From Halobaculum gomorrense (GTDB lineage: Archaea; Halobacteriota; Halobacteria; Halobacteriales; Haloferacaceae), in assembly GCF_900129775.1 (NCBI RefSeq), contig NZ_FQWV01000008.1, positions 62,001 to 126,000 of the forward strand: a stretch of DNA of 64,000 bases, read 5' to 3'. The notes under the pieces were generated by a model. It was given only the letters and a program-made list of their open reading frames with translations, did no database searches and was not told where the DNA came from. A program made the translations under genes and the position numbers. This document shows, one piece after another, positions 1 through 64,000 of this stretch. Numbering within the stretch: position 1 is the stretch's first letter; each line of letters begins with the position of its first letter.

Positions 1-516
1 GAGCATCGCCACCGCGCCCGCGCCCTGGGTCGCCTCCCCGGGGTCGCCGCGGGCGTACAGCGCCGTGTCGGTCGCGATGACCAGCGCCGACCGGCCGCGG
101 TTGCGCCCCGCCTTGATCCAGTTGTACGCGTCGTCGATGGACTGCGTGCCGGCGACGCAGGCGAACTTCCGCTCGCCTTTGTTCGCGTGGTGGAAGTCGC
201 CGTCGTACACCTGCTCCAGACACCCCGCGATGTACGTCGAGACCGGCTTGGAGTTGTCGAAGGCGGACTCGGTCGCCACGTCGATGCGGCCGATGTCCTG
301 CGGGTCCAGCCCCTTGCGGTCCATCAGGCGCTTTGCGGCGTTTGCGCCCATCGTGACGATGTCCTCGTAGGCGTCCGGGAACGAGGACGTCTCGAGGCCG
401 AGGCCCTTGGTGTACTTGCCGGGGTCCTCGCCTTTCGCCGGGGCGAACGTCTCCGGGAGATTCAGTTGGAGCTTCCCGGTCCAGATCTCGATCGCGTCGA
501 TGCCCACTGCTGTCAT
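1..516 (-). CDS. hmgB: Hydroxymethylglutaryl-CoA synthase, archaeal type (3' end outside window)
   Basis: The first 172 codons of HMG-CoA synthase, which condenses acetyl-CoA with acetoacetyl-CoA in the mevalonate route to archaeal isoprenoid lipids. Seen: thiolase-fold N terminus starting MTAVGIDAIEIW, the TESAFDNSK stretch around residue 83 that carries the family's catalytic Glu, and the nucleophile Cys120 in FACVAGTQS. The gene runs off the left edge, so about 60% of the usual 445 residues is missing because of the window boundary, not a mutation. Start at 516 fits the conserved N terminus. HMG-CoA reductase, the next enzyme of the pathway, is about 52 kb away at 52012, so the two steps are not in one operon here. 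Confidence 0.9.
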   Translation of the reverse strand, partial: MTAVGIDAIEIWTGKLQLNLPETFAPAKGEDPGKYTKGLGLETSSFPDAYEDIVTMGANAAKRLMDRKGLDPQDIGRIDVATESAFDNSKPVSTYIAGCLEQVYDGDFHHANKGERKFACVAGTQSIDDAYNWIKAGRNRGRSALVIATDTALYARGDPGEATQGAGAVAML

Positions 517-604
517 GGCTGGCCCTAAACGAAACTGGGTTGTAGGTCTGTCGATGGTGAGATACGTCGATTGTCGAACTCAGGCGAGGTGGTGACTCTG
601 TCAC

Positions 605-3193
605 CTACCCGTCGATGGTTCCTTTCTCCGGCTGCGGTCCGTCTTCACCGTTCTTCGTGCCACTCTGGAGGATCAGGGTCTGTGCGTTACCGTTCGGGCG
701 TTCGAGTCTAGTCCCCAGTTCTCCCCCACCCGCCTGGTTGAACAGGAGTTCCCCGCCGGGCGTACTGGCTGTCATTCTGTTGCCGGGGTTTCCACCGACG
801 AGCCGTGCGTTTCTGATGTCGATATCGAACCCGGCCGTGTTCTGTGACGCTTTCAATTCGATAACGTTGCCGTTGCCGGTCTCCACCGTCGACCCGCGGA
901 GGTCGATTCCCCGGTTCGTCGAGATGACGACGTCGTTCTCCGTCGTCGTCTCGACCGTGACGTCACGAGCGGTGAACGATCCCGCACTCATATCGAGTTT
1001 CCCGACGGTGATGTCCTTCGCCAAGACGATGTCTTGGTTCCCGAAGTCACCGTTAGGTCCGCTCCCAGCGTTTGCGTCGAAGTCGGAGGCGGTGTAGGTC
1101 GTCTCACCGCTGTCGTACTCGCCATTGCCGTTGGCGTCGTTGAACGCGTCGGCGTTGGACGGGAGTGTCCCGGCACCGCCTTCACCGCTGGCGGTCGGCC
1201 TGGGCGTCAGCACGCTTGTCGGAATCGCCTGCTTCCCGCCCGTTCCGGGACCCTCCCAGGACACGTCGAGAACCTGTCGTCCCCGATTCTCGTACATGTA
1301 GATGGTGATGTTGTGCTGGCCTTCGGTCAGCGTCACCGACCCACTCTCCTCTTGTGCCGCGTGGTCGCCGCCGTTGTCGACGATCTGAGTCCCGTCGATG
1401 TACAGCCAACTCCCGTCGTCGGAATTGGTGTAGAACGTGTACGTCCCGTTTTGCGGTACGTCGATGTACGCGGTGTAGGCGTACGCGAAGTTGTCCTCTC
1501 GGTTCTCCGGGCCGATGGTGAACTGTAGCTTCTCGCCGGTTTCGACCGGCGTTCTGGAGTCGAGGTTCAGGTCAGACGGCTGACCCTCGTTACCGAAGTC
1601 GGCTTCGTAGTAGCGGTAGTAGATACCCCCGCCGCTGCTGCGGATTCTGACCGAGAGGATGTCGCTCGATTGCGCCGAGGAGGCGTACACCTTCGCCGTC
1701 TGATTTCCAGCACCGAGGTCCATCGTCACCGTCGACCGACCATCGTTGCCGGTCACGCCCTCGGAGTCGCCGCCGGTGAAGTCTGCGCCTGCGGTATTGT
1801 TCGAGGCGTAGTCGACCGACACGCCTGAGACGTCGTCACCCCCGTCGGTCGCTCGCGCGGTCATCTGGAGGCTTCCCCCTGAAGTGGCTCTGTCGACGAC
1901 CAGCGTGTCGTTCGCGGCGTAGTACGTGACGCCAGTGTTGTCGCTCGTGATCCTATCGGTGTCCCACACCAAGTCGTAGGTGCTCGCTCCGCCGCCACCG
2001 CCGGGCGCGTCAGTCACGGTGACGCTCACGCGAGCGTCTTCGGGAGTCGTCTCGTTGAACACCACAGCGGGATTCGAGTCAAACGAGAAGTCGAGCGTCG
2101 CGTCCGCGCTCCCGGCGGTGTACTCGAACACCGCGCGCCCTCGGTCGTCTGTTCGGACGGTCGTCGAGGCGCCGTTTGCGAAGGATCCGTCACTCGCGAC
2201 ACCAGTGACGCCGACGCCGGCGACTGGGTTCCCGAACTGGTCGCGCACCTCGACGACGACCTCGCGGGTCGTCCCCGCGGTCATCTCCGAGGGACGCTGC
2301 TCAACGTCGAGGTACGCCGGCGATCGATCCGGAGCCTCGCCGGAGCCGACGTGGACCGCCGCGATGCCCAGCGAGTACGTTCGCGAGTCGTTCAACTCGA
2401 TGGTGACCCCGCCCGGGGCGTTCCGCGTCCCGTTCACCCACCCGTCGGCGATCTCGTCGGCCAGAAGCTCCTCCCATCGGGTCGCGTTCAGCGTCGTCGG
2501 GATGGTGACGTTGAGCGTCCCGGAGACGCGCTCGCGCCTGGAGACGGTGCTCACCGCCTCCGGATCGACCGTCACCGCCGAGACGCCGCTTCGGCCGAGG
2601 TCGCCCGACACTGCGACCACCGTGATACGATCGCCCTCGACGACGCTCTGGTCGGTCAGCGTGAGGTTCGCCCCGCCGGGGAACCGGTTGAACACGACGC
2701 TCGACTCGTAGCGCGTCGTCGGAGCCTCGCGGTAGTTGTTGTAGCTCGGGCGGTATACGACGAACGTCGTGGACTTGTTCCGATTTCCGGAGGCGTTCCA
2801 GTAATCGCCTGCCTCGCTATCGACCGAACTCACCACCGTGAGATTCCCCAGCGAGACCCCGTTGGGTCCAGGCGGGTCAACCGTCTGCAGCCTCCCCGAC
2901 GCCGGCGGCGGGTTCACGAAGAACGTCCGGCGGGGGTAGCGGGTACCCAGCTTCACCGTCACCGGTGCGGCGTCGCCGGTCCGACCGGTCGCCGTGATGC
3001 TTGACGACAGCGTTATCATGTCGGTCTGGACCGCCTGGCTGTGGCGGAACTCGACCGCGGCGTTCTGGTCGGGGACCACCGTCGCCTGGTACGTCGAGAG
3101 CGCGACGATCAGGAATCCGAAGAGGATCACCGCGCCGATCTGGACCGTGACGGCGCGATCGCGTTTCCTGTGTCCATCCCCCCGATCCGTCAT
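605..3193 (-). CDS. Pilin-anchored surface protein with Ig-like (Big-1), PA14 and beta-helix-like regions
   Basis: An 862-residue secreted or surface protein. After a short charged cytoplasmic start comes one hydrophobic segment (about residues 17-36, beginning VTVQIGAVILFGFLIV), resembling the N-terminal anchor of haloarchaeal pilin-like proteins. An Ig-like Big-1 type domain lies near residues 290-385 (EVRDQFGNPVAGVGV) and a second similar region near 400-520. A PA14 domain spans about 524-660 (NSDDGSWLYIDG is its typical core); PA14 domains often bind sugars. Then follows an Asp/Asn-rich calcium-site-like loop (NDANGNGEYDSGE) and a repetitive beta-rich tail. There is no PGF-CTERM sorting signal. 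A TATA-like ACGCTTATCAG lies about 27 bases before the start. Role in adhesion is inferred from domains. Confidence 0.8.
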   Translation of the reverse strand: MTDRGDGHRKRDRAVTVQIGAVILFGFLIVALSTYQATVVPDQNAAVEFRHSQAVQTDMITLSSSITATGRTGDAAPVTVKLGTRYPRRTFFVNPPPASGRLQTVDPPGPNGVSLGNLTVVSSVDSEAGDYWNASGNRNKSTTFVVYRPSYNNYREAPTTRYESSVVFNRFPGGANLTLTDQSVVEGDRITVVAVSGDLGRSGVSAVTVDPEAVSTVSRRERVSGTLNVTIPTTLNATRWEELLADEIADGWVNGTRNAPGGVTIELNDSRTYSLGIAAVHVGSGEAPDRSPAYLDVEQRPSEMTAGTTREVVVEVRDQFGNPVAGVGVTGVASDGSFANGASTTVRTDDRGRAVFEYTAGSADATLDFSFDSNPAVVFNETTPEDARVSVTVTDAPGGGGGASTYDLVWDTDRITSDNTGVTYYAANDTLVVDRATSGGSLQMTARATDGGDDVSGVSVDYASNNTAGADFTGGDSEGVTGNDGRSTVTMDLGAGNQTAKVYASSAQSSDILSVRIRSSGGGIYYRYYEADFGNEGQPSDLNLDSRTPVETGEKLQFTIGPENREDNFAYAYTAYIDVPQNGTYTFYTNSDDGSWLYIDGTQIVDNGGDHAAQEESGSVTLTEGQHNITIYMYENRGRQVLDVSWEGPGTGGKQAIPTSVLTPRPTASGEGGAGTLPSNADAFNDANGNGEYDSGETTYTASDFDANAGSGPNGDFGNQDIVLAKDITVGKLDMSAGSFTARDVTVETTTENDVVISTNRGIDLRGSTVETGNGNVIELKASQNTAGFDIDIRNARLVGGNPGNRMTASTPGGELLFNQAGGGELGTRLERPNGNAQTLILQSGTKNGEDGPQPEKGTIDG

Positions 3194-3265
3194 GAGGCGG
3201 TGTAGCCGGAGGGCACTGATAAGCGTGCGGGACGGAGTATCAAATCGGAAGCCCCCACGCGGGCG

Positions 3266-3844
3266 CTACTCGTCTTCCTCGACGACCTCCGGGTCGGCCA
3301 TCGCCGACTGCAGCGAGTCGAGGCCGTTGACCCACTCGGAGACGAAGCCGTACTCGAGATCCTCGACCAGGTCCATCGGAAGTTTCTCCCCGTCGATGAT
3401 GCGCGTGCCCGCCTGGACGAGATAACCGAGCGCGGCGTCGACGTCTTCTTCGGCCTCTGCGGCCGCGGCGGCGTCGACGTACTCGGCGACGCTCCCCTCT
3501 TCGGCGGGACCCCCGACGATGTACTCCTCGGCGGTGTAGAACACGCATACGAGGCTCGTCTGCACGCCGTCGATCAGCATCGCCTTCTCCTCGTCGGCGA
3601 TGTCGACATCCGCGAGCACGATGTCGCGGATGTCTGCGACCTCCTCGGTTGCCTCCTCCTCGTTCAGACGGCCGTCGTCGTAGGCCGCGAGGATCTTCGC
3701 GACCGCGATCGCGGTGTCGTCCTGGAGATTGAGCAGCAACCGGGCGGAGTCCTCGTTTTCGGGGTCGAGATCTTCTTCGGCCACACGGTCGAGCCAGTTC
3801 TGCCACCGATCGGCGGTGTAGAACGTCTCCTCGGATTCGCTCAT
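3266..3844 (-). CDS. DUF2150 family protein
   Basis: A 192-residue, very acidic, cytoplasmic-looking protein without membrane segments. From memory it matches the haloarchaeal DUF2150 family (pattern ...LLLNLQDDTAIAVAKILAAY), whose function is unknown. I chose ATG at 3844; a GTG two codons upstream (3850) is possible, but a TATA-like GCATATCAATAC about 25 bases before the ATG supports a nearly leaderless transcript beginning there. It sits alone between the surface protein and a TatD hydrolase, both on the same strand, with gaps of 72 and 143 bases, so co-transcription is uncertain. Confidence 0.75.
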   Translation of the reverse strand: MSESEETFYTADRWQNWLDRVAEEDLDPENEDSARLLLNLQDDTAIAVAKILAAYDDGRLNEEEATEEVADIRDIVLADVDIADEEKAMLIDGVQTSLVCVFYTAEEYIVGGPAEEGSVAEYVDAAAAAEAEEDVDAALGYLVQAGTRIIDGEKLPMDLVEDLEYGFVSEWVNGLDSLQSAMADPEVVEEDE

Positions 3845-3987
3845 ACCCACACGGTTTCGGCCTGTATTGATATGCCTTTCTTCTCCCCGAACGCCCGGCG
3901 ATCACGGCCGATTCGGGTGTTTGCAGCCGATCTTCCGTGGCACACCGAAGCATCGATACCGGTCACAGTTGCCGACGTTCCGCGTCT

Positions 3988-4854
3988 TCACCCGCGGAAC
4001 GTCGGGTCCGACAGCGTCGCCTCGGTGTCGATGTCGTACACCGCCCGCGGCGTCTCCACGTGGGCGGTCCGCACCGCGTCCTCGTACCCCTCCTCCAACA
4101 GCCATCGAACGCGCCGGGGAACGGTCTTCGGCCCCAGCACCATCCCCGGCTTCTCGGGATCGTCGACGAAGTCGGTCTCCATCAGGAACGGCTCTCCGCG
4201 CTCGGCGGCGGTCCGCAGCCAGTCCTTCTCGCTCATCACGCTCGGCGTCGGGCCGGCCAGCTCCCCGGACGCGTAGTGCTTCACGACGCGCGAGGGGTCC
4301 ATCCCCGCCTCGGCGGCCCACTCGGCGACCTCGGTGAGGTCCTCGCTCGCCTCGGTGTGTAACTGGACCGCGCAGTCCAACTCGGCGCCGTGTTCGAACG
4401 CCCGCCGCATCACGGCGTTCGACGCCGTCCACACGGCGTCGGAAACGTCGTAGTGGGGTCGACCCGACTTCAGCCCCAGCGCGCGGCCGTCGGCGACGAA
4501 CTCCGCGGCGACGCCGATGCCCTCGCGCATCAGCTCCCGCGCCCCCGACGGGTCGTACCCCCCGTCGTCGACGAGCCGAGAGACCAGTCCCGGATGAACG
4601 CCCAGAACCGGCCACGCCCGGCCGCGGAGCCGCTCGCTGGCCTCGCGTGCGACTGCAACGGTCGTCTCAAAGACGGGACGGAAATCGTCGGCCTCCGAGG
4701 GCACCGGACCCAGGTGCCACGAGGGCTTGTTGACGACGAGCAGGTGCGTCCCCCCGAGGCGGGCGAAGTCGTCGACGGCGGCCATCCCGCGGCCGTGCTC
4801 GGGGTCGAGATGGAGGTGATCGTCGAGCACTGGCGTGCCCAGTTCCTCGCTCAT
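3988..4854 (-). CDS. TatD-family metal-dependent hydrolase
   Basis: A 288-residue amidohydrolase-fold protein. The N-terminal DDHLHLDPEHGRG supplies the HxH metal ligands of the TatD-type TIM barrel. Further metal or active-site candidates are the Glu in GIGVAAEFVADG, a His in VQLHTEASED, a His in RVVKHYASGE and the Asp in LMETDFVDDPEKPG. Members of this wide family include DNases and other phosphoesterases or hydrolases; the substrate cannot be told from sequence. Length is normal for an archaeal member. Start at 4854 begins MSEELGTPVLDDHLH. Neighbours are unrelated conserved genes on the same strand. Confidence 0.8.
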   Translation of the reverse strand: MSEELGTPVLDDHLHLDPEHGRGMAAVDDFARLGGTHLLVVNKPSWHLGPVPSEADDFRPVFETTVAVAREASERLRGRAWPVLGVHPGLVSRLVDDGGYDPSGARELMREGIGVAAEFVADGRALGLKSGRPHYDVSDAVWTASNAVMRRAFEHGAELDCAVQLHTEASEDLTEVAEWAAEAGMDPSRVVKHYASGELAGPTPSVMSEKDWLRTAAERGEPFLMETDFVDDPEKPGMVLGPKTVPRRVRWLLEEGYEDAVRTAHVETPRAVYDIDTEATLSDPTFRG

Positions 4855-4950
4855 GGTCGCGGTAGCGCCCCGGCGGTCGAAAACCCTGCGGGCTGTGACC
4901 GGCCGTGATCGCTCGGGGTCGGCTCTCGGGATCGCACGGAGCCCGTGCGT

Positions 4951-5403
4951 TCAAAACGGTGTCCGCCCGAGCGCGATGACCGTCGATCGGCCGCCGTCGG
5001 GGCTCGTCCAGATCAACCGAACGTCGGTGCCGGGCGGCACGGGTCCGTCGGTTTCCTCAGAGAGGACGATGTCGTCGCCGCCGGTGAGCGGGTAGCGCGT
5101 TTTTAGCGCGGTGTGCTCGTGTCCGCTGTCGGCGACGAGCGTCAAGTTCCCCGTGTTCTGCTTGGTGATCGTCTCGCCCCCGTGGATACTCGCGAGCACC
5201 TCGTACTCGCCGCCGACCGACCGGTAGGTGAAGTCCACCGTCAGCGCGGGCGGTCCGGCGTTGAGACCACCCGGCAGACCGAGCATCGCAGAGCCCAGCA
5301 CGGCCGCGAGCAGGACGGTGATTGCGACCATCGCCACGGTTGCGATCACCGGCGTCACCCCTCTGTCGCGGGACGAGGATTCGCGCTGTGATGTCGCTGT
5401 CAT
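4951..5403 (-). CDS. Archaeal type IV pilin-like protein (Pilin_N/DUF1628)
   Basis: A 150-residue protein with the signature of haloarchaeal pilin-like proteins: a short polar start, then RGVTPVIATVAMVAITVLLA (residues about 14-33) as a long hydrophobic helix, followed by a beta-rich extracytoplasmic domain. In this family the segment before the hydrophobic stretch is the likely prepilin-peptidase site; the RGVTPVI context is typical of the Pilin_N group. It is a monocistronic minus-strand gene, divergent from rfcL across a 201-base gap. Whether it forms a pilus, a minor subunit or just a membrane-anchored surface protein cannot be decided; it is not part of the Tad-like locus at 14.7-24.7 kb. 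Confidence 0.8.
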   Translation of the reverse strand: MTATSQRESSSRDRGVTPVIATVAMVAITVLLAAVLGSAMLGLPGGLNAGPPALTVDFTYRSVGGEYEVLASIHGGETITKQNTGNLTLVADSGHEHTALKTRYPLTGGDDIVLSEETDGPVPPGTDVRLIWTSPDGGRSTVIALGRTPF

Positions 5404-5604
5404 GGATCTCCGACTGTCGGGACCCCCAGCGACGCACCCGAGTTATCGGTGATCCCGCCGAGGGACACTTAATCACGTCGCCGAGAGTATCACGAACGAT
5501 ACCCGAGCGACAGTTGCGCCCGATTCGGCGTGCCGGTCGCGACCGGGGTCGCGGCTCCGCCCCCGTCCACAACCACTAAGCGCGGCTCGCTCTTCCCTCC
5601 GGTA

Positions 5605-7125
5605 ATGACCGACTGGACGGAGACGTACCGCCCGTCCTCGCTCTCGGAACTCCGGGGCAACGACAAGGCGGTGAAGGGCGTCCGCGAGTGGGCCGACACG
5701 TGGGACGACCACCGCGAGGCGCTCGTCTTGCACGGTTCGCCCGGCGTCGGCAAGACCTCCGCGGCGCACGCGCTGGCGGCCGACAAGGGCTGGGAGACCG
5801 TCGAGCTGAACGCATCCGACCAACGCACCGCCGACGTGATCGAACGGTACGCGGGCCGCGCGGCGAACAACGCCACTCTGGGCGGCTCGGCCGGCGGCGA
5901 CGACACCGGCGGCCGCCAGCTCGTCATCCTCGACGAGGCCGACAACATCCACGGCAACTACGACCGGGGCGGCAAAAGCGCCGTCACCTCGCTCGTGAAG
6001 AGCGCCGGTCAGCCGGTGATCCTCATCGCCAATGAGTACTACGAGATGAGCCGCGGCCTGCGCAACGCAACGCAGGACATCGAGTTCCGAGACGTGGGCG
6101 CGCGCTCGATTGTGCCCGTCCTCCGCGACATCTGTCGCAAGGAGGGGATCGAGTTCGACGCGGACGCGCTGGAGCGCATCGCCGAGCGCAACGCGGGCGA
6201 CCTCCGCGGCGCCGTCAACGACCTCCAGGCGGTCGCCGACGGCAAAGACCACCTCATGCTGGAGGACGTGGTCACCGGCGACCGGGACCGCTCGATGGGG
6301 GTCTTTCCGTTCCTCGATCTGGTGCTCAAGGAGAGTACGTCGGCGCAGGAGGCCCTCCAGTCGAGCTACGAGGTGGACGAGACGCCCGACGACCTGACGA
6401 CGTGGATCGAGGACAACATGCTGAAGGTGTACGATACCGAGGAAGCCGTCCGCGCGTACGACCACCTCGCCGACGCCGACGTGTGGCTCGGCCGTGTGTG
6501 GGCCAGCCAGAACTACTCCTACTGGCGCTACGCAGGCGACAACCTCTCGGCCGGCGTCGCGGCCGCCCGCGATGGGACGAAGGGCGGCTGGACCCGCTGG
6601 GGCCGCCCGCAGTTCTACCACTCCACCTCCGACACGAGCGACGAGGTGGTCCGCGCCATCGCCGAGCGCGGCGGCTTCTCGATGGACACCGCCCGACGCG
6701 CCGTCCTCCCGTACCTTCAGGCGATGACCCACCACTGCAAGCCGCGAGCGCTGACGGTCGAAATGGCCGCGGCCTACGAGTTCGAGGCGGAACACGTCTC
6801 CTTCGTCACCGGTTCGGGGGAGACGACGAACAAGGTGGAATCGATCGTGGAGGACGCCGAGGACCTCCGCGCCGAGCGCATGGAGGAACACTCCGGCGGC
6901 GCGTTCGCCGGCGTCGCGCTGAGTGCAGAAACCGGGGAGCACGGCGACGCCGGTTCCGACGACGCGGGCGACAGCGAGGACGGCCAGACGAGCCTCGCTG
7001 ACCCCGACGGCTCGGCGGAGTCCGGCGAGTCGGCCGGTGACGCCGGCCACGACGCCGTCCGCGACGCCGACCCCGACGCCGCCGAGGACGACGACGGCCA
7101 GTCGGGCCTGTCGGACTTCATGTGA
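5605..7125 (+). CDS. rfcL: Replication factor C large subunit (clamp loader)
   Basis: A 506-residue AAA+ ATPase that, with the small RFC subunits, opens and loads the PCNA sliding clamp on primed DNA. Seen: family start MTDWTETYRPSSLSELRGND, Walker A GSPGVGKTS near residue 50, VELNASDQRT, and Walker B VILDEADNI near residue 115. The C-terminal collar region follows and ends in a long acidic tail with QSGLSDFM, like a PCNA-interacting (PIP-like) end. No intein interrupts the Walker A region, a frequent intein site in haloarchaeal replication genes. The ATG at 5605 is preceded about 30 bases upstream by ACTAAG, a TATA-like element. An in-frame start further upstream (5530) gives a non-conserved extension and is rejected. 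Confidence 0.95.
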   Translation: MTDWTETYRPSSLSELRGNDKAVKGVREWADTWDDHREALVLHGSPGVGKTSAAHALAADKGWETVELNASDQRTADVIERYAGRAANNATLGGSAGGDDTGGRQLVILDEADNIHGNYDRGGKSAVTSLVKSAGQPVILIANEYYEMSRGLRNATQDIEFRDVGARSIVPVLRDICRKEGIEFDADALERIAERNAGDLRGAVNDLQAVADGKDHLMLEDVVTGDRDRSMGVFPFLDLVLKESTSAQEALQSSYEVDETPDDLTTWIEDNMLKVYDTEEAVRAYDHLADADVWLGRVWASQNYSYWRYAGDNLSAGVAAARDGTKGGWTRWGRPQFYHSTSDTSDEVVRAIAERGGFSMDTARRAVLPYLQAMTHHCKPRALTVEMAAAYEFEAEHVSFVTGSGETTNKVESIVEDAEDLRAERMEEHSGGAFAGVALSAETGEHGDAGSDDAGDSEDGQTSLADPDGSAESGESAGDAGHDAVRDADPDAAEDDDGQSGLSDFM

Positions 7126-7206
7126 TCCGCGGGCTCAGCTGAGGCGACCGGCCCGGCGTTCGCCGGGACACACCGACTTTTCATCCCCGTCCACGAATCC
7201 AGCGCT

Positions 7207-8262
7207 ATGCAAGCGGCCGTCCTCCGCGAGTACGGCGACCCCCTCGACGTGACCGACGTGCCAGAACCGGATCTCGAACCACACGGCGTCGTCGTCGACG
7301 TGGAGGCGTGCGGCATCTGCCGCTCCGACTGGCACGCGTGGATGGGTCACGGTGAGTGGGCCGACGATCAGGTCCCGCTCGACTTCGTGCTCGGGCACGA
7401 GCCCGCTGGTACCCTCGTCGAGGTCGGCGAGCGCGTCACCGCCGTCGAGGCGGGCGACCGCGTCGCCGTCCCCTTCAACCTCGGCTGCGGCGCGTGCCAC
7501 GAGTGCGCGAATGGCCACGGGAACACCTGCCTCGACGGCCGAGCGCTCGGATTCGAGCGCGCCGCACCGGGCGCGTTCGCCGAGCGGGTCCACCTCCCGC
7601 ACGCGGACTACAACGCGATGCGTCTCCCGGAGGGGATCGCGCCGCGAGACGTGGCCGCCCTCGGCTGCCGGTTTATGACCGCGTACCACGCGCTGGAACA
7701 TCGCGCCAACGTCGGCGCCGGCGACTGGGTCGCCGTCCACGGCTGCGGCGGCGTCGGCCTGTCGGCGGTGCAGGTTGCGGACGCACTCGGCGCCCGCGTG
7801 ATCGCCGTCGACGTTGACGACGACGCGCTCTCGCGGGCCGCGGCTGCGGGCGCCGACGAGACCGTCCGCGGCGACGCGGTGGACGTGCCGGAGACCGTCG
7901 AATCGATCACCGGTCGCGGCGCGCACGTCTCGCTGGACGCGCTCGGTCGCGCGGAGACGTGCCGCAACTCCGTCGCCTGCCTCCGCGAGCGCGGCACGCA
8001 CGTCCAGGTCGGCCTCACGACCGACGCGGAGCAGGGGGAGGTGTCGCTGCCGACGGACGCGATGACGCGCTGGGAGGTGGACTTCCTCGGCTCGCGGGGG
8101 ATGCCGCCGACGCGCTACGACGAACTCCTCGGGCTGCTGGAAGCCGGCGATCTCGACCCGAGCGTCCTCGTCGGCCGCGAGGTCGGGCTGGAGGAGGTTC
8201 CCGGACGGCTGGCTGCGATGACCGACTACGAGACCGAGGGAGTCGAGGTCCTGACGTTCTGA
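7207..8262 (+). CDS. Zinc-dependent alcohol dehydrogenase (MDR superfamily)
   Basis: A 351-residue medium-chain dehydrogenase, probably oxidising an alcohol or polyol with NAD(P). The catalytic zinc ligands are Cys37 in EACGICRSDWH and the His-Glu pair in LGHEPAG. The structural zinc lobe is complete, with four cysteines in CGACHECANGHGNTC. The Rossmann fold shows as HGCGGVGLSAVQ followed by an acidic strand end (AVDVDDD), which suggests NAD rather than NADP preference. ATG at 7207 has TTTTCA about 27 bases before it. It follows rfcL by 81 bases on the same strand but is functionally unrelated. Substrate unknown. Confidence 0.88.
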   Translation: MQAAVLREYGDPLDVTDVPEPDLEPHGVVVDVEACGICRSDWHAWMGHGEWADDQVPLDFVLGHEPAGTLVEVGERVTAVEAGDRVAVPFNLGCGACHECANGHGNTCLDGRALGFERAAPGAFAERVHLPHADYNAMRLPEGIAPRDVAALGCRFMTAYHALEHRANVGAGDWVAVHGCGGVGLSAVQVADALGARVIAVDVDDDALSRAAAAGADETVRGDAVDVPETVESITGRGAHVSLDALGRAETCRNSVACLRERGTHVQVGLTTDAEQGEVSLPTDAMTRWEVDFLGSRGMPPTRYDELLGLLEAGDLDPSVLVGREVGLEEVPGRLAAMTDYETEGVEVLTF

Positions 8263-8306
8263 GGAGAGGCACCGAGGGCGGGGCGAAACTCCGTGTTCGG
8301 TCCGGT

Positions 8307-9167
8307 TTACGCGGTCGAGAGGCGGACGCGAACGCCGTCGGGCGCGGCCGCGACGAAGCCGTCGCCGTCGTCGCGCACGTCGACCCCGGCGGCAGCGACC
8401 GACTCGCGGACCGAAGCCACCCCGCCGGCGTCGGGAACGATCACCTCGAACTCGGTGAGTCCGGTCCCCGAGGCGGGCGCTGTGCGGCGGTTCCAGGTAT
8501 TGAGCCCGAGGTGGTGGTGGTAGCCGCCGGCGGCGACGAACAGCGCGTCCGTTCCCATGCGCTGGCGCACGTCGAACCCCACGGTGTCGACGTAGAACGT
8601 CTCGGCGGCGCCCAGGTCGGTCACCTCGAGGTGGACGTGACCGACGGTGGTTCCAGCAGGGGCAGCGTCGCCCGCGCTATCGGCGCCGCCGGCGCGGTCG
8701 GCCAGCAGCGCGTCGACATCGAGCCGCAGCGTGTCCATTTCCACTGTGTCGCCGGACTCGGGCCACTCCTCGCGCGGTCGGTCGCGGTACAGTTCGACGC
8801 CGTTGTCCTCGGGGTCGCGAAGGTACAGCGCCTCGCTGACGCGGTGGTCGGACGCGCCGGTGAGCCCGACGCCGGCGTCACGCACTCGGGCGAGCGCGTC
8901 ACCGAGCGCCGCCCGGGACGGGAACAGAAACGCGGTGTGGAACAGGCCTGCGGCGTCTGGGGGTCGCGGGTCGGCACCTGGGGATTCTTCGAGGACGAGC
9001 AGGTCGCCGGCGTCGGCAGTGCCGAGGACCGCTCGACCGGCGCGGCGCTCGCGAACCCGAAGACCGACGGCGTCGCGGTAGAACGGGAGCACCGCATCGA
9101 GATCGGAGACGGTGAGCGTCACGCGGCCGATCCGCGCGTCGGGGTCGATGCCGGTGGGCGAGTCCAT
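8307..9167 (-). CDS. Double VOC-domain protein (catechol 2,3-dioxygenase-like)
   Basis: A 286-residue protein with two tandem vicinal-oxygen-chelate modules, resembling CatE-like extradiol dioxygenases and glyoxalase relatives. The first module begins IGRVTLTVSDLDAVLPFYRD, and the second VGHVHLEVTDLGAAETFYVD about residue 170. Candidate metal ligands are the His in VGHVHLEV, the His cluster in GGYHHHLGLN and a Glu in the last strands. The start is set at 9167 (MDSPTGIDP); the frame extends 11 codons further but without a conserved start. It overlaps nothing and is convergent with the alcohol dehydrogenase. The substrate is not predictable. Confidence 0.82.
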   Translation of the reverse strand: MDSPTGIDPDARIGRVTLTVSDLDAVLPFYRDAVGLRVRERRAGRAVLGTADAGDLLVLEESPGADPRPPDAAGLFHTAFLFPSRAALGDALARVRDAGVGLTGASDHRVSEALYLRDPEDNGVELYRDRPREEWPESGDTVEMDTLRLDVDALLADRAGGADSAGDAAPAGTTVGHVHLEVTDLGAAETFYVDTVGFDVRQRMGTDALFVAAGGYHHHLGLNTWNRRTAPASGTGLTEFEVIVPDAGGVASVRESVAAAGVDVRDDGDGFVAAAPDGVRVRLSTA

Positions 9168-9276
9168 GGACGGTGACACGTTCGATCGAGGGCGGACCAC
9201 GGTGATAGTCGTGGCGCCGCCGGCGGATCGATCCCGCGTCCGCGACGGCGTCGGGGTGTGTTGGCGCCCGAGCAGG

Positions 9277-10452
9277 CTACTCCGGGAGCCACGACGCCTG
9301 GTGTGCGAGGACCAGCCCGACGAGCAAGATCACGAGGCCGCCGGCGGCGGCACCGAACACCGTGTCGTAGGCGAAGCCGGCGCCGCGGAGCGTCCCGACG
9401 ACGGAGGACCCGGTCGCCTGCACGACCATCATCGAGGCCGAGTAGACGGCGTAGGCGGACCCGCGGGTCGCGTCGGGCAGCGTGTCGAGCAGGTAGGTGT
9501 CCATCGCCGGGAACAGCGAGTGGATGACGTAGCCGGTGACCGCCGACACGAGCAGGAGGGGAATGAGGCCGGAGACGGACACGAGCGCGAACAGGCACGC
9601 GATGAACGCCGCGAGGACGCCCAGCAGGTACGGAACGTGAGGGAGGCGGTCGGCGAGTCGCCCGGAGATCAGAAACGCCGGGACGCCAGCGCCGAAGACG
9701 ACGGTGAGCGCGTTGCGGGCGACCGTCGGAGAGAGTCCCTTGGCGAGCATGTACAGCTCGTAGAAGTTGAACACGCCCTGCCAGACGAAACCCGTGAGGC
9801 CGAGGATGAGCACGCCCGTGAGGACGGTCCGCCACTCGGCGCGGGCCGCGGCGAGCAGTTCGCGGTCCTCGTCGCCCGCCGCCGGGAGGTCGGCGTTCCT
9901 GGCGGTGACGAACAGCAGCAGCGTCACGATCGCCGCGGCGACCGCGAGAACTGCGAAGACGGCGCGCCAGCCCGCGGCCGCGTCGATTCCGAGCCCGAGG
10001 GCGACGGTGACGAACGGCGCTGCGCTGACGGCGGCCAGTTGGCTCGCGGTGCCGTGGATCCCCATGACGCGGCCGACGGTCTCGGGGAACAGCTCCGAGA
10101 CGAGGGGGTTCCCCGCGATGAAGTAGACGCCGGAGGCGAGCCCCATTCCGACGGCTGCGAGCATCAGCACGTCGATACCCGGGGCGAGACTCGCGAACGT
10201 CGCCGCGAGCGTGAGCACCACGCCCGCGGCGAACACGACGTAGTGGCGCGGCACCTTCGTCAGGAGCCACCCAACCGGGAGGCGTGGCGCGGCGCTGCCG
10301 ACCCACACGAGCGTGACGAGCAGGCCGGCGGTCGCCTCGCCGATGCCGAACGTGTCGATGAACTCCGACAGCAGCGGCGCGAACACCACCCGCGCCATGT
10401 TTACCAGGAACACCGTCCCGCACAGCGTTCCGAACAGCCGTCCCCGTGACAC
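9277..10452 (-). CDS. Major facilitator superfamily transporter
   Basis: A 391-residue integral membrane protein with about 12 hydrophobic helices in the two-bundle arrangement of MFS carriers. The loop between helices 2 and 3 carries a degenerate MFS motif (PVGWLLTKVPRHYVV), with a matching loop in the second half (ISGRLADRLPHVPYLLG). No substrate-specific signature is visible; similar haloarchaeal genes are annotated only as MFS transporters. It lies 109 bases upstream of the VOC gene on the same strand, so the two might be transcribed together. The gene is divergent from the zinc-finger microprotein at 10595. Confidence 0.85.
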   Translation of the reverse strand: MSRGRLFGTLCGTVFLVNMARVVFAPLLSEFIDTFGIGEATAGLLVTLVWVGSAAPRLPVGWLLTKVPRHYVVFAAGVVLTLAATFASLAPGIDVLMLAAVGMGLASGVYFIAGNPLVSELFPETVGRVMGIHGTASQLAAVSAAPFVTVALGLGIDAAAGWRAVFAVLAVAAAIVTLLLFVTARNADLPAAGDEDRELLAAARAEWRTVLTGVLILGLTGFVWQGVFNFYELYMLAKGLSPTVARNALTVVFGAGVPAFLISGRLADRLPHVPYLLGVLAAFIACLFALVSVSGLIPLLLVSAVTGYVIHSLFPAMDTYLLDTLPDATRGSAYAVYSASMMVVQATGSSVVGTLRGAGFAYDTVFGAAAGGLVILLVGLVLAHQASWLPE

Positions 10453-10594
10453 GGCCGTCGCTTTCGCGCGACGGGGGTCAAGCCTTCCGACTCGTCGTCA
10501 TCCCGTGTCGCGCCGGGCCGCGCCGGGTCGCCCTGCCGTACCCGGGGTCGCGGGCAACGCCGTCCTTTTCAGCCCCCCGCCTCAACGTGAGGGC

Positions 10595-10765
10595 GTGAAA
10601 TCCACACGGAAGGGGCTCCGCAAGGGTGAGTTGGAGAAGGACAACTACGAGCGGCTGCTGTGCGCCGAGTGTGGGAAGTCGCTGGCGAAAGAGAACCCCC
10701 CAGACGAGGTGTACTCCGTGCGGCGCTGTCCCGACTGCGACCGCGAGTGGAAAGAGCTTCGCTGA
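10595..10765 (+). CDS. HVO_0758-type zinc finger microprotein
   Basis: A 56-residue basic protein with two CxxC pairs (LLCAECGKS and RRCPDCDRE) spaced to bind one zinc ion. The whole sequence, beginning VKSTRKGLRKGELEKDNYER, matches the small zinc-finger family named after Haloferax volcanii HVO_0758, as I remember it. The start is a GTG at 10595, with CCTTTTCAG about 28 bases before it acting as TATA-like box. Small zinc-finger proteins of this kind have been linked to biofilm or stress phenotypes in haloarchaea, but the molecular job is unknown. The neighbouring AKR and DHH genes may be a conserved neighbourhood. Confidence 0.85.
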   Translation: MKSTRKGLRKGELEKDNYERLLCAECGKSLAKENPPDEVYSVRRCPDCDREWKELR

Positions 10766-10917
10766 ATCGCGACGGCCGAGCCCGCGACGGCCGCGCCCGC
10801 AGTGAGGACTGCCTGCGACCACAACTGACCAAGCCCCTCCGCGACCCGTTCTCCGATCCGTGCCACCTCGTTCGGATCTGCGGACCGAGTGGGTCCTGCC
10901 GGTCCCCGCGAGCGGCC

Positions 10918-12057
10918 CTACTCGAACACCGAGTCGAACGCCGCCGCGCCGAGCGGGTCGAACGTCCCCGCGGCGACGCTCTCGCGGACGTGTTCAGGCC
11001 GACTACAGCCGACGAGCGCGGCCGTCACCGCCGGCGCCGAGCGGGCGAAGTTCAGCGCCCGCTGAGCCGGCGAGTCCCCCGCCAACTCCGCTTCGACGGG
11101 TCCAGGGATAGCGCCAGAATGGACCAGATCGCCCTGCCCGAGACTCGCGGCGGCGAACACCGACAGCCCTTCCCGGTGACAGAACTCCAGCGCGCTCACC
11201 GGTCCGTCACCGGCCCCGCCCGCGCCTCCGCTCTCGTCGCTTCCGGCGGTGTCGCCGACGCCGTGCGCCTCGACGGTGAACGCGTCGGCCATCCGAACGT
11301 TGAACGGGAGTTGCACCGCGCGCAGGCCGTGGTCCTCGACGCCGACCCGGTCTGCGGCCGCCCGCGCCCGCGAGAGGACTTCCGCGAGGTCGAGGTGCGC
11401 GTCATGGTCACTGGGCACGCGGAACGCCTCCCACGTCGCGACGCCGTAGCCGCCGATATCGCCGGCTGCGCGGCGCCGCTCGAGCGCCTCGAAGGCCGCG
11501 CCGAGTTGGTCGTAGACGGCGCCGCGGTCCCGAACCGCGAGCTGCCGCTCCGGGCTGTCGACGTAGTAGCAGTCGATCGTGTCGACGCCGAGCGCGTCGA
11601 GCGAGCGGTCCAGCATCGCGTCCAGATATCCGGGCGCGATGCAGTGGCTGCCGTGAGCCAAGTCCGCCGGATCGACGAGCCCGGCGTCGAGGAAGCGCTC
11701 GCGGACGTACCGGCCAGGGTCGTCGGGGCGCTCGCCGTCGAACGGGAGGACCCCCGCCTTGCTCGCGATCACGACGCGGTCGCGATCGACGGCGGCCTCG
11801 CGGACCGCCTCGCCGACGACGCGCTCGGCGCGCCCGCACCGGTAGTTGCTCGCGGTGTCGACGAGGTTGATGCCCGTCTCCAGGCCGGTGACGAGCGCCG
11901 CGCGGTAGCGGTCGTCGACCGCGTCGGTCGGGTCGCCGAGGTACGTCCCGAGGCCGACGCTGGAGACGACGCCCGGCCCAAACCGCCGGAAGTAGGTGCG
12001 ACCGAAGCGGTCGCCGAAGCGGTCGCGGAACGCCCACGTTCCGCTTGCAGTTGCCAT
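10918..12057 (-). CDS. Aldo/keto reductase family protein with altered catalytic His position
   Basis: A 379-residue TIM-barrel oxidoreductase of the aldo/keto reductase family. Three of the four catalytic positions are recognisable: Asp and Tyr in NLVDTASNYRCGRAE and Lys in VVIASKAGVL. The strand that normally ends in the fourth, a His (usual pattern YYLHNPE in this subgroup), reads CYYVDSPERQ here, so Asp stands where His is expected. NADP contacts near the C terminus are present in part (LVGCSRPEHVRESVA). Length is slightly longer than the usual 320-340. It may be a reductase with changed chemistry or a non-classical member. It is followed after 31 bases by the DHH gene's end on the same strand. 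Confidence 0.8.
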   Translation of the reverse strand: MATASGTWAFRDRFGDRFGRTYFRRFGPGVVSSVGLGTYLGDPTDAVDDRYRAALVTGLETGINLVDTASNYRCGRAERVVGEAVREAAVDRDRVVIASKAGVLPFDGERPDDPGRYVRERFLDAGLVDPADLAHGSHCIAPGYLDAMLDRSLDALGVDTIDCYYVDSPERQLAVRDRGAVYDQLGAAFEALERRRAAGDIGGYGVATWEAFRVPSDHDAHLDLAEVLSRARAAADRVGVEDHGLRAVQLPFNVRMADAFTVEAHGVGDTAGSDESGGAGGAGDGPVSALEFCHREGLSVFAAASLGQGDLVHSGAIPGPVEAELAGDSPAQRALNFARSAPAVTAALVGCSRPEHVRESVAAGTFDPLGAAAFDSVFE

Positions 12058-12088
12058 ACCGACGAGAGGGGACCGAACGCGAAAAGGG

Positions 12089-13255
12089 CTACCGCTCGCC
12101 GTCCATCGCGTCGAACAGCCGATCGAGCAGCGCCTCGCGTCCGACTACGGGGGTTTCCTCGCTCCCGTCGGTGGTGACCTGGGGACCGATCTGGCCGCCG
12201 CCCATGCGCGCGTGCCCGCCGGCGGACGCCTGTTCCATGTCGCCGACCGCCGCGTCCAGCGCCCGACCCATGTGGACGCGGTCGTCGCGCGAGCGGCCGG
12301 AGAGGTGGACTGTGCCATCTTTCTGTCCGAGGACGACGACGGCCGTCACGCCCTCCAGCCCGACGAGTTCGTCGGCCGCCTGCGGGATCGCGTCGACGTT
12401 GGAGACGCGCCCCACGTCGCTGACGGCGAAGGAGCCGCGGACCTCACGACCGGCGATGGCGCGGGCTTTCACGTCCAGCGCCTCGGTGCTCACGGCCGGG
12501 TCGGCGATGCGTTCGAGGTTGTCCTCGTCGACGCCCGGCTGCAGATACGCCGCCGCCGCGAAGTCCTCGGCGGAGGCGCCCCTGGTCAGCCTGTTCGTGT
12601 CGGAGATGATGCCGTACAGCAGGCCCGTCGCGGTTCGCGTCGAGAGGGTCGCGCCCGTCACCTCCGTCTCGTGGGCGTCCGGCGGGATCGGCGTCGATCC
12701 CGTGTCCCGGAAGTACTCGGCGAGGATGCTCGCCGTCGCGCCGTAGTCCGTCCGCACGTCGGTGTACGCCTCGCCGCCGCCCTCGCCGGGATGGTGGTCC
12801 ACGACCGCGTACGGAAGGACGCCGTCGGCGCCCGCGAACCCCCGTGGTGCGTTGTGATCGACGAGGATGACCGCCTCCGCGGAGAGATCCGAGACGTGGT
12901 CGATTCGGTCCAACTCCACGTCGAGTACGGTCCGGAACGCCCGGTTCTCCTGGCGGCGCACCTGCCCGGAGTACTGGACGATCGCGTCGGTGTCGACGCT
13001 GTCGGCGAGTTCAGTGACGGCGAGCCCGGCCGCCATCGCGTCGGCGTCGGGATTCGGGTGGAGGAGCACACTGATCGACTCGCGGCCGGCCAGCAGCGCG
13101 CGAAAGCGCTCGCCGGGCGTCCGTCGGAGCCGCCGGTACAGCGCCAGCGCAGCCACGAGCGCGAGCGCGCCGCCGGCGACGGCGACCACGACACGGGGGT
13201 TCGCGGACAGCGCATCCCACCCGCGCTGGAGCGCCCGCGTGCTCACCTGTGCCAT
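12089..13255 (-). CDS. Membrane-anchored DHH/DHHA1 phosphoesterase
   Basis: A 388-residue protein with one N-terminal membrane helix (about residues 21-40), then a DHH domain and a C-terminal DHHA1 domain. Catalytic metal motifs are NPDADAM (about 68-74), ILVDHN and VVDHHPG, and the DHHA1 loop is GGHARMGGGQ. Soluble relatives include RecJ nucleases, nanoRNases and cyclic-di-AMP phosphodiesterases; the single membrane helix plus DHH-DHHA1 recalls the catalytic half of GdpP but without PAS or GGDEF domains. ATG at 13255 is preferred; an ATG eight codons upstream (13279) is possible. The gene lies 41 bases after the stop of an SDR gene on the same strand. Confidence 0.85.
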   Translation of the reverse strand: MAQVSTRALQRGWDALSANPRVVVAVAGGALALVAALALYRRLRRTPGERFRALLAGRESISVLLHPNPDADAMAAGLAVTELADSVDTDAIVQYSGQVRRQENRAFRTVLDVELDRIDHVSDLSAEAVILVDHNAPRGFAGADGVLPYAVVDHHPGEGGGEAYTDVRTDYGATASILAEYFRDTGSTPIPPDAHETEVTGATLSTRTATGLLYGIISDTNRLTRGASAEDFAAAAYLQPGVDEDNLERIADPAVSTEALDVKARAIAGREVRGSFAVSDVGRVSNVDAIPQAADELVGLEGVTAVVVLGQKDGTVHLSGRSRDDRVHMGRALDAAVGDMEQASAGGHARMGGGQIGPQVTTDGSEETPVVGREALLDRLFDAMDGER

Positions 13256-13296
13256 AGCGGCGCTATTCGGTCCCCACATATGAAGGTACGACACGC

Positions 13297-14187
13297 TTAC
13301 TCGCCGCGATCCGACTCGATGGCGTCTTCGTATCCGCTTCGATACGTGGGGTATTTGAACTCGTACCCGAGCTCCCGAAGCAGCGCGTTCGAACAGCGCT
13401 TGCTCGTGCGGATCCGGCGCTCGGCGGCCGTCGAGAGGTCGCCCGCGGCGATCCGTTCGTCTTTCGTGCGTTTCTCCGGGCGGTCGACGCCGCACTCGTC
13501 GGCGAGCCAGTCGGCGAAGGTCCACTTGTCGGCGGGCTCGTCGTCGACGACGAGGACGACCTCGTCGCGGGCGAGGTCCCCCTCCAGCAGGAACCGCACC
13601 GCGCCCGCGGCGTCGTCGCGGTGGACCATGTTCAGGTACCCCGCGGTTACCGGGCCCTCGAGGTACCGGTCGAGTCGGTAGCGGTCGGGACCGTACAGCC
13701 CCGCGAACCGGGCGGCGGTGCCGTCGATGCCGGCGGCCGCGGCCTCCTCGCGGGCGACCCGCTCGGCTTCCGCGAGCACGCGGGTCTTCTCGGTCGTCGG
13801 ATCCAACGGCGTCTCCTCGTCGACCCAGTCGCCGTCGTGATCCCCGTAGACGCCGGTGCTGGACGTGTAGACGAGCCTGGCCGGCGGCGACTCGCGGCCG
13901 CCGTACTCGCGGATCACGTTCTGTAGCCCCTCAACGTACACCTCGCGGGCCGCGTCCGCGCCGCGGCCGCCCGAACTGGCGGCGAACACGACGGCGTCCG
14001 TGTCGGGAAGCCCCGAGAGCGATCCGAGGTCCGTCGCGTCGGCGGCGACAGCGGTCGCGCCGGTGGCCTCGACGGCGGCCACCCCCGACGGGGACCGACG
14101 GACGCCGACGACCTCGTGGCCCTCCGCGACGAGCTGGCGGGCGAGTTCGAGGCCGACGTAGCCGCAGCCGACGATCGTGACGTGCAT
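13297..14187 (-). CDS. NAD-dependent epimerase/SDR protein (YeeZ-like)
   Basis: A 296-residue extended short-chain dehydrogenase-like protein. The Rossmann dinucleotide motif is VTIVGCGYVGLELARQL at the very N terminus. A catalytic Ser/Tyr region is YTSSTGVYGDHDGDW, though the usual YxxxK is not obvious, as in YeeZ-like members. The C-terminal part contains VHRDDAAGAVRFLLEG, typical of the epimerase family. Its reaction is unknown; similar proteins act on nucleotide sugars or are structural homologues only. It is flanked by the DHH and DUF5791 genes with short gaps (41 and 20 bases) on the same strand, so the three may be one transcript. Confidence 0.83.
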   Translation of the reverse strand: MHVTIVGCGYVGLELARQLVAEGHEVVGVRRSPSGVAAVEATGATAVAADATDLGSLSGLPDTDAVVFAASSGGRGADAAREVYVEGLQNVIREYGGRESPPARLVYTSSTGVYGDHDGDWVDEETPLDPTTEKTRVLAEAERVAREEAAAAGIDGTAARFAGLYGPDRYRLDRYLEGPVTAGYLNMVHRDDAAGAVRFLLEGDLARDEVVLVVDDEPADKWTFADWLADECGVDRPEKRTKDERIAAGDLSTAAERRIRTSKRCSNALLRELGYEFKYPTYRSGYEDAIESDRGE

Positions 14188-14207
14188 CGTTCGGTCCTCG
14201 CTCGTGG

Positions 14208-14642
14208 TTACGGCGTCCGCTCGATCACGAGCGCCTGCATGTCGGCTAACTCGCCGAGCGTGAGTCGGGTGCGGCCCTCAAGCGCCTGCTGTACCTCCTG
14301 GCCGGTCAGGTCCGCGTCGATCTCGGCGGCGATCGTGTCCACGTCCAGGATCGCGGTCACCATCTCCATCATCACGTGGTCGCGCACCTCGGAGGCGATG
14401 GCCTCGGCGGGGACGCCCTCCGCCCGTTCGAGGATGGCCGCGGCGTCCCCGAGCCGAACCGTCGCGACCGCGTCGGCGTCGCCGTCGGCCATCGCGGCGA
14501 CGACGGACTCGTCCACGCCGGTCTCGGCGGCCACCGTCGCGGGATCGGCGCCGTCCAGCGCGGTCGCCAACTCCGCGGCGTACGCCTCGAGCAGGTCCCT
14601 CGGTGTCGCCTCCTCCGGGTCCGCGAGGGCGTCGTAGAGCAT
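14208..14642 (-). CDS. DUF5791 family protein
   Basis: A 144-residue acidic, alanine-rich cytoplasmic protein. The start MLYDALADPEEATPRDLLEA and the ETGVDESVVAAM segment match, from memory, the haloarchaeal DUF5791 family of unknown function. The middle looks helix-turn-helix-like (AETGVDESVVAAMADGDADA), compatible with a small DNA- or protein-binding domain, but this is weak. Start ATG at 14642. It lies 34 bases downstream of the stop of the last gene of the Tad-like locus (14677) on the same strand, and its stop is 20 bases before the SDR gene's start. It may be read through from either side. Confidence 0.72.
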   Translation of the reverse strand: MLYDALADPEEATPRDLLEAYAAELATALDGADPATVAAETGVDESVVAAMADGDADAVATVRLGDAAAILERAEGVPAEAIASEVRDHVMMEMVTAILDVDTIAAEIDADLTGQEVQQALEGRTRLTLGELADMQALVIERTP

Positions 14643-14676
14643 ACCCCTCCTCCCGGCCGCGGGGGCAAAACCGTTG

Positions 14677-17600
14677 TCACTCCCCGCCCCCCGAGAGACA
14701 GGTCGGCGCCCCCGCATCGACTGCCCGCCCGCTCGCGTCCGGGACGGACGGACACGGCCAGCCCGCGGATCGCTCGTCGGCGTTCCCGTCGATATCGCCG
14801 ACGCCCGACGTGCCTGCCGGGACGACGACAACGACGACCGTCCACGTCCGGAACGCCACGCGGTCGCTCCGGCCGAGCAGTTCTGCCGTTCCATCGCTGT
14901 CGACATCGAGCGTGACTCGAGCGCCGTCACGAATGTAGCGAACCGTCGCGTCCGCGCCGTCGGGGGCGCCGGCGGGCGCCGAGACCTCGAACTGGGGGTA
15001 CGCGCCGGCGACTTCCACGTCCCAGACGTTCACCGTCGCGTACCAGTAGCCGGGGACGGGCGCGACCGGGAGTCCGGCGAGCACCGGACCGAGCTTCCCC
15101 GCTCCGTAGCGCCGGTAGAGCGCCTCCGTCGCGTTCGCGCCAGCGCGCCGGACCGCGGACCGCAGCTCCGCGCGCCGCGCCGCCCGCGTCTCGTCGACAA
15201 CCCCCGCCCTGACGCCCGAGGGGACGGTGACACGCGAATCCGTCACCGCGGCCGCGAGTTCGACCCGGAGGCGGACCGCGAGCCGGTCGCGGTCGATCGC
15301 GGATCCAGCCCCGCCCTCACCGACCGCTGCGCGCGCGATCGCGGCTGCATACGATCCGTCGACGACCGCTGCGGTCCTCGCTCCCGCCGCGGGCCATCGG
15401 CGCCTCGCGGTGCGGAGCACGGCGAGGCGGTCTCGTCGGGAGAGGTCAGTCCGCCGTTCGAGTACCGAGCACACGCGAGAATCGACGACGCGCAGTTCGG
15501 CCGCGACCCTGCGGCGCAGCGTCGCACGGGCGGAGGCGAGACTCGTCGAGGGCTCCCCGCCGGCGCCGGCCGCGACTGCAGTGCGGTTCGTGGCGACGAG
15601 CGCGCGCCCGGCCGCCGCCAGCGACGCGGTTCGCCGAGCGGGCAGCGTGGCGTCGGTGACGGCGTCCGCGGCGTCCCCGGTCGGGACCGCGAACAGGTTC
15701 GTGTTGCGCGCGACGAGCGGACGGACCGTCTCACCGGGCGCCAACGAGTCGATCCGGCGGGACCCGACGGCCGTGACCGGGAGGTACCCCGGCACTCCGT
15801 GGGGCGTGAGCACCACCTCGCCGGCGCGCCACCGTCCAGCGGAGGCCGGTCGGGGTGCGGTCGCCTCGCTCGCGATGCGCGCGAGGTCGTCGATCCGATC
15901 GTCCGCCCCAGCGCGGAGCTCGTCGATCCGATCCCGATAGGCGTCGTTGCGGGCTGCCGATCCGCCCGCGCGAGCGTCGAGTTCGGCGATCACGCTGTCG
16001 ACGTAGGCGGCCCTGGCGGCGACGCGCGCGCGGTCTGCGGCGCCGTCGTACGTCGCCGGCGCGTCGACGATCGACTCCCGCCGTTCCCGGACGACCGCGG
16101 CCAACCGCGCGGCCGCATTCGCCTCGCCGGCGGCCACGGCCGAGCGCACCACCGGCACGGAAACGTTCCGGACTCGTTCGCGGACGCCGATCAGATCACG
16201 GTAGATCCAGTCGTCGAGTTCGGGCGGGCGGTCGCCGTAGACGGTCGTCCGATCGACGGTCTCGTGCCCCAACCTGACCCCGCTGGCACGAGGACGGACC
16301 GCGGCTCGCGCTGCCCGATCCGTCGCCCCCGGCGGCAACAGGTCCGCCCGCGCGGCCGCCGGCACGTCCGCGAGGTTCAGCCCGTCGACGGCGCCTCCGC
16401 GGACGAAGCGGGGCGCCGTCGGCCGGTCGGGGCCGGTCGAGGGGTCGTACTCGACCGTGAGCGTGATCCGGACCCGGTAGCGGTCCGTCCACCTCGCCGT
16501 CGTCGTCCGGATCGATCCGTTCCCCACCCAGCGCCGCGTCACCCGGTTGCGGACGGCGACCGTCCGACGCTCGTCGGCTGCGACTCGGTCGCGACGATCG
16601 GCGGTCGGACCGCCGATCGACTCGTGCTCGACCACGACGACCCGTTCGTCGAGCCGCTCCGACAGCAGCGTCCAGTTCGGCCCCGGTGGCGACCGCGGCG
16701 GGCGCTGTGCCAGCGTGACGCCGACGACCCTGACGCGGCGGGTCGCCCGGGAACGATAGGCGCCCCGAACTGCGGCGTCGAATCCGCCGTCGGACCGGTG
16801 GTCGAGGAACGCGACGAACGCGCGGTCCGCGCTCGCGTTCACGCCGACGCGGAACGAACGGCCGCCGTCACCGCCGGTTCGACTCGCGCCGTCGAGCGTC
16901 GTCGTGGTCGTCCCGGTCGTCGTCGCCGGCCGGTCGACAGGTCGCATCACATTACGGGCATCAGCAAGGACGCGCTCGGTCCACGCCGGGCCGCGCGCCA
17001 TCGCCGGCGCGAGCAGGTCGCGCGCGCCGACGCGGGCGGTCGCCGTGAGCAGCGCCGCTCGGCCGGCGGGGTCACCGCGGCCGTACACCGCACGCTGTGC
17101 GCGCAGCGCCGCGGCGTTCGTCGACAGCTCGACGTGGCGCGCGGCGAGGACGTTCGAGATCGGGGCCCCGAGGTACTGTGCCGTGCCGCGAGCCTGGGCA
17201 ACCGACCACAGGCGCCACGTGAGCGCACGACCCAGTCCCGGCCCATCGACCGGCGAGCGATTCAGCCGGGCCTCGTACGCGGCGGTCTGGTCGTGCATCG
17301 CGAGCACGGGGACCGCGACGGAGACGGTATAGTTCACCCGGCGCGTCGCGACCGTCTCGCCGCCGCGCATTGCGGTCAGCGTCACGTTCCGAACGGTGAC
17401 GCGCAAGGCGGTCCCGTTCGCCAGCGACGCGACCGAGACGCGCTCGACGGCCGCTCGCGCGTCTGCGGGCGACGCGATCGACTCGACCGCCGGAAGCGAC
17501 GCGGTCGCCGTCACGCCGCCCGCGTCGGTGGTCGCGTCGGCGAGCGCCTCGGCCGTCGCCAGCGAGATCCGCAGTCGGAGGGCGTCGCGGAACGACCGGT

Positions 17601-17931
17601 TCGGGTCGAGCGCACGCCCAACAGTGGTGTTCGCCGGCGTCGTCACAGGATCGAGCGCCGCCTCATGAGCGGCACCCGTCGCGGCCGCGCGGACGGCGGG
17701 TCTACCGACCGACTCCATCCTGTCGAGTGCGTCGTCGACCGCGGTGTCGACGACGACCGGCCCGCCGAGCGCGAGCGAGTTCGCGTACGCGACGCTCCCG
17801 AGCAGGAGAACGACGGCGACCAGGGCGAACGGGACGCGCCCGCGGTCGCGGTCACCGCCCCCGCTGCCGAGCGAGCGACTTCGCGGAGACTCGGCGCCAG
17901 CACTCGGCCCCGTGCCGGTGAGAGCGCTCAC
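14677..17931 (-). CDS. Large membrane-anchored extracytoplasmic protein of the Tad-like locus (DUF7286-like)
   Basis: A 1084-residue protein, the last gene of the secretion locus. After a short polar start there is one membrane helix (FALVAVVLLLGSVAYANSLA, about residues 35-54), then a very long extracytoplasmic region rich in Ala, Arg and Val without recognisable enzyme motifs. A VWDVEVAGAYPQFEVSAP segment near the C terminus looks like a folded beta domain. By position and architecture I associate it with the haloarchaeal DUF7286 group. The chosen GTG start (17931) overlaps the previous stop by four bases (GTGA), as elsewhere in the operon. A role as a large pseudopilin-associated or TadG-like component is inference. 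Confidence 0.72.
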   Translation of the reverse strand: MSALTGTGPSAGAESPRSRSLGSGGGDRDRGRVPFALVAVVLLLGSVAYANSLALGGPVVVDTAVDDALDRMESVGRPAVRAAATGAAHEAALDPVTTPANTTVGRALDPNRSFRDALRLRISLATAEALADATTDAGGVTATASLPAVESIASPADARAAVERVSVASLANGTALRVTVRNVTLTAMRGGETVATRRVNYTVSVAVPVLAMHDQTAAYEARLNRSPVDGPGLGRALTWRLWSVAQARGTAQYLGAPISNVLAARHVELSTNAAALRAQRAVYGRGDPAGRAALLTATARVGARDLLAPAMARGPAWTERVLADARNVMRPVDRPATTTGTTTTTLDGASRTGGDGGRSFRVGVNASADRAFVAFLDHRSDGGFDAAVRGAYRSRATRRVRVVGVTLAQRPPRSPPGPNWTLLSERLDERVVVVEHESIGGPTADRRDRVAADERRTVAVRNRVTRRWVGNGSIRTTTARWTDRYRVRITLTVEYDPSTGPDRPTAPRFVRGGAVDGLNLADVPAAARADLLPPGATDRAARAAVRPRASGVRLGHETVDRTTVYGDRPPELDDWIYRDLIGVRERVRNVSVPVVRSAVAAGEANAAARLAAVVRERRESIVDAPATYDGAADRARVAARAAYVDSVIAELDARAGGSAARNDAYRDRIDELRAGADDRIDDLARIASEATAPRPASAGRWRAGEVVLTPHGVPGYLPVTAVGSRRIDSLAPGETVRPLVARNTNLFAVPTGDAADAVTDATLPARRTASLAAAGRALVATNRTAVAAGAGGEPSTSLASARATLRRRVAAELRVVDSRVCSVLERRTDLSRRDRLAVLRTARRRWPAAGARTAAVVDGSYAAAIARAAVGEGGAGSAIDRDRLAVRLRVELAAAVTDSRVTVPSGVRAGVVDETRAARRAELRSAVRRAGANATEALYRRYGAGKLGPVLAGLPVAPVPGYWYATVNVWDVEVAGAYPQFEVSAPAGAPDGADATVRYIRDGARVTLDVDSDGTAELLGRSDRVAFRTWTVVVVVVPAGTSGVGDIDGNADERSAGWPCPSVPDASGRAVDAGAPTCLSGGGE

Positions 17932-18785
17932 GGCGACCACGTCCTGACGACGATGGTCACCCGGGTCGGATCGCCGGACCCGCAGGCGTCGCGTTCGCCC
18001 GCAGGGCTCTCGGCGGCCGCGCCGGCCTCGGCGTCAGCGGCGAGGGCGGCGGCGAGTGCCCGGTTCGCCGAGCGCGGACCGCCGCGCTTCAACCGGGCGA
18101 TCGCGTCGACGCCCGTCGCCCGTCCTGCCCGACGGTACCGGTCGGTTACGGCCGCCGACGCGATCGGGTCGCCGCGGGCGGCCGCGGCGATCCTGTCGGG
18201 GGGAAACAGCACGGCGACGGCCCGCGAGGCGGCGGTGGTGGCGCCGTCTTCGGTGTCGCTCTCACTCGCGGCCGGGACGGACGACGCCCCCACCGGGACC
18301 GAGAACCGGGCCGCGCGGACGGTCACGGTCGGCGGCGGCCGCGGCCCGACCCGTACCGTCGCGCCGAGCCCCGCGCACGGGAGCGGGCGCCAGACCGCGC
18401 GGATCGCCGTTCGCGATCCGACGGCATCGGCGACGGCTCGACGGACGCCCCGACGGTAGTCCCCGACTGCGGGGGAGAGAGCCGTGTCGTCGATCGTTGC
18501 CGACCGGGTCACGGCCCGCGCGAGGTGCTCCCCCAGCGTCCCGTGAGCGATTCGGTCGGCCTCGGGCGACGCGGCAGCGTCGTCGGGTCCGGTCGTCCCC
18601 TCGGCTGCGACGATCGTGTACTCCACCGATGCCGTCGTCGTCGCGAGTGTCGCCGCCGTCTCGCTCGCCCGGGACTCGGCCGCATGTGGGGCCGTCTTCG
18701 CCGCGTCGTCGGTAGCGGCGAGCGTTCCGGCGGCCGCGCTGACGAGCAGGAGCGCGAGGCACACGTCGAGCAGCGATCCCGTCAT
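17928..18785 (-). CDS. TM-anchored extracytoplasmic protein of the Tad-like locus (DUF7284-like)
   Basis: A 285-residue protein whose first residues after MTGS form a hydrophobic helix (LLDVCLALLLVSAAAGTLAA), followed by a polar extracytoplasmic domain with little similarity I can name. The N-terminal anchor with a folded exterior is like TadE/TadF/TadG-type pseudopilins, but no clear prepilin cleavage motif is present. ATG at 18785 overlaps the preceding stop (ATGA); an in-frame GTG two codons earlier exists. A cysteine pair (PLPCAGLG, ERDACGSGD) could form a disulfide. Association with DUF7284 is from memory of gene order and is uncertain. Confidence 0.72.
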   Translation of the reverse strand: MTGSLLDVCLALLLVSAAAGTLAATDDAAKTAPHAAESRASETAATLATTTASVEYTIVAAEGTTGPDDAAASPEADRIAHGTLGEHLARAVTRSATIDDTALSPAVGDYRRGVRRAVADAVGSRTAIRAVWRPLPCAGLGATVRVGPRPPPTVTVRAARFSVPVGASSVPAASESDTEDGATTAASRAVAVLFPPDRIAAAARGDPIASAAVTDRYRRAGRATGVDAIARLKRGGPRSANRALAAALAADAEAGAAAESPAGERDACGSGDPTRVTIVVRTWSP

Positions 18786-19195
18786 CGCCACACCGTGACG
18801 CGGAGGCGACCCGGACGGATCCGGCCGGGCGCGAGCGCGACGCCGACTCGCCTGGTCGCCGTCGCGCGGCCGTCGCCGTCGGCCACCGACTCGGGCGTCG
18901 CGTCGCCGGCGCTCCAGCGACGGCCGGCGACGGCGAGCGTGACGTTCATCCGCCGGTTGGTCCCCGCCGTCGCGGCGCCCCCGCCGAGTCGCCCCGGATC
19001 CGCGACGCCGCCGACAGTGACGGCCTCGTGCACGCGTTCGAGCGCCGGACGCGCGCTGGGCGTCGACCTCGATCCGCCGACGCCGTCGAGAACGATCGCG
19101 TAGGCGGCGACGCCGAGCGAGAGCGCGAGCACCGCCGCCAGCGCGACGGTCGGCTCGGCGAACGCCCGGTCACGCGACGAGGACGAGCGTGACAT
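18782..19195 (-). CDS. Small TM-anchored protein of the Tad-like locus (DUF7285-like)
   Basis: A 137-residue protein: polar start (MSRSSSSRDRAFAEP), a hydrophobic helix (TVALAAVLALSLGVAAYAIV, about residues 16-35) and a short beta-rich domain ending LRVTVWR. The Glu-Pro just before the hydrophobic stretch recalls the conserved E of type IV pilin-like helices (F-A-E-P-T-V), so it may be a minor pseudopilin. Start at 19195 overlaps the upstream gene's end by 26 bases; no better start with conserved sequence is visible. It is coupled to the next gene by a four-base ATGA overlap. Confidence 0.7.
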   Translation of the reverse strand: MSRSSSSRDRAFAEPTVALAAVLALSLGVAAYAIVLDGVGGSRSTPSARPALERVHEAVTVGGVADPGRLGGGAATAGTNRRMNVTLAVAGRRWSAGDATPESVADGDGRATATRRVGVALAPGRIRPGRLRVTVWR

Positions 19196-19682
19196 CCGTC
19201 TCCCCCCACGAGACGTGCCGGGCGTACAGCGTCCGACCGGCGGTCCAGTCAGTCTGGCTGGCGGCGGCGAGCGTGTCGCTACCGCCGTCGCCGTCGCTTT
19301 CTGCGCGCGCGGCCGCGACTGCGACGGCGAACTCCTCCGGTGCATCGAACGCGCGACTGGGGGAGTCACCGAGAGCGATCCCCGAGAGTCGCCCGTCGGG
19401 GTCGACCGGGACGACGGCACCCGATCCGAAGGCGGCGAACGCGGATCCGCCGTCCGAGCGCAGGGAGACGCCCCGAGTCGTCACTCGGACCCGGTCGGCG
19501 GCGATCCGGTAGCGCGCGGCAGCGGGCGCGTCGGCCGCGGCGACCGCGTCGACGGTCGCGGCCGCGGAGACGGCGTCCGGGGGCGGCGCGGTCGGAAGGC
19601 CGGAGACCGCACCCAGCGTGACCGCGCCGGCGACGGCGAGGCCGAGCCAGGCGTACCAGACATCGAGTGGTGCATCAAGCAT
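19170..19682 (-). CDS. TM-anchored protein of the Tad-like locus (DUF7283-like)
   Basis: A 170-residue protein with an N-terminal helix (VWYAWLGLAVAGAVTLGAVS, about residues 8-27) and an extracytoplasmic domain of mixed composition ending in WGETDVTLVLVA. I relate it to the haloarchaeal DUF7283 group from gene order. It is the first gene after the platform protein and is separated from it by 74 bases that carry a promoter-like motif (19693-19713), so the four extracytoplasmic genes can be transcribed apart from the ATPase and platform genes. ATG at 19682 lies 30-31 bases from that TATA-like element, consistent with a leaderless mRNA. Confidence 0.75.
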   Translation of the reverse strand: MLDAPLDVWYAWLGLAVAGAVTLGAVSGLPTAPPPDAVSAAATVDAVAAADAPAAARYRIAADRVRVTTRGVSLRSDGGSAFAAFGSGAVVPVDPDGRLSGIALGDSPSRAFDAPEEFAVAVAAARAESDGDGGSDTLAAASQTDWTAGRTLYARHVSWGETDVTLVLVA

Positions 19683-19692
19683 GTACCGGGAT

Positions 19693-19713
19693 GGTCCCGT
19701 TCTCGTATTTGAA
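19693..19713 (-). promoter_or_regulatory. Shared 21-bp promoter motif, copy 1
   Basis: On the minus strand the region reads TTCAAATACGAGAACGGGAC then C, with the last base 10 nt before the ATG at 19682. The AAATAC part sits where a haloarchaeal TATA box is expected for a leaderless transcript. Two near-copies lie before the ATPase and coiled-coil genes of the same locus. Confidence 0.6.
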
Positions 19714-19723
19714 CGCTCGCCGT

Positions 19724-19763
19724 GGCGGGATCGTCACCCCGCCCGCGGCGGGATCGTCACCCC
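19724..19763. repeat. 17-bp direct repeat at the end of the platform gene
   Basis: GGCGGGATCGTCACCCC occurs exactly at 19724-19740 and again at 19747-19763. The second copy contains the stop codon of the TadC-like gene (19757-19759); the first lies just upstream of promoter motif copy 1. It looks like a small local duplication and may have no function. Confidence 0.75.
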
Positions 19764-21661
19764 ACGATCATCGCGACAGCCGCGTGGCCGGCGACGAATG
19801 CGGCGCACGCGGTGACGAGTGCGAGGCCGACGCGGTACCCCACGATCGTCGTGTCGAGCCCGCGCTCCAGCCCGGTCGCGAGCGCGGTCAGCGTGGCCGC
19901 GAGCGTCAGCACGTACACGCCGACGACCGGACCGACCAGCGAGACTGAGACGGCGGTGCCGGCCGCGGCAGTCCCCCCTGCGCTCGCGCCGACGCCCGCT
20001 CCGATCCCAGCGAGGCCGTCGAGCCGCCCAGCCAACGCGACGGTCGCTCCGCCGACGAGCGGCCCGAACAGCGCCGCCGTGTCGCGGAGGGTGCTCGTCA
20101 CCGTCGCCAGCTCGCGCCGTGCGGCGCGCTCGGCGTCGGCGAGCGCGGCGAGGCGGTCCGCGTGCGCGACGAGCGCGTCGCCCGCCGGACGACCCGCCGC
20201 CCCCGCGGCGACAATCGCCGTCACCGCGTCGGCCGCCCGGCCGCCGGCGCCGCGAGCGGGACCGAACGGGGCGCCCTCGCCCGCGAGCGCCGTCTCGACC
20301 GTGATCCCGAGCGCCGATCGCCGTCTGGCCGCCGCCGCGAGCGCGTCGCCTGTCGGCCCGTCGAGCGAGGACGCGACGGCGAGCAGGGCGCGCTCAACGG
20401 CCTCCCCGTCGGCGACCCGTCGACCGAGCAGGGCGAGCGCGTCGCTCAGTCCGCGATCTCGCTCGGCGATCGCTCGCCGCGCCTCTCGCCGCGGGTGGAG
20501 GTACACGACGAGCGCCGTTCCGACGCCGGTCCCGATAGCCAGCACCGGACTCGCCCAGTCGTCAACGATCAGAGGGGCGACGACCCACGACAGCGCGGCG
20601 CCCGCGACGCCCCCGAGGAGTGTCGCCGCCCGCCGATCGGGGACGGCCGGATGCGACGCGTCGATCCGCGGCGCCGGCAGCGCGACCGGCCGGCGAAGCA
20701 GGAGCCGGCCGGCGGCGACCGCGAGTCCCGCGGGTAACAGCAGGTCGTACACCGCGGCGAACGCCGTCGGAGAGAGCGGCACGCCGGCGGCGACCGCGGC
20801 CGGGAGCGTTCCGACCAGCGCGAGTGGGAGCAGGACGCCGAACGCGTACAGACCCGTAACCGGGGCCCGGAGGTCGCCGGCGAACGATGCGCTCCGATCC
20901 CGTAGCCCCTCCTCGACGGTCGCGACGGCGCGGATCAACAGCTTCGGACCGTCGTCTGAGGGGTCCGCGGCCGCGGCCGCGAGCAGCAGGGCCACTGACC
21001 GGTCGAGCGCCGGGAACCACTCGCGCCACTCCGCGGCGAACGAGGAGAGGCCGGCATCGGCGGAGCCGACGACAGCGGCGCGCTCGCCGTGCTCCCGGAG
21101 GCTCCGCTGGAGCGGCCCGTCCCCGCCGTTCGCCGCGAACCGCACTGCACGCTCCGGTATGGGGTTGAGGCGCAGCGACAGCGACAGCGCGCTCACGACG
21201 GTCGTCGCGTCGGCGATCGCACGCGTCCGAACGACGGCCGCCGCGATCACCGGCGCACGGTGGACCGACACGGCGACGACCCCTCCGACGGCGATCGAGA
21301 GGCAGCCGACGGCGACCACCCCCTGTGGGGGGAGCCCCGACCCGGCGAGGAACGCAGCCGTGAGTGCGGCGACGAGCGCACCCGTCCCCGCGATCACGCC
21401 CGCGGTCCCCGCCGCGGCCGTGACCTGGTCTGCATCGACGGCCAGCCCGATGACCGCGCACGCCCGGTCGAGGTCGCAACGTCCGTCCCCGTCCCCGTGG
21501 TCGAAGTCGCATCGTCCGTCTCCCTCCCTGCACGGGACCATCCGCGCGGTCGCTCGGTCGGGCCACGCGCGAGCGGCCGTCGCGATCGCCCGCTCGGCGC
21601 CAGCGGTGAGCCGGCGAACCCACGATCTCGGTTGGTCCGCCGACCGCGTCGCCGCCGTCAT
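19757..21661 (-). CDS. TadC-like inner-membrane platform protein (type II secretion F family)
   Basis: A 634-residue polytopic protein, probably the membrane platform that the ATPase acts on. It has several hydrophobic clusters (about residues 85-135, 225-290, 330-370 and the last 100 residues) and two GspF-like cytoplasmic halves (ALSLSLRLNPIPERAVRFAA; LALLGRRVADGEAVERALLA), as usual for archaeal TadC proteins with duplicated F domains. Before the first helix is a cysteine cluster, Cys44, 51, 62 and 68, within an Asp/Gly-rich repeat (GDGRCDFD...GDGRCDLD). ATG at 21661 overlaps the ATPase stop by four bases (ATGA), so translation is likely coupled. Confidence 0.86.
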   Translation of the reverse strand: MTAATRSADQPRSWVRRLTAGAERAIATAARAWPDRATARMVPCREGDGRCDFDHGDGDGRCDLDRACAVIGLAVDADQVTAAAGTAGVIAGTGALVAALTAAFLAGSGLPPQGVVAVGCLSIAVGGVVAVSVHRAPVIAAAVVRTRAIADATTVVSALSLSLRLNPIPERAVRFAANGGDGPLQRSLREHGERAAVVGSADAGLSSFAAEWREWFPALDRSVALLLAAAAADPSDDGPKLLIRAVATVEEGLRDRSASFAGDLRAPVTGLYAFGVLLPLALVGTLPAAVAAGVPLSPTAFAAVYDLLLPAGLAVAAGRLLLRRPVALPAPRIDASHPAVPDRRAATLLGGVAGAALSWVVAPLIVDDWASPVLAIGTGVGTALVVYLHPRREARRAIAERDRGLSDALALLGRRVADGEAVERALLAVASSLDGPTGDALAAAARRRSALGITVETALAGEGAPFGPARGAGGRAADAVTAIVAAGAAGRPAGDALVAHADRLAALADAERAARRELATVTSTLRDTAALFGPLVGGATVALAGRLDGLAGIGAGVGASAGGTAAAGTAVSVSLVGPVVGVYVLTLAATLTALATGLERGLDTTIVGYRVGLALVTACAAFVAGHAAVAMIVG

Positions 21662-23601
21662 CGGTCGCCAGCCGCGTCGACCCCGCTGGTCCCGGTCCTG
21701 CCGGCGTCCGCGAGCGTCCGGATCGTTGCCCCGCGAGTCCGGAGCGCGTCGCGAACGTCGCCGTACCTCTCGCCCGGACGGGCAAGCGCCGCGAGGGCGC
21801 GACTCTGCCCGCGGTCGATCACGCCGGTCGAGATCGCCGTCTCCCCGTCGCGTTCGGCGAGCGCCGCGAGGTCCTCGCGAGTCGGTCCCCGCACCTCCTC
21901 GATCGACGCCAGCGCCCGGTCGGGGCCGAGCGTGACCACCAGGTCGGTCGTCGCGAACGACGAGGCCGGAACGCCGAGATCGGAGACGACCCGTTCGCGA
22001 ACCGCCGCCCCGCCGGTTCCGTGGATAGTGCCCAAGACGGCGTCGGCAGCGGCGCCGACCCGCATCGCCTCGTACAGCGCCTGCGCCTCCGGGCCGCGAA
22101 CCTCCCCGACGACGAGCGCGCCCTCCCCGAGTCGCAGCGCGGTCCGAACGGCGTCCGTCGGCGAAAACGCGGCGTCGGTGCCCGCCTCGGCGCGGAGCGG
22201 TTGCACGTCGCGTTCGGCTTCGCGAAGCGCCGCCACGGGGAGCTCGGGCGTGTCCTCGATCACCACGCTCCGCGTCTCGGCCGCGAGTTCGAAACACAGC
22301 GCGGCCAACATCGATGTCTTGCCCGCGCCGCGCGGTCCGGCGATCAGGATCGCAGCCCCCCGTTCGACGGCGACCGAGAGCAGTCCGGCCGCCCACGGCG
22401 AGAGCGAGCCGACCGCGACGAGCCGCGGGAGCGTCCACGGGTCGTCGGCCCGCCGACGGAACGCGAATCCCTGTCCGTCGGTCGCGGGATCGGTGACCGC
22501 GGCCACCCGCACGCCGTCCAGCGAGGCGTCGGCCGCGGGCGACGCCCGGGAGAATCCCCGACCGCTCTCGGCCCGGAGTCGGCTCGTCAGCGCGTCGACA
22601 TCGGCGGGCGACAGCCGGACGTTGCTCGTCATCGGCTCGCCGTCGACGACGACTCGGACTGGCCGCTCGGTCGCGGGCGCCGACAGGAACGCGTCGGTCA
22701 CGCGCTCGTCGGCGAACAGCTCGTCCAACACGCCGACGCCGCGGGTATGACGCCGAAGGGACGCGCCGAGCGCCGCTATCGGGAGCGGTTCGCCGGTGGG
22801 TGTATCGGCGGCGACCCGCCGAACGGCCCGAGCGGGACCGCGCGGCCCGTGAGAGACTCGCCCGGCGGCGAGGGTGGCTGCGGCGTCCGTCAGGACCGAG
22901 AGCGCGGCCGCCGAGAACGCCCGCTCCGCGGGGACGAGTTGGTACCGCGGGAGCCTGTCGGGGCGATCGTAGACGAGGGCGCGACCGCCGGTATCGAGGT
23001 CCCGCTTCGCTCGGAGCGTCGAGTCCGGCGGTGGCGTGGGCCGAGTGCGTCCGAGCGACACCGCCGGCGCGACGCTCGCCGCGAGCGCGGCGCCCGGTTC
23101 GCCGCGGGCGTCGACCTCCTCGGCGCACGCCGCGAGCCCGCACTCGGCGACGAGCCTCGCGACCGGACCCGCACGGCCGAGCGCCTCGCGGGCGATCGAG
23201 ACCGGCGCGCGGCGAGCGCGCGCCGCCAGGTCGGGGTCGTGAATCGCGACCGCGTCGACAAACCGTCCCGCCGCGAGCAGCAACGCGAGCGACTCTTCCT
23301 CGTAGATTCGGTCGACGCCGCCCGATCGAACCCGAACGAAGGCGGCGTCCCGATCGGCGAGCGCGCCGATCACCGTCGCTCTGCACGCCGGGTGCGCGGC
23401 GAGATCGCCCCCGGAGCACGCCCCCGCATCGACGTGCAGTGTCGCCGACCCGCTCACCGACCCCCGATCGGACCGGGACTCGAACGCAGTGGCACACCGA
23501 CATCCGTCGTCCCCGCCCTTGCCTCCGGCGTCGGTCCCGTCTCCGCTCCGGTCGACCGCTCCGTCGCCGACGCGGTCGCGGAGTTCGTCGATGAATCGCA
23601 T
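21658..23601 (-). CDS. Type II/IV secretion system ATPase (TadA/GspE-like)
   Basis: A 647-residue secretion ATPase that would power pilus or pseudopilus assembly as a hexamer. C-terminal half: Walker A GPRGAGKTS at about residues 422-430, an Asp-box-like VVIEDTPELPV and Walker B LVVGEVRGPEA near 495, then LGTIHGTGG like the His box. The N-terminal half has a cysteine cluster Cys34, Cys36, Cys62 and Cys73 (DGCRCATAF ... GACSGGD ... PACRATV), probably metal-binding. ATG at 23601 follows promoter motif copy 2 by 9 nt. It is followed directly by the platform gene (ATGA overlap). No pilin gene with a clear prepilin site lies in this locus. Confidence 0.9.
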   Translation of the reverse strand: MRFIDELRDRVGDGAVDRSGDGTDAGGKGGDDGCRCATAFESRSDRGSVSGSATLHVDAGACSGGDLAAHPACRATVIGALADRDAAFVRVRSGGVDRIYEEESLALLLAAGRFVDAVAIHDPDLAARARRAPVSIAREALGRAGPVARLVAECGLAACAEEVDARGEPGAALAASVAPAVSLGRTRPTPPPDSTLRAKRDLDTGGRALVYDRPDRLPRYQLVPAERAFSAAALSVLTDAAATLAAGRVSHGPRGPARAVRRVAADTPTGEPLPIAALGASLRRHTRGVGVLDELFADERVTDAFLSAPATERPVRVVVDGEPMTSNVRLSPADVDALTSRLRAESGRGFSRASPAADASLDGVRVAAVTDPATDGQGFAFRRRADDPWTLPRLVAVGSLSPWAAGLLSVAVERGAAILIAGPRGAGKTSMLAALCFELAAETRSVVIEDTPELPVAALREAERDVQPLRAEAGTDAAFSPTDAVRTALRLGEGALVVGEVRGPEAQALYEAMRVGAAADAVLGTIHGTGGAAVRERVVSDLGVPASSFATTDLVVTLGPDRALASIEEVRGPTREDLAALAERDGETAISTGVIDRGQSRALAALARPGERYGDVRDALRTRGATIRTLADAGRTGTSGVDAAGDR

Positions 23602-24137
23602 GGGGACCGTGGTCCCGTTTCGGTACTTGAACCTGCGTGCGCTGTGGAGGCACCGACCGATCGGACCCGGATCCGTCGCTTCAGGTGACTCTCCTCGCTG
23701 GACGCCCCCCGACTCGGGGCAACGGGGACCAGCGCCAGGCGGACGGTCCCGCGACCGGAGAACTCGATCCCGGCGGCCGGCAGGTCGTACGGTGCGGCGA
23801 GCGGCGTCCGCTCGGGGGCTGCGTCCCCGATGGCCCGAACGAACACCGCACCGGTTGCGCCGTCGCCCGGACACAACGCGAGGAACCGAACGCGTGCGGC
23901 GGCCAGCGAACGCCGAGGCACCGCCATCGAGACGATGCGGCGGGCGGTCGGGCGGTCGTCCGCCGCTGCGGTCTCGCCGGGCTCGGACGCGAGCGTCGCC
24001 AGGGCCGCGCGGTCGATCCGATCCGGGACCCGATCGAGGGCCGCGGCCGTCCGCTCGACCCGCGCGGTCTCGACGGCCGGCAGCGACGCGGCGAACAGCG
24101 CCGACGCGACCGCGACCGCGACGACGACGCGGATCAC
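23454..24137 (-). CDS. Membrane protein between coiled-coil and ATPase genes (DUF7311-like)
   Basis: A 227-residue open frame starting at GTG 24137, which overlaps the previous stop by four bases (GTGA). One membrane helix opens the protein (VIRVVVAVAVASALFAASLP) followed by a domain of about 150 residues that ends well at LKRRIRVRSVGA. The remaining residues run 148 bases into the ATPase gene in another frame and look like shadow sequence (Ser/Thr/Pro-rich), so the natural stop may have been lost or the tail may be a real overlap. I relate it to the DUF7311 group from gene order; this is from memory. Function unknown; a periplasmic-side partner of the ATPase/platform is possible. Confidence 0.65.
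   Translation of the reverse strand: MIRVVVAVAVASALFAASLPAVETARVERTAAALDRVPDRIDRAALATLASEPGETAAADDRPTARRIVSMAVPRRSLAAARVRFLALCPGDGATGAVFVRAIGDAAPERTPLAAPYDLPAAGIEFSGRGTVRLALVPVAPSRGASSEESHLKRRIRVRSVGASTAHAGSSTETGPRSPCDSSTNSATASATERSTGAETGPTPEARAGTTDVGVPLRSSPGPIGGR
23611..23631 (-). promoter_or_regulatory. Shared 21-bp promoter motif, copy 2
   Basis: Minus strand TTCAAGTACCGAAACGGGAC then C, ending 9 nt before the ATPase ATG at 23601. It lies inside the 3' part of the preceding open frame, so it would be an internal operon promoter. It matches copy 1 at 17 of 21 positions. Confidence 0.6.
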
Positions 24138-24697
24138 AGCGCGTCTCGCAACCGCGCGACGAGCGGCGCGCCCGAGCCGCCGTCGTCGTCGGCTTCCGCG
24201 CCGGCGGCTTCCTCCGCGTCTCCGCACGCGTCCGCGTCCCGTGACGCATCGAACTCCAAGACCGGCGGGTCGTCGCGCGCGCGCTCGACCGCGGCGGCTG
24301 AGGGTACGTTCGCGCCGGCCGCAGCGTCGTCGGGGGAGGCCGGTGGCGCCCCCCGTCGTCGCTCGACCGCCGCCAGCGCTCGGTCCGCGCGCCGCTCGAC
24401 GCGCTCGTTCACCGAGCGTATCGACCCGACGTACCCGCGGATCGCCTGCGTCGCCGACTCGAGTTCGGCGACGCGCTCGTCGAGGTCGTCCAAGCGCGCC
24501 GACACGCGCCGACGCTCTGCGATCGCCTCCGTGGCCTCCTCCGCGGTGTCCGCGAGGGCCGTCTGGTCCGCGGTCCCCTCGTCCGAAACCGCCCGCTCGA
24601 CGGCGTCGAGCCTGCGTCTGAGGTCGTCGACAGTCGTCATCCGAGCGGTTCCGTCGCCGGGCGGCGCGTCTCGTCCGTCGGGGCGGTCGTGAGACAT
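24134..24697 (-). CDS. Coiled-coil cytoplasmic protein heading the Tad-like locus (DUF7310-like)
   Basis: A 187-residue soluble protein. Residues about 20-105 form a strong coiled coil with regular heptads (DDLRRRLDAVERAV; RLDDLDERVAELESATQAIR), followed by an acidic, low-complexity linker and a short C-terminal GAPLVARLRDAL motif that could dock to a partner. It is the first gene of the operon, divergent from cetZ with 161 bases between starts. ATG at 24697 lies 9 nt after promoter motif copy 3. The link to family DUF7310 is from memory. A role as an adaptor between the secretion ATPase and another cytoplasmic structure is inference. Confidence 0.75.
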   Translation of the reverse strand: MSHDRPDGRDAPPGDGTARMTTVDDLRRRLDAVERAVSDEGTADQTALADTAEEATEAIAERRRVSARLDDLDERVAELESATQAIRGYVGSIRSVNERVERRADRALAAVERRRGAPPASPDDAAAGANVPSAAAVERARDDPPVLEFDASRDADACGDAEEAAGAEADDDGGSGAPLVARLRDAL

Positions 24698-24706
24698 GCG
24701 ATCGGT

Positions 24707-24727
24707 GGTCGCGTCTTCGTATTTGAA
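24707..24727 (-). promoter_or_regulatory. Shared 21-bp promoter motif, copy 3
   Basis: Minus strand TTCAAATACGAAGACGCGAC then C, ending 9 nt before ATG 24697. It matches copy 1 at 18 of 21 positions. It is the likely main promoter of the secretion locus. Confidence 0.6.
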
Positions 24728-24858
24728 TCTCGGGCGTCGGCCGCGACGATCGGGCGACGATCTCCGGCGGTCGCCGCGAGTGGCGTTGAGGCGACGGTTC
24801 CGACCGTCGGGCGGACCGTGGGAAGATTCAAGCGCCGGGCTGTGCGACGTACTCGCGT

Positions 24859-25947
24859 ATGAAGACGGTCCTCATCGGCGTCGGCCAGGCTGGCGGTAAG
24901 GTCACCTCCTCGCTGGTCGAGTTCGACCACGACATGGGGTTCAATTCGGTCCGGGGTGCGCTCGCGGTCAACAGCGCGACTGCGGACCTCCAGTCGCTTC
25001 CGATCGACACGGTCCTCGTGGGCCAAGACCGGGTGAAAGGCCACGGGGTCGGCGGCGACAACGAACTCGGCGCGGAGGTGATGCAGTCGGACGCCGGCGA
25101 GGTGATGGCCGCGCTGGACGGAAGGATCACGGCCGAGGCGGAGGCGATCGTCGTCGTCGCGGGGCTGGGCGGCGGCACCGGCTCCGGCGGCGCCCCCGTG
25201 CTCGCGAAGGAACTGAAGCAGGTGTACGATGTCCCGGTGTATGCGATCGGGATCCTCCCCGGTCGGGGGGAGGGCGCGATGTACCAGGTGAACGCCGGCC
25301 GGTCGCTGAAGACGCTCGCGCGGGAGGCCGACGCGACGATCCTCATCGACAACGACGCGTGGCACTCCTCGGGCGAGAGCCTCGAGGAGGGATTCGAGAG
25401 CATCAACAAGTCCATCGCCCGTCGGGTCGGGCTGCTGTTCGCCTCCGGCGAGAACGTCGAGGGCGTCGGTGAGTCCGTCGTCGACAGCAGCGAGGTGATC
25501 AACACGCTCCGCTCGGGCGGCATCGCCGCGCTCGGCTACGCGAGCGCCGAGGCCGACGACGACCCGGACACGAACGTCAACGTGGTCACGAGCATCACGC
25601 GGAACGCGCTGTTCACGGGCACGAGCCTCCCGAACGCGTCGACTGCTGACGCCGCGCTGCTCGTCGTCGCCGGGAAGCCCGACCGCATCTCGCGCAAGGG
25701 CGTCGAGCGCGCCCGCAAGTGGCTCGAAGAGGAGACCGGCTCGATGCAGGTCCGCGGCGGCGACTTCCCGCTGGAGTCCGAACGGCTCGCTTCGCTGGTG
25801 CTGCTCGGCGGCGTCGAGCGGTCCGCGCGCCTGAAGGAGTTCATGGAGCAGGCCAAAGCGGCGCGCGAGGAGGCACAGCGACAGGAGGCGAAGCGCGACG
25901 ACGAGGAGAAGCTGTTCCAAAACGACGATCTCGACGGCCTGATCTGA
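24859..25947 (+). CDS. cetZ: CetZ-type tubulin/FtsZ family protein
   Basis: A 362-residue GTPase of the archaeal tubulin superfamily. Seen: N-terminal nucleotide loop LIGVGQAGGK, the tubulin signature GGGTGSG at residues 104-110, a T5-like NAGRS segment and an acidic C-terminal tail ending QNDDLDGLI. The lack of the usual FtsZ N-terminal extension and C-terminal FtsA-binding motif places it with CetZ proteins, which polymerise and affect cell shape and motility in haloarchaea. ATTCAAGCG about 30 bases before the ATG is a TATA-like box. It is divergent from the Tad-like locus; joint function with it is inference from position. Which CetZ subgroup it belongs to cannot be judged here. Confidence 0.87.
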   Translation: MKTVLIGVGQAGGKVTSSLVEFDHDMGFNSVRGALAVNSATADLQSLPIDTVLVGQDRVKGHGVGGDNELGAEVMQSDAGEVMAALDGRITAEAEAIVVVAGLGGGTGSGGAPVLAKELKQVYDVPVYAIGILPGRGEGAMYQVNAGRSLKTLAREADATILIDNDAWHSSGESLEEGFESINKSIARRVGLLFASGENVEGVGESVVDSSEVINTLRSGGIAALGYASAEADDDPDTNVNVVTSITRNALFTGTSLPNASTADAALLVVAGKPDRISRKGVERARKWLEEETGSMQVRGGDFPLESERLASLVLLGGVERSARLKEFMEQAKAAREEAQRQEAKRDDEEKLFQNDDLDGLI

Positions 25948-26016
25948 GCCGGCCGACGGCTGGTCTCGGCGCGCCGACCGCGTTTTCTAAGTAGCCGCAA
26001 CCCCGATCCTCGGTCA

Positions 26017-26892
26017 ATGCCACGCGGACCCGAATGGCTCTCGTTCCGTCGGTACGCGGCGTTCACCACTGGGATGGCGCTGACGCTCATCTCGCTGGGG
26101 ATCTATACCGCGGCAACCGGCTCTGGACTGGCGTGCGCCCAACAGTGGCCGCTGTGCGACGGCGGCGTCCTGCCGCAGTCGATCCCCTCGTTCGTCGAGT
26201 GGTTCCACCGGCTGTGGGCGATGATCACCGGGTTCTTCATCCTCGGCGGTGCGGTGTGGGCGTGGCTCGCCCGCGACCGCCTGTCGAGGCGGGCCCGACA
26301 CGCGGTGACGCTGGCGACGGTGCTCACGCCGTTGCAGGCCGTCTTCGGCGCGATCACGGTGACGCTCAACGGCGCGATCCCCGGCGGCTACTCCGCCCCG
26401 GTCCACGCGGCGCACTTCCTCACGGGGTTCTCCATATTTGCGCTGCTGTCGTACACGACGCTGCTGGCGTACGAGGGGCAGTTCTCGCGGGACACCCTCG
26501 GGCGAAGTCGCCTCGCCGTCGGCGTCGGATCGGTCGGATTGCTTCTCGCGTGGGTGTTCTCCCGGATCGATCCGGTCTCGTCGTACGCGCCCGTCGAGCA
26601 GGCGGCCTTCTTCGCTGTCTCGCTCGTTGCGTTCGCTGCCCTTGTGGCGGCGACGCGGTGGCTGGGCGCACTGGGCGAACTGGTTCCGCGGGCGGCGACC
26701 GGCGCGGCCGCGGTGCTGCTGTTCGTCGGGATGGTCCTCGGTCGGGACATCATTCTCTACACCACGGGCGTCAGATTCGTCAACTGGCTGGCGTTCGCGC
26801 TCGCCGTGGCGCTGACGGTGGGGGCCGCGTGGACGCTTCGCGGCGTCGAGTCCGATGTCGCCGAGTCGGCCTACGGGTCGACCGACGACTGA
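26017..26892 (+). CDS. ctaA: Heme A synthase (COX15/CtaA family)
   Basis: A 291-residue membrane protein that would oxidise heme O to heme A for terminal oxidases. About eight hydrophobic helices are visible. The conserved histidines appear as VEWFHRLWAMITG in the first half and VHAAHFLTGF in the middle; the ATGSGLACAQQWPLCDGG loop with two Cys is typical of the extracellular loop of CtaA proteins. ATG at 26017, with TTTTCTAAG about 30 bases upstream. It stands alone: the next gene, an ABC binding protein, has its own promoter. No oxidase subunit gene is in the window. Confidence 0.9.
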   Translation: MPRGPEWLSFRRYAAFTTGMALTLISLGIYTAATGSGLACAQQWPLCDGGVLPQSIPSFVEWFHRLWAMITGFFILGGAVWAWLARDRLSRRARHAVTLATVLTPLQAVFGAITVTLNGAIPGGYSAPVHAAHFLTGFSIFALLSYTTLLAYEGQFSRDTLGRSRLAVGVGSVGLLLAWVFSRIDPVSSYAPVEQAAFFAVSLVAFAALVAATRWLGALGELVPRAATGAAAVLLFVGMVLGRDIILYTTGVRFVNWLAFALAVALTVGAAWTLRGVESDVAESAYGSTDD

Positions 26893-26951
26893 GCGGCGGG
26901 CTGGCCTCGCCCGCGCAGGCAATTCTTTCACAGTCGGGTCCCACCGAAGAT

Positions 26952-26979
26952 GACTAATAGCAACGCAGGTGTAGACACC
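26952..26979 (+). promoter_or_regulatory. Promoter and dyad operator of the amino-acid ABC operon
   Basis: GACTAATAG (26952-26960) is TATA-like and lies about 30 bases before ATG 26986, implying a leaderless mRNA. Between it and the start is a perfect dyad GGTGTAGACACC (26968-26979, 5-base arms), well placed for a repressor. This also argues against translation from the ATG at 26950, which overlaps the TATA element. Confidence 0.5.
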
Positions 26980-26985
26980 CACGCT

Positions 26986-27789
26986 ATGGACAGACGCACC
27001 TACCTCAAGTCCGCCGGCGCGGCCGGCGCGGCGCTTTCGGTCACCGGTTGCCTCGGCGGCGGCGGCGGGAGCGAGACGATCACGATCGGATCTGACATCC
27101 CCTACCCGCCGTTCGAGATGATGGAAAACGGCGAGGTCACCGGGTTCGACCCGGCGATCGCGCAGGCCGTCTTCACCGACGAACTCGGCTACGAACACTC
27201 GTTCAAGGACACCTCCTTCGACGGCATCATCCAGGCGCTGAACAACGGCAACTTCCGGGTGATCATGTCCGCGATGACGATCACCGAAGAGCGCGCCCAG
27301 GAAGTCGACTTCTCGGATCCGTACTTCACCGCTTACCAGACGATCGCGACGCTCGAGAACTCCGACATCACCTCGAAGGCGGACCTCGCGGGGAAGACCG
27401 TCGGCGTCCAGAAGGGGACGACCGGCGCGGGCGCCGCCGAGCAGCTCAAGTCCGAGCTGAACGGCGACCTCACGATCAAGCGCTACGACACCATCGCGTC
27501 GGCGTTCAACGCCCTGTTGAACAACCAGGTCGCCGCCGTGATCAACGACAACACCGTCAGCGCCGAGTACGTCAGCAAGAACGACGAGGACCTCCGGTTC
27601 GTCGAGGGCGAGGGCGCGGCTGCCGAACAGGGCCGTGAGGCACCGCCGTACCTCACCCTCACCGTCGAGGACTACGGGATCGCGTTCCGCAAGGGGGACG
27701 AGCTCGTCTCCGAGGTGAACGACGCGCTGGCGACGATCAAGGAGAACGGCACGTACGACGACATCTACTCGGAGTACTTCGCCGGCTGA
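26986..27789 (+). CDS. Amino-acid ABC transporter substrate-binding lipoprotein
   Basis: A 267-residue periplasmic-binding-like protein (SBP family 3). The N terminus MDRRTYLKSAGAAG has a Tat-type twin arginine and a lipobox SVTGC with Cys22, so it is probably exported folded and lipid-anchored. The mature domain begins TITIGSDIPYPPFEMME and continues with DPAIAQAVF and VGVQKGTTG, typical of glutamine/arginine-type binding proteins. The start at 26986 is chosen over an in-frame ATG 12 codons upstream because that one sits within the TATA-like element. It is followed by permease and ATPase genes (gap 10 bases, then a 4-base overlap). Ligand identity unknown; a polar amino acid is likely. Confidence 0.9.
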   Translation: MDRRTYLKSAGAAGAALSVTGCLGGGGGSETITIGSDIPYPPFEMMENGEVTGFDPAIAQAVFTDELGYEHSFKDTSFDGIIQALNNGNFRVIMSAMTITEERAQEVDFSDPYFTAYQTIATLENSDITSKADLAGKTVGVQKGTTGAGAAEQLKSELNGDLTIKRYDTIASAFNALLNNQVAAVINDNTVSAEYVSKNDEDLRFVEGEGAAAEQGREAPPYLTLTVEDYGIAFRKGDELVSEVNDALATIKENGTYDDIYSEYFAG

Positions 27790-27799
27790 ACCCAGTTCC

Positions 27800-28666
27800 A
27801 TGGGTACCAGCCACTCGTCCCACGACGCCGAGGCGTCCGGATCGACACAGATCGCTTCCGACGAGACGCTTCGCCGGCTCAGTATGGCCGTCGCCGGAGC
27901 GTTCACGCTGCTCGTGCTCGCGTTCCTCGCGATCCTCTTTTTGGGCGCGTACATCCCCGTCGAGTCGTTCGGCGAGGGGTTCGTCGACTACTCGCTGCTC
28001 GTTCAGATCCTCACGCCGCCGTCGGGGTACTACACCGCGTTTCTCAACGTCATCGGCGTCGTCGTGGTCTCGGCGATCACCTCGGTGATCGCAGGGATCT
28101 TCGTCGGGCTCGGCCGCGTCTCGAAGACGCCGTTCACCGCCCGGATCAGCCGCGCGTACGTGGAGTTCTTCCGCGGGACGCCGTTGTTGTTCCAGCTCAT
28201 CGCCGTGTACTACGGCATCCCGGCGCTGTTCGGCACGGGTAACTTCCCGATCCAGAACTTCGGATGGCCGGCGGCCGTCATCGGGCTCACGCTGAACCAC
28301 GCCGCCTACACGGGCGAGGCGGTCCGCGGCGGGATCGAGTCGATCCCGGAGGGGCAAATGGAGGCCGCACGGACGCTCGGGATGGGCTACGTGCAGTCGA
28401 TGCGGGAGGTGATCCTCCCGCAGGCGTGGCGCAACGCCGTCCCCGCCGTCGGCAACGACATGATCATCCTGGTGAAGGACACGTCGCTACTCACGGTCAT
28501 CGCGTTCCCCGAACTCATCAGCCAGTGGCAGTACACCTACTCCAACACGTTCGATGCGTGGACGCCGCTGGTCGTCGTGGGCGCGCTGTACCTGCTCATC
28601 ACGGTGCCGCTGTCGTCGATCGTTCAGCGCGCCGGCAGCGTCGTCGAGACGGGTGATCGGCGATGA
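27800..28666 (+). CDS. Amino-acid ABC transporter permease
   Basis: A 288-residue polar-amino-acid permease of the HisM/GlnP type. A polar N-terminal 30 residues precedes about five or six helices. The EAA loop that contacts the ATPase is IPEGQMEAARTLGM. The family's N-terminal helix pair ARISRAYVEFFRGTPLLFQL is well conserved. A single permease gene implies a homodimer. Stop and ATPase start overlap (ATGA at 28663-28666), so the genes are translationally coupled. Confidence 0.92.
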   Translation: MGTSHSSHDAEASGSTQIASDETLRRLSMAVAGAFTLLVLAFLAILFLGAYIPVESFGEGFVDYSLLVQILTPPSGYYTAFLNVIGVVVVSAITSVIAGIFVGLGRVSKTPFTARISRAYVEFFRGTPLLFQLIAVYYGIPALFGTGNFPIQNFGWPAAVIGLTLNHAAYTGEAVRGGIESIPEGQMEAARTLGMGYVQSMREVILPQAWRNAVPAVGNDMIILVKDTSLLTVIAFPELISQWQYTYSNTFDAWTPLVVVGALYLLITVPLSSIVQRAGSVVETGDRR

Positions 28667-29403
28667 GCGATCGGCCCCACCTGCTGGAGTTCGAACGGGT
28701 GAACAAGTACTTCGGCGAGACGCACGTGCTGAAGGACATCGACCTCGAGGTCGACGAACGGGAGGTCGCCGTCGTCATCGGCCCCTCCGGCTCTGGGAAG
28801 TCGACGCTCCTGCGGTGTACGAACCGGCTGGAGGAGATCCAGTCGGGGGAGATCCGATTGGACGGCACACCGATCACCGCTCCGGACGCGGATGTCGACC
28901 GACTCCGCCAGCGCATCGGGATGGTGTTCCAATCGTTCAACCTCTTCCCGCACAAGACCGCCCTCGGGAACGTCTCGCTCGCGCCGATCGAAGTGAAGGG
29001 CATCCCCGAATCAAAAGCGCGCGAGCGCGCCCGTACCCTCCTTGAGCGCGTCGGGCTCGGCGATCAGACCGACTCGTACCCGAGCGAGCTGTCGGGGGGA
29101 CAACAGCAACGGGTCGCCATCGCCCGCGCACTGGCGATGGATCCGGAAGTCATGCTGTTCGACGAGGTGACCAGCGCGCTCGACCCCGAACTGGTCGGGG
29201 AAGTGCTGGAGGTAATGCACGACCTCGCCGACGAGGGGATGACGATGATGGTCGTCACCCACGAGATGGGCTTCGCCCGCGAGGTTGCCGACACGATCAC
29301 GCTGATGGCCGACGGCGAGCTCGTCGAGCGGACGCCCCCCGAGCAGTTCTTCGACCAGCCGACGACCGACCGCGGACAGCAGTTCCTCTCAAAACTGCTG
29401 TAA
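28663..29403 (+). CDS. Amino-acid ABC transporter ATP-binding protein (GlnQ-like)
   Basis: A 246-residue ABC ATPase. Walker A GPSGSGKST (about residues 43-51), Q loop VFQSFNLFPH, signature LSGGQQQRVAIARAL, Walker B VMLFDEVTSALD and the switch His in VVTHEMGF are all intact. It closes the three-gene operon that starts at 26986. The next gene (29576) has its own promoter, 172 bases downstream. Length is normal for the GlnQ/HisP group. Confidence 0.94.
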   Translation: MSDRPHLLEFERVNKYFGETHVLKDIDLEVDEREVAVVIGPSGSGKSTLLRCTNRLEEIQSGEIRLDGTPITAPDADVDRLRQRIGMVFQSFNLFPHKTALGNVSLAPIEVKGIPESKARERARTLLERVGLGDQTDSYPSELSGGQQQRVAIARALAMDPEVMLFDEVTSALDPELVGEVLEVMHDLADEGMTMMVVTHEMGFAREVADTITLMADGELVERTPPEQFFDQPTTDRGQQFLSKLL

Positions 29404-29521
29404 CCCCGTTACATCCCCCGGTCTGGTGGAACGCGGATCCGGCTGACGAGTGGCACGCCGCCGGACCGATGACGGGCCACGAATCCGGGACGCCGACCGC
29501 GTTCGGTGTGGGGAATCTGCG

Positions 29522-29551
29522 GGTATGTGATACCGTACCCCAGCATATAAG
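29522..29551 (+). promoter_or_regulatory. Promoter and dyad operator of the peptide ABC operon
   Basis: ATATAAG (29545-29551) is a good TATA box about 30 bases before ATG 29576. Just upstream lies a perfect dyad GGTATGTGATACC (29522-29534, 5-base arms, 3-base spacer), placed for an activator or repressor next to the BRE. Confidence 0.5.
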
Positions 29552-29575
29552 AGGTCGTCTCACATCCTTCCGGGC

Positions 29576-31225
29576 ATGGCTGAGAAAGACACGAGTAGAC
29601 GGCGGTTCCTCCAGGCAGCGGGTTCGGCGACTGCGGCGGTCGCTCTCGCCGGCTGTTCGGGTACCGGCGGCGAGTCGTCGCCGACCGAGGAACCGACGGA
29701 TACGAGCGGGGATTCGATGCAGACGACTGAGCCCCAGCAGACGATCGAGCGGCCGGAGCCCTCGACGCGCGACGGGTACCTCCAGCGGGCCAACCGCCAC
29801 TGCCACGACCAGGCGCCGTGGGTGTTCCTCCACCGCCAGTACTCCGTGTACGGCGTCTCCGACGACATCAACTGGCAGCCGCGCCGTGACGAGCGCGTCG
29901 ACGCGTACGCCATCGAGCCGGCGACTGACTCCGGCGACAGCGCGGTGATGACGCAGTCGCAAATGGACTCGGGGCTCGACCCGCAGGACCACCGCGAGAC
30001 GCCGACGGACAACATCGTCCTCCAAGCGTACGAGGGGCTGCTCGAGCGCGACCGCCAGGGGGCGATCATCGAGGTGCTGGCGACCGACTACCGGCGCCTC
30101 GACGAGACGACAGTACAGTTCACCGTCCGCGACAACGTCTCGTTCCACTCGGGTGACTCCCTGACGCCCGAAGACGTGGCCTACTCGATCAACCGGATCG
30201 TGAAGGAGTCCGTGGGCATCGCCTCGCCGCAGTCCGACCAGCTTGTCGGCGTCGCCGGCGCGGAAGTGGCATCGTCCGACGACCGGACGGTGAACGTGAA
30301 CCTCACCGGGCTCAACCCCATCGTGTTCCAGTCGTTCGCCACCTACTGCGACATCATGAACAAGTCGTGGGTGACGAGCCACGACAACGCGTACATCAAC
30401 CAGAACATGGAGGGGACCGGCCCGTTCAAGCTGGCGAACTACGAGCAGGGCGTCGCCGTCGAGTTCACCCGCAACGACAACTACTGGCAGGAGGCGGCGG
30501 CCCTCTCGGGGTTCACGATCAACGCCGCGAGCGAGTCGTCGACGCGCGTGAACCGACTGCTCGCCGGCGAGTCCGACATCATCGTCAACGTCCCCCCGCA
30601 GGAGGTCTCGCGAGTCAACAACAACGACGGCACGTCCGTCTCCGCCGTTCCGTCCACGCGCGTCATCTTCAACGCGATGCGGTACGACGTCGAACCGTTC
30701 GTCTCCCCGCTGTTCCGGCAGGCGGTCAACTACGCCGTCGACCTCGAGTCGATCGTGCAGAACGTCCTCCAGACGTTCGGCGACCCGACCGGGCAGCCGA
30801 CGCTGGAAGGCTTCTTCGGGTACAACCCCGACCTCGACCCGTACCCGCGCGACCTCGACCGCGCCGAGCAGCTGGTCGAGGAGTCCGGCTACGCCGGCGC
30901 CGAGATCGAGCTGATTACGCCGATCGGACGCTACCTGAAGGACGTCGAGATCGCTCAAGCGGTCGCCGCCCAGGTCGACGAGCTCCCGAACGTCACCGCG
31001 AGGGCGCGCCAGGTCGAGTTCTCGACGCTCGTCAGCCAGGTGACGACGGGCAAGATAGAGGACAAGCCCCACTGGTACCTGCTCGGGTGGGGGAACGCGA
31101 CGTTCGACGCGGTCCAGACGATCCAGCCGCTCCTCGCGAGCGACGGGGCGCTCACGTCGTACAAGAACGACGAGCTCGACCGCCTGCTCGACGAAGCGCA
31201 GAGTCTCCCAAGCGAGAGCAACTAG
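29576..31225 (+). CDS. Oligopeptide/dipeptide ABC binding lipoprotein, apparently circularly permuted
   Basis: A 549-residue SBP family 5 protein (DppA/OppA-like). Tat twin arginine RRRFLQ and lipobox ALAGC (Cys27) are followed by a polar linker. Residues about 65-113 (DGYLQRANRHCHDQAPWVFL ... VYGVSDDINWQPR) correspond to the segment that normally ends proteins of this family. Only then does the usual N-terminal part start (SGLDPQDHRETP ... AYEGLL, about 123-160), and the protein stops at LDRLLDEAQSLPSESN, exactly before the place where that tail would be expected. The permease begins 6 bases after the stop, so no lost tail lies downstream. The domain content is complete but in permuted order. 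It should bind a peptide or similar ligand. Confidence 0.88.
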   Translation: MAEKDTSRRRFLQAAGSATAAVALAGCSGTGGESSPTEEPTDTSGDSMQTTEPQQTIERPEPSTRDGYLQRANRHCHDQAPWVFLHRQYSVYGVSDDINWQPRRDERVDAYAIEPATDSGDSAVMTQSQMDSGLDPQDHRETPTDNIVLQAYEGLLERDRQGAIIEVLATDYRRLDETTVQFTVRDNVSFHSGDSLTPEDVAYSINRIVKESVGIASPQSDQLVGVAGAEVASSDDRTVNVNLTGLNPIVFQSFATYCDIMNKSWVTSHDNAYINQNMEGTGPFKLANYEQGVAVEFTRNDNYWQEAAALSGFTINAASESSTRVNRLLAGESDIIVNVPPQEVSRVNNNDGTSVSAVPSTRVIFNAMRYDVEPFVSPLFRQAVNYAVDLESIVQNVLQTFGDPTGQPTLEGFFGYNPDLDPYPRDLDRAEQLVEESGYAGAEIELITPIGRYLKDVEIAQAVAAQVDELPNVTARARQVEFSTLVSQVTTGKIEDKPHWYLLGWGNATFDAVQTIQPLLASDGALTSYKNDELDRLLDEAQSLPSESN

Positions 31226-31231
31226 GCCGTC

Positions 31232-32224
31232 ATGGGTTACGGTCGATTTCTTCTCAAACGCGGTGTACAGGGAGTGGGAGTCGTCTGGGGAGTCGTGACC
31301 GTCGTGTTCCTCCTGCGATTCATCACGCCGGGGTCGCCGATCGACACCGTGGCGCCGCTCGACGCGAGTCAGGAGACGCGACGACAGATCGCGAGAGAGC
31401 TGGGACTAAACCAGCCGCTGTACGTCCAGTATTTGGACTACATCTGGGAACTCCTCCATGGCAACATGGGGTACTCGTACATTTCGAGCATCCCCGCGTC
31501 GGTACAGGTGTTCCAGAAGCTGCCGGCGACGCTGGAGTTGGCGGTCGCCGCGAGCGTCGTCGCGATCGTCCTCTCGATCCCGCTGGGGGTCGTCTCGGCC
31601 ACGCGCCGTCACCAGCCGGCGGACTACGCGGCAACGTCGTTCTCGCTGTTGGGCATCTCGACGCCGAACTTCTGGCTGGGGATCATGCTCGTGCTCATGT
31701 TCGCGGTCGAACTGAACGTCTTCCCGACCAGCGGGCGCGCCTACGGGTTCATGCAGTCGCTGGCGGCGATCACCGGCCCGAGGCCGTTCTTCACAGTTGT
31801 GACCGCGTGGGTCGCGTCGCTGTTCCTGCCGGCGATCACGCTGGGGACGTACTTCACGGCGCTCATCACCCGGCTCGTTCGCTCGGGGATGCTCGACGAG
31901 CTATCGTCGGGGTACGTACGCGCGACGCGAGCGAAGGGGCTACCCGAGACGCTGGTCCGCTACAAACACGTGCTTCGAAACACGCTCGTCCCGGTCGTGA
32001 CCGTCCTCGGCCTCCAGTTGGGGACGCTCATTGGGGGCGCGGTCATCACGGAGGCCGTCTTCGCGTGGCCCGGACTCGGCAGTGAGATCATCCGCGCAAT
32101 CAACGCCCGTGACTGGCCGATCCTCCAAGGGAGCCTCATCGTCATCGGGACGGGGTTCGTCCTGCTCAACATCGTGGTCGACGCGCTGTACGCGTACCTC
32201 GACCCGCGGGTGGTGGCCGAATGA
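31232..32224 (+). CDS. dppB: Peptide ABC transporter permease 1 (DppB-like)
   Basis: A 330-residue permease. N-terminal GYGRFLLKRGVQGVGVVWGV is the family's first helix; the long extracytoplasmic loop that follows includes ARELGLNQPLYVQYLDYIW. Five more helices contain the EAA-like loop SSGYVRATRAKGLPETLVR. It forms a heterodimer with the next gene's product and overlaps it by four bases (ATGA at 32221-32224). Length is typical for DppB-type subunits. Confidence 0.93.
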   Translation: MGYGRFLLKRGVQGVGVVWGVVTVVFLLRFITPGSPIDTVAPLDASQETRRQIARELGLNQPLYVQYLDYIWELLHGNMGYSYISSIPASVQVFQKLPATLELAVAASVVAIVLSIPLGVVSATRRHQPADYAATSFSLLGISTPNFWLGIMLVLMFAVELNVFPTSGRAYGFMQSLAAITGPRPFFTVVTAWVASLFLPAITLGTYFTALITRLVRSGMLDELSSGYVRATRAKGLPETLVRYKHVLRNTLVPVVTVLGLQLGTLIGGAVITEAVFAWPGLGSEIIRAINARDWPILQGSLIVIGTGFVLLNIVVDALYAYLDPRVVAE

Positions 32225-33294
32225 AGATCGGACCGCTCTCGATCTCGCCGCGCACGATCCGGAACCTCCGCAAGGAGTTCCGGTCGTCGGGACTCGCGCG
32301 GATCGGCGTGGTGCTCATCGCCCTGGTGGTGCTCGCGGCGGTGTTCGCGCCGCTGATCGCCCCGCACAACCCGCGAACGCAGAATCTCGATCGCGCGCAG
32401 TTGCCTCCGCTGGGATTCACCGACACCGAGCAACAGACCCAAACCAAGATCGTGGACGGGAGCGTGCAGACCGTGACGCGAAACGTCACCGTGAACGCGA
32501 CGGCGACGTACCCGCTCGGGACGAACGCCCTGGGGCAGGACATGCTGTCTCGGGTTATCTACGGCGCGCGGACATCACTGCTGGTCGGATTGCTCGGGAC
32601 GGTTCTGGCGGCGCTGCTCGGCGTCACCGTCGGGCTGACGGCGGGATACTACCGCGGTCGGATCGACGACGCGCTGATGCGAACGGCCGACGTGTCGCTG
32701 GCGTTCCCGTCGCTCGTGCTCGCCATCGCGCTGATCGGGCTGTTCAGTCGCTTCCAGGCGGACGTGGCCTACCGGGTGAGCGACCCGCTCGTCACCTCGG
32801 GGCTCGCGGGGTGGTTCCGCGACATGGTCGGCTTGCCGACGCCGATGCCGGAGACGTTCGTCATCCCGACGGTCGTGGTCCTCGTCGTCGGGTTCGTGAA
32901 CTGGGTGTGGTTCGCTCGCATCGCGCGCGGCGAGGCGCTCTCTATCCGCGAGGAGGAGTACGTGAAGGCCGCCCGCGCGCTGGGCGGCAGCGACGTGCGG
33001 ATCGTCTTCCGGCACGTCCTGCCGAACGCCATCACGCCGATCCTCGTGCTGGCGACCATCCAGGTCGCTGCGATCATCCTGTTGGAATCGTCGCTGTCGT
33101 TCCTCGGCTTCTCCGGGACGACGCTCTCGTGGGGCTTCGACATTGCGCAAGGACGTGGCTACCTCTCGTCGTCGTGGTGGATCGCAACGATGCCCGGGAT
33201 CGCGATCGTGCTCTCGGTCATCGGCATCAACCTCGTGGGCGACTGGCTCCGCGACGCGCTCGATCCGGGTATCGAGGGCGAGGGGGGGATGTAG
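32221..33294 (+). CDS. dppC: Peptide ABC transporter permease 2 (DppC-like)
   Basis: A 357-residue permease partner of the preceding gene. The N terminus has a first helix followed by an extracytoplasmic loop longer than in bacterial DppC (residues about 45-95, including DTEQQTQTKIVDGS), then YPLGTNALGQDMLSRVIYGA typical of DppC. The EAA loop reads EEYVKAARALGGSDVRIVFR. The stop codon is immediately followed by the ATG of the first ATPase gene (33295), with no gap. Confidence 0.93.
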   Translation: MKIGPLSISPRTIRNLRKEFRSSGLARIGVVLIALVVLAAVFAPLIAPHNPRTQNLDRAQLPPLGFTDTEQQTQTKIVDGSVQTVTRNVTVNATATYPLGTNALGQDMLSRVIYGARTSLLVGLLGTVLAALLGVTVGLTAGYYRGRIDDALMRTADVSLAFPSLVLAIALIGLFSRFQADVAYRVSDPLVTSGLAGWFRDMVGLPTPMPETFVIPTVVVLVVGFVNWVWFARIARGEALSIREEEYVKAARALGGSDVRIVFRHVLPNAITPILVLATIQVAAIILLESSLSFLGFSGTTLSWGFDIAQGRGYLSSSWWIATMPGIAIVLSVIGINLVGDWLRDALDPGIEGEGGM

Positions 33295-34557
33295 ATGAGC
33301 GAACCCGCTCCCGCCACAGCGCGCGCCGGCGCCGCCGACGGGCACGGTGCCCCGGAGGGGAACCCGGACGACGTGCTTCGCGTCCGGAACCTCTCGACGC
33401 GCTTTTTCACCGAGGAGGGGCAGATCAACGCCGTCGAGTCGGTCGACTTCACCGTCCGCGACGGCGAGGTGTTCGGCATCGTTGGCGAATCCGGTTCCGG
33501 GAAGTCGGTGGCTGCGCTGTCGCTCATCGATCTGGTCGACTCGCCGGGCCGGATCACCTCCGGCGAGGTGTGGTACCGCGACGCCGACCTCGCCGACGAG
33601 TTCCGCGACGACCTGCCCGAGGCCGTCGACGGCGACTTCGTCGACACCCGACGGCTCCCCGAGGGCGTCCGGCGCGCGCTGCGCGGGCCGGCGTTCTCGA
33701 TGGTGTTCCAGGACCCGATGTCCTCGCTGAACCCCTCGATCACCGTCGGCGAGCAGATCGCCGAGGCCGTCGAAGTCCAACGGCGCGCGCGCGCGAACCC
33801 GCGCAGCACCCGCTCGCGCACCCAGGAGTACGGGATGGGTCGACTCATCGTCGACACCCTGCTTCCCAACCGCGGGTACACCTCCGAGTCGAGCATGAAC
33901 CGCGCGATCGAACTGCTCGAACAGGTCGGCATCCCCGACCCCGCCGAGCGCGCCCACGAGTACCCGCACCAGTTCTCCGGCGGGATGCTCCAGCGCGCCA
34001 TGATCGCGCAGGCGCTGGCCGGCGAGCCGGACGTGCTGATCGCCGACGAGCCGACGACCGCGCTCGACGTGACGATCCAAGCGCAGATTTTGAACCTCCT
34101 GCGCGACCTGCAAGAGGAGCAGGACACCTCCGTCGTGATGATCACCCACGACTTGGGCGTCATCGCCCGGATGTGCAACCGCGTCGGCGTCATGTACGCG
34201 GGACAAGTCGTCGAGCGCGGTACGCTCGCGGACGTGTTCGAGTCGCCCGTTCACCCCTACACGGAGGGACTCATCGGCTCGATTCCGGACCTCGACGATC
34301 CGGATCCCCGACTCCAGCCGATCGGGGGGAACGTCCCCTCGCTGCTGGACGAGGAGATGGGCGGCCGCTGCTTTTTCGCCGACCGCTGTCCGAAGGCGAT
34401 GTCCGACTGCCTGCAGGACATCCCGGAGTACGCCGCAGACGAGGGATGCGACGACCACGCCGTCAGGTGCGTACTCGCTGAACGCGAGTACAGCGAGGCG
34501 GACGCGCTCCCGGCGGACTACTTCGACCGCAACAAGGAGGTGCGGGGCGATGAGTGA
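33295..34557 (+). CDS. dppD: Peptide ABC transporter ATP-binding protein 1 (DppD-like)
   Basis: A 420-residue ABC ATPase. Walker A GESGSGKS, Q loop MVFQDPMSSLNPS, signature FSGGMLQRAMIAQAL, Walker B VLIADEPTTALD and switch His in MITHDLGV are intact. An insertion of about 60 residues follows the first beta sheet compared with bacterial DppD (region around HPY linker and RRARANPRSTRSR). The C-terminal oligopeptide domain with its cysteines is present (GGRCFFADRCPKAMSDC ... CDDHAVRC). Its stop overlaps the start of the second ATPase gene by eight bases. Confidence 0.93.
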   Translation: MSEPAPATARAGAADGHGAPEGNPDDVLRVRNLSTRFFTEEGQINAVESVDFTVRDGEVFGIVGESGSGKSVAALSLIDLVDSPGRITSGEVWYRDADLADEFRDDLPEAVDGDFVDTRRLPEGVRRALRGPAFSMVFQDPMSSLNPSITVGEQIAEAVEVQRRARANPRSTRSRTQEYGMGRLIVDTLLPNRGYTSESSMNRAIELLEQVGIPDPAERAHEYPHQFSGGMLQRAMIAQALAGEPDVLIADEPTTALDVTIQAQILNLLRDLQEEQDTSVVMITHDLGVIARMCNRVGVMYAGQVVERGTLADVFESPVHPYTEGLIGSIPDLDDPDPRLQPIGGNVPSLLDEEMGGRCFFADRCPKAMSDCLQDIPEYAADEGCDDHAVRCVLAEREYSEADALPADYFDRNKEVRGDE

Positions 34558-36076
34558 GCCCGCGTCCGCCGACGGCGACGACCGCGCCCGCGACGCGTCC
34601 GCCGACGCTGCCACCGCCGAATCGGGCGGAGACGAGCCGCTGCTCGAGGTTCGCGGCCTGCGGAAGTACTACTACGAGAACGACTCGCTGTTCGACCGGC
34701 TGCTCGGTCGCGAGCCGACCAGCGTGAAGGCCGTCGACGGGGTCGATCTCGAAGTGTACCCCGGAGAGACCCTCGGCGTCGTGGGCGAGTCCGGCTGCGG
34801 AAAGTCCACGACCGGCGAGACGCTCCTCCGGCTGCGCGAGGCGACCGACGGCACCGTCCGCTTCGACGGCGAGGACGTCATGGAGCTATCCGACGACGAA
34901 CTGACGCGCTTCCGCAAGCGCGCGGGCATCGTCTTTCAGGATCCGTTCTCCAGCCTCGACCCGCGCATGACCGTCGGCGACATCGTGAGCGAGGGGCTGA
35001 AGATCCACAACCTGCCCGAGGAGTCGCCCGCTGACGGCCGCTCCAAGCGCGAGTGGCGGCGCGACCGGGCGAGAGAACTGCTCGAACGCGTCGGGCTCTC
35101 GGCCGACCAGATCGACCGCTACCCCCACGAGTTCTCGGGGGGCCAGCGACAGCGCGTCGGCATCGCCCGGGCGCTCGCGCTCGACCCCGAGTTCATCGTC
35201 CTCGACGAACCGGTCTCGGCGCTGGACGTGAGCGTCCAGGCACAGATCCTGAACCTGCTTGAGGACCTCCAAGGGGAGTTCGGGCTGACGTACCTGTTCA
35301 TCGCCCACGATCTCTCGGTCGTGCGTCACATCTGCGACCGCGTCGCCGTAATGTACCTCGGCGAGGTGGTCGAGACCGGCCCGACCGACGACATCTTCGA
35401 GTCGCCGAAACACCCCTACACCGAGGCGCTGCTGGAGTCGGTCCCGCGCGCGTCCGTGGAGGAGCAGGGTCGGCGAGTCGACGCGCTCTCGGGCGACGTG
35501 CCCTCACCGCGTAACCCGCCGTCGGGCTGTCACTTCCGAACGCGGTGTCCAAAGGTGATCCAGCCGGCGACCGTCGACATCCCGCAAGAGCAGTACCGCG
35601 GCGTGATGAACCTCCGCGACCGTCTCGAACGCCAGGGGTTCACCGCCGAGTCCGTCTGGGAGACGCTCGAAAGCGAGCGCGACACCGTCGCGTTCAAAGA
35701 GGCGCTGCGCGAGGAGTTCGACCTCGCCGGCCTGTCGGGCGCGACGATGGACACCGTCGAGGACGCTCTCGAGATCCTTGCGAACGGTCGCGAAGAGGAG
35801 GCCGCGGACCGACTGCGGGACGCGTTCGCCTCCCCGTGCGAGGAGGAGGAGCCGGTCCTGACCGGCGGCGAACACGCCGCCGCCTGTCACCTCTTCGCCG
35901 ACGAGGAGTACGACCGCGACCTCGACCCCGACGAGGTCGGGAACGCGATGGGCGGAGTCGCCGGGGTCGAGATGGCCGGCGAACCGTCGCCGGACGGTGA
36001 CACGGCCGCCGCGGGCGACTCGGCCGACGCGACTGATTCAGCGGAGTCCGACGATGCGGACGGCGGCGCGCGGTAG
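34550..36076 (+). CDS. dppF: Peptide ABC transporter ATP-binding protein 2 (DppF-like) with enlarged C-terminal domain
   Basis: A 508-residue ABC ATPase, the last gene of the peptide operon. Walker A GESGCGKST (about 79-87), signature FSGGQRQRVGIARAL (about 205), Walker B FIVLDEPVSALD (about 226) and switch His263 are intact. The C-terminal oligopeptide domain is split: SGCHFRTRCPK (Cys327, Cys333) is separated from SPC...AACHLF (Cys430, Cys446) by roughly 85 extra residues predicted helical (340-425), where the family normally has about 15. The protein ends with a 50-residue acidic tail. The usual partner is DppD; both are needed for transport. Confidence 0.92.
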   Translation: MSEPASADGDDRARDASADAATAESGGDEPLLEVRGLRKYYYENDSLFDRLLGREPTSVKAVDGVDLEVYPGETLGVVGESGCGKSTTGETLLRLREATDGTVRFDGEDVMELSDDELTRFRKRAGIVFQDPFSSLDPRMTVGDIVSEGLKIHNLPEESPADGRSKREWRRDRARELLERVGLSADQIDRYPHEFSGGQRQRVGIARALALDPEFIVLDEPVSALDVSVQAQILNLLEDLQGEFGLTYLFIAHDLSVVRHICDRVAVMYLGEVVETGPTDDIFESPKHPYTEALLESVPRASVEEQGRRVDALSGDVPSPRNPPSGCHFRTRCPKVIQPATVDIPQEQYRGVMNLRDRLERQGFTAESVWETLESERDTVAFKEALREEFDLAGLSGATMDTVEDALEILANGREEEAADRLRDAFASPCEEEEPVLTGGEHAAACHLFADEEYDRDLDPDEVGNAMGGVAGVEMAGEPSPDGDTAAAGDSADATDSAESDDADGGAR

Positions 36077-36391
36077 TAGCCGCCTCGCTGTCCGCGCCGC
36101 CCGCGCCGCCCGTGTCGGCGGCGCCAGCAGCGTTAGGGGCGTCGTCTGCCGGTGGCCGCGGATGGTGTGCGTCTCCGAACAAGAGCGTGGAGACGCGGTC
36201 TCGCTCCGGTCGACCGCAGACCGGCACTCACGCGTGGTTATCAACAGAGTACTGCGGTCGATTCCCGACGCGACGGCGCCAGTACCTCGACGCCGGACTG
36301 CAGTCGGCGCCGATCCACCTGGATCGACGCCGATTCGATCGGACGATCGCCGCGCGCACTCCTGTTCAAATAAACCGGCTTAGAAGGTTCT
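36077..36391. other. Intergenic stretch without a recognisable gene
   Basis: Between the last peptide-transporter gene and an AT-rich patch I find no protein with a conserved look, no RNA gene and no strong repeat. Short open frames here have shadow-like composition. Base composition falls from normal to AT-rich toward 36370. Confidence 0.6.
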
Positions 36392-36494
36392 ATAAACTGT
36401 TTTGAGCGATTTAAACTATTTGTAAAACGTCCGAGGTCTCTGATCGGCGACGGTGAACGGTCCGAATCCTCCCGAATGCTCTTCATACTATATG
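36392..36494 (+). promoter_or_regulatory. AT-rich regulatory region before a small membrane protein gene
   Basis: A low-GC patch containing two similar 12-mers, ATAAACTGTTTT (36392-36403) and TTAAACTATTTG (36411-36422), 19 bases apart, and further on TACTATAT (36487-36494), a TATA-like box about 30 bases before ATG 36524. The paired 12-mers may be binding sites or a second promoter. Confidence 0.4.
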
Positions 36495-36523
36495 TGGTCG
36501 GGAGTGTATCGGTACGATGTGCG

Positions 36524-36805
36524 ATGACCCCCTCCAGCCCCCTTCCATCGGTCGCGAACCTCCGCAAGGCGGTTCCGACCTCGACTGGTCTGAAAGACGC
36601 TCTTACCGGGTTCGCCGACATCAATCGAACGGCCGCAGTCGAGCCGATCCGGGCACTCGCGTTCTACGCGGCGATCGTCCTCCCGCTCGTGTACCTGCCG
36701 TTGATCGCGAACGGCATCACGGCGGAGCGGCTCACCATAATCGCCGGGCTCCTGCTCGCGAACGCCGCGGCGCTGGTCCTCGGTCACGGCCACGGCTCTC
36801 GGTAA
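36524..36805 (+). CDS. Small two-helix membrane protein of unknown function
   Basis: A 93-residue protein: about 40 polar residues (MTPSSPLPSVANLRKAVPTS) then two hydrophobic helices (ALAFYAAIVLPLVYLPLIAN and LTIIAGLLLANAAALVLGHG) ending in a short His/Gly tail. It is not a family I recognise. The ATG at 36524 is chosen because a TATA-like box lies 30 bases upstream; an in-frame ATG at 36476 would begin before that box. It lies alone between the peptide transporter operon and tRNA-Val, both far enough away to be separate. Confidence 0.6.
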   Translation: MTPSSPLPSVANLRKAVPTSTGLKDALTGFADINRTAAVEPIRALAFYAAIVLPLVYLPLIANGITAERLTIIAGLLLANAAALVLGHGHGSR

Positions 36806-36957
36806 GCGGTCGCTCGGCGATTCCCCACCGCTCGTTCTCTCTGACTCACGCGGCTGTCCCGATGTCAACGGCGGAGTCGACCGACGGGGTGCCCTGACAC
36901 AAGCTGGATGTGGTGGTAGACGCGACTACTTCGAGCGGTTCGTCGGTAACGAAGAAG

Positions 36958-37032
36958 TGGGTTGGGGCGGATTTGAACCGCCGGCCTCCTCCATGTCAAG
37001 GAGGTGTCATAACCGGACTAGACTACCAACCC
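36958..37032 (-). tRNA. tRNA-Val (anticodon GAC)
   Basis: On the minus strand the acceptor arms GGGTTGG and CCAACCC pair perfectly. The anticodon stem CCTCC/GGAGG encloses loop TTGACAT with anticodon GAC (reads GUC/GUU). The T arm GGCGG-TTCAAAT-CCGCC is perfect and the discriminator base is A. No intron is present and CCA is not encoded, as usual in haloarchaea. Confidence 0.97.
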
Positions 37033-37068
37033 GACCGGGCTCTCTCTGCATTCATCGATTTTGGAAGG

Positions 37069-37079
37069 ATATAATTAAG
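37069..37079 (-). promoter_or_regulatory. TATA box of tRNA-Val
   Basis: Plus-strand ATATAATTAAG, i.e. CTTAATTATAT on the coding strand, lies about 37-47 bases before the mature 5' end at 37032. It is the only strongly AT-rich element there and fits a promoter with a short 5' leader removed by RNase P. Confidence 0.6.
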
Positions 37080-37127
37080 ACTTCCGAAAGCCCCTGGTTC
37101 CGAGGCGCCGTCCCACGTTTTCGCGAG

Positions 37128-37403
37128 TCATCCGCCGCTGACCGGTGGGAAGAGCGCGAGTTCGTCGTCTTCGTCGACGGGGGTGGCGAGTCCCTCGCCC
37201 TCGCGGATGTCGCGGCCGTTGCGGAGGAGGTTGATGTGGCCACGGAGGTCGCCGTCGTCGTCGAGGACGCGTGCCGCCAGCGCGGGGTGAGCATCGAGCA
37301 GCGCGTCGAGCGCCTCACCGACCGTGGCGGCGTCCGCGGCGTCGACCTCGGGCTCCGACTCTCCCGTGGCCTCCGCGAGGTCGGCGAACAGCTTCCAGTT
37401 CAT
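37128..37403 (-). CDS. samp1: Ubiquitin-like small archaeal modifier protein SAMP1
   Basis: A 91-residue beta-grasp protein of the MoaD/ThiS/ubiquitin type ending in the diglycine VSGG. It aligns with Haloferax SAMP1 from the start (MNWKLFADLAEATG) through GHINLLRNGRDI to the LALFPPVSGG end, as I recall that protein. After adenylation of the C-terminal glycine by the E1-like UbaA, SAMPs are joined to lysines of target proteins and also serve as sulfur carrier in molybdopterin synthesis. It is monocistronic, convergent with nothing, and lies 95 bases upstream of tRNA-Val on the same strand. Confidence 0.92.
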   Translation of the reverse strand: MNWKLFADLAEATGESEPEVDAADAATVGEALDALLDAHPALAARVLDDDGDLRGHINLLRNGRDIREGEGLATPVDEDDELALFPPVSGG

Positions 37404-37467
37404 GTCTCACCGTCGCCCTCGGGCGGGCAAGAGCGTTGCGCTGACGGCGGTCACCGAGCGGACCGGG

Positions 37468-38676
37468 TCACGGTCCAGCGGCCGCCGCTCGGCGCTCGAT
37501 CTCACGGATCTGTTCCGGACGGGCGACCAGATACAGCGTTTCGCCCGGCGACAGCGTCCGTCCACGCGGCGGGATCGGCTCCACGTCGCCGGCGGCGGTC
37601 TCGACGGCGACGACGGCACCGGACACGGATTCGACGCTCTCCCCGTCGAGGTCGCTTTCGGCCTCGACGCGAACGGCGCCCATCGTCTCGTCTGCCGCAC
37701 GGAGCACCGATGCGAACTCCCGGTCGGCGCGCGGACTCGCGGGCAGGGTGAGCAGGTGGTACCGCTCTGCGGCGTCGAATCGGTCGGCGTCGGATGCATC
37801 GACCGCCAGCGTCACCACGTCACCGGTGCTCGCTCTGAGCTCAGCGGTTGCGACGCGCTCGGCGGCGGGCGACTCGGAACCGGCCGTCGGCACGTCCCCT
37901 TCGGGACGGCGCCACACCTGCACCACGTCGCCGGGGCCGGCGCCGTTTGGGGGGTCGGCGCGAACGGCGACGGCGCATGCGCTCGGGTCGAGCGTCGGGC
38001 CGATCCCCGCGACGCGTCTGCCGACGCCGAGGTGGGTCACCTGGTAGCCGTCGAACTCGGCGTCGACGTGACCGACATCGTACTCGGCTTTCAGTCGGCC
38101 GATGAACTCGTCGCGAAGCGCGTCGGTCGAGAGCGTCCGGGGAAATAGCAGGGTCTCGCCGGCGAGGCGATCTTTCGTCGCGTCATCCACCGGGTCGTAG
38201 CCGTCGATATCCGCAATCTCCGCGGGCAGCGTGAGCGGTCGGATCCGACCGATCGTTCGCACGAAGCGACTGACCTCCCCCTCGACCGTGTCGCCGCCCG
38301 TAATGGCCGTCACGCTGGTCGCGAACCGGTCGCCAGCGTCTCGACCGGGTGTCGCCGCGCCGGCGGCGACGAGGAGACTGACGACGTTTCGAACCACCGT
38401 CATCGGGGCGAACGGATCCGAAGCGATGGCGCCGCCGACGGGGATGACCGTAGCGAACAAGCCGACAGTGTTGAGGTAGACGGCGACGACCGCCGTTCCC
38501 AAGAGCGTGGTCAGCCCGCGGGGAACCGCCTCGGCGACGTACCACCGGTAGGCGGCGGCGCCGACGGACGCGACGAGAAACGACGCGATCGCGAACCCGA
38601 CCAACCGGGGCGCGTTCAACTGCGCGAGCCCCTCCACGGTCGACTGCAACGGGAACGGGTCGGCGTGCGGTCTCAC
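37468..38676 (-). CDS. Membrane protein with TrkA-C (RCK_C) domains, second of a pair
   Basis: A 402-residue protein. Two to three helices near the N terminus (about residues 25-110) are followed by soluble parts. The C-terminal 200 residues contain two RCK_C-like modules: one near 255-330 ending in an ERYHLLTLPASP strand and one near 340-395 (PRGRTLSPGETLYLVARPE is the typical closing strand). RCK_C domains bind small ligands and gate potassium or anion transporters. No pore or selectivity filter is visible in it, so it may be a regulator. It overlaps the upstream gene of the same type by four bases (ATGA at 38673). Confidence 0.78.
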   Translation of the reverse strand: MRPHADPFPLQSTVEGLAQLNAPRLVGFAIASFLVASVGAAAYRWYVAEAVPRGLTTLLGTAVVAVYLNTVGLFATVIPVGGAIASDPFAPMTVVRNVVSLLVAAGAATPGRDAGDRFATSVTAITGGDTVEGEVSRFVRTIGRIRPLTLPAEIADIDGYDPVDDATKDRLAGETLLFPRTLSTDALRDEFIGRLKAEYDVGHVDAEFDGYQVTHLGVGRRVAGIGPTLDPSACAVAVRADPPNGAGPGDVVQVWRRPEGDVPTAGSESPAAERVATAELRASTGDVVTLAVDASDADRFDAAERYHLLTLPASPRADREFASVLRAADETMGAVRVEAESDLDGESVESVSGAVVAVETAAGDVEPIPPRGRTLSPGETLYLVARPEQIREIERRAAAAGP

Positions 38677-39926
38677 GCCCCCACCTCCCGCTCGAACCGG
38701 TCGAGGTCCCGACGCGTCCCGACGACGATGAGGTCCGTCCCGGCCGTGGGCGTCGTCTCGCCGCCGGGAGCCAGCCGCCAGCCGCCGCCGTCGCTGACTG
38801 CGAGCACGGCGACGCCGTACGTCTCGCGGACCGCAACGGACCGGAGGCTCGCTCCGTCGAGCGGGCCGCCGGCCCGGACCGAGAGCCGTCGGAAGCGCTT
38901 CCCCGCACGACGAAGCAGCGAGAGTACCTCGAACTCGCGGCGCGTCCCGCGCGAGCGAACAACCACCCGCGACGCGTCGGCGCCGAGCAGTCGCATCGCA
39001 TCCTCGCGGTCGACGGCGACCGTGAGTCGCCCGTCGCCGCCGGCGGTCGTGGGCGACGCGGGCGGGGATCCGGGGTCGTTCTCGCCCCCGTCGGTCGCGG
39101 CCGGCAGCGCCGTCGGCGCCACCGCCTCGGAGTCGGTCGCCTTGCCGTCGGTGCGCGCGGCGACGACCGTGCCGTCGACGGGGGCGGCGTCACCGTCGGC
39201 CGCGACGACGGCGACCTCGTCGCCGCGGGCCAGCCCCGTCGGGAGCAGCGCGCGGACCGAGACCGCTCGCTTCCCGTCCGGGACGCGCTTGGACACGCCC
39301 GCGAGCGGCGGCGCGGCGGCGACGCTGGCGCGGCCGCGCTCGTCGAGGCGAACGGACACCTCCGCGAGGTCGTGAGCCGAGCGGAGTCGATCCGCGACCG
39401 CCGCCTCCAGGTCCGCCAGCGGGAGGTCGGCGTCGAAGTCGTCCTCGAAGGCGCGGATCTCGGCGCGCAGGTCCGACGGTAACGGGGGGTACCCCTCGAT
39501 GTCGGCCACGTCGCCGACGATGGAAACGTGAACGCGCCCCCGACCGCTGGCGAGGTCGACCACCTCGGCCGAGAGCGTCCGCTCGGTGAGGCGAGCCAGC
39601 GAGAGCCGCTTCGGGAGCGATGCGCCCATCGCGTCGCCCTTCGCGTGGGCGTACAGCGAGATCATCAAGATCACGATGATCGCGACGAGCAGCGCCGTCC
39701 CGTTCGCGGCGTCTCGGATCGTCTGGTCGTTGAGCGCGAGGAGGCCGCCGTTGACCCCCGCGATCGCCAGCGAGAGGACGACGACACCGAATCCGGGAAT
39801 GGAGACGCCGGTGACGTACTTGAACGTGAACCCGAGCGTCCACGCGACGAGCGCGGGGACGAGCCCGGTGAGCAGGCCCAGGTATAGCCCGAGCAACACC
39901 TGTACCGGGAGCGAAGAAGCGACCAT
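38673..39926 (-). CDS. Membrane protein with TrkA-C (RCK_C) domains, first of a pair
   Basis: A 417-residue protein with three N-terminal helices (about 7-30, 40-62 and 70-90) and a soluble part with two TrkA-C-like regions: VKR VPDGKRAVSVRALLPTGLARGDEV near 190-220 and the C-terminal GTDLIVVGTRRDLDRFEREVG strand pair. It is a paralogue-like partner of the next gene. ATG at 39926 is chosen because a TATA-like ATTTGTGG lies about 26 bases upstream; the frame extends much further back but only into the repeat-bearing promoter. Divergent from it is a potassium channel gene, so a role in ion homeostasis is likely. Confidence 0.78.
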   Translation of the reverse strand: MVASSLPVQVLLGLYLGLLTGLVPALVAWTLGFTFKYVTGVSIPGFGVVVLSLAIAGVNGGLLALNDQTIRDAANGTALLVAIIVILMISLYAHAKGDAMGASLPKRLSLARLTERTLSAEVVDLASGRGRVHVSIVGDVADIEGYPPLPSDLRAEIRAFEDDFDADLPLADLEAAVADRLRSAHDLAEVSVRLDERGRASVAAAPPLAGVSKRVPDGKRAVSVRALLPTGLARGDEVAVVAADGDAAPVDGTVVAARTDGKATDSEAVAPTALPAATDGGENDPGSPPASPTTAGGDGRLTVAVDREDAMRLLGADASRVVVRSRGTRREFEVLSLLRRAGKRFRRLSVRAGGPLDGASLRSVAVRETYGVAVLAVSDGGGWRLAPGGETTPTAGTDLIVVGTRRDLDRFEREVGA

Positions 39927-39954
39927 ACGACGCGCAGACGGGCGGGCCACAAAT

Positions 39955-40006
39955 TCGTATCGGGAATCGCGCCCCCTCGATCTCGTATCGGGAATCGCGC
40001 CCCCTC
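39955..40006. repeat. 24-bp direct repeats in the TrkA-C promoter
   Basis: The same 24 bases, beginning TCGTATCGGGAATCGC and ending GCCCCCTC, occur at 39955-39978 and 39983-40006 (28-base period). They sit directly upstream of the TATA-like element of the TrkA-C operon (starts at 39926) and about 150 bases from the divergent channel gene. They look like tandem regulator-binding sites. Confidence 0.7.
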
Positions 40007-40152
40007 CGTCCGGGCCGACGATCGAGGCGAGTCTGGGGCGACGAGCGGCATGGGCCGAGACGGCGACCGAGGCGCCGTGTCTGGTCCGGCGGCGCGACCC
40101 CCAGGGGTGACGTGTCGCACTGTTTATCCCGTTCGGCGGGAGATGTCGGGTG

Positions 40153-41334
40153 ATGGCAGGGTTGCGAGCGCGGATCGGCGGTCGAGTCGCGGTGTTGCTC
40201 GTCGGCGTCGCCGCGCTGGTGTCGATCGTCACGGGGATCACCCGTATCGTCGCGCCCCCCAGGAACCGGCTGCCGTTCGTCGCGCTGTTGCCCGAGGAGG
40301 CGACGGTCCTCGCGGGGTTCACCGGCGCCATCACCGGGTTCCTCCTGCTGGTCGCGGCCTACGGGCTGCGCCAGCGACTCCGAGCCGGGTGGTACGCCGC
40401 GCTCGTGTTGCTCCCGCTGACGGCGCTGCAGGGGCTCGTCGGCTCAACGACCATCGGCCTCCTGCTCGCGCTGGTGTCGGTCGTCGCGATGCTCGCGCTC
40501 GCGCTCGACCGGGCCCCCTTCTCCGAGGAGATCGACCTCACGCCGACACAGTGGGCCGCCATCGCCGGGCTTATCGGTGCGTTGGGCTACTCGACGGCCG
40601 GCGCGTACGCGCTCAACGACCAGTTCACGAACCTGGATTCGATCACCGACGCGGTGTACTTCTCGATCGTCACGGCCTCCACCGTCGGATACGGGGACGT
40701 GACCCCGACATCGGCGCTGGCGAAGTGGTTCGCCATGTCGGCGCTCGTGGTCAACGTCGCCGCCTTCGCGGTCGCGCTCGGGGTCCTGTTCACCCCCATG
40801 ATCGAAGCCCGCCTCACAACCGCCCTCGGACGCATGACTGACTCAGATATCGACCTGCTCGCCGATCACGTCCTCGTGCTCGGTTACGGCGAACTCACGG
40901 AACCGCTCATCGACGAACTGCTCGAAGCCGGCGTGCCGTTTCTCGTCGTCACGCCGGAGGAGGCCCGCGCGCGGATGCTCAACGAGCGAGACGGGGTTCG
41001 CGTGTTCACCGCCGACCCCTCCGACGAGAAACCGCTCGAACGCGCGAACGTTACGCGCGCACGCGCCGTGGTCGCGGCGACGAACAACGACGCCGAGGAC
41101 GCGCTTGCGATCCTCACCGCCCGCCAGCTCAACCCCGACGTGACGATCGTCGCAGCCGCGACCGAGCGCGAGAACATGAACAAGCTGAAGCGCGCCGGCG
41201 CCGACACCGTCATCTCGCCCGCGACGATCGGCGGGCACCTCCTCGTCGAATCCGCGCTGGGAGGTGAGGACTCGGAGGTGGTCGCGCGGCGGCTGCTCGA
41301 CGAGACCGACGACGACGACGACTCTGCCACATGA
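40153..41334 (+). CDS. Potassium channel with TrkA-N (RCK) domain
   Basis: A 393-residue protein. Four N-terminal helices (about residues 12-120) precede an ion-channel pore module: outer helix, selectivity filter TASTVGYGDVTP (about 178-189) and inner helix. The soluble part is a TrkA-N Rossmann domain (DHVLVLGYGELTEPLIDELL) with ERENMNKLKRAGADTVISP typical of its end. There is no RCK_C domain; two separate RCK_C proteins are encoded divergently. The start is ATG 40153; a GTG one codon earlier is possible. It should be a ligand-gated potassium channel of the cytoplasmic membrane. Confidence 0.9.
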   Translation: MAGLRARIGGRVAVLLVGVAALVSIVTGITRIVAPPRNRLPFVALLPEEATVLAGFTGAITGFLLLVAAYGLRQRLRAGWYAALVLLPLTALQGLVGSTTIGLLLALVSVVAMLALALDRAPFSEEIDLTPTQWAAIAGLIGALGYSTAGAYALNDQFTNLDSITDAVYFSIVTASTVGYGDVTPTSALAKWFAMSALVVNVAAFAVALGVLFTPMIEARLTTALGRMTDSDIDLLADHVLVLGYGELTEPLIDELLEAGVPFLVVTPEEARARMLNERDGVRVFTADPSDEKPLERANVTRARAVVAATNNDAEDALAILTARQLNPDVTIVAAATERENMNKLKRAGADTVISPATIGGHLLVESALGGEDSEVVARRLLDETDDDDDSAT

Positions 41335-41361
41335 CGGCCGAGACGGCGATCGCGCGGCCGG

Positions 41362-42081
41362 TCAGTGCGCCGCGAGCGCCGCAGTGATCTCCTCGACGAG
41401 CCTCGCGTCGTCCGTCCAGAAGCCGGTGTAGCCGTCGGCCGTCTCCTCGGCGACGAGACCGGATGACTGCCCTCCCTCGCCGCCATCGAACGTCACCACC
41501 CAGTAGCGTCCGATTTCGTCCCGTTCGGGCGCGTCGGCGCCGACCGCGTGATAGGTGACCCCCGGAAGCTCCGGCGGCTCCCAGTCGTCGACGCCGTGGA
41601 CGTGGATGTCGAGGTCAGTCTCTGTCGCGAGGTGGCAGTACACCGGCAGCTGCGACTCGAACGTCGACAGCGTCTGGAAGCTAGCGTGGAGCGTCCCGTT
41701 GCCGGCGCGGTAGGCCCGGTCTTCGATCTCCTGGCTCACCGCGAGCAGCGGTCGCCGGCGCAGCGCCGTGAACACGGTCCGGTCGAGCAGGTCGAAGACG
41801 GCGCGGTAGCCGGCAGCCGTCTCCTCTCGGTGACCGAGGTCAGCGGTCGAGGGGTCCACCAGCACCTCCAACTCGTCCACGCCGATCACGCCCGCGAACT
41901 CGCCGTCCGTCTCGACGAGCACGAACGGCTCCGGGCCGTTCGCGGGGATCGGCTGCACGTCGAACGCGACGCCGTGACGCTCGAACAGCCCCTCGATCTC
42001 CGTCGGCTCTTCCGTTCGAAAGACCGTGATCGCGTGATAACGGCGTTCGATCGACGCGAGCAACGAGTCAAGCGCGGTCAC
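41362..42081 (-). CDS. DICT-domain sensory protein
   Basis: A 239-residue soluble protein that I match, from memory, to the DICT sensory domain family, found with signalling domains in many prokaryotes. Typical parts are MTALDSLLASIERRYHAITV at the start, SQEIEDRAYRAGNGTLHASF in the middle, and the YCHLATE segment. The ligand is unknown. Its ATG overlaps the stop of the preceding winged-helix gene by four bases (42078-42081), so sensor and DNA-binding protein are co-translated and probably act together. Confidence 0.72.
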   Translation of the reverse strand: MTALDSLLASIERRYHAITVFRTEEPTEIEGLFERHGVAFDVQPIPANGPEPFVLVETDGEFAGVIGVDELEVLVDPSTADLGHREETAAGYRAVFDLLDRTVFTALRRRPLLAVSQEIEDRAYRAGNGTLHASFQTLSTFESQLPVYCHLATETDLDIHVHGVDDWEPPELPGVTYHAVGADAPERDEIGRYWVVTFDGGEGGQSSGLVAEETADGYTGFWTDDARLVEEITAALAAH

Positions 42082-42470
42082 TGTTGCACGGACTGCACGT
42101 CAGCGACGCTCCGCTCGATCACCGTCGCGACCGCGGGGTCGACCGCAGTCGCGCTCACGGCCCCCTCCGTCGGGTCGTACTCGATCAGATTCAGTTCCGC
42201 CAACCGGGGGAGATGGACGTGCGTGAGCGCGATACGCGTCCGAACGTGCTCGTTCGGCGATACGGCCGACCCCGAGTCCGCGGCCTCCCAGCCGGACAGC
42301 AGCGTCGCCAGCTCGTCGACCGACCTCGAGCCGGCGTCCGCGTCCAACAAGAGGTGTAGCAACCGCCGCCGCGGTTTCGACGCGAACGCTCGATAGAGCT
42401 CGTCGTCCGCCAGCGTCACGCGTTCGCCTGCCTGTCCCTCCCCGCGCTGGTCGGTCCCCTTGTTCGCCAT
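42078..42470 (-). CDS. Winged-helix regulator (DUF7344-like)
   Basis: A 130-residue probable DNA-binding protein. The pattern DDELYRAFASKPRRRLLHLL begins a winged-helix domain, continued by a helix pair ending VHLPRLAELNLIEYDPTEG, the typical wing of haloarchaeal ArsR-like/DUF7344 proteins. A basic or acidic tail follows without other domains. It is the first gene of a two-gene operon with the DICT protein. A perfect 14-base palindrome lies 41 bases upstream and may be its own operator. Confidence 0.75.
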   Translation of the reverse strand: MANKGTDQRGEGQAGERVTLADDELYRAFASKPRRRLLHLLLDADAGSRSVDELATLLSGWEAADSGSAVSPNEHVRTRIALTHVHLPRLAELNLIEYDPTEGAVSATAVDPAVATVIERSVADVQSVQQ

Positions 42471-42510
42471 GTTGGTGTAAGTATTGCCGCCAATCCGACA
42501 AAGCGTCTTC

Positions 42511-42524
42511 GACAGATATCTGTC
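42511..42524. promoter_or_regulatory. Perfect 14-bp palindrome upstream of the winged-helix/DICT operon
   Basis: GACAGATATCTGTC reads the same on both strands. It lies 41 bases before ATG 42470, just upstream of a weak TATA-like CTTTGTCGG on the minus strand, a usual place for an archaeal activator or an autoregulatory operator. Confidence 0.55.
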
Positions 42525-42624
42525 ACTATCTCGATCCGCCCCAACGGACGGGATGCCCGTCAGTCGGTATCCCGACGAACCGCCCGACTGCGGTCCGATT
42601 GGACCGCCGATCTCGGGCGATCTC

Positions 42625-43350
42625 CTACAGGGTCGCGACGGCGTCCAGGGCGATGTCGATGGCGCGGCCGACGTTGTTCTTCGCCTTCTCGGGGAGTTCC
42701 TCCTCGGAGTCGGCGCGCTTCTGCGTGCCGGCGACGAGGTTGCCGTCGGCGGTGCAGATGGCGCCGGCGTTCATCCCGCGGCGGCGCGCCAGCGAGAAGA
42801 CGGCCGACGCCTCCATCTCGATGGCGAGCAGTCCCGCCTCCTTCCAGTCGGCGACGTACTCGTCGGACTCGTTATAGAACGCGTCGTCGGAGACGATCGG
42901 GCCGACGTGAACCTGTTCGCCTCGGGCCTCCGCGGCGCCGACGAGCGTCGATAGGGTGTCGTAGTCGGGGACCGCGGGGTACGTCTCGGACTCGTAGCGC
43001 TTGCTCGTCCCCTCCTCTTTGGCGGCGCCGGTCGCGACGACCATGTCGCCGATCTCCACGTCGGTTTGGAGCCCGCCGCAGGTGCCGACGCGGATCACCG
43101 TCTCGACGCCGACGTTGTGGAGTTCCTCGATGGCGATCGCCGCGGACGGACAGCCGATGCCCGTCGAGCAGATCGTGAGATCGACGCCGTCGTAGGTGGC
43201 GTTGACGACGCGGTACTCTCGGTTCTCGGCGACAAGTTCGGACTCGTCGCAGTGATCGGCGATGCGGTCGACGCGGTCCGGATTCCCCGGGATCAGCGCG
43301 GTCTCGTGTACGTCGCCCTCGTCGACGAGCAGATGGGGCTGGTTGGCCAT
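42625..43350 (-). CDS. Nucleoside phosphorylase (uridine/purine nucleoside phosphorylase family)
   Basis: A 241-residue PNP/UDP-family phosphorylase that would split nucleosides with phosphate to base and ribose-1-phosphate, for salvage. Phosphate and active-site parts seen: LIPGNPDRVDRIA near the start, RVGTCGGLQ, and the family signature around AIEMEASAVFSLA, where the Glu-Met-Glu binds ribose. Specificity (uridine or purine) cannot be fixed. The start is ATG 43350. It is separate from ppk1 by 59 bases on the same strand. Confidence 0.9.
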   Translation of the reverse strand: MANQPHLLVDEGDVHETALIPGNPDRVDRIADHCDESELVAENREYRVVNATYDGVDLTICSTGIGCPSAAIAIEELHNVGVETVIRVGTCGGLQTDVEIGDMVVATGAAKEEGTSKRYESETYPAVPDYDTLSTLVGAAEARGEQVHVGPIVSDDAFYNESDEYVADWKEAGLLAIEMEASAVFSLARRRGMNAGAICTADGNLVAGTQKRADSEEELPEKAKNNVGRAIDIALDAVATL

Positions 43351-43409
43351 ACGCTCGGTCGCCTCGCGCTCAGCAAAAAGCCCGCGGAAGCGACGGCGGA
43401 CTCCACAGG

Positions 43410-46001
43410 CTACGGGTCGCCGCTGTCCGTGTACACCTCCTCGAGGTCGACCTCGGGCTCGCGTCCCGGCTTGGCTCGCGACGGACGGCTGTCGGCCTCC
43501 GGCGCGGACCGGCGAGCACGCTCGGCGAGCCGCTCGTGGGTGTCGAGCGTCGGGTCCCCCTCCCCCGGCTCGAGCTGCACGTACCGCCCGTCCGGACGCA
43601 TCACCCACCGCCGGCGGTTGTCTGCCAGCATGTACGCCAGCACGGTCTCGAGCTCCGCGCGAATCGAGGGGTCGTCGACGGGCGCGACCGCCTCGACGCG
43701 ACGGTCGAGGTTGCGTGTCATCCAGTCGGCGGACCCGACGAAGTACGCCGGGTCGCCCTCGCGACCGTCACTCCGCTCGCCGTCGCCGTCCGCCTCGGCG
43801 TTGGCGAAGTAGTAGATGCGCGAGTGTTCGAGGAATCGTCCCACCACGCTGTGGACACGGACGGTGTCGGACAGCCCCTCGATGCCGGGCCGCAGCCGAC
43901 AGATGCCTCGAACGATCAGGTCGATCTCCACGCCCGCGCGGGCCGCCCGGTACAGTTCGCGGACGATCTCCGGGTCCTCGAGGGCGTTCATCTTGGCGAC
44001 GATCCGGCCGTCGCCGCCGGCGCGTGCGACCGCCGCTTCGGTTCGAATCAGCGCTGTGACCCGCGAACGCAGGTTCTCCGGTGCGACGAGCAGGCGGTCG
44101 TACTCGCGGTGGCGCGCGTGGGTGGTGAAGGAGTTGAACAGGTTCACCAGGTCGCCGCCGATCGCCTCGTCGGCGGTGACCAGCCCCAGGTCGACGTACC
44201 CCTTCGCCGTTCCGGAGTGGTAGTTGCCGGTGCCGACGTGCGAGTACGTCGCCACGTCGCCGTCCTCTTGCCGGACGACCAGCGCGACCTTCGAGTGCGT
44301 CTTCAAGCCGATCGTCCCGTAGGCGACGTGGATCCCCTCCTCCTCGAGACGCTTGACCCACCGGAGGTTGTTCTCCTCGTCGAAGCGCGCCTTCAGCTCC
44401 ACCATCACGGCGACCTGCTTGCCGTTCTTCGCGGCGTCGATCAGGCTGGCGATCACCTTCGAGTCCGGTGCAGTCCGGTAGATCGCGGCCTTGATCGCGA
44501 GCACGTCTGGGTCGTGTGCGGCGGCGTCGAGAAACGTCTGCACGGTCCCGCCGAACGACTGGTACGGATGGTGGAGGAGCACGTCGTCGCGGCGCAACTC
44601 CGCGAACAGCTCGTCCGGATGGTCGGGGTCGACCCCCTCGAACCGCGGGTGTCGCTGGGGCGTCCACGGCTCCAGCTTCAGATCGGGCCGGTCGAGATCG
44701 ACGACGGCGTCGAAGTCGTCGAGCGCCAGCGGCTCGGGGCGCACGAACACCTCCCGTTCGCTCACGTCGAGGTGTTCGACGAGCAGGTCGCGGACCTCGG
44801 TGGGCATGTCGTCGGCGACCTCCAGGCGGACGACCGTCGCGAAGCGTCGCTGACGGAGCACGTCCTCGATCATCTCGATGAGCCCCTCGGCGACCTCCTC
44901 GTTGCGCCGGACTTCGGCGTTGCGCGTCACGCGGAACGTCGAGGAGTGTGACACCGTCGTCTCGGGGAACAGGCTGTCGAGGTTCGCCTCGATGAGCCGC
45001 TCCAGCGGGAGAAAGCGGGTCGCCCCGCCGCCGCCCGCCGCCGGCTGTGCGCTCTCGGCCGTCTCGGTCCCGCCGGGGTTGGCACAGACGGCGTCGACCG
45101 GGACAAGCCGCGGGCGGTTCTGCGGAACCTTGATCCGCGAGAACCGCTCCTCGTCGTCGTCGTCGCGCGTCAACACCGCGATCGACAGCGAGAGGTTCGA
45201 GATGAACGGGAACGGGTGTGCGGGGTCGAACGTCAGCGGCGTCAGCGTTGGCATCACCTGCCGCTCGAAGTGCTCGGCGAGCCGGTCGCGGTCGTGGGGG
45301 GTCAGAGCCTCCCACGACACGATCTCGATGCCGGCCTCGCGCAACGCCGGGTCGACGGACTCGGCGTAACACCGCGACTGCCGCTCGAAGATGTCGCGGG
45401 CGTGTTCGAGGACGGCCTTCCACTGCTCGCGCGGCGTCCGCCCGTCCGGCGTGGTCTCGGTGACGCCGGCGGCGATCTGCTGTTTCAGCCCGCCGACGCG
45501 CTTCATGAAGAACTCGTCCAGGTTCTTCGTCGTGATCCCGAGGAACCGCAGGCGATGGAGGACGGGGTTGCGGTCGTCCTCGGCCTCGTGCAACACCCGC
45601 CGCTGGAACGCGAGCTCGCTCAGCTCGCGACTGAGCTGGAGGCGCTCGTCGTCGACCGCGATATCCGCGCCCGATTCGACCGGCTCGTTCGCGATCGGCG
45701 GGGTCTCCGCGCCGAACCGCGCCCACGACACCGGCCCCTCCGCTGGGTCGACCGCCTCCTCGATCGACCAGTCCGCGCCGGCGGCGTCCAGCGGCACGTC
45801 TGAGAGCCCGTCGGACGGCAGCCGCGCCGCCGACCGCGCGCGCTCCTTGGCCTCGTCGGCGTCGCTCGACTCCGGTGGTGATCCGTCTGCGTCGCCGTCA
45901 CCGTCGCTCCCGGCATGCTCGTCCGCCTCCGCCGGCTCGGCCGCGGCGTCGTGCTGATCAGTTTCCTCCGCGCCCGTCGCTTGGCTCGAACTGTCGTGCA
46001 T
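43410..46001 (-). CDS. ppk1: Polyphosphate kinase 1 with long acidic N-terminal extension
   Basis: An 863-residue enzyme that makes inorganic polyphosphate from ATP and can run backward. The catalytic core starts near residue 118 (LQLSRELSELAFQRRVLHEA) and includes the GITTKNLDEFFMKRVGGLKQ region, the PYQSF strand, and the phospholipase-D-like modules with THSKVALV (phosphorylated His motif) and YSHVGTGNYH. The first ~115 residues are an Asp/Glu/Ser/Ala-rich, low-complexity tail absent from most bacterial PPK1. The C terminus is again acidic (EVDLEEVYTDSGDP). The metallophosphatase gene at 46299 lies upstream on the same strand, 297 bases away. Confidence 0.93.
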   Translation of the reverse strand: MHDSSSQATGAEETDQHDAAAEPAEADEHAGSDGDGDADGSPPESSDADEAKERARSAARLPSDGLSDVPLDAAGADWSIEEAVDPAEGPVSWARFGAETPPIANEPVESGADIAVDDERLQLSRELSELAFQRRVLHEAEDDRNPVLHRLRFLGITTKNLDEFFMKRVGGLKQQIAAGVTETTPDGRTPREQWKAVLEHARDIFERQSRCYAESVDPALREAGIEIVSWEALTPHDRDRLAEHFERQVMPTLTPLTFDPAHPFPFISNLSLSIAVLTRDDDDEERFSRIKVPQNRPRLVPVDAVCANPGGTETAESAQPAAGGGGATRFLPLERLIEANLDSLFPETTVSHSSTFRVTRNAEVRRNEEVAEGLIEMIEDVLRQRRFATVVRLEVADDMPTEVRDLLVEHLDVSEREVFVRPEPLALDDFDAVVDLDRPDLKLEPWTPQRHPRFEGVDPDHPDELFAELRRDDVLLHHPYQSFGGTVQTFLDAAAHDPDVLAIKAAIYRTAPDSKVIASLIDAAKNGKQVAVMVELKARFDEENNLRWVKRLEEEGIHVAYGTIGLKTHSKVALVVRQEDGDVATYSHVGTGNYHSGTAKGYVDLGLVTADEAIGGDLVNLFNSFTTHARHREYDRLLVAPENLRSRVTALIRTEAAVARAGGDGRIVAKMNALEDPEIVRELYRAARAGVEIDLIVRGICRLRPGIEGLSDTVRVHSVVGRFLEHSRIYYFANAEADGDGERSDGREGDPAYFVGSADWMTRNLDRRVEAVAPVDDPSIRAELETVLAYMLADNRRRWVMRPDGRYVQLEPGEGDPTLDTHERLAERARRSAPEADSRPSRAKPGREPEVDLEEVYTDSGDP

Positions 46002-46298
46002 CGGTCCGTCGATACCGTGAGGAGACCGCGACAGCTGGTAAGCGTTCCTGTCAGAGCGGTATCCAGTGGGGCGTACTCATCAATAGCACTCCGTAGCGGT
46101 TCCCACGTTGGGGAACGGTCTCGAATCCGTCGCGTCGTCCGGTCGGTCGCTGCCGCGGGAGGGAGTCCGCAAGCCCGTCGCACTCGCGGCACCGAACCGG
46201 GGACGCGGAGCGCCAGAACGGCTGTGGGCTGCGGGACTGCGATCGCTTCGACGGCCGAAGCGGCGATCGGTCGGGACCCCGTTCGACGGCCGCGGCGG

Positions 46299-47072
46299 TC
46301 AGTCGGAGTCGCTTTCGATCGGTGACGGCCGTGGCGACCGACCGTTCGCGTCGGACGCCGCGCTGAACGGCGGATCGAGCACCTTTCGATCCGCACGCTC
46401 CTCGGTCGGTTCGGCGGCCGCGACCGAGTGGAAGCGGTCAGCGCGCCAGTCGTAGGCGGTGAGCTCGCCCCCGTAGACGCAGCCGGTGTCGAGCCCGACC
46501 GCGAATTCACGATCGATCGGGCGCGCGAGCACCGTATGACCGAAGAAGACTCGCTGCGGCCCCGCGTACTCCTCCCACCAGTAGGGGCGGTCCCCGTAGC
46601 TCCCTCCGGGAACGAGCGACCGGGTGTTCTGGAGGTCGTCGACCGTGTGTTCCTCCAGCGGGACGCGCGGGTCGACGCCGCCGTGGACGACCAGCGCTCC
46701 CGGGGCGTCGCCGTCGCTCGCCCACGAGACGGCGACCGGGAGCGACGCGATCCAGTCGAGGTCGTCGTCGGAGAGGTTCGAAAGCTCCTTCTCGCCGCGC
46801 AGCAGCTTCTGCTCGTTGTTGCCGCGGACGGTCAGGAGGTTGTCGGCCGAGCGAACGCGGTCGACGACGGCCGCGCTGTCGGGTCCCTTGCGGAGGAGGT
46901 CGCCGACGAAGACGACGAGGTCGTCGTCGGTGACGCCGAGCTCAGCGAGCAGCCGATCGAGCTCCTCGGGGCGGCCGTGTACGTCGCCGACGATGTAGAC
47001 GTGCTCCCACTCGGACACGTCGACCCGTCTGTGAAGCGGTTCGACAGCTCGGCCGAATCGCGGCGCGTTCAT
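46299..47072 (-). CDS. Metallophosphoesterase (PPP-family, ApaH/serine-threonine phosphatase-like)
   Basis: A 257-residue phosphatase with the complete metal motifs: VGDVHGRPEEL, FVGDLLRKGPDS, TVRGNNEQKLL, VVHGGVDPRVP and FGHTVLARP. Such enzymes act on phosphoproteins, diadenosine polyphosphates or polyphosphate. ATG at 47072 is chosen; the upstream extension is not conserved. It is next to ppk1 on the same strand, so a link to polyphosphate turnover is possible, but a 297-base gap with a hairpin separates them. The last 30 residues are variable and acidic. Confidence 0.88.
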   Translation of the reverse strand: MNAPRFGRAVEPLHRRVDVSEWEHVYIVGDVHGRPEELDRLLAELGVTDDDLVVFVGDLLRKGPDSAAVVDRVRSADNLLTVRGNNEQKLLRGEKELSNLSDDDLDWIASLPVAVSWASDGDAPGALVVHGGVDPRVPLEEHTVDDLQNTRSLVPGGSYGDRPYWWEEYAGPQRVFFGHTVLARPIDREFAVGLDTGCVYGGELTAYDWRADRFHSVAAAEPTEERADRKVLDPPFSAASDANGRSPRPSPIESDSD

Positions 47073-47329
47073 CGGCCGGGAGGACGGCCTCGAAGGATAA
47101 AAACGCCGCCGAATAGGGCTACTGTGAACTACGTAGACACGCGGGATCCCCGTCTGGAACGGCATCTACCGGTCGGGCCGGCCGCTTGCTGTCGGGTGGT
47201 CGGACCCCCTCGTAGCGGGCGTATCGCCATCGCGTCGGCGAGCGACAACTCATTCGTCGTTCACCGCGTCGCCCGCTCGACCACGCGGGTAGCGCAATCC
47301 CTTTCCCCCGCTCAGTCGAACGCCAGCGT

Positions 47330-48223
47330 ATGAGTGCCTTCGACGAGGACGCCCTGGCGAAGTACCGCGAGGCGGGCGAGATACTGACGACGGTGATGGC
47401 GGAGGCGCGCGAGCTGGTCGAGCCGGGCGCGACGCACCTGGAGGTAGCTGAGCACGCGGAAAATCGGATTCGCGAGGAGGGCGCCGGCCTCGCGTTCCCG
47501 GTGAACGTCTCGATCGACGAGGAGGCGAGCCACGCGACGCCCGAGCGCGACGACGAGGCGGAGTTCGGCGAGGACGTGGTCTGTCTCGACATCGGCGTCC
47601 ACGTCGACGGCTACATCGCCGACGCCGCGGTGACCGTCGATCTCGCCGGGGAGACGGAGCTAGTCGAGGCGGCCGAACAGGCGCTGGAGGCTGCCGTCGA
47701 CGCCGCGGGGCCGGGCGTCCCGGTTGGCGAGATCGGCGCCGAGATCGAGGACGTGATCGGTGCCTACGGCTACACCCCGGTGTACAACCTCTCGGGCCAC
47801 GGCGTCGAGCGGTTCGACGCGCACACGGGGCCGAACGTTCCCAACCGCGGCGTCGACCGCTCCGTCGAACTGGAGCCCGGACAGGTCGTCGCCATCGAGC
47901 CGTTCGCCACCACCGGCCGGGGCAAGGTGGGCGAGGGGAGCGAAGAGGAGATCTTCGAGTTGACGCAGGACGTGTCGGTGCGCAACCGAGCGGCCCGACA
48001 GGCGCTCGAACAGGTGCGGGAGTTCGACGGGCTGCCCTTCGCCGCGCGATGGCTCGACGCCTCGCGCGACGAGATGGCGCTCCGGCGACTCGTCCGCCAG
48101 GGCGCCGTCAAGGGGTATCCCGTCCTGAAAGAGCAGGACGGCGAGTTGGTCAGTCAGGCCGAGCACACGCTGGTCGTCACCGAAGATGGGGTGGAGGCGA
48201 CGACCGAGGGGCTGTTCTCGTGA
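47330..48223 (+). CDS. map: Methionine aminopeptidase, type II
   Basis: A 297-residue cobalt/manganese-type enzyme that removes N-terminal methionine from new proteins. The five metal ligands of the pita-bread fold appear at DIGVHVDGYIADAAVTVDL (two Asp), SGHGVERFDAHTG (His), IEPFATTG (Glu) and a final Glu in LKEQDGELVSQAEHTLVV. The insertion typical of type II enzymes is present between the second and third ligand regions. ATG at 47330 has CCCTTTCCC about 27 bases upstream. It stands alone between the divergent phosphatase gene and a convergent small zinc-ribbon gene. Confidence 0.94.
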   Translation: MSAFDEDALAKYREAGEILTTVMAEARELVEPGATHLEVAEHAENRIREEGAGLAFPVNVSIDEEASHATPERDDEAEFGEDVVCLDIGVHVDGYIADAAVTVDLAGETELVEAAEQALEAAVDAAGPGVPVGEIGAEIEDVIGAYGYTPVYNLSGHGVERFDAHTGPNVPNRGVDRSVELEPGQVVAIEPFATTGRGKVGEGSEEEIFELTQDVSVRNRAARQALEQVREFDGLPFAARWLDASRDEMALRRLVRQGAVKGYPVLKEQDGELVSQAEHTLVVTEDGVEATTEGLFS

Positions 48224-48350
48224 ACGGGCGGGGGTGACGGGCCGTCGACGCAGTCGCTGGCCGGTCGTGGACACCCGCGGACAGCTAGTGCGGTCCCGCG
48301 GCCGCTCCGGGTCGGCCGACGGGACGGTCGATCGATGCAGGCAGTCGGTG

Positions 48351-48551
48351 TTACGCGTTGTTCATTCGCGTCGCGTTCTCGGCTCCACACTCGTTGCAGG
48401 TGGTGATCCGGTACGGTTCGCGGGAGAACTCCGCGTTTTCCTCCTTCTGGCTCTCCGTGCGGATCTCGACCCGCACGTCATGCGTCGTCTCCCCGCCGCA
48501 CGCACCGCACCGTTCGGTGACGTGGTCGGGGTCGGAGGGTTGGGTCGCCAT
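48351..48551 (-). CDS. Small zinc beta-ribbon protein (DUF7835-like)
   Basis: A 66-residue protein with two CxxC knuckles (RCGACGGE and TCNECGAE), a single-zinc beta ribbon. Its sequence pattern RTESQKEENAEFSREPYRIT matches, from memory, the haloarchaeal DUF7835 group. It ends with Asn/Met/Asn/Asn/Ala. Function unknown; possibilities are nucleic-acid or ribosome binding. It is convergent with map and divergent from the HIT gene. Confidence 0.82.
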   Translation of the reverse strand: MATQPSDPDHVTERCGACGGETTHDVRVEIRTESQKEENAEFSREPYRITTCNECGAENATRMNNA

Positions 48552-48687
48552 GCGCGTCCGCCTACGACGCTAACCCGGATAAAGCTACCACGTGCGATAT
48601 AAACGTTTGCCTCCCCCCCGTTTGCGACGGGACCGGCGCGCCGACGCGCGCACCGGGGTTCAAGGGTCCCGCGGTCGACCGCCGTGT

Positions 48688-49257
48688 ATGGATCAGGTGT
48701 TCGCGCCGTGGCGGATCGAGTGGGTCGAACGGGACGGCGACGACGGAGACGCGATCGACGGGTGCCCGTTCTGCGTGCTGCCCGAGCGCGACGACGACCG
48801 CGCCTCCCGGATCGTCGCCCGCAGCGAGCGGTCGTTCGTCCTCCTCAACAACTACCCGTACAACCCCGGACACGTCATGGTGATTCCGCGAGTCCACGAG
48901 GGGAAGCTCCCCGCGCTCGACGACGCGGCGCTGCTGGATCACGCCCGCCTGAAGCAGCGAACGATGCGCGCGCTCGACGACGCGCTCGGTCCGAGCGGGC
49001 TCAACGCCGGGATGAACCTCGGCGGGAGCGCCGCCGGCGGCTCCATCGACGACCACATCCACACCCACATCGTCCCTCGGTGGGAGGGCGACACGAACTT
49101 CATGCCGGTCATCTCGGACACGAAGGTGATCGTCGAGGCGCTGGATGACACGTGGCAACGCCTCCGCGATGCTTTCGCCGAACAGGACGGTGCGCGCGTC
49201 GGCGGCGACGACGAGGCAGTGCGGCTCGCGTTCGAGTCGGATTCCTCTCACGGCTAA
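48688..49257 (+). CDS. HIT-family nucleotide hydrolase
   Basis: A 189-residue histidine-triad protein, probably an Ap4A or nucleoside-phosphoramidate hydrolase. The triad motif is HIHTHIVPRW (about residues 133-142). Typical upstream strands are FCVLPERDD and YPYNPGHVMVIPRVHEG. ATG at 48688 has GGTTCAAGGG about 30 bases upstream. The last codons and stop (SSHG, TAA) are formed by a hairpin scar of insertion-sequence type (49249-49264), so the C terminus may be altered relative to relatives. An N-terminal KOW or zinc extension is not seen. Confidence 0.9.
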   Translation: MDQVFAPWRIEWVERDGDDGDAIDGCPFCVLPERDDDRASRIVARSERSFVLLNNYPYNPGHVMVIPRVHEGKLPALDDAALLDHARLKQRTMRALDDALGPSGLNAGMNLGGSAAGGSIDDHIHTHIVPRWEGDTNFMPVISDTKVIVEALDDTWQRLRDAFAEQDGARVGGDDEAVRLAFESDSSHG

Positions 49258-49271
49258 AGCCGTGGGATTCC
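49239..49271. mobile_element. IS200/IS605-like hairpin scar at the end of the HIT gene
   Basis: CACGGCTAAAGCCGTG (49249-49264) is a perfect inverted repeat with 7-base arms, flanked on both sides by GGATTCC (49239-49245 and 49265-49271). From memory this hairpin plus GGGATTC resembles the right end of haloarchaeal IS200/IS605 (TnpB/IS1341-type) elements. No tnpA or tnpB gene is near, so it would be an excision or insertion remnant. The HIT gene's TAA lies in the hairpin loop region. Confidence 0.45.
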
Positions 49272-49336
49272 GCCGTGTATTTCTGTGAGACCGCGTCAGC
49301 CCAACGATTTTATCGGATGCACCCACACGTTCGCGT

Positions 49337-50284
49337 ATGAGCAGATCCGCGGAGGAGGCCGTCGACCACGCGGGCGAGGCGGACCTCGACCCGGCGGAGG
49401 CGTTCGCCCTCCTCGGCAACGAGACCCGCATCGACATCCTCCAGTCGCTGCACGAGGCGACGATCGAACGCGACGACGACAGCCCTGTCGCGTTCTCCGA
49501 ACTGTACGACCGCACCGACCTGGACGACAGCGCGCACTTCAATTACCACCTGAAACAGCTGCTCGACCACTTCGTCCGCAAGGTCGAGTGCGACGGGACC
49601 GACGACGAGTGTTCGGAGGGGTACGAGTTCCGGACCCCCGGCTGGAAGGTGGTGCGCTCGGTGTTCGCGGGGACGTTCACCGGCCGCAGCGAGGTCGGTC
49701 CGTTCGACGCGCCGGGCGCGTGTTACGAGTGCGGCGGCGATCTCGGGGCGCGATACGCGAACGAACTCCTCACCATCGCCTGCACCGAGTGCGGGCGCAC
49801 GCCGGTGAACTACTCGTTCCCGCCGGGCGGACTCGCAGACCGCACCCCTGAGGAGTTCCTCGACGCGTTCCACCACCACGTCCGCCACCACTACTGCCTC
49901 GCCGCCGACGGCGTCTGCCCGGAGTGCATGGGTCGCATGGAGACCGACCTGGTCGCCGACACCGCGGTCCCCGGACAGGCGGTCGCGGTGCGCCACACCT
50001 GCGGCCGCTGCGACAACCGCCTCACCTCGGCGGTCGGCGTGAACCTCCTCGACACCGCGCCCGTGCTTACGTTCTTCGCCGAGCGCGGCGTCGACCTGAC
50101 GACCGAGCCGTTCTGGACGCACCCGTGGACGGTCAGCGACGTGCACACGACCGTCGTGAGCGAGGAGCCGCTCCGCGTTCGCCTCGACCTCCCCTGCGAC
50201 GGCGACGAGATCCGCGTCACGGTCGACGAGACGCTGGAGGTGCTCGCGGCGGAGACGGCGACCGGCGGCGACGGCGAGGAGTAG
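49337..50284 (+). CDS. ArsR-like winged-helix protein with C-terminal zinc ribbons
   Basis: A 315-residue putative transcription regulator. Residues about 18-105 form an ArsR-type winged helix (AEAFALLGNETRIDILQSLH; HFNYHLKQLLDHFVRK). The C-terminal part has CxxC pairs that could form two zinc ribbons: CYECGGD with CTECGRT, and CPECMGR with HTCGRCDNR. The remaining region (FFAERGVDLTTEPFWTHPW) is a mixed domain known in haloarchaeal HTH proteins (possibly DUF7351-like; from memory). The operator and ligand are unknown. The gene ends 12 bases before the convergent amidohydrolase stop. Confidence 0.83.
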   Translation: MSRSAEEAVDHAGEADLDPAEAFALLGNETRIDILQSLHEATIERDDDSPVAFSELYDRTDLDDSAHFNYHLKQLLDHFVRKVECDGTDDECSEGYEFRTPGWKVVRSVFAGTFTGRSEVGPFDAPGACYECGGDLGARYANELLTIACTECGRTPVNYSFPPGGLADRTPEEFLDAFHHHVRHHYCLAADGVCPECMGRMETDLVADTAVPGQAVAVRHTCGRCDNRLTSAVGVNLLDTAPVLTFFAERGVDLTTEPFWTHPWTVSDVHTTVVSEEPLRVRLDLPCDGDEIRVTVDETLEVLAAETATGGDGEE

Positions 50285-50296
50285 CCCGGGCCGGAG

Positions 50297-51880
50297 TCAG
50301 CGCCCGTCGTACACCACGTCGCCGCCGACGGCGGTCGCGGCCACGCCGATCTCGCCGATCAACTCGGACCGCTCCCAGGGCGACTCCTCCAGTAGCACGA
50401 AGTCGGCCGCCGCGCCCGGTTCAAGCGTGCCGACTCGCTCTTCGTCGAACCCCGCGTAGGCGGCGCCGCGGGTGTACGCCCGCAGCGCCTCGGTGACGCC
50501 CAGCGACTGTCCCTCGCTGGGGGCGTTGACCGCGTAGTGGACGCCGAGCAGCGGGTCGAGCGGCATGCAGTCGCTGCCGAACGCCAGCGGCGCGCCGGCG
50601 TCGAGGTAGGCGGGGAGACGATTCGCGTCGGTGCGGCGGTCGCCGAGGCGGTCGTCGTACAGGCCACCCTCGAAGCCCCACTTGTGGAAGTTGGGCTGCA
50701 TCGACGCGACCACGCCCAGTTCGGCCATGCGTTCGATCGCCTCGTCGCTCGCGAGTTCGGAGTGCTCGATCCGGTGGCGGGCCGCCGCCGGGTCGTCCGT
50801 CTCCTCGTAGGCGTCGAGCACCGCGTCGATCGCCGCGTCGCCGATCGCGTGCAGCGTCACTTGGAAGCCGTGGTCGTCCGCGCGCGCGACGAGATCGCGG
50901 ATCCCGTCGGGGGCGAGTACCCACGTGCCCGTCTCGTCGGCGTCGTCGGCGTACGGTTCGTGGAGCTTCGCGGTCCGGCCGCCGAAGGTGCCGTCGGTGT
51001 ACGACTTCACGCCGCCGACCTGCACCATGTCGCTGCCGTGGTTCGTGCGCAGGCCGGCGTCGATCAGCGAGTCGAGGTGGTCGGCCCAGTAGTTGATCCG
51101 CACGCGCACCGAGAGGTCGCCGGCGAGGTCGAGTGCGCGGTACACCTCCGGGGCCCTCGACTGTCGGACCATGTCGTGGACCATCGTGACGCCGCGCTCG
51201 TTCGCCATCGACTGTGCGGCGCGGACCAGCTCCTCGGCCTCCGCGGCGTCGGGTTCGATCGCCTCGTACACGGGGTCGACGGCCCCCTCGACGATCACGC
51301 CGGTCGGCTCGTCGTTCGGCCCCGCCGTGTGCACGTCGGCGTCGGGCATCTCCCCGCGGAGGCGCTCGAGGACGGCGTCGTTGACGCTCGCGACGTGCAT
51401 GTCCTCTCGGAAGGCGACGACCGGCGCGGTCTCGCTCACCGCGTCGAGGTCGTCGCCGGTGAGGTAGCGCGAGTCCGCCCACATCGACTCGTCGTAGCCG
51501 AACCCGAGCACCCAATCGTCGATGTCCGCGCCGTTCCCCCCGTCGCGGCTCCCGGCGTCGCCCGCGTCGACCTCGGCGGCGCGCTCGCGGAGCAGGTCGA
51601 CGGCCTCCTCTGGCGAGTCGGCCGTCGAGAGGTCGGCGTGGACGAGCGACCGGCCAGCGTTGAGGAGGTGGGTGTGGGCGTCGACGAGGCCGGGGAGCGC
51701 GACGCGCCCGCCCGCGTCGATCGTCTCGGTGTCGGCGCCGGCGAGGAACTCCACGTCGTATGTGGAGCCGAGGCGGACGACGCAGCCGTCGCGGACGGCG
51801 AACGCCTCGTGGGTCTCGTCGGGGTCGGCGAGCGTGTGCACCTCGGCGTTCGTGACGACGAGGTCGGCGGGGTCGGTCAT
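50297..51880 (-). CDS. Amidohydrolase (YtcJ-like)
   Basis: A 527-residue metal-dependent hydrolase. The beta-sandwich of the N terminus contains ADLVVTNAEVHTLA; the first metal site is GLVDAHTHLLNAG. Later ligands are probably in FQVTLHAIGDAAIDAVL, RHRIEHSEL and FGSDCMPLDP. The family covers hydrolases of amide-like small molecules with unknown natural substrate. ATG 51880 is chosen; a GTG two codons upstream also exists. It is divergent from hmgA (131 bases between starts), so their promoters share a short region. Confidence 0.9.
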   Translation of the reverse strand: MTDPADLVVTNAEVHTLADPDETHEAFAVRDGCVVRLGSTYDVEFLAGADTETIDAGGRVALPGLVDAHTHLLNAGRSLVHADLSTADSPEEAVDLLRERAAEVDAGDAGSRDGGNGADIDDWVLGFGYDESMWADSRYLTGDDLDAVSETAPVVAFREDMHVASVNDAVLERLRGEMPDADVHTAGPNDEPTGVIVEGAVDPVYEAIEPDAAEAEELVRAAQSMANERGVTMVHDMVRQSRAPEVYRALDLAGDLSVRVRINYWADHLDSLIDAGLRTNHGSDMVQVGGVKSYTDGTFGGRTAKLHEPYADDADETGTWVLAPDGIRDLVARADDHGFQVTLHAIGDAAIDAVLDAYEETDDPAAARHRIEHSELASDEAIERMAELGVVASMQPNFHKWGFEGGLYDDRLGDRRTDANRLPAYLDAGAPLAFGSDCMPLDPLLGVHYAVNAPSEGQSLGVTEALRAYTRGAAYAGFDEERVGTLEPGAAADFVLLEESPWERSELIGEIGVAATAVGGDVVYDGR

Positions 51881-52011
51881 GTGAACCCCCGAGTCCGCCC
51901 GGAGCAAAACCGTTCGGGAAGCGGTCGCGACCGGTCGGTGGCGGGTGTGGCCGTCCGGGGCGGGTGGGCGGAACCGACACGACTTAGCGGCCGCCGCCGT
52001 CACGCGGAGGT

Positions 52012-53232
52012 ATGACCGACACCGACGCCGCCGCGCTCGCCGAGCGCGTGCGCGAGGGCGACCTCCGACTGTACGAGTTGGAGAAGCACGCCGACGCCGA
52101 CACCGCCGCCGCCGCGCGACGCCTGCTCGTCGCGGAGCACTCCGGCGTCGACCTCTCGACAAGCGGCGCGTACGCCTTCGACGCGGCCGATGCCGAGTCG
52201 AACGTCGAGAACATGCTGGGCGCGATCCAGATCCCGCTCGGGGTCGTCGGCCCCGTCGAAATCCGCGGCGGGGCGCTCTCGGGCGAGCACTACCTCCCGA
52301 TGGCGACGACCGAGGGCGCGCTGCTCGCGTCGGTCAACCGCGGCTGTGCGGCGCTCACCACCGCCGGCGGCGCCGGCGCCCGCGTCCTCAAGAACCGGAT
52401 GACGCGCGCGCCGGCGTTCCGCGTCGCCGACGTGGCCGAGGCCGAGGCGCTGTCCTCGTGGGTGCGCGACAACGTCGGCGCGCTCCGGGAGGCCGCCGAG
52501 TCGACGACGAGCCACGGCGAACTGAAGGAGGCGACGCCGTACGTCGTCGGCAACACCGTCTTCGTCCGGTTCGGCTACGACACGAAGGACGCGATGGGGA
52601 TGAACATGGCCACCATCGCCACCGAGGAAGCCTGCGACGTGATCGAAGCCGAGACGACCGCCTCGCTCGTGGCGCTCTCGGGCAACCTCTGCACCGACAA
52701 GAAGCCCGCCGCGATCAACGCCGTGGAGGGGCGCGGGCGCACCGTCGCCGCCGACGTGAGCGTCCCCCGCGAAACCGTCGAAGGGACGCTGAAGACGACG
52801 CCCGAGGCCGTCGCGGAGGTGAACACCCGCAAGAACCTCGTCGGCTCGGCGAAGGCCGGCAGCCTCGGCTTCAACGCCCACGTCGCCAACAGCGTCGCCG
52901 CGATGTTCCTCGCCACGGGACAGGACGCCGCACAGGTCGTCGAGGGCGCCAACGCCATCACGACCGCGGAGGTCGACGGCGACGGTGACTTGTACGTCTC
53001 GGTCACGATCGCGTCGCTGGAGGTGGGCACCGTCGGCGGCGGGACGACGCTCCCAACCCAGTCGGAGGCGCTGGACGTGCTCGGGATCCGCGGCGGCGGC
53101 GACCCCGCCGGCAGCAACGCCGACGCGCTCGCGGAGGCGGTGGCGGTCGCGGCGCTGGCGGGCGAACTCTCGCTGCTGTCGGCGCTGGCCTCTCGCAACC
53201 TCTCGTCGGCGCACGCCAGCCTCGGACGGTAA
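52012..53232 (+). CDS. hmgA: HMG-CoA reductase (class I)
   Basis: A 406-residue NADPH-dependent enzyme that turns HMG-CoA to mevalonate, the committed step for archaeal lipids and carotenoids, and the target of statins. Family motifs: ENMLGAIQIPLGVVGP, PMATTEGALLASVNRGC (catalytic Glu), GYDTKDAMGMNMATI, LCTDKKPAAINAVEGRG (catalytic Lys) and TVGGGTTLPTQ. The catalytic His region near the C terminus reads RNLSSAHASLGR. The ATG at 52012 has GACTTAGCG about 30 bases upstream. HMG-CoA synthase is at the left edge of the window. Downstream are three short direct repeats. Confidence 0.95.
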   Translation: MTDTDAAALAERVREGDLRLYELEKHADADTAAAARRLLVAEHSGVDLSTSGAYAFDAADAESNVENMLGAIQIPLGVVGPVEIRGGALSGEHYLPMATTEGALLASVNRGCAALTTAGGAGARVLKNRMTRAPAFRVADVAEAEALSSWVRDNVGALREAAESTTSHGELKEATPYVVGNTVFVRFGYDTKDAMGMNMATIATEEACDVIEAETTASLVALSGNLCTDKKPAAINAVEGRGRTVAADVSVPRETVEGTLKTTPEAVAEVNTRKNLVGSAKAGSLGFNAHVANSVAAMFLATGQDAAQVVEGANAITTAEVDGDGDLYVSVTIASLEVGTVGGGTTLPTQSEALDVLGIRGGGDPAGSNADALAEAVAVAALAGELSLLSALASRNLSSAHASLGR

Positions 53233-53700
53233 GCGCCGTCGCCGGAAGGGGTGGCCCCCGAACGCTGTCGGTACCGCGACCCCCCGAACGCTGTCGGCAC
53301 TACCTCGAACGCTGTCGGCACCGCTACCGCTGTCGAGCGCCGTCGCGAGCGCCCGGATCGCCCACACCGCGTGCCGCCGGATCCGCAGCGGGTCGCCCCA
53401 CAAGTGCGCTGCCATTGGCGTCTGGACCGCGGCCGCGGCGAGCAGGAACTCGCCGACTGCGGGGTGGACGTACACCCACGCCGCGATTCCGGTCGTCTCC
53501 TCCCACACGAGCAGCGCGTACGCCGCCGCGCCGTGCATCGTCAGGAACACCCCAAGCAGCGAGACGAACGCCGCGAGAAACAGGAACCCGGCGTACGGCG
53601 GCGGGTCGGCCGTCGCGGCGCCGGATTGGAGCGGTAACGCGAGCGGAACGCGGAACGTCCCGGCGGCCTCGACGGTGGCGACCGCCGATTCCGCGAACAT
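53233..53700 (-). CDS. Small membrane protein, 3' end undefined
   Basis: From ATG 53700 the frame encodes a plausible membrane protein: polar start MFAESAVATVEAAGTFRVPL, helix YAGFLFLAAFVSLLGVFLTM, helix AAYALLVWEETTGIAAWVYV and amphipathic segment AVGEFLLAAAAVQTPMAAHLWGD, to about residue 120. After that it has low-complexity repeats made by the CGAACGCTGTCGG copies (DSVRGSADSVRG) and then runs without a stop to 52000, antisense to the whole hmgA gene. I take the first ~125-155 residues as the real product and regard the rest as a shadow. No family recognised. A frameshift or lost stop is possible. Confidence 0.4.
53260..53318. repeat. Three copies of CGAACGCTGTCGG after hmgA
   Basis: The 13-mer CGAACGCTGTCGG occurs at 53260-53272, 53285-53297 and 53306-53318, with a degenerate fourth (CCGCTGTCGAG) further on. 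Spacing is 25 and 21 bases. They lie between the stop of hmgA and the convergent membrane ORF. Confidence 0.7.
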
Positions 53701-53748
53701 TCACATAGTCGGACTGGTCCGCTATTCGATATGAACACTCCGACGCCG

Positions 53749-54273
53749 TTACAGAAGTCGATACTCACCGCGCGACTCGGTCGCCTCGCCGCGGCGCGCC
53801 AGCCGGTCGAGGATGTCGCGCGCCGCCTCGGCGGGGACGCCGTGGTCGGTCGCGTACGCGACGACGGCCTCCTCGGTCGTGTTCCCCTCGCGGATGGCGT
53901 CGCGGACGACCTCGTCGCGCGAGCGTGACCCGCCGCCGTCGTCCGCACCGGCGGCCGCGACCGCGTCGGCGTCGAGCCCCGAGTCCTCGAGGTACTCGCG
54001 GTCGTCGACGGCGCCCTCGAAGCCGTCCAGTTCGCGCTCCAACTCGGCGACCGTGCCCGCGTCTTCGAACGCTTCCGAGTGCCCGCGCTTGTCGGCGAGG
54101 AGCGTCGCCCGCGCCTGCGCGGCGGCCGCGCGGTCGTCGGACTCGTAGAAGCGCTTCAATCGCGCGGTCGGGTGTCGCGTGCCGCACCGCGGGCAGATCG
54201 CCGAGTCCTGTCCGTCGGGGTCCGAGACGAGCCAGTAGGTGCCGCAGGAGCGACAGCCGACGACCGCGTACAT
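53749..54273 (-). CDS. DUF5817-like zinc ribbon and winged-helix protein
   Basis: A 174-residue protein. The start MYAVVGCRSCGTYWLVSD with SAICPRCGTRH forms a zinc ribbon (two CxxC pairs). A long, charged, helical linker with an arginine-rich part follows, then a C-terminal winged-helix-like segment (AVVAYATDHGVPAEAARDIL ... RRGEATESRGEYRLL). From memory this matches the haloarchaeal DUF5817 proteins of unknown function. DNA or RNA binding is likely. The gene is convergent with nothing close; its start is 150 bases from a cupin gene on the other strand. Confidence 0.82.
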   Translation of the reverse strand: MYAVVGCRSCGTYWLVSDPDGQDSAICPRCGTRHPTARLKRFYESDDRAAAAQARATLLADKRGHSEAFEDAGTVAELERELDGFEGAVDDREYLEDSGLDADAVAAAGADDGGGSRSRDEVVRDAIREGNTTEEAVVAYATDHGVPAEAARDILDRLARRGEATESRGEYRLL

Positions 54274-54422
54274 GACGACCGCTTGCTCGCCATCGGAATT
54301 GAACCTTGCCTCCGGCGACCGATCGGTCGGGGCGCGATCGGACCGGGGCGCCCCGTGGGCGCGGCGAGTCTCGTCGCCGTGGCGCCCGCGGAACTAAGGT
54401 GGTCGCAGTCGGCGGGGTCCGT

Positions 54423-54764
54423 ATGGAGCGCGAACGGCACGACCCGAGCGCGGACACGGAGGCGGTTCACGGCGTCCACCTGGCACAGTTGGCTGCGGGC
54501 GCGGAGACGAGCGTCCAGCACTTCTCGATCGAACCGGGTGCGGAGGTGCCGGCCCACAGCCACCGCCACGAGCAGGCGGGCTACATCACGGCCGGCGCGT
54601 TGACGTTCGTTCTCGCCGACGGTGAGGAGGTCGTCTGCGAGGCCGGCGACTCGTACGTCCTCGCCGGCGAGGAGGTCCACGGCGCCGAGAACAGGGGCGA
54701 CGAGCGGGTGGAGGGCGTCGACATCTTCAGCCCCCCGCGGACGGACCCCGACTGGCAGGAGTAG
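54423..54764 (+). CDS. Cupin-domain protein
   Basis: A 113-residue single cupin barrel. The metal-binding motif 1 is PAHSHRHEQAGYITAGALTF, with three His and one Glu candidates, and motif 2 is AGDSYVLAGEEVHGAEN. Such small cupins bind a metal and act as isomerases, dioxygenases or ligand sensors; this one has no further clues. Start ATG 54423. It is convergent with the DUF6149 gene, with 40 bases between stops. Confidence 0.88.
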   Translation: MERERHDPSADTEAVHGVHLAQLAAGAETSVQHFSIEPGAEVPAHSHRHEQAGYITAGALTFVLADGEEVVCEAGDSYVLAGEEVHGAENRGDERVEGVDIFSPPRTDPDWQE

Positions 54765-54804
54765 CCGAGAGCGGGGCGACCGCGGCGCGGGGCCGGCCGC
54801 GGGC

Positions 54805-55425
54805 TCAGTCGGCGCGCACCTCGGCGTCGGCGTCGCCGTCGAGGTCATCCTCGTCGACGCCGGGCGCAGCGGTCACGTCGACCTCGTCGGGCTCCTCGGC
54901 GCCGCCGACGTGCATCTCGCCGTCGTCGTCCTCGACGTACGCGTCGTCGGCGAAGCCGGCGACGGCGTTCTCGAACTCGCCGTCGGCCATGCGGTCTGGC
55001 GTGGCCGGCGCGTCCGCGACGCCGTCGGCGGGGCGGAACTCGCCCAACGGGTCGTCGATGGTGATCCCGTGGCGCTCGAAGAACTCCTCGTAGCGGCGGT
55101 AGTGCTGTTCCAACTCGTCGCTGGGGATCTCCATCATCTCCGCCCAGCCGTGGGTGAAGAAGTCGAAGTTGGCCTGCACGTGGGTGATCTCGCGAGCCTC
55201 CGCCTCGGGGTAGCCGGCCTCCAGCGCGGCGACGTAGGTGTCCATCGTCGCGTCGAAGAAGTCGTCGAGGTGCGCGCGGCGCTCCTCCCGGCGGTCCTCG
55301 TCGGCCTTGTTGAGGAAGATGTCCGTGTGCATGTCGACGAGCCTGTCGTTGACGTAGCCGCCGACGACCGGCGTGGTGAGCGCGCGCTTGGCGGCCCAGT
55401 GGCGGACGTTCTGCCGGAGCTTCAT
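54805..55425 (-). CDS. DUF6149 family protein
   Basis: A 206-residue, soluble, mainly helical acidic protein. The N-terminal part is basic and conserved-looking (MKLRQNVRHWAAKRALTTPV), followed by LVDMHTDIFLNKADEDRREE and a segment with aromatic residues (NFDFFTHGWAEMMEIPSDEL). The last 60 residues are acidic low complexity. From memory it is the haloarchaeal DUF6149 group with unknown function. It has a long non-coding upstream region (55426-55681) shared with the divergent FAD oxidoreductase gene, in which I see only the TATA-like CACATTAACC of that gene. Confidence 0.75.
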   Translation of the reverse strand: MKLRQNVRHWAAKRALTTPVVGGYVNDRLVDMHTDIFLNKADEDRREERRAHLDDFFDATMDTYVAALEAGYPEAEAREITHVQANFDFFTHGWAEMMEIPSDELEQHYRRYEEFFERHGITIDDPLGEFRPADGVADAPATPDRMADGEFENAVAGFADDAYVEDDDGEMHVGGAEEPDEVDVTAAPGVDEDDLDGDADAEVRAD

Positions 55426-55681
55426 ACCCGTCGTTGGGGTCGGATTCCCTTGAATGTGCGGCGAGGATGCGGCCGCGCGACGGCCCGGCGAAGACAGCGG
55501 GTCGACGAAGCGAGCAACTGCGAGGCGACCGACGGCGATCGAGTCGCTCGGGCGGCGCGCGACACCTCGATATGCTGTTCTCCTTGTTGTCCTAGAAGAC
55601 TGCAGAATGCCCTTGATACGTACCCTCGTGAATCCTCACGTCGATAGCAACCCACATTAACCCCGAATCCGAATCCCCGGT

Positions 55682-56926
55682 ATGAGCGAGTCGTTCGTCA
55701 TCATCGGTGACGGAATCGCGGGTAGTTCCGCCGCCGAAACCCTCCGGGAGGAGGCGCCCGACGCCGACATCACCGTGATCACAGACGAGGGCGAAGCCCT
55801 CTACAATCGCATCCTCATCAAGGAGTTCGCCAAGGGGAAGCTCCCCGAGGCCCCGATCTCCATCCACGACGACGGGTGGTACGAGGAGCGCAACATCGAC
55901 CTCGAACTGAACACGCTCGTCGTCGACATCCGGGTCGACGAGCACGAGGTCGAGACCCACGAGGGCGACGTACTGGGGTACGATAAGCTGCTGTTGGCGG
56001 TCGGCGGCACGCCCCAACAGCTTCCCGTCGAGGGAAGCGACGCCGACGGCGTCCACCACTTCTGGACGTTCCAGGACGCCCGCCGCATCCGCGAGTCCGC
56101 CGAGTCCGCCGAGGAGGCCGTCATCGTCGGGGCGGGCCTGCTCGGCATCGACCTGGCGGCGATCTGCGGCGCCCAAGACATCGCGGGCAAGTACCTCATG
56201 CGCGGGAACTCTTGGTGGCGGTACGCGCTCAACGAGGAGGGCGCGGAGATCATGCACGAGGCGATGCGCGAGCGCGGCGTCGAGCCCGTCTTCGACTCCG
56301 GAGTCGATCACTTCGAGACCGACGAGGACGGCCACGTGACGGCCGCGGTCGATCCCAACGGCGACCGCTACGAGGCCGACTTTGCGGGCGTCGCCATCGG
56401 GCTGAACCTCAACACCGAACTCGTCGAGGACACGCCCATCGAGACGGACGACGGCATCGTCGTCGACCAGTACATGCAGACGATCGACGAGGATGTGTTC
56501 GCGGCGGGCGACATCACCCGCTTCCACGACGTGATCCTCGGCGAACAGGCCCAGAACGGCGCGTGGGGGAGCGCCAAAGAGCAGGGAACCATCGCCGCGA
56601 AGAACATGCTCGAGTACGGGGCCGCGGAGTTCCGCTGGGTCTCCTCGTACTCCATCACCCACTTCGACTTCCCGTTCCTCTCGTTTGGCCACCCGACGCT
56701 GGGCGACGACGAGGTCATGCGCTCGTTCGGCGACGACGAGTGGCGCCGCCTCGCGCTGAAGGACGGCAAGATCGTCGGCGGCGTGCTCATCGGCAACCTC
56801 GCGCCCCAGTCGGCGTACAAGCAGCTCATGCGCGAGCAGGTCGACGTGAGCGGGCAGAAGGACATCCTCATGACAGAGGGCTTCTCGGTCGACGACCTCG
56901 GAGTCGAGGACGCGGCGGCGGAGTAA
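55682..56926 (+). CDS. FAD/NAD(P)-dependent oxidoreductase
   Basis: A 414-residue pyridine-nucleotide-disulfide-type flavoprotein. FAD-binding loop IGDGIAGSSAAETLREE at the N terminus; NAD(P)-binding loop AVIVGAGLLGIDLAAICG around residue 145; FAD C-terminal loop VFAAGDITRFH. There is no redox CxxC, so it is more like NirB N-terminal domain or rubredoxin reductases than disulfide reductases. Its electron acceptor is unknown; no rubredoxin gene is adjacent. ATG 55682 with CACATTAACC about 30 bases upstream. The C-terminal 100 residues (ITHFDFPFLSFGHPTLG) are a separate small domain. Confidence 0.9.
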   Translation: MSESFVIIGDGIAGSSAAETLREEAPDADITVITDEGEALYNRILIKEFAKGKLPEAPISIHDDGWYEERNIDLELNTLVVDIRVDEHEVETHEGDVLGYDKLLLAVGGTPQQLPVEGSDADGVHHFWTFQDARRIRESAESAEEAVIVGAGLLGIDLAAICGAQDIAGKYLMRGNSWWRYALNEEGAEIMHEAMRERGVEPVFDSGVDHFETDEDGHVTAAVDPNGDRYEADFAGVAIGLNLNTELVEDTPIETDDGIVVDQYMQTIDEDVFAAGDITRFHDVILGEQAQNGAWGSAKEQGTIAAKNMLEYGAAEFRWVSSYSITHFDFPFLSFGHPTLGDDEVMRSFGDDEWRRLALKDGKIVGGVLIGNLAPQSAYKQLMREQVDVSGQKDILMTEGFSVDDLGVEDAAAE

Positions 56927-57027
56927 CGGGCGACACCTGACCGGTCGGGTCCGTTCCGTTACTCCCGTACACTTCTCCGCCAGCGGCGGCGACTCTACGC
57001 CGTCTCACACGATCAAGTAACGTTTAT

Positions 57028-57378
57028 GTGGGTTATTGCCATGCATCACTGAACGACTCGGAACTGACGGTGCGTCGCGTCGGATCCGTCTCCGACGAGG
57101 CGACGCTTCGGCACGTCAATCAGTTGAGCGATCGCACGCGGACCCACTTTCACGCGCTGATCGCAGGCGAACGGCAGTCGGTCCCCGACCTCGCCCCTGG
57201 AGAGGTCGTGGTGCAGACGTCGTACTACCGGGTCGTCGAATCCGACCGGAGCGGGCGGGTAGCCGACGCCCCGGCCGCAGGCGAGGGACCGTCGGTCGCA
57301 CCGGACAGCGGCCAGCGACCGACCGGAAGTGAACGACCGGACCGACACCGTTTTCGGCGCCACTCTCGGAGTACGCCC
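57028..57378 (+). other. In-frame conserved-looking N-terminal segment before the DUF7124 gene
   Basis: The frame of the next gene stays open back to GTG 57028. Residues encoded by about 57070-57250 (VRRVGSVSDEATLRHVNQLS ... VVVQTSYYRVVESD) look like a folded protein, not shadow sequence. GTTTATG at 57022-57028 is a TATA-like box, which would give a start near GTG 57070. It then passes into a low-complexity linker. Either this is a small gene whose stop is missing and fuses to the next one, or the two form one protein. Confidence 0.45.
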
Positions 57379-57795
57379 ATGGATGGCGGCGGTTCGAGCG
57401 ACATGACACTCGCCTTTGAGTTGGACGCGCTGAAGTCGTTGGCCGACCCGAACACGGTGTTCAACGACGCGCGCGGGTGGACCGAGTACGTCGGCGTGGT
57501 CTCCGAGAAGCCCACGTACGTCGTCACCAACTTCACCCGGAAGCACCGCGTCCGGCAGGACTTCTTCTCGGGCCCCCGCGGCGTGGCCGAGTCGCTGGAG
57601 AACGTGAAGCGCCAGTTCGACACCGACCGCCACGTGTTCGTCGGCACGACCGATGAGGACCGCGCGGTCGCCGAGGAGACTGGCTGGGAGTTCCTCCCGT
57701 TGACGCAGGCGGCGGAGTCCGCCGGCTGGACGACGACCGACCCCGACGAGGAGTCCGACCCCTTCGCCGACGACGCGCGCGACGACTGGCCGTAG
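57379..57795 (+). CDS. DUF7124 domain protein
   Basis: A 138-residue, acidic protein. The start MDGGGSSDMTLAFELDALKS and the segment YVGVVSEKPTYVVTNFTRKH match, from memory, haloarchaeal DUF7124 proteins, whose function is unknown. Its C-terminal 15 residues are an acidic tail. The start at 57379 is preferred from the family N terminus, but the same frame continues upstream with another protein-like segment. A ribosome site or TATA box for 57379 itself is weak (CCGTTTTCGG about 30 bases upstream). It lies 67 bases upstream of mptA on the same strand. Confidence 0.75.
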   Translation: MDGGGSSDMTLAFELDALKSLADPNTVFNDARGWTEYVGVVSEKPTYVVTNFTRKHRVRQDFFSGPRGVAESLENVKRQFDTDRHVFVGTTDEDRAVAEETGWEFLPLTQAAESAGWTTTDPDEESDPFADDARDDWP

Positions 57796-57862
57796 ACGCG
57801 CGACCTCGATCTTCAGGTTTCGAAACCACTAATCAGCGTCGACCCTTGGGAATAGCTACTCA

Positions 57863-58789
57863 ATGAGTCACCAGTTGCCGGACGTGCAGGCCAGCCGGCC
57901 GGACGTCTCCGTCGGACTGAGCCAGGTCGGGGTGACCGGCGTCGACAAGCTCGTGAAGATCGACCGCGGCGACCAGCGGCCGTGGGTGTTCATGGCGGAG
58001 TTCTCCGTGTTCGTCGACCTCCCCAGAGAGCGCAAGGGGATCGACATGAGCCGGAACATGGAGGTCATCGACGAGGTGCTGGAGGCGGCGACGCGGGAGG
58101 AGGCGTACCGCATCGAGGACGTCTGCGGCGACGCCGCCGAACGCCTGCTCGCGAAACACGACTACACGACGACCGCTGAGATCGAGATGACCGCCGAACT
58201 GGCGACCCGCGAGGACACCCCCGCGTCCGGTCGCGAGACGCAGTCCACGTTCACGGTCGTTGCCAGCGCGGTCGCCGACGACGACGGCACTCGCGAGGAG
58301 ATCGGCGCCGAGGTGACCGGCATGACCGTCTGTCCGTGCTCGCAGGGCATGTCCGAGTCGCGCGCCCGCGAGAAGCTCGACGACCTCGGGGTCGACGACG
58401 AGACCGCCGAGGAGTTTCTCGACGCCGTCCCACAGCCGGGCCACTCCCAGCGCGGGCACGCCACGCTCACGTTCACCGCCGACGGCTCCCCGGATGTCGA
58501 TCTGCTCGACGTGATCGACACCGCCCGCGACGCGATGTCCGCGCGGATCTACAACTACGCCAAGCGTCCCGACGAGGACCACATGACGTATCGGGCGCAC
58601 GCCGACGCCAAGTTCGTCGAGGACTGTGTCCGCGCGCTCGCCGAGGACGTGGTCGACGAGTACGACCACCTCTCCGACGACGTGGTCGTCCACATGAAGC
58701 AGTCCAACGACGAGTCCATCCACCAGCACAACGCTCACGCCGAGCGCGAGGTCAGCATGGGCACCCTTCGCGAAGAGCTCGGGGAGTAG
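57863..58789 (+). CDS. mptA: GTP cyclohydrolase MptA (FolE2 family)
   Basis: A 308-residue iron-dependent GTP cyclohydrolase of the type IB/FolE2 superfamily. Archaeal MptA makes dihydroneopterin 2',3'-cyclic phosphate, the first step to tetrahydrofolate-like or methanopterin cofactors. Metal-binding residues: Cys in the [11 protein letters not shown] motif, Glu in [12 protein letters not shown] region and His in the [10 protein letters not shown] segment. It is a full-length member (about 300 residues). ATG 57863 with CCACTAATC about 32 bases upstream. Its stop is 6 bases from the convergent TrmB-like gene's stop. Confidence 0.94.
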
Positions 58790-58795
58790 CCACGG

Positions 58796-59599
58796 TCACA
58801 GCCCCAGGGGCGACGCCTCGCTCCAGCGCTCGCGGAACGTCCGGCGAACGTCGCCCGCGAACTCCGGGTCTTTCAGGTCGATCATCGCGAACGACTCCTC
58901 GGGGTCGACCGGACTCGGCACCTCCATGCACACCTCCGCATCGTCGACGAGCGTGAACGTTCCGCGCAGCCCCGAGGCGGTCCGGACCTCGAAGTTCGGG
59001 TGGTCGGCCATGCGGTCGAAGTACCGGTCGCCGACGCTCTCGGGGAGCTGCGCGGGGAGCTCCTCAGATAACAGCAGCGACACCTCGACGCCCCGTTCGA
59101 GCGCCGCCTCCAGCTCCTCGGCGACCGCCTCGCCCACGTCGCCGATGTCCAGCCCGGACGCGGGCGCGGCGGCGATCATCACGACGCGTTCGTCGGCCGC
59201 AGACAGGCGTTCGAGCAGCAGGTCGGCGGTCTCCTCGGGGCCGAGCGCGGCCGTCCAGAACTGCTCGGCCGGCGGCTCGCCCGCCTCCAACTCCGCCGAC
59301 AGCTCGTCGACGACCGCCGCGTACTGCTCGGCCTGCTCGTCGAGCTCGCGCCGCTTCTCCTCCAGCAGCCGATCGAGGGCGGCGTCGGGCTCGACCGCGA
59401 GGTACTTCTTCGGGCGACTGGCGGCCTGACTGCGGGCGAGCCGGTGCCGTTCGAGGCTGTTGAGCACGTCGTACACCCGGCCCATCGGCACGCCGCTGGC
59501 GTCGGACAACTCCTTGGCGGTTGCCGGTCCCACGTCGAGCAGCGATCGGTACGCGCGAGACTCGTACTCCGAGAGCCCCAAGTCGCGAAGGTCGGCCAT
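58796..59599 (-). CDS. TrmB-family transcriptional regulator
   Basis: A 267-residue sugar-sensing-type archaeal regulator. The N-terminal winged helix is MADLRDLGLSEYESRAYRSL with ELSDASGVPMGRVYDVLNSL as recognition helix, then a coiled coil (LEEKRRELDEQAEQYAAVVD) for dimerisation, and a C-terminal effector domain with ERVVMIAAAPASGL typical of TrmB-like proteins. In Haloferax and Halobacterium TrmB controls gluconeogenesis and glycolysis; this may be another paralogue. Start ATG 59599; a TGTTTTTCAT box lies 25 bases upstream. A longer 13-codon extension is not conserved. Confidence 0.88.
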   Translation of the reverse strand: MADLRDLGLSEYESRAYRSLLDVGPATAKELSDASGVPMGRVYDVLNSLERHRLARSQAASRPKKYLAVEPDAALDRLLEEKRRELDEQAEQYAAVVDELSAELEAGEPPAEQFWTAALGPEETADLLLERLSAADERVVMIAAAPASGLDIGDVGEAVAEELEAALERGVEVSLLLSEELPAQLPESVGDRYFDRMADHPNFEVRTASGLRGTFTLVDDAEVCMEVPSPVDPEESFAMIDLKDPEFAGDVRRTFRERWSEASPLGL

Positions 59600-59686
59600 A
59601 CCCGCCACAGGAACCGCGGGATGAAAAACACACTCCACGTTTATCGAGAACTCCGCCGGAGATTCGGTGTCCGCGCCCGACGGTCC

Positions 59687-61252
59687 TCACTCGGCCGCGT
59701 CAGCGACTTGCTGCATGAGCGCGTCGGGCGACTCGGCGGGGTCGGCGTCGCGGCCCCGGAGCGCGGCCGCGCCGTCGGGCGCGCGGTCGCTTTCGGGGAC
59801 GACGACCTTCTCGTGGTCGGCGACGCGGAGCGCGGCGCGGTGGAGATCGGACCCGACGGGCGCGCCCACGTCGACGACGAGCGGATCGCGGGTGAGCCGC
59901 GCCGCGACGGCGCCGTAGCCGGCCACCTGCGCGCCCATGCGCTCTGTCGCACCGGCGAAGGCGCCGACCGCGGCCTCTGCGCGCTCGCGGTAGGCGTCCT
60001 CGCCGACGATCGCAGCCAGGTCGACGAGCGCGTCCGCGAACTCGACGACGCCGTCGATGGGGCGCAGCGGCCGATCGAGCAGCCCTACACCCGCGGCCGG
60101 CCCGTCGCGGAAGGCGTCGGCGTCGCCGAGCACGTCGATCGCGCGGTCGGCGACCGCGCGGGCGACATCGGCGCCGTCGCCGAGCACGGACTCCGCGGTG
60201 CAGAACGCGGCGGTGACGCGAGCGACGTCCTCCAGAAGGTCGGTCTCGGCGTCGTCGGCGTCGAGATGACGGACGGTACCGTCGTCATCGACGAGCGTCT
60301 TCCGGAGGTACGCGAGCGCGTTCTCGCCGGACTCGCGCGCGCGCTCGTCGTCCGTGTATGCCGCGAGCGTGAGCAGCGCGTCCGCCGCGAGGGCGTTGCC
60401 GCCGGCGTAGGCGGCGAGGTCGGTTCGCTCCCCGTCGGGACCGACGCTCGCGCCGTAGGCGAACCCCGACCAGAGGTCGTCGTCGAGGAACGCGCGGATC
60501 GCGTCGGCGACCTCGCGGTACGCCTCGTCGCCGGTGTAGAGGTAGGCGTTGGCGAATGCGCGGAGGACGCCGGCGTCGTCGGCGAGCAGCTTCTCGCGGG
60601 CCGGATCCGACCAGTCGCGCGCGGCGGCGTAGCGGAAGACGCCGCCGTCGTCGTCGACGAGGTTGCGCTCGATCGCGTCGAGCGTCTGGGTCGCTTTGTA
60701 GCGGTCGCGCTTGAGCGCGAACTCGACCGTCCGCGGTATGGGGAACTTCGCGTCGTCGCCCCAGCCGGCGAACTCGGGGTCCCACTGCGCGTCGAGTTGG
60801 CCCGCGAGGTGTTCCTCGATGGCAGTCGTCACCGGACCGCTCGGCGTCTCGTTCCCGGCGAGCGCGCGCGGGACGCGCCCGGCGTCCTCGCCGCGGCCGT
60901 CCCACGTCTCGCGGACGCGGTCGAGCACCGATCGGAAGCCGTCGGGCCCGAGGTACGTCGCGCCGGTGAGCAGCTCGCCCGACGGGGTCGCAAACACGGT
61001 GGAGGGGAATCCGCCCATGTTGTATCGCTCGCGAACGCGGGGTTCGCGGTCAACGTCCACCTTCACCGGGACGAAGCCGTCGTTGACGTTGGCCGCGATG
61101 CGCGGCTCGCCAAACGTCTCGACGAGCATCCGGTGACAGTCGTCGCACCACGGCGCCGTCAGGAACAGCAGCACCGGCTGGCCCGTCCGCTCGGCCTCCG
61201 CGAACGCGTCGTCTCCCCACTCGCGCCACTGGACGCGCGTGTCGTCGGTCAT
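59687..61252 (-). CDS. Thioredoxin-domain/DUF255 protein (YyaL-like)
   Basis: A 521-residue protein. The N-terminal domain is thioredoxin-like with WCDDCHRM as redox site (a CxxC variant) and cis-proline NMGGFPSTVFATPSG. The remaining 400 residues belong to the six-hairpin glycosidase-like superfamily (DUF255/YyaL), with helical hairpins. YyaL is the human spermatogenesis-associated SSP411 relative and its role is unknown. ATG 61252 has ACTTTACC about 30 bases upstream. Length is shorter than bacterial YyaL (about 680), perhaps lacking some repeats. Confidence 0.87.
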   Translation of the reverse strand: MTDDTRVQWREWGDDAFAEAERTGQPVLLFLTAPWCDDCHRMLVETFGEPRIAANVNDGFVPVKVDVDREPRVRERYNMGGFPSTVFATPSGELLTGATYLGPDGFRSVLDRVRETWDGRGEDAGRVPRALAGNETPSGPVTTAIEEHLAGQLDAQWDPEFAGWGDDAKFPIPRTVEFALKRDRYKATQTLDAIERNLVDDDGGVFRYAAARDWSDPAREKLLADDAGVLRAFANAYLYTGDEAYREVADAIRAFLDDDLWSGFAYGASVGPDGERTDLAAYAGGNALAADALLTLAAYTDDERARESGENALAYLRKTLVDDDGTVRHLDADDAETDLLEDVARVTAAFCTAESVLGDGADVARAVADRAIDVLGDADAFRDGPAAGVGLLDRPLRPIDGVVEFADALVDLAAIVGEDAYRERAEAAVGAFAGATERMGAQVAGYGAVAARLTRDPLVVDVGAPVGSDLHRAALRVADHEKVVVPESDRAPDGAAALRGRDADPAESPDALMQQVADAAE

Positions 61253-61380
61253 ACCCGCGCTCGGGCGCGACCGGGGGTAAAGTCGGCGTTCCCGGTCGTT
61301 GCTCGCGCCACCAAACGCGGCGTCCGCGGGGAGCGAGCCACCTCCAAAAGGGCTATACAGCGTGCTCGGGTAGCCACGGT

Positions 61381-61995
61381 ATGCGCATTCGGGTCCGTTA
61401 CCTCCTCGTGGCCCTGCTCGCGATCCCGCTCGCGGACGCGGCGTTCCTGCTGTGGGTGGCGGCGAATCTCCTGACGGCGGTGGAGACGGTCGCGTTGGTC
61501 GTCCTCACCGGGCTGCTCGGGACGCTGCTCGTGCGAGCCGAGGGTCGCCACACGCTCCGGGCCGTCCAGCGAAAGCTCGCGGCCGGCGAGGCACCGACGG
61601 GCGAAGTGCTCGACGGCGGCTTGCTGATCGCCGCGGGCGCGTTCCTGCTCACGCCCGGGCTGGTGACCGACGCGATCGGCTTCCTGCTCGCGATCCCGCC
61701 GACGCGGTACCCGATCCGCGAACTGCTGCGTCGGCACGTCGTCGTGCCGTACGTCGACGCGCGGATGGACGGATTCGCCACCGGGGCGGTTTGGACGGGC
61801 GGCTTCCCGAACCCGGAGGGTGCCGGCGGCGGCGGCGACGCAGCCGGGGCGACCAGTGCCACCGGCACCGCGGGCTTCGGCAGCGGGGCGACCGCGAACG
61901 ACGGCGACACGACTGACGCCGCGGACGACGACGTCGTTGATGTCGATTTTGAGGAGGTCGACGATGGCGACGACAGCGAGGACCGTTCGCGGTAG
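61381..61995 (+). CDS. fxsA: FxsA family membrane protein
   Basis: A 204-residue protein. Two or three helices in the first 110 residues (YLLVALLAIPLADAAFLLWV; LTAVETVALVVLTGLLGTLL; GGLLIAAGAFLLTPGLVTDA) form the FxsA domain, known from a bacterial suppressor of phage F exclusion. After ATRYPIRELLRRHV comes a long Gly/Ala/Asp-rich, disordered tail. Function in archaea unknown. ATG 61381 with a TATA-like CTATACAG about 25 bases upstream. It is followed by tRNA-Ile 97 bases later on the same strand. Confidence 0.85.
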   Translation: MRIRVRYLLVALLAIPLADAAFLLWVAANLLTAVETVALVVLTGLLGTLLVRAEGRHTLRAVQRKLAAGEAPTGEVLDGGLLIAAGAFLLTPGLVTDAIGFLLAIPPTRYPIRELLRRHVVVPYVDARMDGFATGAVWTGGFPNPEGAGGGGDAAGATSATGTAGFGSGATANDGDTTDAADDDVVDVDFEEVDDGDDSEDRSR

Positions 61996-62092
61996 GCCAC
62001 CCGTCGAGGGCCGTGCAACCGCACGACGCGGCGGCGGTGGCGAACGGAAACGCTTAACCAATCCCTTCCACTACTCGAAGATGCGCTCGCCT

Positions 62093-62166
62093 GGGCCAAT
62101 AGCTCAGTCAGGTTGAGCGCTCGGCTGATAACCGGGAGGTCCGCGGTTCAAATCCGCGTTGGCCCA
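62093..62166 (+). tRNA. tRNA-Ile (anticodon GAT)
   Basis: Acceptor arms GGGCCAA and TTGGCCC pair perfectly; discriminator base A. The anticodon stem CTCGG/CCGGG encloses loop CTGATAA with anticodon GAT (reads AUC/AUU). D arm GCTC/GAGC and T arm CCGCG-GTTCAAAT-CCGCG (one end pairs as GCGG) are normal. There is no intron. CCA is not encoded. TATA-like GCTTAACC lies about 38 bases upstream. Confidence 0.96.
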
Positions 62167-62172
62167 TATCCG

Positions 62173-62195
62173 GTCCGGACGGTCCTCGTCCGGAC
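62173..62195 (+). terminator. Hairpin after tRNA-Ile
   Basis: GTCCGGACG and CGTCCGGAC form a perfect 9-bp stem with loop GTCCT, starting 7 bases after the tRNA. It could terminate or protect the transcript, though no T run follows it. Confidence 0.4.
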
Positions 62196-62248
62196 GGAAT
62201 TGGGGCCGTTGGCTCCCCAGTCACCCAATTTCCGCGTTCTAACATTCT

Positions 62249-62345
62249 GAGACGGTTGTCTCTCGTTTTGTTCGGGAATACGTCTTGCTGGGCCCCGAAA
62301 CTGTTCGATAGTTTGTCTTACCATCGATCCGGAGACAGCCGTCTC
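62249..62345. terminator. Two dyads with identical GAGAC/GTCTC arms
   Basis: GAGACGGTTGTCTC (62249-62262) and GAGACAGCCGTCTC (62332-62345) are both perfect 5-bp stems with 4-base loops and the same arms. The first is followed by TCGTTTTG, like a terminator of the tRNA side; the second would face the acetyltransferase gene's end. The region between them is lower in GC than its surroundings. Confidence 0.4.
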
Positions 62346-62353
62346 GTTGGATC

Positions 62354-63595
62354 TCAAAAGCCTTCTCGAAGGAACGGATCCGTTGGCGGGAACGCCGCCG
62401 CGAGCGCGTCGCGTCCCTCCGCACCGGCGACATCGATATCGCCGAGTTCGACCAGCCCGTCGGCGCCATGCGAGCCGACGACAAGCCGCGAGAGCGCCCC
62501 GATATCGAGTGATACGTCGGGGGCAGCGCCATCGACCACGCGCTCGACGGTTCCCTTTCGGTCCGCGACGCTGAGACGGAAGCCGTCGTCGTTCCATTCG
62601 CAGGTGTCGTCGGCCACGTCGAGCGCGATCGATTCCTCGACATCGGCGGGATACTCGATCGCCTCCAGCGCCCGCTCGGCGTCGACGACGCGGGCCATCG
62701 GCCCGGGTTTCACCGTCGTCTCCGCGGCGCGAGGGTCATCGAGGTCGTCGAACAACCGAGTGTCGGCGGGGCCGGTGAACCGGAGCCGTTCGACCTGCGA
62801 GTCGTGGTTCCGACAGAATCGGAGGAGGTGCCCCCGCGCCTCGCGGTCGACGTGTGCGAACTCGCTCACGGCCATCGTCTTGCCCTCCGTGTCGTCGCCG
62901 CCCCGGACCGTATAGACGACGTAGCCGCGGAGGTCGTCGCCGCGGTCGCCGTCCGTCCACCCGTAGACGTACGGGTCGGTGTCCCACGAATGGAAGACGC
63001 GCAGCCGCCACCAGTCCTCGCTCCGGTCGAGACGGAACGCGGCGTTCGCCCACCGGTCGTACACCTCCTCCAGTCGGGGCCAGTCGTCGGCGTCGAGGCG
63101 CTCGTACGACCCTGCCGGGTCGGGACACGCGCTCGCCAGCGCGTCGGGAGCGATCTCGATCCGCGCGTAGTCGCAGATCCGCTCGTACCCGAGTCGTCGA
63201 TAGAAGAGGTACTCGAAGGGCCACAGTGCGGCGAACGCGACGCCGTCATCACGGAGCTCTCGGTGAACTCGCGTGAGGAGGTCGCCGACGAGGCCTCGGC
63301 GTCGAGCCTCGGGGGGCGACGCGACCGCAGACACGCCCGCCACGTCGCGGACACCGCCGCGGATCCGCGCGGAGAAGTCGTGGTAGCCACAGACGACTGT
63401 GAGGTCCCCGGCGTCGAGGTCGCCTCGGTCGACAGCGTCGGACTCCTGGGCGTCGTAGAGCCCCCGCGGGTGAAACGACCCCGGGCGATCGGGGCCCTCC
63501 GGCTCGTGATTCGGGCCGCGCTCCGGCGAGAACGCGTAGACGAGCCGGTCGTCGAAGGCGGCTTCGTGTGCGTCGGGGATCCGGCGGTAATCCAT
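62354..63595 (-). CDS. GNAT acetyltransferase, Eis-like
   Basis: A 413-residue protein of the Eis type: N-terminal GNAT domain, second GNAT-like domain and a C-terminal SCP2-like domain. The acetyl-CoA loop is PPEARRRGLVGDLLTRVHRE (about residue 93-112), close to the V-x-x-x-x-R-x-x-G motif. Eis proteins acetylate amines or lysines; substrate not predictable. Its C terminus is free of further domains. ATG 63595 with CGCTTTGCC about 30 bases upstream. It is divergent from the last gene of the window (102 bases). Confidence 0.85.
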   Translation of the reverse strand: MDYRRIPDAHEAAFDDRLVYAFSPERGPNHEPEGPDRPGSFHPRGLYDAQESDAVDRGDLDAGDLTVVCGYHDFSARIRGGVRDVAGVSAVASPPEARRRGLVGDLLTRVHRELRDDGVAFAALWPFEYLFYRRLGYERICDYARIEIAPDALASACPDPAGSYERLDADDWPRLEEVYDRWANAAFRLDRSEDWWRLRVFHSWDTDPYVYGWTDGDRGDDLRGYVVYTVRGGDDTEGKTMAVSEFAHVDREARGHLLRFCRNHDSQVERLRFTGPADTRLFDDLDDPRAAETTVKPGPMARVVDAERALEAIEYPADVEESIALDVADDTCEWNDDGFRLSVADRKGTVERVVDGAAPDVSLDIGALSRLVVGSHGADGLVELGDIDVAGAEGRDALAAAFPPTDPFLREGF

Positions 63596-63696
63596 ATCCC
63601 AGAGGGCCGGTCCCGTGGCAAAGCGTTTGTGACGCCGTGCGACGCCGTCCCACCGCGGATCGCGGGATTCTCGGTGCTGGGGTTCCCACACGGGGT

Positions 63697-64000
63697 ATGG
63701 GCGACGACACGCGGCTTCGCGACCGGATCACCTGGGATCGGCTCCTCCTCGCGGCGGTTCTGGTCGTCGGCATCGCCGGAACCGGGGTCGTCCGACGACA
63801 ACTCGGGGTCCTCGGCTACAACGACCTCGGTCGAATCGTGTTTATTTTCGGGTACGGACTCACCGTCTTCGCGGTGTGGTACGGTTGGATCCGCCCGATC
63901 GACATCACCGGTCCGAGCGCCCGACGGGAGGTCCCGCCGTCCGGCTCCTCGCGGGGCCCCGGGGGCGGAGCCAGCAGCGACAAGACGGACGCCGGCCGGG
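63697..64000 (+). CDS. Small two-helix membrane protein, 3' end outside window
   Basis: At least 101 codons, open at the right edge. A polar start (MGDDTRLRDRITWDR) is followed by one helix (LLLAAVLVVGIAGTGVV) and a second (IVFIFGYGLTVFAVWYGWI) and then a Pro/Gly/Ser-rich stretch. I do not recognise the family; small proteins of this kind are common and uncharacterised in haloarchaea. ATG 63697. It may end just beyond the window. Confidence 0.65.
   Translation, partial: MGDDTRLRDRITWDRLLLAAVLVVGIAGTGVVRRQLGVLGYNDLGRIVFIFGYGLTVFAVWYGWIRPIDITGPSARREVPPSGSSRGPGGGASSDKTDAGR

Follow-up and report, generated by a model that had tools for sequence, protein, structure and literature searches.

A pilus-motor gene cluster in Halobaculum gomorrense

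We analyzed a stretch of 64,000 nucleotides from Halobaculum gomorrense (contig NZ_FQWV01000008.1, positions 62,001 to 126,000; hereafter "the window"), which contains a gene cluster built around a type IV pilus/Tad-like secretion ATPase. All genes and features described here lie on the minus strand. The first gene of the cluster encodes a DUF7310 coiled-coil protein (24134..24697; PF23991, E 1.7e-25), followed by an open reading frame with DUF7311 (23454..24227; PF23993, E 1.5e-24), whose matched part (residues 32-174) ends before the start of the ATPase. The ATPase (P0001, 647 aa, 21658..23601) is followed by a platform protein (P0002, 634 aa, 19757..21661). Next come a small DUF7283 protein with an N-terminal hydrophobic stretch, pseudopilin-like by eye (19170..19682; PF23954, E 8e-43), an open reading frame with DUF7285 (18782..19420; PF23956, E 1e-27), DUF7284 (17928..18791; PF23955, E 9e-68) and DUF7286, a protein of 1087 aa (14677..17940; PF23957, 1098 bits). 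The last gene encodes DUF5791 (14220..14594, placed by its whole-genome position; PF19104 within the open reading frame 14208-14930). Haloferax volcanii also gave matches to DUF5791, DUF7286 and DUF7310. Our literature search on DUF5791 returned no papers, and the search on DUF7310, DUF7286, DUF7311 and arCOG07564 returned only PMC4858521. Nothing related was found on cysteine-rich archaeal secretion ATPases, and nothing relevant on haloarchaeal TadA/TadC with zinc or cysteine among the matches listed.

Based on its translation, P0001 is of the T2SSE/VirB11-like type: residues 369-552 match Pfam T2SSE (PF00437, E 3e-13, above the cut-off), residues 243-539 match the TadA family TIGR03819 below its curated cut-off (124 vs 373 bits), and the RecA-type core carries Walker A, Asp box, Walker B and His box. 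These motifs were checked in the window protein and in loci L107, L117, L162 and L173. The AlphaFold model of the full-length protein has low confidence over the ATPase core (mean pLDDT 58.5). P0002 matched nothing in Pfam or NCBIfam, T2SSF-type models included, and we call it TadC-like solely from its position beside the ATPase and its hydrophobic stretches; a relative adjoins the ATPase in 84 of 88 loci.

Cysteines of the ATPase and of the platform protein

The original prediction had placed four cysteines near each of the two N termini, at positions 34, 36, 62 and 73 of the ATPase and 44, 51, 62 and 68 of the platform protein, and the translations bear out every one of these positions. It had further read the two sets as matching clusters and suggested an alignment of orthologues as a check. 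We aligned 89 ATPase rows, chosen by hand to span the matched genomes (88 distinct, as L014 equals L036), from which L029, split between frames, and loci duplicating the same genomes were left out. Cysteine occupies position 34 (23500..23502) in 86/89 rows, position 36 (23494..23496) in 88/89, position 62 (23416..23418) in 86/89 and position 73 (23383..23385) in 87/89, compared to a background of 171 cysteines among 52,625 other residues (0.325%). Walker A is present in 85 of these rows, and the remaining four are stand-alone N-domains. In a wider count over all loci, using a model built from the haloarchaeal alignment A2, 169 loci gave a match, and 117 of the 120 distinct N-domain sequences keep all four cysteines. 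The four positions are thus conserved across the class Halobacteria beyond chance. Further cysteines occur in the ATPase at positions 154, 159 and 436 and are not conserved; Cys154 and Cys159 were dropped as members of the site, with cysteine in just 5 and 7 of 39 rows.

The platform protein gave the opposite picture. Cysteine is found at the columns of Cys44, Cys51 and Cys62 in 1/85 rows each, namely in the window only, with gaps in 83, 83 and 81 of the 85 rows, and at the column of Cys68 in 13/85; some platform rows include an upstream non-coding extension, because open reading frames were taken from stop to stop. The Asp/Gly-rich repeat that the prediction had described is real: it is a tandem duplication (GDGRCDFD / GDGRCDLD; 21466..21528) with a 30-nt unit at 33-nt spacing and 87% identity, private to the window species. 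It carries Cys51 and Cys62, and Cys44 and Cys68 lie just outside. The protein has two further cysteines, at positions 120 and 619, which are not conserved.

Judged from these sequences, the platform cysteines are a species-private repeat expansion outside the Cys4 module. Since the relatives lack Cys44, Cys51 and Cys62 and mostly also Cys68, the notion of matching clusters was wrong; the alignment upheld the ATPase set and returned for the platform set the very outcome, cysteines not conserved, that the prediction had named as its refutation. A joint metal site that ties both proteins together, or lets them sense metal or redox state together, could draw on the adjacency of the genes and on the four cysteines near both N termini in the window species. 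However, Cys44, Cys51 and Cys62 are absent from all 84 other rows and lie in or beside the private duplication, so a metal shared by both proteins is not supported, and we regard this reading as highly improbable, also in view of genus g46 (see below).

An N-terminal domain shared with methanogens and DPANN archaea

The ATPase cysteines belong to an N-terminal domain of about 145 residues (residues 31-175; 23077..23511), as seen in A2 and an AlphaFold model. Across the 55 haloarchaeal rows of A2, from which the site-less L107, L117 and L158 were omitted, the only invariant residues are C34, C36, C62, C73, F114 and P133. The domain lies outside the stretch matched by TIGR03819, which begins at residue 243, and no Pfam model covers it (11 families, each in 1/55 members, best E 0.013). 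A sequence search of the PDB gave two matches only (E 0.45 and 0.51). The model of the N-domain is confident (pLDDT 86.8, pTM 0.83) and predicts a beta-beta-alpha-beta-beta-alpha topology with additional helices. Comparison with solved folds gave a best Foldseek E of 1.1, a null that does not show a new fold, and a best VIA-align Z of 4.2 among Foldseek's own candidates; consequently, no known zinc fold backs the geometry of the site.

Orthologous ATPases of methanogens and of some DPANN archaea begin with the same N-domain. Profile-profile comparisons of the N-domain alignments gave E values of 5e-8 (A2-A4), 2e-11 (A4-A5) and 1e-5 (A2-A5); a search with A2 retrieved a methanogen-type N-domain (G374, E 6e-5), and a search with A4 retrieved four haloarchaeal ones (E 1e-5 to 5e-5). 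In line with this, a tree of the ATPase cores places haloarchaea, methanogens and DPANN archaea on one side of a branch with 100/99 support, with 30 paralogues on the other. Genomes are labelled methanogens here by inference from their phylum, family pattern and motif; 53 methanogen-side genomes were matched, and the N-domain counts cover the 30 of these with loci.

In the methanogens and these DPANN archaea, the cysteines follow the pattern C-x16-CxxC-x10-C. Among the methanogen-side loci, 29/30 show C-x15-17-C-x2-C-x10/11-C, and in the remaining one, from a single genome (L214/L250), His replaces the first cysteine. Cys62 of the window corresponds to the second cysteine of the methanogen CxxC, while the first CxxC position is A, S or T in haloarchaea, never C (0/89). 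The haloarchaeal proteins thus miss one cysteine of the CxxC and have an extra one, Cys36, in a CxC, so that the count is still four. The predicted strands span model residues 7-13 and 22-28 and are flanked by residue 36 (model residue 6) and residue 59 (model residue 29); accordingly, the old and the new ligand position would lie opposite one another on the two sides of the hairpin. Among DPANN archaea, the site is present in some rows and absent from most (25 N-domains of 29 DPANN-type loci), with part-sets of three cysteines in L067, three in another layout in L062, two in L065 and one in L063. The loss of the cysteines is therefore not strictly all-or-none.

The passages of PMC4858521 (Makarova, Koonin and Albers, 2016) that deal with subclade 4F describe ATPases of archaeal type IV pili that often have an extra cysteine-rich domain at the N terminus, conspicuous in methanomicrobia and also found in halobacteria and nanoarchaea, together with a halobacteria-only coiled-coil gene, arCOG07564. 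Our clade has the same taxonomic distribution, with a cysteine-rich N-domain in 30 methanogen-side loci (29 CCCC, 1 HCCC), in haloarchaea and in some DPANN archaea, all within one clade of the core tree, and the DUF7310 protein would fit the description given there of the coiled-coil gene. We infer that the window ATPase clade is probably subclade 4F. Whereas those passages call the domain variable, we find one homologous domain with a four-ligand candidate site in halophiles and methanogens; the relocated halophile ligand, the loss in most DPANN rows and the separable existence beside DUF5791 go beyond what they describe. A different tetracysteine motif, CxxC-x29-CxxC, is treated in PMC5061722: in a secretion/pilus assembly ATPase it binds one zinc per subunit, and according to that paper EpsE needs it for activity, while in the case of PilF high-temperature piliation depends on it. 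This CM domain of GspE/PilB lies in the C-terminal half of the ATPase, whereas the present cysteines are at the extreme N terminus with other spacing. P0001 has a single cysteine (436) after residue 159 and thus no CxxC-x21-40-CxxC there, and we found no evidence of a common origin of the two domains.

A candidate metal site at the front of the motor

Taken together, we consider it probable that the N terminus of the ATPase is an old accessory domain that serves as a docking or regulatory head and in which the four cysteines hold a single metal, most likely zinc in a structural role; the platform cysteines are no part of it. In the predicted structure, the first strand is immediately preceded by Cys34 and Cys36, the second is immediately followed by Cys62, and the first helix opens with Cys73; a single metal bound by all four would thus tie the base of the hairpin to this helix and pin the fold. 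The head would likely receive soluble partners rather than drive ATP hydrolysis. Of the originally predicted metal-binding modules, the one in the ATPase thus behaves like a metal site, while its platform counterpart has fallen away.

Disulfide bridges are one alternative: for the cysteine-rich domain of subclade 4F, PMC4858521 proposes multiple disulfides, above all in methanomicrobia. Nanohaloarchaeal rows also retain two cysteines further along the N-domain, which could pair. However, one cysteine has been relocated with the total still at four, and a His stands in for another in one methanogen, which disulfides would not allow; the persistence of four candidate ligands through both changes favors a four-ligand metal site. 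Moreover, disulfides are unusual in the cytoplasm, where the ATPase resides. Two disulfides or a redox-sensing thiol switch therefore seem unlikely. An iron-sulfur cluster appears somewhat less likely again. Four invariant cysteines can bind a [4Fe-4S] cluster, and such clusters are in wide use among both halophiles and methanogens, but CxC, CxxC and helix-start spacing together with a tolerated His are more usual for structural zinc; as weak evidence on the same side, Pfam, PDB sequence and fold searches with the N-domain gave nothing ferredoxin-like.

Halophiles lose the cysteines in groups. Genus g68 has lost three of the four together, and its Walker, Asp-box and His-box motifs are intact; two g68 genomes lack the site and have an apparently intact motor, which shows that the site is not essential everywhere. 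The reverse situation is found in genus g46, where the machine is lost and the N-domain stands directly before DUF5791 as a fusion. All four cysteines are kept in 8/8 genomes at 40-87% pairwise N-domain identity, located via a pattern that itself requires three of the cysteines. DUF7286 of the system is absent (0/8 genomes), and a search of three of the eight genomes found no orthologous ATPase. The site therefore does not need the platform protein, which also speaks against the shared metal of the original prediction.

For four specified columns to be invariant together in g46, the rough probability is 0.0035, a value that ignores relatedness. As proof of strong selection, however, these copies are weakened by two observations: dN/dS among three g46 genomes is about 0.37-0.66 for the N-domain vs 0.14-0.38 for DUF5791, and in 1/8 genomes (G297, L281) the N-domain is out of frame with DUF5791. 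Constraint on the N-domain thus appears partly relaxed there. That the site of the window is an evolutionary leftover, no longer important, might be argued from the site-less g68 and the many site-less DPANN rows, but the retention of four cysteines in nearly all distinct sequences through deep divergence, including the motorless g46 copies, leaves this the least credible of the readings. The site appears to be important independently of the motor. More tentatively, the head may be an autonomous zinc-dependent adaptor that is carried by an ancient archaeal pilus-motor branch, had its zinc site rebuilt at the root of the halophiles as one ligand moved across the hairpin, works with DUF5791 and retains a separate function in the cell once the machine is deleted.

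These results turn the vague picture of a cysteine-rich domain, perhaps with disulfides, into a defined and testable four-ligand candidate site, carried by a machine found in most sampled haloarchaea. They also show that a cysteine cluster arising from a repeat can seem significant when one genome is viewed alone, a case that orthologue alignment settles. The ATPase cluster is an ancient, strongly conserved module at the front of the pilus motor that probably holds zinc; it also provides what looks like a natural case of ligand relocation and, in genus g46, a natural experiment that parts the accessory head from the motor.

The cysteine cluster of the ATPase and the platform repeat

The N-terminal cysteine cluster of the type IV pilus/Tad-like ATPase (21658-23601, minus strand, 647 aa) is real and ancient, and it is probably a structural zinc site. 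The gene overlaps by four bases that of its TadC-like platform protein (19757-21661, minus strand, 634 aa), and the gene order on this strand is DUF7310 (coiled coil), DUF7311, ATPase, platform, DUF7283, DUF7285, DUF7284, DUF7286, DUF5791 and an epimerase-like gene. A CetZ-type tubulin gene (24859-25947) lies directly upstream of the cluster on the opposite strand. Based on the translations, cysteines occupy positions 34, 36, 62, 73, 154, 159 and 436 of the ATPase and 44, 51, 62, 68, 120 and 619 of the platform protein. Pfam and NCBIfam matches cover the ATPase core and start near residue 243, while neither database has a match within residues 1-240, and the N-terminal domains (residues 31-175) of 55 aligned members are without a covering Pfam model. 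The same genome encodes four further, more distant ATPase paralogues, none of which has the N-terminal pattern in its list of cysteine positions.

Relatives of the N-terminal half were found by search in 121/148 genomes of the family and 223/292 of the class. In an alignment of 89 class rows (including one duplicate pair), positions 34, 36, 62 and 73 are cysteine in 86, 88, 86 and 87 rows, respectively, against a background of 171/52,625 residues outside these columns and only 15/89 rows for the runner-up cysteine column. Among all loci collected, 117 of the 120 distinct N-terminal domains carry all four. The exceptions are two genomes of genus g68, where Cys34, 62 and 73 were lost jointly (to T, R and W in L107 and L117) with preserved catalytic motifs, and a copy that stands alone in genome G281. 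In a 55-row alignment that left out these three cysteine-poor rows, invariance is confined to six columns: the four cysteines, one Phe and one Pro.

Some genomes differ in layout. The ATPase lies about 10 kb away from DUF5791 in G304 (g68), and in family f4 its cluster can be far from DUF5791 (L158 in G281; L162/L203 in G185); in G281, a cysteine-poor remnant of the N-terminal domain (L158) adjoins DUF5791, and the complete system is found at another place. Within the window's own genus, 2/11 listed genomes, own included, have no match to the ATPase N-terminal query or to DUF7286 (G032 and G078).

The original prediction had paired the ATPase cysteines with a second set in the platform protein as metal-binding modules that would join the two proteins or sense metal or redox state. 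Conservation and the metal-binding reading hold for the ATPase, but not for its partner. Platform Cys44, 51 and 62 are cysteine in the window alone among 85 rows, with gaps in 83, 83 and 81 of them; Cys68 is shared by 13/85 rows, many from the window's genus, within the stretch RACAFL. A tandem duplication of 33 bases (21466-21528) makes up the insertion; it encodes DGDGRCDxD units and is private to the window among the 85 rows. The corresponding sequence in sister species L118 is APDEELRRACAFLDL. The D-x-D-G-rich unit presumably resembles calcium-binding Asp loops. The platform cysteines are genuine but belong to a private repeat and are no partner site of the ATPase, so the joint module falls.

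Methanogen and DPANN relatives and a proposed ligand relocation

Outside the class, 10/60 genomes searched contain matching ATPases (E 8e-83 to 2e-77); they belong to families f13 and f19, which we infer to be methanogens. Related ATPases were also found on 29 DPANN-type contigs. A tree of the ATPase cores (96 rows) places 27 haloarchaea, 10 methanogens and 29 DPANN rows together on one side of a branch with support 100/99, opposite 30 other archaeal ATPases. Profile comparison and reciprocal genome searches showed the N-terminal regions of these three groups to be homologous. One ATPase nested among the nanoarchaeal ones (L060) comes from a contig labelled as belonging to the bacterial group Patescibacteria, reflecting either mis-binning or transfer.

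A methanogen profile matched 57/392 genomes of the phylum, four of them haloarchaeal; of the other 53, the 30 with loci were read. C-x15-17-C-x2-C-x10/11-C is present in 29/30, and His stands in place of the first cysteine in 1/30. Most of these loci have a second motif pair (CxxC...CxxC) in the helical part of the domain, noted among the methanogen-side relatives L214-L223 and L244-L273 and not present in haloarchaea; nanohaloarchaeal rows retain one cysteine in each half. Among 25 DPANN domains read, four cysteines occur in L054 and L064, three in L067 and L062, two in L065, one in L063 and zero in 19.

The middle element is D/N-C-x-x-C in methanogens, whereas haloarchaea have D-A-x-x-C at the same place (residue 59: A 81, S 7, T 1 and C 0 of 89 rows). 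Conversely, haloarchaea show C-x-C in the first element, where methanogens have a single first cysteine. For residues 31-175, AlphaFold (10 sequences; pLDDT 86.8, pTM 0.83) predicts two strands, 37-43 and 52-58, and a helix spanning 71-83. In this model Cys34/36 precede the first of the strands, Cys62 and position 59 follow the second, and Cys73 is at the helix start. Judged from these strand limits, residues 36 and 59 would lie opposite each other across a plain hairpin. The exchange of cysteine from 59 to 36, together with this layout, is best explained by a metal site that would retain four ligands while one shifts to the facing strand.

The N-terminal domain in known systems and without a motor

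The family is very likely that of a published survey (subclade 4F, cysteine-rich N-terminal domain; PMC4858521), which also names a coiled-coil component of halobacteria; the presence of the domain is therefore not new. In the main texts of the open-licence papers searched, we found no statement of the four-ligand pattern, the relocation or a fusion to DUF5791. Functionally, the zinc CM domain of EpsE/PilF (PMC5061722) is the nearest counterpart, although it sits at a different place in the protein.

In genus g46 (family f8; L159, L160, L161, L274-L281), the N-terminal domain precedes DUF5791; the two share a reading frame in 7/8 genomes, and a frame break separates them in the eighth (G297). 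In the window, DUF5791 ends the ATPase cluster, and the epimerase next to it is also the neighbour in L160, so this junction likely arose by internal deletion. DUF7286 is absent from 8/8 genomes, DUF7310 reaches the cut-off in 0/8, and a search of three of them for an orthologous ATPase found none. The g46 domain is under weaker selection than DUF5791 and is partly relaxed. All four cysteines are nevertheless retained in 8/8 genomes at 40 to 87% pairwise identity, and their retention in copies that lack the motor suggests that the site has a value independent of it.

Follow-up and report, generated by a model that had tools for sequence, protein, structure and literature searches.

A circularly permuted family-5 solute-binding protein in Halobaculum gomorrense and repeated permutation in its archaeal relatives

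Why should a peptide-binding lipoprotein begin with the sequence that closes its relatives? The question is raised by a gene at positions 29576-31225 of the window, the 64,000-nucleotide stretch of the Halobaculum gomorrense contig NZ_FQWV01000008.1 analyzed here. The gene encodes a 549-residue protein; its reading frame, residues and coordinates match those of the original prediction, which proposed a DppA/OppA-family protein of complete content but rotated order.

Layout of the gene and its operon

The features of the gene and of the four genes 3' of it are as follows, in window coordinates.

29576..29656, + strand: Tat signal peptide (SRRRFL) and lipobox to Cys27 (LAGC), from sequence and TIGR01409
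29657..29767, + strand: acidic linker, residues 28-64, with an ERPEPST motif at its end, just before the moved block
29768..29839, + strand: moved C-terminal block, part 1, residues 65-88, helix RDGYLQRANRHCHDQ and strand APWVFLHRQ, expected in lobe 2
29840..29920, + strand: moved C-terminal block, part 2, residues 89-115, YSVYGVSDDINWQPRRDERVDAYAIEP, expected to complete lobe 1
29921..29941, + strand: seam between old C terminus and old N terminus, residues 116-122, ATDSGDS, from sequence
29942..31201, + strand: core, residues 123-542, running from the family-5 N terminus into late lobe 2, from Pfam
31202..31225, + strand: new C-terminal tail SLPSESN and stop codon, at the cut site, from sequence
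31232..32224, + strand: permease dppB (BPD_transp_1), 6 bp 3' of the binding-protein stop
32221..33294, + strand: permease dppC (BPD_transp_1, OppC_N)
33295..34557, + strand: ATPase dppD (ABC_tran, oligo_HPY)
34550..36076, + strand: ATPase dppF (ABC_tran, oligo_HPY)

The lobe assignments of the two block parts are inferred, that of part 1 from the AliD and EppA structures discussed below. Family 5 is the only solute-binding family whose profile the protein matches. Pfam SBP_bac_5 (PF00496) covers residues 166-524 (E 2.7e-66, 224.6 bits against a cut-off of 32.4) and does not extend to the moved block; none of the NCBIfam equivalogs for DppA, OppA or NikA reaches its cut-off, the best being Opp5A_nikA with 135.8 against 600. 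The N terminus qualifies the protein as an exported, membrane-anchored precursor, given a TIGR01409 score of 19.9 bits (cut-off 16.7; Pfam TAT_signal stays under its own) and the lipobox LAGC, judged by eye. Normal-order haloarchaeal family-5 proteins likewise carry a signal and lipobox. Two BPD permeases and two oligo_HPY ATPases, the complement of a family-5 operon, make the locus dppABCDF-type. The protein ends where its closing block would be expected; the stop codon occupies 31223-31225 and dppB starts at 31232. It lies 0-7 bp 3' of the binding-protein gene in nearly all permuted loci. Directly upstream (26950-29403) is an ordinary, complete polar amino acid ABC transporter with an SBP_bac_3 protein, a permease and an ATPase.

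Evidence for a rotated order

For searches against the open reading frames of related genomes, the protein was split into a block (residues 58-118) and a core (119-549). Searched by itself, the block hits the closing stretch of normal-order relatives, immediately behind their core, with E values of 1e-11 to 1e-20 and 45-65% identity. The core matches the same proteins at 45-64% identity, and block identity (~45-70% overall) tracks core identity across levels. The block precedes the core in 49 distinct proteins, which we call permuted, and follows it at the C terminus in 67, which we call normal. A profile of the normal-order haloarchaeal relatives can be aligned with AccA (8ch1) across the block and as far as residue 484 of 499, close to the chain end; one built from the permuted proteins aligns with solved structures over the core only, ending where the core ends, and its N-terminal block remains unaligned. 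Separate searches and profiles thus place the block at the C-terminal end of the family, as had been proposed for residues ~65-113. That origin stands, but the limits are better drawn at 65-115, with the seam at 116-122. The cut falls in the loop that runs from the helix DELDRLLDEAQ to RDGYLQRAN, and the seam measures ~7 residues.

The canonical order has the final block at the C terminus, which the window protein does not meet; because its block is N-terminal, we class it as a permuted variant of family 5 and not as a standard member. A circular permutation is defined by complete homologous content, rotated order and functional constraint on both parts, and all three are present. Judged by these alignments, the protein is a genuine circular permutation whose block derives from the same subfamily, and its content is indeed complete but rotated, with block and core matching the same normal relatives in swapped order. 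With normal-order family 5 (DppA, OppA, NikA, AccA; cluster C) it shares the family profile, the dppBCDF operon and all secondary-structure content; it differs in having the C-terminal ~51 residues first and, by inference, its tethered N terminus in lobe 2.

Is the order real? The search of other haloarchaeal operons that had been called for found it in dozens of genomes: all nine same-genus genomes (G001-G009, 82-85% identity), 31 of the 102 same-family genomes having a close match, and 39 of 392 genomes sampled from the order. Named Halobaculum, Halolamina, Halobium and Halorubrum genomes are among them, as is one complete chromosome (NZ_CP126156.1). An assembly or sequencing error has nothing in its favor beyond the single draft contig of the window genome, and the same order in dozens of independent genomes, the complete chromosome included, refutes it. 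Both orders of the subfamily occur together in only one of the genomes matched (G015). Both parts of the protein are under purifying selection (block: dN 0.118, dS 0.368, dN/dS ~0.3; core: dN 0.102, dS 0.391, dN/dS 0.26), and motifs such as GWGNATFDA are conserved in permuted and normal sets alike.

Independent origins and a second cut site

How many times did the rotation arise? In trees built with core and block rotated to one common order, the permuted haloarchaeal proteins split into two groups. The minor group comprises proteins of G399, G379, G299 and G197, plus a partial match in G413. Its four complete members share 58-63% identity with the normal-order protein L142 (the partial G413 sequence, 51%), whereas identity between the minor and main permuted groups never exceeds 46%. 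A single clade of all permuted proteins is rejected (dlnL 90, p 0.001), and again with better sampling (dlnL 240, p-AU 0.0004). Given this rejection and the greater proximity of the minor clade to L142, the haloarchaea acquired the same cut a second time, in an independent clade. The two clades have a common cut site and a similar LPE-rich junction. The main clade is unresolved internally, with up to 3-4 changes on some trees; as one clade is not rejected (p-AU 0.27), we claim no more than one event within it. The ancestral order is the normal one, as in every solved relative.

Two loci deserve mention in their own right. The partial minor-clade protein (L141, G413:C10:8094) loses homology at residue 472 within a 936-residue open frame, suggesting a frameshift or fusion. 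Another species of the window genus (L061, G010:C16:24000-42000) has a normal-order protein, and its promoter and signal peptide are 81% identical to those of the window over 138 bp. Its genes A-C are 61-70% identical to those of the window and its D and F genes 82-83%, as if A-B-C had been exchanged; since D and F of a species of another genus (G133) also reach 83% and 73%, exchange remains a mere suggestion.

A phylum-wide search with the permuted profile detected a different rotation in another class. Protein P0002 of G626 has the last ~170 family residues at its N terminus; the cut lies ~160 residues ahead of the usual chain end, compared with ~57 for the first site. In family f21, to which P0002 belongs, genus g143 includes three permuted proteins (G559, G567, G606) and normal-order proteins in G543, G555, G666 and G693. 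Once rotated, permuted and normal proteins are up to 86% identical, and their DNA is ~79% identical in two swapped pieces; by this measure the g143 permutation is recent. G543 (normal) and G567 (permuted) form the nearest pair in nature. G626 does not group with the g143 permuted proteins (p-AU 0.0007). We therefore count at least four permutation events in archaeal family-5 proteins and possibly five, a shared origin of the G626 protein and those of the haloarchaea G240 and G041 being unsettled. The latter two (L192:2135-3781 and L193) have a permuted family-5 lipoprotein with the same mid-lobe-2 cut as G626. P0002 itself (L171, G626:C2:103732-105471) has a Sec-type signal in which no lipobox cysteine is present, and a PGF-CTERM anchor at its C terminus. 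The Pfam match of P0002 and of L192 is split into two stretches, as would be expected of a cut that lies inside the model.

Structure, origin and significance

What does the rotation do to the fold? In AliD, lobe 2 spans residues 297-582, after which the chain goes back to lobe 1 for the final 35 positions of the binding fold (583-617; PMC11192437); in EppA, domain III spans 303-530 and the chain ends at 563 (PMC7312458). By alignment to these relatives, we infer that both cuts fall in lobe 2, the first in domain III ~25 residues before the last crossover, and that the old ends joined by the seam both lie in lobe 1. The domain limits of DppA and OppA agree with this placement. Two lobe crossings would thus be kept, and the membrane anchor should shift from lobe 1 to lobe 2. 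The original prediction had placed the rotation in lobe I, which fits the seam but not the cut. Two AlphaFold runs gave mean pLDDT values of only 43 and 42 from shallow alignments of 14 sequences, and a scan of viral contigs for further sequences found none.

We consider it very likely that the gene encodes a working, lipid-anchored binding protein of a Dpp/Opp-type importer in circularly permuted form. Its order, conservation, selection and operon, and the multiple origins, are established by the data above; the fold, ligand binding, tether position and duplication route are inferred. On this reading, the closing ~51 residues of a normal protein have come to lie ahead of its usual N terminus, right after the lipoprotein linker. 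The former ends are connected through the ~7-residue seam, and the new ends open late in lobe 2, in a loop that separates two helices. We expect the rotated chain to retain the bilobed fold and the Venus-flytrap mechanism and to deliver to DppBC as before, except that the tether would enter at lobe 2 and not at lobe 1. The most likely origin, as originally proposed, is a tandem duplicate fused in frame and then trimmed at both ends, a course that may have been repeated in archaeal family-5 binding proteins. By analogy, one locus resembles the expected intermediate: L194:1855-4887 (G548:C18), a single 1,026-residue open reading frame with one signal peptide and two complete family-5 copies in one frame, whose halves are 68% identical. 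Trimming at both ends would give a permutation. L194 has not been trimmed and is not closely related to the permuted lineages, which makes it an analogue and not an ancestor; no locus catching a duplication intermediate within the same lineage as the permuted proteins was found.

Could the block instead have been captured from another binding-protein gene, the protein then losing its own C-terminal block? Such shuffling, the other route originally proposed, would leave the two parts with different histories. The linker and block do sit between signal and core, a common place of insertion, and trees of the block have few columns and low resolution. Yet block and core identities to normal relatives run parallel at all levels, and the minor-clade blocks are nearest those of the same normal relatives as their cores (L142 itself in three of the four complete members), so we regard capture as very unlikely. 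A single ancient permutation, with the normal order regained several times afterwards, would account for the cut site and similar LPE-rich junction common to both haloarchaeal clades. We give it very little credence, since many reversions would be needed across the normal lineages between the clades, all members outside the permuted clades have normal order, and the f21 genus case is recent and cut elsewhere.

It is also conceivable that the permuted protein has ceased to act in transport as a receptor and is decaying or serves as a sensor or scaffold, binding and transport data being absent. This we hold to be highly improbable in view of the dN/dS of ~0.3 in both parts, the tight coupling to dppBCDF, the motifs retained in both orders and the near mutual exclusion of the two orders across genomes. 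The reading of a functional permuted receptor leaves a further question: does permutation recur as an adaptive route and not as neutral noise, re-anchoring at lobe 2 altering how the receptor sits over its permease? By the inferred placement, every event found puts the tethered end in lobe 2, but with few events and only two sites the pattern is suggestive, not significant, and we regard the adaptive interpretation as possible but doubtful.

The closest precedent is TpMglB-2 (Tp0684) of Treponema pallidum, termed 'Cluster Bc', a lipid-anchored ABC binding protein that is circularly permuted in nature. It still binds its ligand, and the arrangement is found across many species; the authors of that work suggested anchoring as a possible reason for the permutation (PMC4990184). 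The window protein is likewise a naturally permuted, lipid-anchored ABC receptor. TpMglB-2 differs in its Type I, cluster B sugar-binding fold and in a permuted part that is C-terminal and poorly conserved in sequence; we infer that permutation gives it a fourth hinge crossover, the window type keeping two. The window protein, matching only family 5, does not belong to 'Cluster Bc', which is marked by that fold with a permuted N lobe, and the likeness lies in being permuted. We found no description of a permuted family-5 protein in the open-access papers searched, subscription papers being outside our scope. The original statement that no case had been described holds to that extent, but the rotated order occurs widely and has more than one origin.

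As a rule, a natural circular permutation is recognized as one ancient event. The large receptor family described here has undergone at least four such events, one of them recent, at two cut sites. Annotation pipelines should take warning, as family models detect only the core and miss the rearrangement. The matched permuted and normal pairs allow the origin of permutation, its cost in stability or binding, and the role of anchor position in ABC import to be tested.
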